A stretch of 8,813 nt of DNA, taken from contig JADFJB010000159.1 in the NCBI GenBank assembly GCA_022566355.1, positions 1 through 8,813 of the forward strand, written 5' to 3'. A program made the translations under genes and the position numbers. Positions 1-8,813 of this stretch are shown in pieces. The stretch is from a candidate division KSB1 bacterium (GTDB lineage Bacteria; Zhuqueibacterota; JdFR-76; DREG01). The notes beneath the pieces were generated by a model. The model was not told the DNA's origin. It made no database searches and saw nothing but the letters and a program-made list of their open reading frames with translations. Every line of letters starts with the position of its first letter. The first letter of the stretch is position 1.

Positions 1-149
1 CGGAAGATTTTCTTGCTATCGCAATCCGGGCAACATAGTTTATTAGGTTTTTTCTCAATAGAAAATAAAACTATACCACCTTTATATTCTGTTTTTACGT
101 AACGATATCCAATGAGACCAAAAGTATGATAAAGTAATCTGGTGGTCAT
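1..149 (-). CDS. ISL3-family transposase, N-terminal 49 residues (cut by window edge)
   Basis: Read on the minus strand from ATG at 149-147, the gene starts MTTRLLYHTFGLIGYRYV and continues through KTEYKGG to a CCPDCDSKK segment before leaving the window. This is the usual opening of ISL3 transposases: a short LLYHxFGIxGY-like stretch, then a first zinc-ribbon CxxC knuckle (here CCPDC), which precedes the DDE catalytic domain. A strong Shine-Dalgarno AAGGAG lies seven bases before the ATG (minus strand of 157-162) and supports this start. The catalytic region is outside the window, so it is unknown whether the gene is intact. The family transposes DNA by a cut-and-paste type reaction. Confidence 0.8.
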   Translation of the reverse strand, partial: MTTRLLYHTFGLIGYRYVKTEYKGGIVLFSIEKKPNKLCCPDCDSKKIF

Positions 150-220
150 GATACATCTCCTTTCCTATGATTCTCAAACCATGGCAAGTTATCGTGTCCA
201 CCTATTATTCCTACTTAAAT

Positions 221-242
221 GTACGCATTATCCGGAAGAGCC
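221..242 (-). repeat. Probable terminal inverted repeat of the ISL3-type element
   Basis: On the minus strand this stretch reads GGCTCTTCCGGATAATGCG followed by TAC, and resembles the outer ends of ISL3 elements. The outer boundary at 242 is inferred from the GG start. It could be off by a base or two because the other end is not available for comparison. Confidence 0.6.
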
Positions 243-364
243 TGTTTTTATATACTCGTTAGCAGAAATAAGCCCATTTAAAAACCAATAAATAATACAA
301 TTCAATAAAAAGACTAGGGTCTCTTATATTTATTCCTTTTTGCAAAAGTAGTTAAATATTCACA

Positions 365-3300
365 ATGGCAAAAAAATACGGACAAACATGGTGGGGCGAA
401 AATTGGCTAAAGGCTCTTGCAAATATTGATTGGGAAAACAGATTGCCTCGCGGCAGAACTTATGCAAACAAAGGGGCTGTTAAAAAAATAACCATTAATA
501 AAAACAGAATTGATGCCAATGTTCAAGGCGTTAGATACAATCCTTATAAGATAAAAATTAAAATTCCATCCTTTACGGAAAAAGAAAAGAAATTATTAAC
601 AGAGAAAATTACTAATAACACCCTTCTTATCACAAAGCTGCTTAACAGGGAGTTACCTGCCGACTTAAATGATATTGCTCTGTCTAATGGCATAAAGATA
701 TTTCCTTCATCCTGGAATGATTTCGATATGTATTGTTCCTGCCCGGACTGGGCTGTGCCCTGTAAACATCTGGCATCAGTTATTTATATTATCGCCAATG
801 AAATTGACAAAAACCCCTTTCTCATTTTCCAATTGCACGATTTTGATATTATCGAAGCATTAAAAAAGCAAAATTTAACCCTTGATTCAAGCACAAAAGA
901 AAACATAAAAACAATCGACGATTTTGTAATCGACAAAGCATCACTCCACACTGATTTTAGTCCAGACAACCGTGAGGCAAGTTGGGATAAAAAAACTTCT
1001 GACAATATTGATTTCTCAATAATTGAAGATATAAGAGAAAACCTGCTCGAATTGTTAAATGCCAATCCCCTATTTTATGAGAAAGATTTTAAATCCATTT
1101 TAAATTCAGCCTATAAAAACATTTCAAGATCAACATCTGCAACCATTATTCGACAGCATCCGGATTCCGATAAATTACCTGAAATACAAGAAAGCGGTAA
1201 GATAAGTATTCAGTTAAATGAGAAATTTGAAGTGGCAAATATTTCCATTTTATCTGCAAAAGGAAATCTAAAGTTAAACCAACCCTTAAATGTGAAGTTT
1301 TTGATTCACACTTTAGATGATATTGAACTTAAAAATATAAAAAATTATAGTGAGTACATAAGGATTTTATACAATATTTATCATTTCACACTTAAAATTT
1401 TAGAAAAAAGTGCATTCATTCCACAGCTATTAAATATTGGAAAAAACCGGTATAAAATTCGCTGGATCCCTGCTATTATCAATCAGGAGGTCAAAAGTGT
1501 TTTTAATCAGCTTGCAGCTGTTACCCCGCCGGATATTTTGTGTTTTAAGTATAAACCGGCTAACCGAAAAACCGAAACGGCTAAATACCAAACCACCGAA
1601 GAGCAGATTCTGTCTATTTGTGCCTTGTTTATTGAATTCATGCTAAAAGAATTTAAATTATTTAGAAGGTCGTGGAATTCATACTATGGCAGCGATAAAA
1701 TTCTCGACCTGTTTTTTCAGGGTAAGCCGACCGTTTTTGATGATTTTAGTGAGAAAGAAATTCCCAATACCATTCAGTTATGGTTAAGCAAGTTTTATGT
1801 TACGCATAAAAATTATATTCCTTTAATTAAGATAGAAGAAAAAAATAATGATTTTTCTGTTGATGTGATGGTAGAAGATAAAAAACAACCTTACAATGAA
1901 CCCATCCATCTTAATAAGTTTATTTCGCAGAAAAAATATGAAAAGGTAAAATATGATGTATTAAAGGACCTGACGTTGTTATCGGAACATTTTACACAAT
2001 TAACGGAAGTTATCAGAACAGATGGCAGGAAGAAACTTCTTTTTAACTCTGTAGAGTTTATTGAAATTTTTTTAAAGATACTGCCCGCAATCAGGTTGTT
2101 TGGTATCAATATTTTACTGCCAAAAGCACTACAACACCTGGTAAAGCCGCAATTATCGCTTAACCTTCAATCAAATGGTTCGCAAAAAATCGGTTCATAT
2201 CTCGATCTTCAAAAAATGCTTTCGTTTGAATGGCAAATTGCTGTAGGTGAAGAAATAATCAGTGCGGATGAATTCAAAAAATTAGTTAAGGGGCTGTCAG
2301 GCATAGTAAAAATAAAAGAACAATTTGTGTTAATCGATAAGGATGATATCGACAAACTATTTAACAACCTGAACAATCCGCCTAAGCTAAACGCCAATGA
2401 ACTGTTAAAAACCGGCTTAACTGAAGAATACAACAATGCAAAAATCGGATTGAGTAAGGAAGCAAAAAAAGCCATAGAGTCATTAATCAAAATTGAAAAA
2501 GTAGAACTTCCTGATAATCTTTATGCAACACTCCGTCCCTACCAGCTAAGCGGTTATGAATGGATGTATAAAAATGCAAAACTGGGCTTTGGCAGTTTAA
2601 TTGCCGATGATATGGGGCTGGGTAAAACCGTTCAGGTATTGGCTACTTTACTAAAGTTTAAGCAAGAAGGGTTCCTCAAAAAGAAAAAAGCGTTGATAAT
2701 TGTACCTACAACAATATTAACCAACTGGCAAAAAGAGATTGAAAAATTCACTCCCGATTTGAAATCATTGATATATCACGGGCAAAAAAGGAAATTAGAT
2801 ATTAAGAAACCTGACTTGATTATTACCACTTACGGAATGATAAGAAGCGAAGCGGAAAAGTTTCAAAAAACAAAATGGTACTGCATTGTAATCGACGAGG
2901 CGCAAAACATAAAAAACCCAGGAACCAACCAAACCAGAGCAATAAAAAAACTGAAAGCGGATGTGAAAATTGCTATGAGCGGCACGCCTGTCGAAAACCG
3001 CCTTTCGGAATACTGGAGCATATTGGACTATAGCAATAAAGGTTATTTGGGATCATTAACAAAATTTACCGAAGAATTTGCCAAACCAATACAAATCTAT
3101 AGAAATCACGAAAGAGCCAACACTTTCCGAAAAATTACCGAACCGTTTATTTTAAGAAGATTAAAATCAGATAAAAACATCATAAAAGACCTGCCCGATA
3201 AAATAGAAAACAATCAATATTGTTCACTAACAAAAGGACAGGCAGCTATTTACCAGAACGTAGTTAATAATATGATGAAAGATATTGAAAATAATGAAGG

Positions 3301-3931
3301 TATTGCCAAAAAGGGGTTGGTGCTAAAACTAATAACTGCCTTAAAACAAATCTGTAATCATCCTTATCACTTCTTGAAAAAAGGAGAGCTTACTGCTAGT
3401 CTTTCCGGAAAGTCAACTCTTTTATTTAATATTCTGGAAAACATATATGAAAACAATGAGAAAACATTAATTTTCACCCAATACAAAGAGATGGGCAGCT
3501 TATTGGTAAAATTGATACAGGAAAATTTTAATACCAAACCATTGTTTCTGCACGGAGGGTTAAGCAGGAAAAAGCGGGATGAAATGGTTGAGAATTTTCA
3601 GGAAAAAAGAAATGAGAAAACATTTATACTTTCATTAAAAGCAGGCGGAACAGGTTTAAACCTAACTGCTGCGCGAAACGTAATCCATTACGATCTATGG
3701 TGGAACCCCGCTGTAGAAGCACAGGCAACAGACAGGGCGTATCGTATAGGGCAAAAAGAAAATGTAATGGTTTACCGGCTTTTAACCAAAGGAACTTTTG
3801 AAGAAAAAATTGAGGAAATGCTGAAAATAAAAAAAGAACTCGCCAATCTGACTGTTTCCACAGGTGAAAAATGGATTGGAGACCTCTCCAATAATGAATT
3901 AAAGGACTTAGTAAATTTGAGTTCACAGTAA
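365..3931 (+). CDS. SWIM zinc-finger SNF2-family DNA-dependent ATPase/helicase-like protein
   Basis: This 1188-residue protein is a bacterial Swi2/Snf2 ATPase. Such enzymes use ATP to translocate on double-stranded DNA and remodel bound proteins; the substrate here is unknown. An N-terminal SWIM finger has the form CxCx6CxH (C124, C126, C133, H135). A long poorly conserved middle follows, then a DUF3670-like segment near residues 615-710 (FEWQIAVGEE). The RecA core starts at LRPYQ (723). It has motif I DDMGLGKT (748-755, K754), motif II DEAQ (844-847), motif III MSGTP (871-875), IFTQY near 1036-1040, the KAGGTGLNL segment (1092-1100) and motif VI DRAYRIGQ (1123-1130) with the arginine pair. 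All key residues are present and length is normal for the SWIM-SNF2 class. No clear Shine-Dalgarno precedes the ATG; it is the first ATG in frame and MAKKYGQTWWG is a typical start for the class. The gene is very AT-rich and stands alone. A defence or repair role is possible but unproven. Confidence 0.93.
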   Translation: MAKKYGQTWWGENWLKALANIDWENRLPRGRTYANKGAVKKITINKNRIDANVQGVRYNPYKIKIKIPSFTEKEKKLLTEKITNNTLLITKLLNRELPADLNDIALSNGIKIFPSSWNDFDMYCSCPDWAVPCKHLASVIYIIANEIDKNPFLIFQLHDFDIIEALKKQNLTLDSSTKENIKTIDDFVIDKASLHTDFSPDNREASWDKKTSDNIDFSIIEDIRENLLELLNANPLFYEKDFKSILNSAYKNISRSTSATIIRQHPDSDKLPEIQESGKISIQLNEKFEVANISILSAKGNLKLNQPLNVKFLIHTLDDIELKNIKNYSEYIRILYNIYHFTLKILEKSAFIPQLLNIGKNRYKIRWIPAIINQEVKSVFNQLAAVTPPDILCFKYKPANRKTETAKYQTTEEQILSICALFIEFMLKEFKLFRRSWNSYYGSDKILDLFFQGKPTVFDDFSEKEIPNTIQLWLSKFYVTHKNYIPLIKIEEKNNDFSVDVMVEDKKQPYNEPIHLNKFISQKKYEKVKYDVLKDLTLLSEHFTQLTEVIRTDGRKKLLFNSVEFIEIFLKILPAIRLFGINILLPKALQHLVKPQLSLNLQSNGSQKIGSYLDLQKMLSFEWQIAVGEEIISADEFKKLVKGLSGIVKIKEQFVLIDKDDIDKLFNNLNNPPKLNANELLKTGLTEEYNNAKIGLSKEAKKAIESLIKIEKVELPDNLYATLRPYQLSGYEWMYKNAKLGFGSLIADDMGLGKTVQVLATLLKFKQEGFLKKKKALIIVPTTILTNWQKEIEKFTPDLKSLIYHGQKRKLDIKKPDLIITTYGMIRSEAEKFQKTKWYCIVIDEAQNIKNPGTNQTRAIKKLKADVKIAMSGTPVENRLSEYWSILDYSNKGYLGSLTKFTEEFAKPIQIYRNHERANTFRKITEPFILRRLKSDKNIIKDLPDKIENNQYCSLTKGQAAIYQNVVNNMMKDIENNEGIAKKGLVLKLITALKQICNHPYHFLKKGELTASLSGKSTLLFNILENIYENNEKTLIFTQYKEMGSLLVKLIQENFNTKPLFLHGGLSRKKRDEMVENFQEKRNEKTFILSLKAGGTGLNLTAARNVIHYDLWWNPAVEAQATDRAYRIGQKENVMVYRLLTKGTFEEKIEEMLKIKKELANLTVSTGEKWIGDLSNNELKDLVNLSSQ

Positions 3932-3958
3932 TGTAGAACCGAAAATTGGTCTTAAATC

Positions 3959-4042
3959 TGCTAACATTAGCTAAATTCAATGCGGGTGGGGGAAAGTATG
4001 ATGCAGTTCATCCCGCACTGCATTTAGCCATAACGTTGAGCA
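3959..4042 (+). repeat. Long imperfect palindrome resembling an integron attC site
   Basis: The left arm (3959-3986) begins TGCTAACATTAGCTAAAT and ends TGCGGG. The right arm (4012-4042) begins CCCGCACTGCATTTAGCC and ends AACGTTGAGCA. By eye about 25 of the 28 left-arm bases pair with the right arm, with a few unpaired bases on the right side only. The outer boxes look like GCTAAC on the left and GTTGAGC (4035-4041) on the right; the latter fits the attC 3' consensus GTTRRRY. The loop is about 25 bases. The site lies 27 bases after the SNF2 stop and just before sequence of very different composition, as at a gene-cassette boundary. The unpaired base inside the right outer box is not canonical. 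A REP-like palindrome or a transcription terminator are alternatives, although no T-run follows. Confidence 0.5.
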
Positions 4043-4060
4043 TAAAAAATGAAAAGAACA

Positions 4061-4123
4061 CATAACAAATCGTTCCACCTGCCATTTTTCCGCTTCGCTC
4101 CAAAACCGTGGCGGTAGGATTGC
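4061..4123 (+). other. Possible truncated second attC-like site
   Basis: The stretch starts CATAACAAATCGTTCCACC, like the 5' side of many attC sites. It forms an imperfect hairpin: GCCA (4081-4084) plus TTTT pair with AAAA (4102-4105) plus TGGC (4109-4112) around a CCGCTTCGCTCC loop. No GTTRRRY box follows at the expected distance; the pairing fades near 4120 and the sequence runs into the VOC gene. It may be a remnant joined to foreign DNA, or only a chance hairpin. Confidence 0.25.
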
Positions 4124-4131
4124 GCGACATC

Positions 4132-4625
4132 ATGTTCACGGGTTTATACGAAACTCACATTGACGTGGTCGATCTGGATCGATCGGTGAGCTTCTATGAA
4201 GACGTCCTTCAACTCGAACTTGGCGTCAAGGTCGTGGTCGATGCGGCGCGGGCAGATTCTCACTCAAAAGGAGCCAAGCGCGTGTTGCGATCATGTGGAT
4301 CGGTGGACAGGGGCATGCGGCATTGGGCTTGTGGGAGCGCCCGGCAGATCGGATCAATGTCCAGCATTTCGCCTTCGAGCTCGCGTGGCCCGAAATGCTT
4401 TCGGTGATTGCGAATCTTGACCGGCGGGGGATCGAATTCCGCGATTTCGAGATGAATCGAACCACCACGCCTTCTGTCTTTGCGTCGGTACCCATGGCGT
4501 CCATCTACTTCGACGATCCCGATGGCCACCTTCTTGAGATTGTTGCAAAGCTGCCCGGAGTGCCACGTCCGGAGCTGGGCATCGTACCGTTGGATGAATG
4601 GAATCAAGGCGATAAGGATACCTGA
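4132..4625 (+). pseudogene. VOC-superfamily (glyoxalase/bleomycin-resistance fold) protein, frameshifted
   Basis: Two frames together make one vicinal-oxygen-chelate protein. The first half starts at ATG 4132 with MFTGLYETHIDVVDLDRSV and runs through SFYEDVLQLELG. The second half continues one base back in frame with RVAIMWIGGQGHAALGLW and ends at TGA 4625 after YFDDPDGHLLEIVAK. The likely metal ligands of the fold are visible: His in ETHID, His in VQHFAFEL and Glu in HLLEIV. One missing base between about 4260 and 4287 explains the break. For example, an extra C near 4280 restores AKRRVAIMW and gives about 164 residues, normal for a single-domain pair of VOC modules. Substrate cannot be told; relatives include glyoxalase I, thiol transferases giving drug resistance and extradiol dioxygenases. 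Base composition is strikingly GC-rich (35 of 60 bases in 4381-4440) against AT-rich neighbours, which suggests transfer. An in-frame GTG at 4108 is a less likely start, because family members begin near MFTGLYE. Confidence 0.8.
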
Positions 4626-4943
4626 CGCCACGGTGTGCGAGTCTCAAACCTCCCTGGGCCCAACGTACAAGTCAACCCTTTGGAGATCAAGAAACAGTTG
4701 CTCCGAGACTCGCTGGTCAGGCGAGGTCAGGACTCATCCTCGAGCCGGTTTGCAGTTTCTTGAAATTGTTCCTTATGGGGTGCTATGCAGTTAGTTCCTG
4801 TTGATAGAAGTTAAGTTTCTCTTGCGAGTCAGTCAAAATCTTATAACTTTGGAATGTTATCAAGAAACAGGTATTCGGTATAAAATCATCTCAAATTTAA
4901 AATAATATTTGTCAAAAATAATAACCTTGAAGGGAGTTTTATC
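4626..4943 (+). other. Gene-free spacer with a composition switch and one inverted repeat
   Basis: No convincing gene was found here. The first part, to about 4780, keeps the GC-rich character of the VOC gene, and the rest is AT-rich like the downstream operon. The right edge of the foreign segment therefore probably lies near 4770-4800. A perfect 9-bp inverted repeat, GCGAGTCTC (4637-4645) and GAGACTCGC (4705-4713), encloses a 59-base loop; it could be an end of an unrecognised element or chance. A GCCCAAC box near 4659 resembles an attC outer box but has no matching partner. The last 90 bases carry a candidate promoter and the ribosome binding site of the next gene. Confidence 0.5.
4857..4884 (+). 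promoter_or_regulatory. Candidate sigma-70-type promoter for the membrane protein/porin/kinase operon
   Basis: TTATCA (4857-4862) and TATAAA (4879-4884) are separated by 16 bases. They match the -35 and -10 consensus at four and five of six positions. The site lies about 60 bases upstream of the first gene of the cluster, where a promoter is expected because the cluster follows an unrelated spacer. In AT-rich DNA such matches are common, so this is weak. Confidence 0.3.
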
Positions 4944-5167
4944 ATGATTGGCAGAGCTATTCTTTATACCGGACTAGCAATGATTGCTGCAGCAGCTTTA
5001 AGAGCTCCATTAGATCTTCTGAGATTCGAAACTATTGATGTTTGGGGTCGGTAGTTCTTGCCGCAGGTTGTATTGTGGCCAGCATCGGGTTGGGCCTAAC
5101 GGGGTCCAAACCGTGGGAGAAAATCACTGAAGCATCAAAACAGGTTAAGAAAATTCCTCGGAACTAA
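4944..5167 (+). pseudogene. Small two-helix membrane protein, interrupted by a one-base shift in a G-run
   Basis: A good Shine-Dalgarno (AAGGGAG, 4930-4936) lies seven bases before ATG 4944. The frame begins MIGRAILYTGLAMIAAAALR and hits a TAG at 5052-5054 after 36 residues. The frame one base back continues as SVVLAAGCIVASIGLGLTG, then KPWEKITEASKQVKKIPRN, and stops at 5165-5167. One extra G in the GGGG run at 5044-5047 joins the two parts through DVWGSVV into a 74-residue protein. It would have two hydrophobic segments (about residues 5-19 and 36-54) and a short basic tail. I do not recognise the family. It is the first gene of the cluster, 44 bases before the porin-like gene, so it is probably co-transcribed and sits in the inner membrane. 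The break could be real, phase-variable or an assembly error. Confidence 0.55.
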
Positions 5168-5211
5168 AAATCTGAAATGGGTCTGCCAGTTGTGTTGGAG
5201 AAGTTAAATCA

Positions 5212-6417
5212 ATGAATCATTGCTGCAAGAAATTAAAAACACAGTCTATGATTGCAAACAAAATGACTTTGCTTTGCGCGATCGTATATTTATTAGTAGC
5301 TATAACGGTGGTCCCAAACATCTTCGCCCAGGAGAAAGAAACTCCGATTAAGATATTTGGCTACTTTCAGAATTCATTCCAGCAATGGACAGCCTTCCAG
5401 GAGCGGCCGAAACAGAATTCTTTCAGCTTACAACAACTCAATCTTCTTTTACAAAAAGACCTTGGCCCCAATTGGACTGCGTTTGTTAATTTTGAATTCC
5501 TGAACAACTTTTCGTCCGGTCGGCAATGGGGTTCGGCGAAGCTTGAGGAAGCCTGGGTGAAATACCGGGCCGACATGAGATTTAATTTGAAGCTTGGATT
5601 GCTCATACCCATCTTTAACAATCTCAATGAGATTAAGAATCGTACGCCATTGCTGCCCTATATTATCAGGCCGTTGGCCTACGAAACATCGTTTAGTGAA
5701 TTTATTCCGATCGAAGTGTTGACCCCTGTCCAGGCGTTTGCACAGGTTTACGGTTTTTTTCCGGCTGGCGAAGCGAAATTTGACTATGCGGTTTATGTTG
5801 GCAACAGTCCGAACATAAACAATGATCCCAAGATCGGCCAAACCGGTATCGACTCCACCGCCACATTTCTTTTAGGCGGCCGGTTGGGTTGGCGCTATGG
5901 CGAACTAAAATTGGGTCTTTCGGCGACCTACGACAAAGACAATTCAGCAGAGGTTCTGGCGGATTCGCTTAACATACCGCGTAGTGAACTTAGCGCAATC
6001 CCTAAAATACGTTTCGGCGGAGATCTGTCTTATGACTTGGGCGATTTTTCATTCGAAAGTGAATTTATTAGAGTGAGTCTTGAACGAGATAGCCCAAAGT
6101 TGGATCGAACTCTCGATTTCTATTATGCCACCTTAGGTTATCATTTTACAGAAGCGCTTTTTATTTATGGCAGTTACTGGTTTTTAGATTCCCACGCAGC
6201 AATACCGGCGCTGCCAAATAAGAGAAAAAAAGAAGACGAAGATGTCAAAGTTAAAACCTTTGGCGCTTCTTTTAACATAATGGACAGAGTCAGGCTTAAA
6301 GCTCAATTTGCCCGGGTTAAACTTGACCATGAGGAACTAAAACTGTCGGATGGTTTGGTTACTCGAACAGAAGACAATTTTAGTACTTTTTCCCTTGCTA
6401 TATCGGTATTCTTTTAA
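5212..6417 (+). CDS. Outer-membrane beta-barrel protein, porin-like
   Basis: The 401-residue product has a basic start, a hydrophobic stretch (about 18-35) and a probable signal-peptidase cut after NIFA (A39/Q40). The mature part opens with FGYFQNSFQQWTAF and is rich in alternating polar/aromatic strands, such as WTAFVNFEFLNNF, KLGLSATYDKD, FYYATLGYHF and LFIYGSYWF. It ends in SLAISVFF, and a C-terminal Phe is the usual signal for outer-membrane barrel assembly. Length and layout fit a porin of the phosphate-porin-like or general 14-18 strand type, but strand number and substrate cannot be read by eye. An acidic and basic loop (KRKKEDEDVK) probably faces the outside. ATG 5212 has a GGAG eleven bases upstream; an internal ATG at 5248 would also leave a signal peptide but lacks a ribosome site. 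The solo phosphate-binding-type gene follows after 28 bases, suggesting that barrel and binding protein handle the same solute. Confidence 0.82.
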   Translation: MNHCCKKLKTQSMIANKMTLLCAIVYLLVAITVVPNIFAQEKETPIKIFGYFQNSFQQWTAFQERPKQNSFSLQQLNLLLQKDLGPNWTAFVNFEFLNNFSSGRQWGSAKLEEAWVKYRADMRFNLKLGLLIPIFNNLNEIKNRTPLLPYIIRPLAYETSFSEFIPIEVLTPVQAFAQVYGFFPAGEAKFDYAVYVGNSPNINNDPKIGQTGIDSTATFLLGGRLGWRYGELKLGLSATYDKDNSAEVLADSLNIPRSELSAIPKIRFGGDLSYDLGDFSFESEFIRVSLERDSPKLDRTLDFYYATLGYHFTEALFIYGSYWFLDSHAAIPALPNKRKKEDEDVKVKTFGASFNIMDRVRLKAQFARVKLDHEELKLSDGLVTRTEDNFSTFSLAISVFF

Positions 6418-6445
6418 AATAGAAGTTCCTAAAATTATCAGCAAA

Positions 6446-6883
6446 ATGATAAAAATAAAAATTGCGATTGTAACCCTGTTGTTTTTGTTCTGCTGGACAG
6501 AAACCTCATTTTCACAAGTGGTGGTGATCGCTCATAAATCAGTGCCAATTGATAAGATTAAGAAATCTGAGTTACTTGATTTCTATACGGGTGATATAAA
6601 GAAATGGCGCGATGATCAACCCGTGGTCGTTTTTGACTTGAAACCAAGAGGAGAAGTAAAGGAAACCTTTTACAAATTTTTGGGGAAAAGATCTTCACGC
6701 ATGAAATCCATTTGGTTGAAGAAGATGCTCTCAGGTGAAGGAGATCCTCCTGTCTCTATGAAGTCTGAGGAAGAGTTATTGAAAAAAGTCGCTACTACGT
6801 CCGGGGCAATCGGGTTTGTCGGCCAATCCAAAGTTAGCGACGATGTCAAAACGCTTCTCATCATCGAGAAAGACAAGAAATGA
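6446..6883 (+). CDS. Solo PstS-like periplasmic substrate-binding protein (PBP-like domain)
   Basis: The 145-residue protein starts MIKIKIAIVTLLFLFCWTET, a signal peptide probably cut after SFS, near residue 23. The mature part opens with VVVIAHKSVPIDKIKKSE. It then shows the family pattern of short PstS-like proteins: LLDFYTGDIKKWRDDQPVVVFDL, a KETFYKFLGK segment, WLKKMLSGEGDPP, and near the end TTSGAIGFVGQS. These are annotated as phosphate ABC transporter substrate-binding proteins but are about half the size of true PstS. They typically occur without transporter subunits, often next to a porin and a sensor protein, as here. No lipobox is seen at the internal Cys. The frame is open further upstream to 6350, overlapping the porin, but only ATG 6446 yields a signal peptide. 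The gene overlaps the kinase 5' end. Ligand is unproven; phosphate or another oxyanion is the family-based guess. Confidence 0.85.
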   Translation: MIKIKIAIVTLLFLFCWTETSFSQVVVIAHKSVPIDKIKKSELLDFYTGDIKKWRDDQPVVVFDLKPRGEVKETFYKFLGKRSSRMKSIWLKKMLSGEGDPPVSMKSEEELLKKVATTSGAIGFVGQSKVSDDVKTLLIIEKDKK

Positions 6884-8549
6884 ACATTCTCAATCCATAG
6901 GGACCATAATTAAATTAAAGGATCTAAAACTGGGCACAAAACAGGGGATTGGCTTCGCTATAATCCTAATTATCATGGCGGGCGCCCATATTTATTCAGC
7001 AAGAAAAATGGCTGAAATAAAGGCTGAAATTGACGAAGTGACAGCAAGTTGGCTGCCAAGAGCCATTGCGATCTCAGCCATCAATATCAATACAGCTAAC
7101 CTACACATTTTTCAATTGCAGTATGTTATTGCAACCGATGAAACAAGAAAGGAGGAGCTGAGTATTACGGTGAGTTCTTTAATAGATACGCTTAATGAGA
7201 ATCGCGATAAATACGAAAAGCTCAGAGATTCTGCTGAGGATCGACATCTCTATTCTGAAAATGAACGGACGCTTTACGATGAATTCGATCAGAAGTGGGA
7301 TGACTATCAATATTTAACTTATACAATTATTCAACTCATCAGAGATAATGAACCTGAGGCCGCAGTTGCGCTGCTGAACGGTGAGGCACAGGCTGTATTC
7401 AACGACTTGAGCGCCGACCTGAACGAACTTGTGAATATCAATAAGCAAGATTCTTTTGATGCGGCTAAACGAGCTGATATGACTTATCAATCTGCCCATA
7501 ATATCATGATCAGTCTTTATATCTTCACGCTCCTGCTGTCTGTCTTTATCGCAACCCGGTTGGCTCGGTCCATTATCGGGCCTGTGCAACAACTGGAACA
7601 AGCTGCCGGCAAGGTTGCCAGGGGGGACCTCGCTGTGCGGTTGGATATGCCAGGCAAGGATGAGATTGGCAATCTTGCTCAGTCCTTTAATCAAATGACC
7701 TCCTCGCTACAGGAAGCGAAAGAAAAAACACGCCTTCAAGCTGATAAACTTGAGGCACGGAATCAAGACCTTGGCAGAACCATGTACCAGCTAAAGAAGA
7801 CTCAGAACGAGCTTTTGATGAAAGAAAAAATGGCATCATTGGGCGATCTGGTAGCTGGCATTGCTCATGAAATCAACAATCCTATTGGCGTAATGATCAG
7901 TTCAACCGATGTCTCCTTGCGCTGCCTTGACAAAATAGAGATTGCCTTAGAAAAAAGTGAGACGACAGAGAAAAGAAGAAATAACAATCAGCTTCCCGAA
8001 GCCTTGAGGATACTGAAAGATAATATTAAAAACATATTAACAGCAGGTGATCGAATTGCGACAATTGTGAAAAGCATGAAAAATTTTGCCCGATTGGATG
8101 AAGCAGATTACCAGAAGGTGGATCTTCATGAAGGACTCGATAGCAGTCTGACATTACTTGGAACAGAACTGACGAACCGTTTAGAAATCGTGAAAGAATA
8201 CGGTGAGATACCCAGGATTGAATGTTATCCCGGGCAACTAAATCAGGTGTTCATCAGCCTACTGAAGAACGCCTCCCAGGCCATTGAGGATTCCGGCACT
8301 ATTGGGATTAAGACCTATAAGACAAAAAATCATATTCATGTCCAGATTTCCGACACCGGTAAAGGGATACCACATGAAAAATTAAACAAAATTTTCAACT
8401 TTAACTTTTCAGCGGCTGGTTCGCGCATTAAAATGGCAGCGGGGTTGACAACTGCGTATAATATTATTCAAAAACATAATGGAGAAATCAAGGTAAAAAG
8501 TGAAGTCGGAAAAGGAACGACCTTTTCGATAATTTTGCCTATAAAGTAG
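6843..8549 (+). CDS. Membrane sensor histidine kinase (4HB-MCP-like sensor, HAMP, HisKA, HATPase)
   Basis: From ATG 6843 the product has 568 residues. TM1 is at about 35-52. A mostly helical periplasmic region (about 53-220) has the pattern of four-helix-bundle chemoreceptor sensors (QYVIATDETRKEEL, LLNGEAQAVFNDL). TM2 is at about 221-243, a HAMP domain at 243-296 (GPVQQLEQAAGKVARGDL), then a coiled coil. HisKA has the phosphoacceptor His342 in GIAHEINNP. The HATPase domain has N476 in the N box (LLKNASQAI) and the G1 box DTGKGIP (504-510). The ATP lid is atypical: FNFNFSAAGSR then KMAAGLTT replaces the usual FFTTK/GTGLGL. It ends GKGTTFSIILPIK, so there is no receiver domain. The start is uncertain. 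ATG 6843 overlaps the upstream gene by 41 bases without a ribosome site, while ATG 6880, in the ATGA overlap, meets a stop after six codons unless one base is missing. The likely job is to sense the state of the co-encoded binding protein or envelope and phosphorylate a regulator encoded elsewhere. Confidence 0.92.
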   Translation: MSKRFSSSRKTRNEHSQSIGTIIKLKDLKLGTKQGIGFAIILIIMAGAHIYSARKMAEIKAEIDEVTASWLPRAIAISAININTANLHIFQLQYVIATDETRKEELSITVSSLIDTLNENRDKYEKLRDSAEDRHLYSENERTLYDEFDQKWDDYQYLTYTIIQLIRDNEPEAAVALLNGEAQAVFNDLSADLNELVNINKQDSFDAAKRADMTYQSAHNIMISLYIFTLLLSVFIATRLARSIIGPVQQLEQAAGKVARGDLAVRLDMPGKDEIGNLAQSFNQMTSSLQEAKEKTRLQADKLEARNQDLGRTMYQLKKTQNELLMKEKMASLGDLVAGIAHEINNPIGVMISSTDVSLRCLDKIEIALEKSETTEKRRNNNQLPEALRILKDNIKNILTAGDRIATIVKSMKNFARLDEADYQKVDLHEGLDSSLTLLGTELTNRLEIVKEYGEIPRIECYPGQLNQVFISLLKNASQAIEDSGTIGIKTYKTKNHIHVQISDTGKGIPHEKLNKIFNFNFSAAGSRIKMAAGLTTAYNIIQKHNGEIKVKSEVGKGTTFSIILPIK

Positions 8550-8612
8550 GGACTCTACCCAAAGGCGGTTTAATTAACCTGGACTATTCATGAACTTTGT
8601 CACTGGTTTATG

Positions 8613-8812
8613 AAAATGTCATTCCCGCCCAGGAGGCTGTTGCAGAATACACTTTTCTGGCGAAACGTCATTCTGAACGAAGTGAAGAATCTCTTGATTT
8701 TATTGAGCTTAAAACGTGCTAGAGATCCTTCGCTTGCGCTCAGGATGACCATTTTGTTATCTTAAGCTCCATTCTGCGACAGCCTGCCAGGCGGGACGGG
8801 GGTGACATTTTT
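8613..8812. repeat. Composite nested palindromic repeat (outer arms)
   Basis: The outer left arm (8613-8648) begins AAAATGTCATTCCCG and ends AGGCTGTTGCAGAAT. The right arm (8771-8812) is its near-perfect reverse complement, beginning ATTCTGCGACAGCCT and ending GGTGACATTTTT. The right arm carries a few extra bases. A further 8-bp pair, GAGCTTAA (8705-8712) and TTAAGCTC (8762-8769), also sits inside. No reading frame of note is present. The structure looks like a MITE- or REP-type non-coding repeat with another repeat inside it. It could also act as a bidirectional terminator after the kinase gene. Confidence 0.8.
8667..8749. repeat. Inner inverted repeat of the GTCATTCTGA...GAATCTC type
   Basis: The left arm (8667-8693) begins GTCATTCTGAACGAAGTG and ends GAAGAATCTC. 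The right arm (8722-8749) begins GAGATCCTTCGCTTGCGC and ends CAGGATGAC. As reverse complements they match at all but a few positions, with one extra base on the right. Sequences very like GTCATTCTGAGCGAAGCGAAG are a widespread intergenic repeat in many bacterial genomes; I know this from general experience, not from a search. It lies inside the outer palindrome, as if one repeat had inserted into another. Confidence 0.75.
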
Positions 8813-8813
8813 G

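Follow-up and report, generated by a model that had tools for sequence, protein, structure and literature searches.

The window analysed here is one entire contig of 8813 bases, taken from a 4.62-Mb genome in 213 contigs that is rated 98.5% complete and whose nearest named relatives are MAGs labelled candidate division KSB1, Calditrichia or Calditrichaeota. It carries three co-directional and tightly packed genes, coding for an outer-membrane porin, a short PstS-like protein (called half-PstS from here on) and a histidine kinase (Table 1). The porin and half-PstS genes are separated by 28 bases, the same gap that was reported in a previous reading of this DNA (the sequence-only reading), which was also right in finding neither an ABC-transporter gene nor a response regulator within the window. 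The first gene of the contig codes for an SNF2-family helicase, whose nearest NCBIfam model is that of the SCO1167/SCO6262 helicase, with a score under the cut-off of this model. It is followed by a VOC/glyoxalase-family gene interrupted by a frame break. A GC-rich stretch (about 4000-4800) contains 53-58% GC, compared to about 30-48% in the remainder of the contig, and the split VOC gene in this stretch may have arrived recently, be in decay or result from an assembly error. A dispersed repeat lies at the contig end (about 8620-8813) and includes the 24-mer CATTCTGAACGAAGTGAAGAATCT (positions 8669-8692), which is present in 7 copies in the host genome, allowing up to 2 mismatches, versus 0 for the control.

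Table 1. Features of the window, with their positions and the basis of each assignment
Feature	Position	Strand	Basis or remark
SNF2-type helicase, 1188 aa	365-3931	+	C-x-C...C-x-H (SWIM-like) motif close to N-terminus
Broken VOC gene	about 4108-4625	+	Upstream of the cassette
Two ORFs, previously read as one small membrane protein	4944-5054 and 5042-5167	+	Different frames; outside the cassette
Outer-membrane porin-type beta-barrel, 401 aa, signal peptide, C-terminal Phe	5212-6417	+	Porin_4, E 1e-8
Half-PstS, probably secreted, 145 aa, lobe II of PstS	6446-6883	+	PBP_like_2; AlphaFold model
Shine-Dalgarno-like box (AGGG) followed by the putative kinase start codon ATT	6899-6911	+	Sequence; putative start
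Histidine kinase: TM1, periplasmic four-helix bundle, TM2, HAMP, HisKA, HATPase_c	about 6909-8549	+	Pfam

The sequence-only reading had described a four-gene co-directional cluster that opened with a small two-helix membrane protein, proposed as a possible new partner. This candidate has been discarded: the first frame stops after 36 amino acids and the second hydrophobic stretch sits in another frame. With regard to a programmed -1 frameshift, no slippery heptamer in phase was detected at the junction (by visual inspection only). The hypothetical product has zero relatives among 39 related genomes and no Pfam match, and a tblastn search against all other cassettes gave none. Because the region is made of two frames without relatives or Pfam match, the four-gene operon is reduced to a three-gene cassette, in which the porin, half-PstS and kinase of the original cluster are retained.

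The porin also matches the Porin_O_P family (E 5e-4), and a homologue is found immediately 5' of half-PstS in all of the 20 close loci, which were collected by using seven aligned half-PstS orthologues as the query against species genomes. A C-terminal Phe, which is a signature of outer-membrane barrels, is present in the product of the gene preceding half-PstS in 46 of 51 loci. Many of the genes upstream of half-PstS also match porin families, Porin_O_P giving a weak match in 28/52 upstream barrels, and four close loci (L082, L085, L086 and L088) contain two porins each.

Half-PstS matches PBP_like_2 (E 4e-5) over profile positions 93-188 of 267 only, and ptsS_2 weakly, under the cut-off; its homology is to PstS only. 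The AlphaFold2 model of this protein, built with an alignment of 20 sequences (pLDDT 90.6), superimposes on 4q8r with a Z of 15.4 over 108 residues and an rmsd of 1.7 (Foldseek, VIA-align), and on residues 75-254 of E. coli PstS with a Z of about 11.7 (VIA-align). According to the model, half-PstS is lobe II of PstS, from hinge to hinge, and lobe I is missing. It is therefore not a two-lobed type II PBP fold, since the model covers residues 75-254 of E. coli PstS alone, and the inter-lobe ligand cleft is absent from the single lobe, although a dimer could form one. The sequence R..SGT, the phosphate-contacting motif of PstS lobe II (with residue roles as in E. coli PstS), is missing from every aligned short member and is present in a Bacteroides full-length control and in solved PstS sequences; the full-length PstS-like matches of KSB1-type genomes (L113-L117) align poorly at the motif and were left out as controls. 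Half-PstS is thus doubtful as a "binding protein" in the ordinary sense, because it has only one lobe of the Venus flytrap and the phosphate motif is gone in all members, an anatomy that does not show a ligand entering through the porin, as the sequence-only reading had it, and then being trapped in a clamshell. Residues kept across the short family include W54, F75, W90, G97, P101-P102 and G120-A121-I122-G123, among others, and could possibly form an interface. No half-PstS-receptor fusions were seen; the strong matches sit in open frames of about 140-230 amino acids, except for one (G060:C95, locus L135) in a frame of 333 amino acids. Viral contigs gave no relative.

The kinase contains 4HB_MCP_1, HAMP, HisKA and HATPase_c domains (Pfam) and an intact H-box (GIAHEINNP) with the phospho-acceptor His, the complete set of a 4HB-HAMP histidine kinase. 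The model of its sensor (pLDDT 88.5) is all-helical (helices 8-74, 78-111, 117-145 and 149-237), in agreement with 4HB_MCP_1. About ten orthologous kinases of the cassette carry R-[VI]-K-[ML]-x-[ST]-G-L in place of the GTGLGL box of the ATP lid (about 8395-8475), and other cassette kinases retain the canonical glycine-rich box; this conservation indicates that the variant lid is a subfamily trait and not a sign of decay. The called ORF (6816-8549) overlaps the half-PstS gene, as described in the sequence-only reading, but the overlap is probably an ORF-calling artefact, because the start codons of nearly all kinase orthologues align with position 6909, which would leave a 25-base gap. This codon is ATT in the window, ATC in the closest relative (L074) and ATG in nearly all other orthologues. 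Six bases 5' of it there is an AGGG in the window and an AGGA in L074, whose kinase has no ATG, GTG or TTG before the middle of the first transmembrane helix. The kinase seems to begin at the non-standard codon ATT.

The order porin, half-PstS, 4HB-HAMP kinase recurs in KSB1/Calditrichota-like bacteria. A 4HB-HAMP kinase is located downstream, directly or after a second porin, in 14 of the 20 close loci, a number that includes L091, whose contig stops within the sensor sequence, and L075, in which the kinase is divided between two ORFs. The 4HB kinase is missing from L076, L078 and L079; in L077 a response regulator and another kinase occupy its position, and L092 is cut off by the contig edge. 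Conserved co-occurrence in related genomes is found for the porin, half-PstS and HAMP kinase and not for the small protein. One cassette, in a marine MAG (L073), looks broken, with a truncated porin, about 60 residues of the kinase sensor and an intact half-PstS. One genome holds two different porin/half-PstS/kinase cassettes (L031 and L074) on the same contig (G030:C43), separated by about 17 kb that include cytochrome-like (CxxCH) genes.

In the widened search for short PstS-like proteins of the phylum, the profile matched in 25 of 53 genomes. The surroundings of all short PstS-like proteins in the phylum, anchored on half-PstS, gave 54 non-redundant loci, and in 45 of them one of the first two co-directional genes downstream codes for a HAMP protein. 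This count is partly circular, since the downstream proteins themselves were used to build the HAMP model; two more loci end at a contig edge, and HAMP is found in 3 of 356 other genes in the same stretches. Pfam, which provides an independent model, identified HAMP in 42, HisKA in 36, 4HB_MCP_1 in 18 and the chemoreceptor signalling domain in 5 of 51 downstream proteins, taken as the second neighbour in a few loci. Scattered genes, or a half-PstS beside pstCAB without a kinase, had been named as the arrangement that would speak against the grouping, and linkage to HAMP receptors was observed instead. The distances of lobe, porin and receptor sensor correlate at 0.76-0.89 (23 loci, paralogous cassettes of one genome included), with the highest value between lobe and porin (0.89), suggesting that the three parts behave together as one unit, with some contribution of shared descent to these values. 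Receptor sensor domains differ between loci (4HB, dCache and others), so a single common docking surface is not obvious.

Barrel and half-PstS also occur as a pair in proteobacterial plasmids, often beside chemoreceptors or GGDEF/EAL proteins, and many of the short proteins are annotated there as "phosphate ABC transporter substrate-binding protein". The arrangement is MCP-porin-lobe in Pseudomonas aeruginosa plasmids, barrel-lobe-MCP-diguanylate cyclase in Massilia and Ideonella, barrel-lobe-GGDEF/EAL in Caballeronia, barrel-lobe-GGDEF in a Comamonadaceae plasmid, lobe-barrel-GGDEF/EAL in Halomonas, porin-lobe facing an MCP in Pseudoalteromonas, and lobe-barrel with a divergent hybrid kinase in Photobacterium; in several of these loci "barrel" is assigned by size, position and C-terminal Phe, because Pfam is silent for some. 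Alteromonas and Saccharobesus have only the barrel and lobe pair, P. xiamenensis has lobe-porin with no receptor identified, and Pseudoalteromonas Bsw20308 has no barrel annotated next to the lobe. As a control, full-length PstS from the same search adjoins pstCAB. In two Alteromonas plasmids (L142 and L153), the half-PstS and barrel pair directly adjoins the type IV CRISPR genes csf1-3.

The conserved gene order, the single lobe of the model, the loss of the motif, the 4HB/HAMP architecture of the kinase and the lack of a Pst transporter in the host suggest that porin, half-PstS and kinase probably form a three-layer envelope-sensing cassette and not a transporter, with half-PstS as a periplasmic adaptor of the HAMP receptor. 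Half-PstS would be secreted to the periplasm, where it could dock on the helical sensor of the kinase or be retained by the barrel. The HAMP/kinase output would then be altered by a solute or by a change at the outer membrane, and would be passed to a response regulator encoded elsewhere. The most economical mechanism would be one in which the barrel and the secreted lobe feed an outer-membrane or periplasmic signal to the HAMP receptor. The proposal of the sequence-only reading that the PstS-like protein is a receptor subunit rather than a transport component is well supported by the linkage to HAMP receptors, the lack of linkage to pstCAB and a host without PstB, PstC or another PstS. Counting against this reading, the 4HB kinase is missing beside porin and half-PstS in 4 of the 20 close loci (L076-L079), and the pair is alone in some gammaproteobacterial loci. 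In related loci, barrel and half-PstS are wired to chemoreceptors or to c-di-GMP enzymes, which gives the pair the look of an exchangeable input module. It is conceivable, although we hold this more tentatively, that these loci represent a widespread and apparently undescribed module, in which a PstS lobe without ligand binding works as a protein adaptor relaying the state of the barrel to interchangeable inner-membrane receptors (histidine kinases, chemoreceptors and c-di-GMP enzymes).

A different and rather unlikely explanation is that half-PstS has kept the ability to bind a small anion (phosphate or similar), as a single lobe or as a dimer, and that the ligand-bound form activates the kinase, which would make the cassette a reduced version of SBP-activated receptors such as PstS-CtpL or GltB-GtrS. 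It would fit the exclusive homology to PstS, the weak Porin_O_P matches of the upstream barrels (28/52), the L077 pair followed by a response regulator and a kinase, and the fact that PstS itself activates the chemoreceptor CtpL (PMC9864684), but lobe I is missing and R..SGT is absent from every short member. It is more improbable that the lobe mainly serves the barrel, as a periplasmic plug or an assembly or gating factor, and that receptor genes are adjacent because they regulate the porin: barrel and lobe are the most constant pair, also without receptor (L076, L078, L079, Alteromonas and Saccharobesus), and show the top distance correlation, but HAMP receptors of three biochemical kinds are strongly linked to the pair, which speaks against it. 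Finally, a transport SBP serving a Pst transporter encoded elsewhere, as the database names and the sub-cut-off ptsS_2 match would suggest, is very unlikely, because in the host genome, whose completeness leaves a small gap, PstB (TIGR00972) and PstC (TIGR02138), the cognate partners of such a protein, give nothing above cut-off while control genomes ring, PBP_like_2 finds half-PstS alone and no other PstS-superfamily protein, three PHO4/Pit-type transporter genes are present, and the single lobe has no binding motif.

On this evidence, the database name is misleading for the short proteins, which consist of one lobe and are linked to outer-membrane barrels and HAMP receptors. If this holds, a recurrent signalling family is hidden behind a transport name in several phyla, and the reading of outer-membrane events by an inner-membrane receptor becomes testable in culturable Massilia, Ideonella or Pseudoalteromonas. 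No description of a single-lobe PstS signalling family or module was found in the literature searched, whose coverage is incomplete, and only analogues can be compared. Half-PstS is homologous to PstS (PBP_like_2/TIGR02136) by sequence and fold across lobe II, but differs from it in lacking lobe I and the R..SGT phosphate site and in being encoded by genes unlinked to pstCAB. SBP genes adjoining SHK genes have been described (PMC11113362), and GltB-GtrS regulates the gltBFGK-oprB porin operon (PMC7927077). As in these SBP-activated receptors, the cassette ties a relative of periplasmic binding proteins to a HAMP receptor, here through the adjacent gene of a transmembrane receptor; GltB is also linked to a porin and the partner of CtpL belongs to the PstS family. 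However, the SBPs of these systems are full two-lobed ligand binders, and PstS and GltB also feed an ABC transporter, whereas the cassette has one lobe, and hence no ligand-binding cleft, no ligand motif and no transporter. The YfiBNR system is composed of an outer-membrane lipoprotein, the periplasmic YfiR and an inner-membrane diguanylate cyclase (PMC4655355). The cassette is not a member of this system, since Pfam identifies porin, PBP_like_2 and histidine-kinase domains in it; YfiBNR has an OmpA-like lipoprotein (YfiB) where the cassette has a porin, its YfiR is no PstS lobe, and its output is c-di-GMP. The resemblance is one of functional analogy only, both consisting of three layers: an outer-membrane part, a small periplasmic bridge and an inner-membrane HAMP effector.
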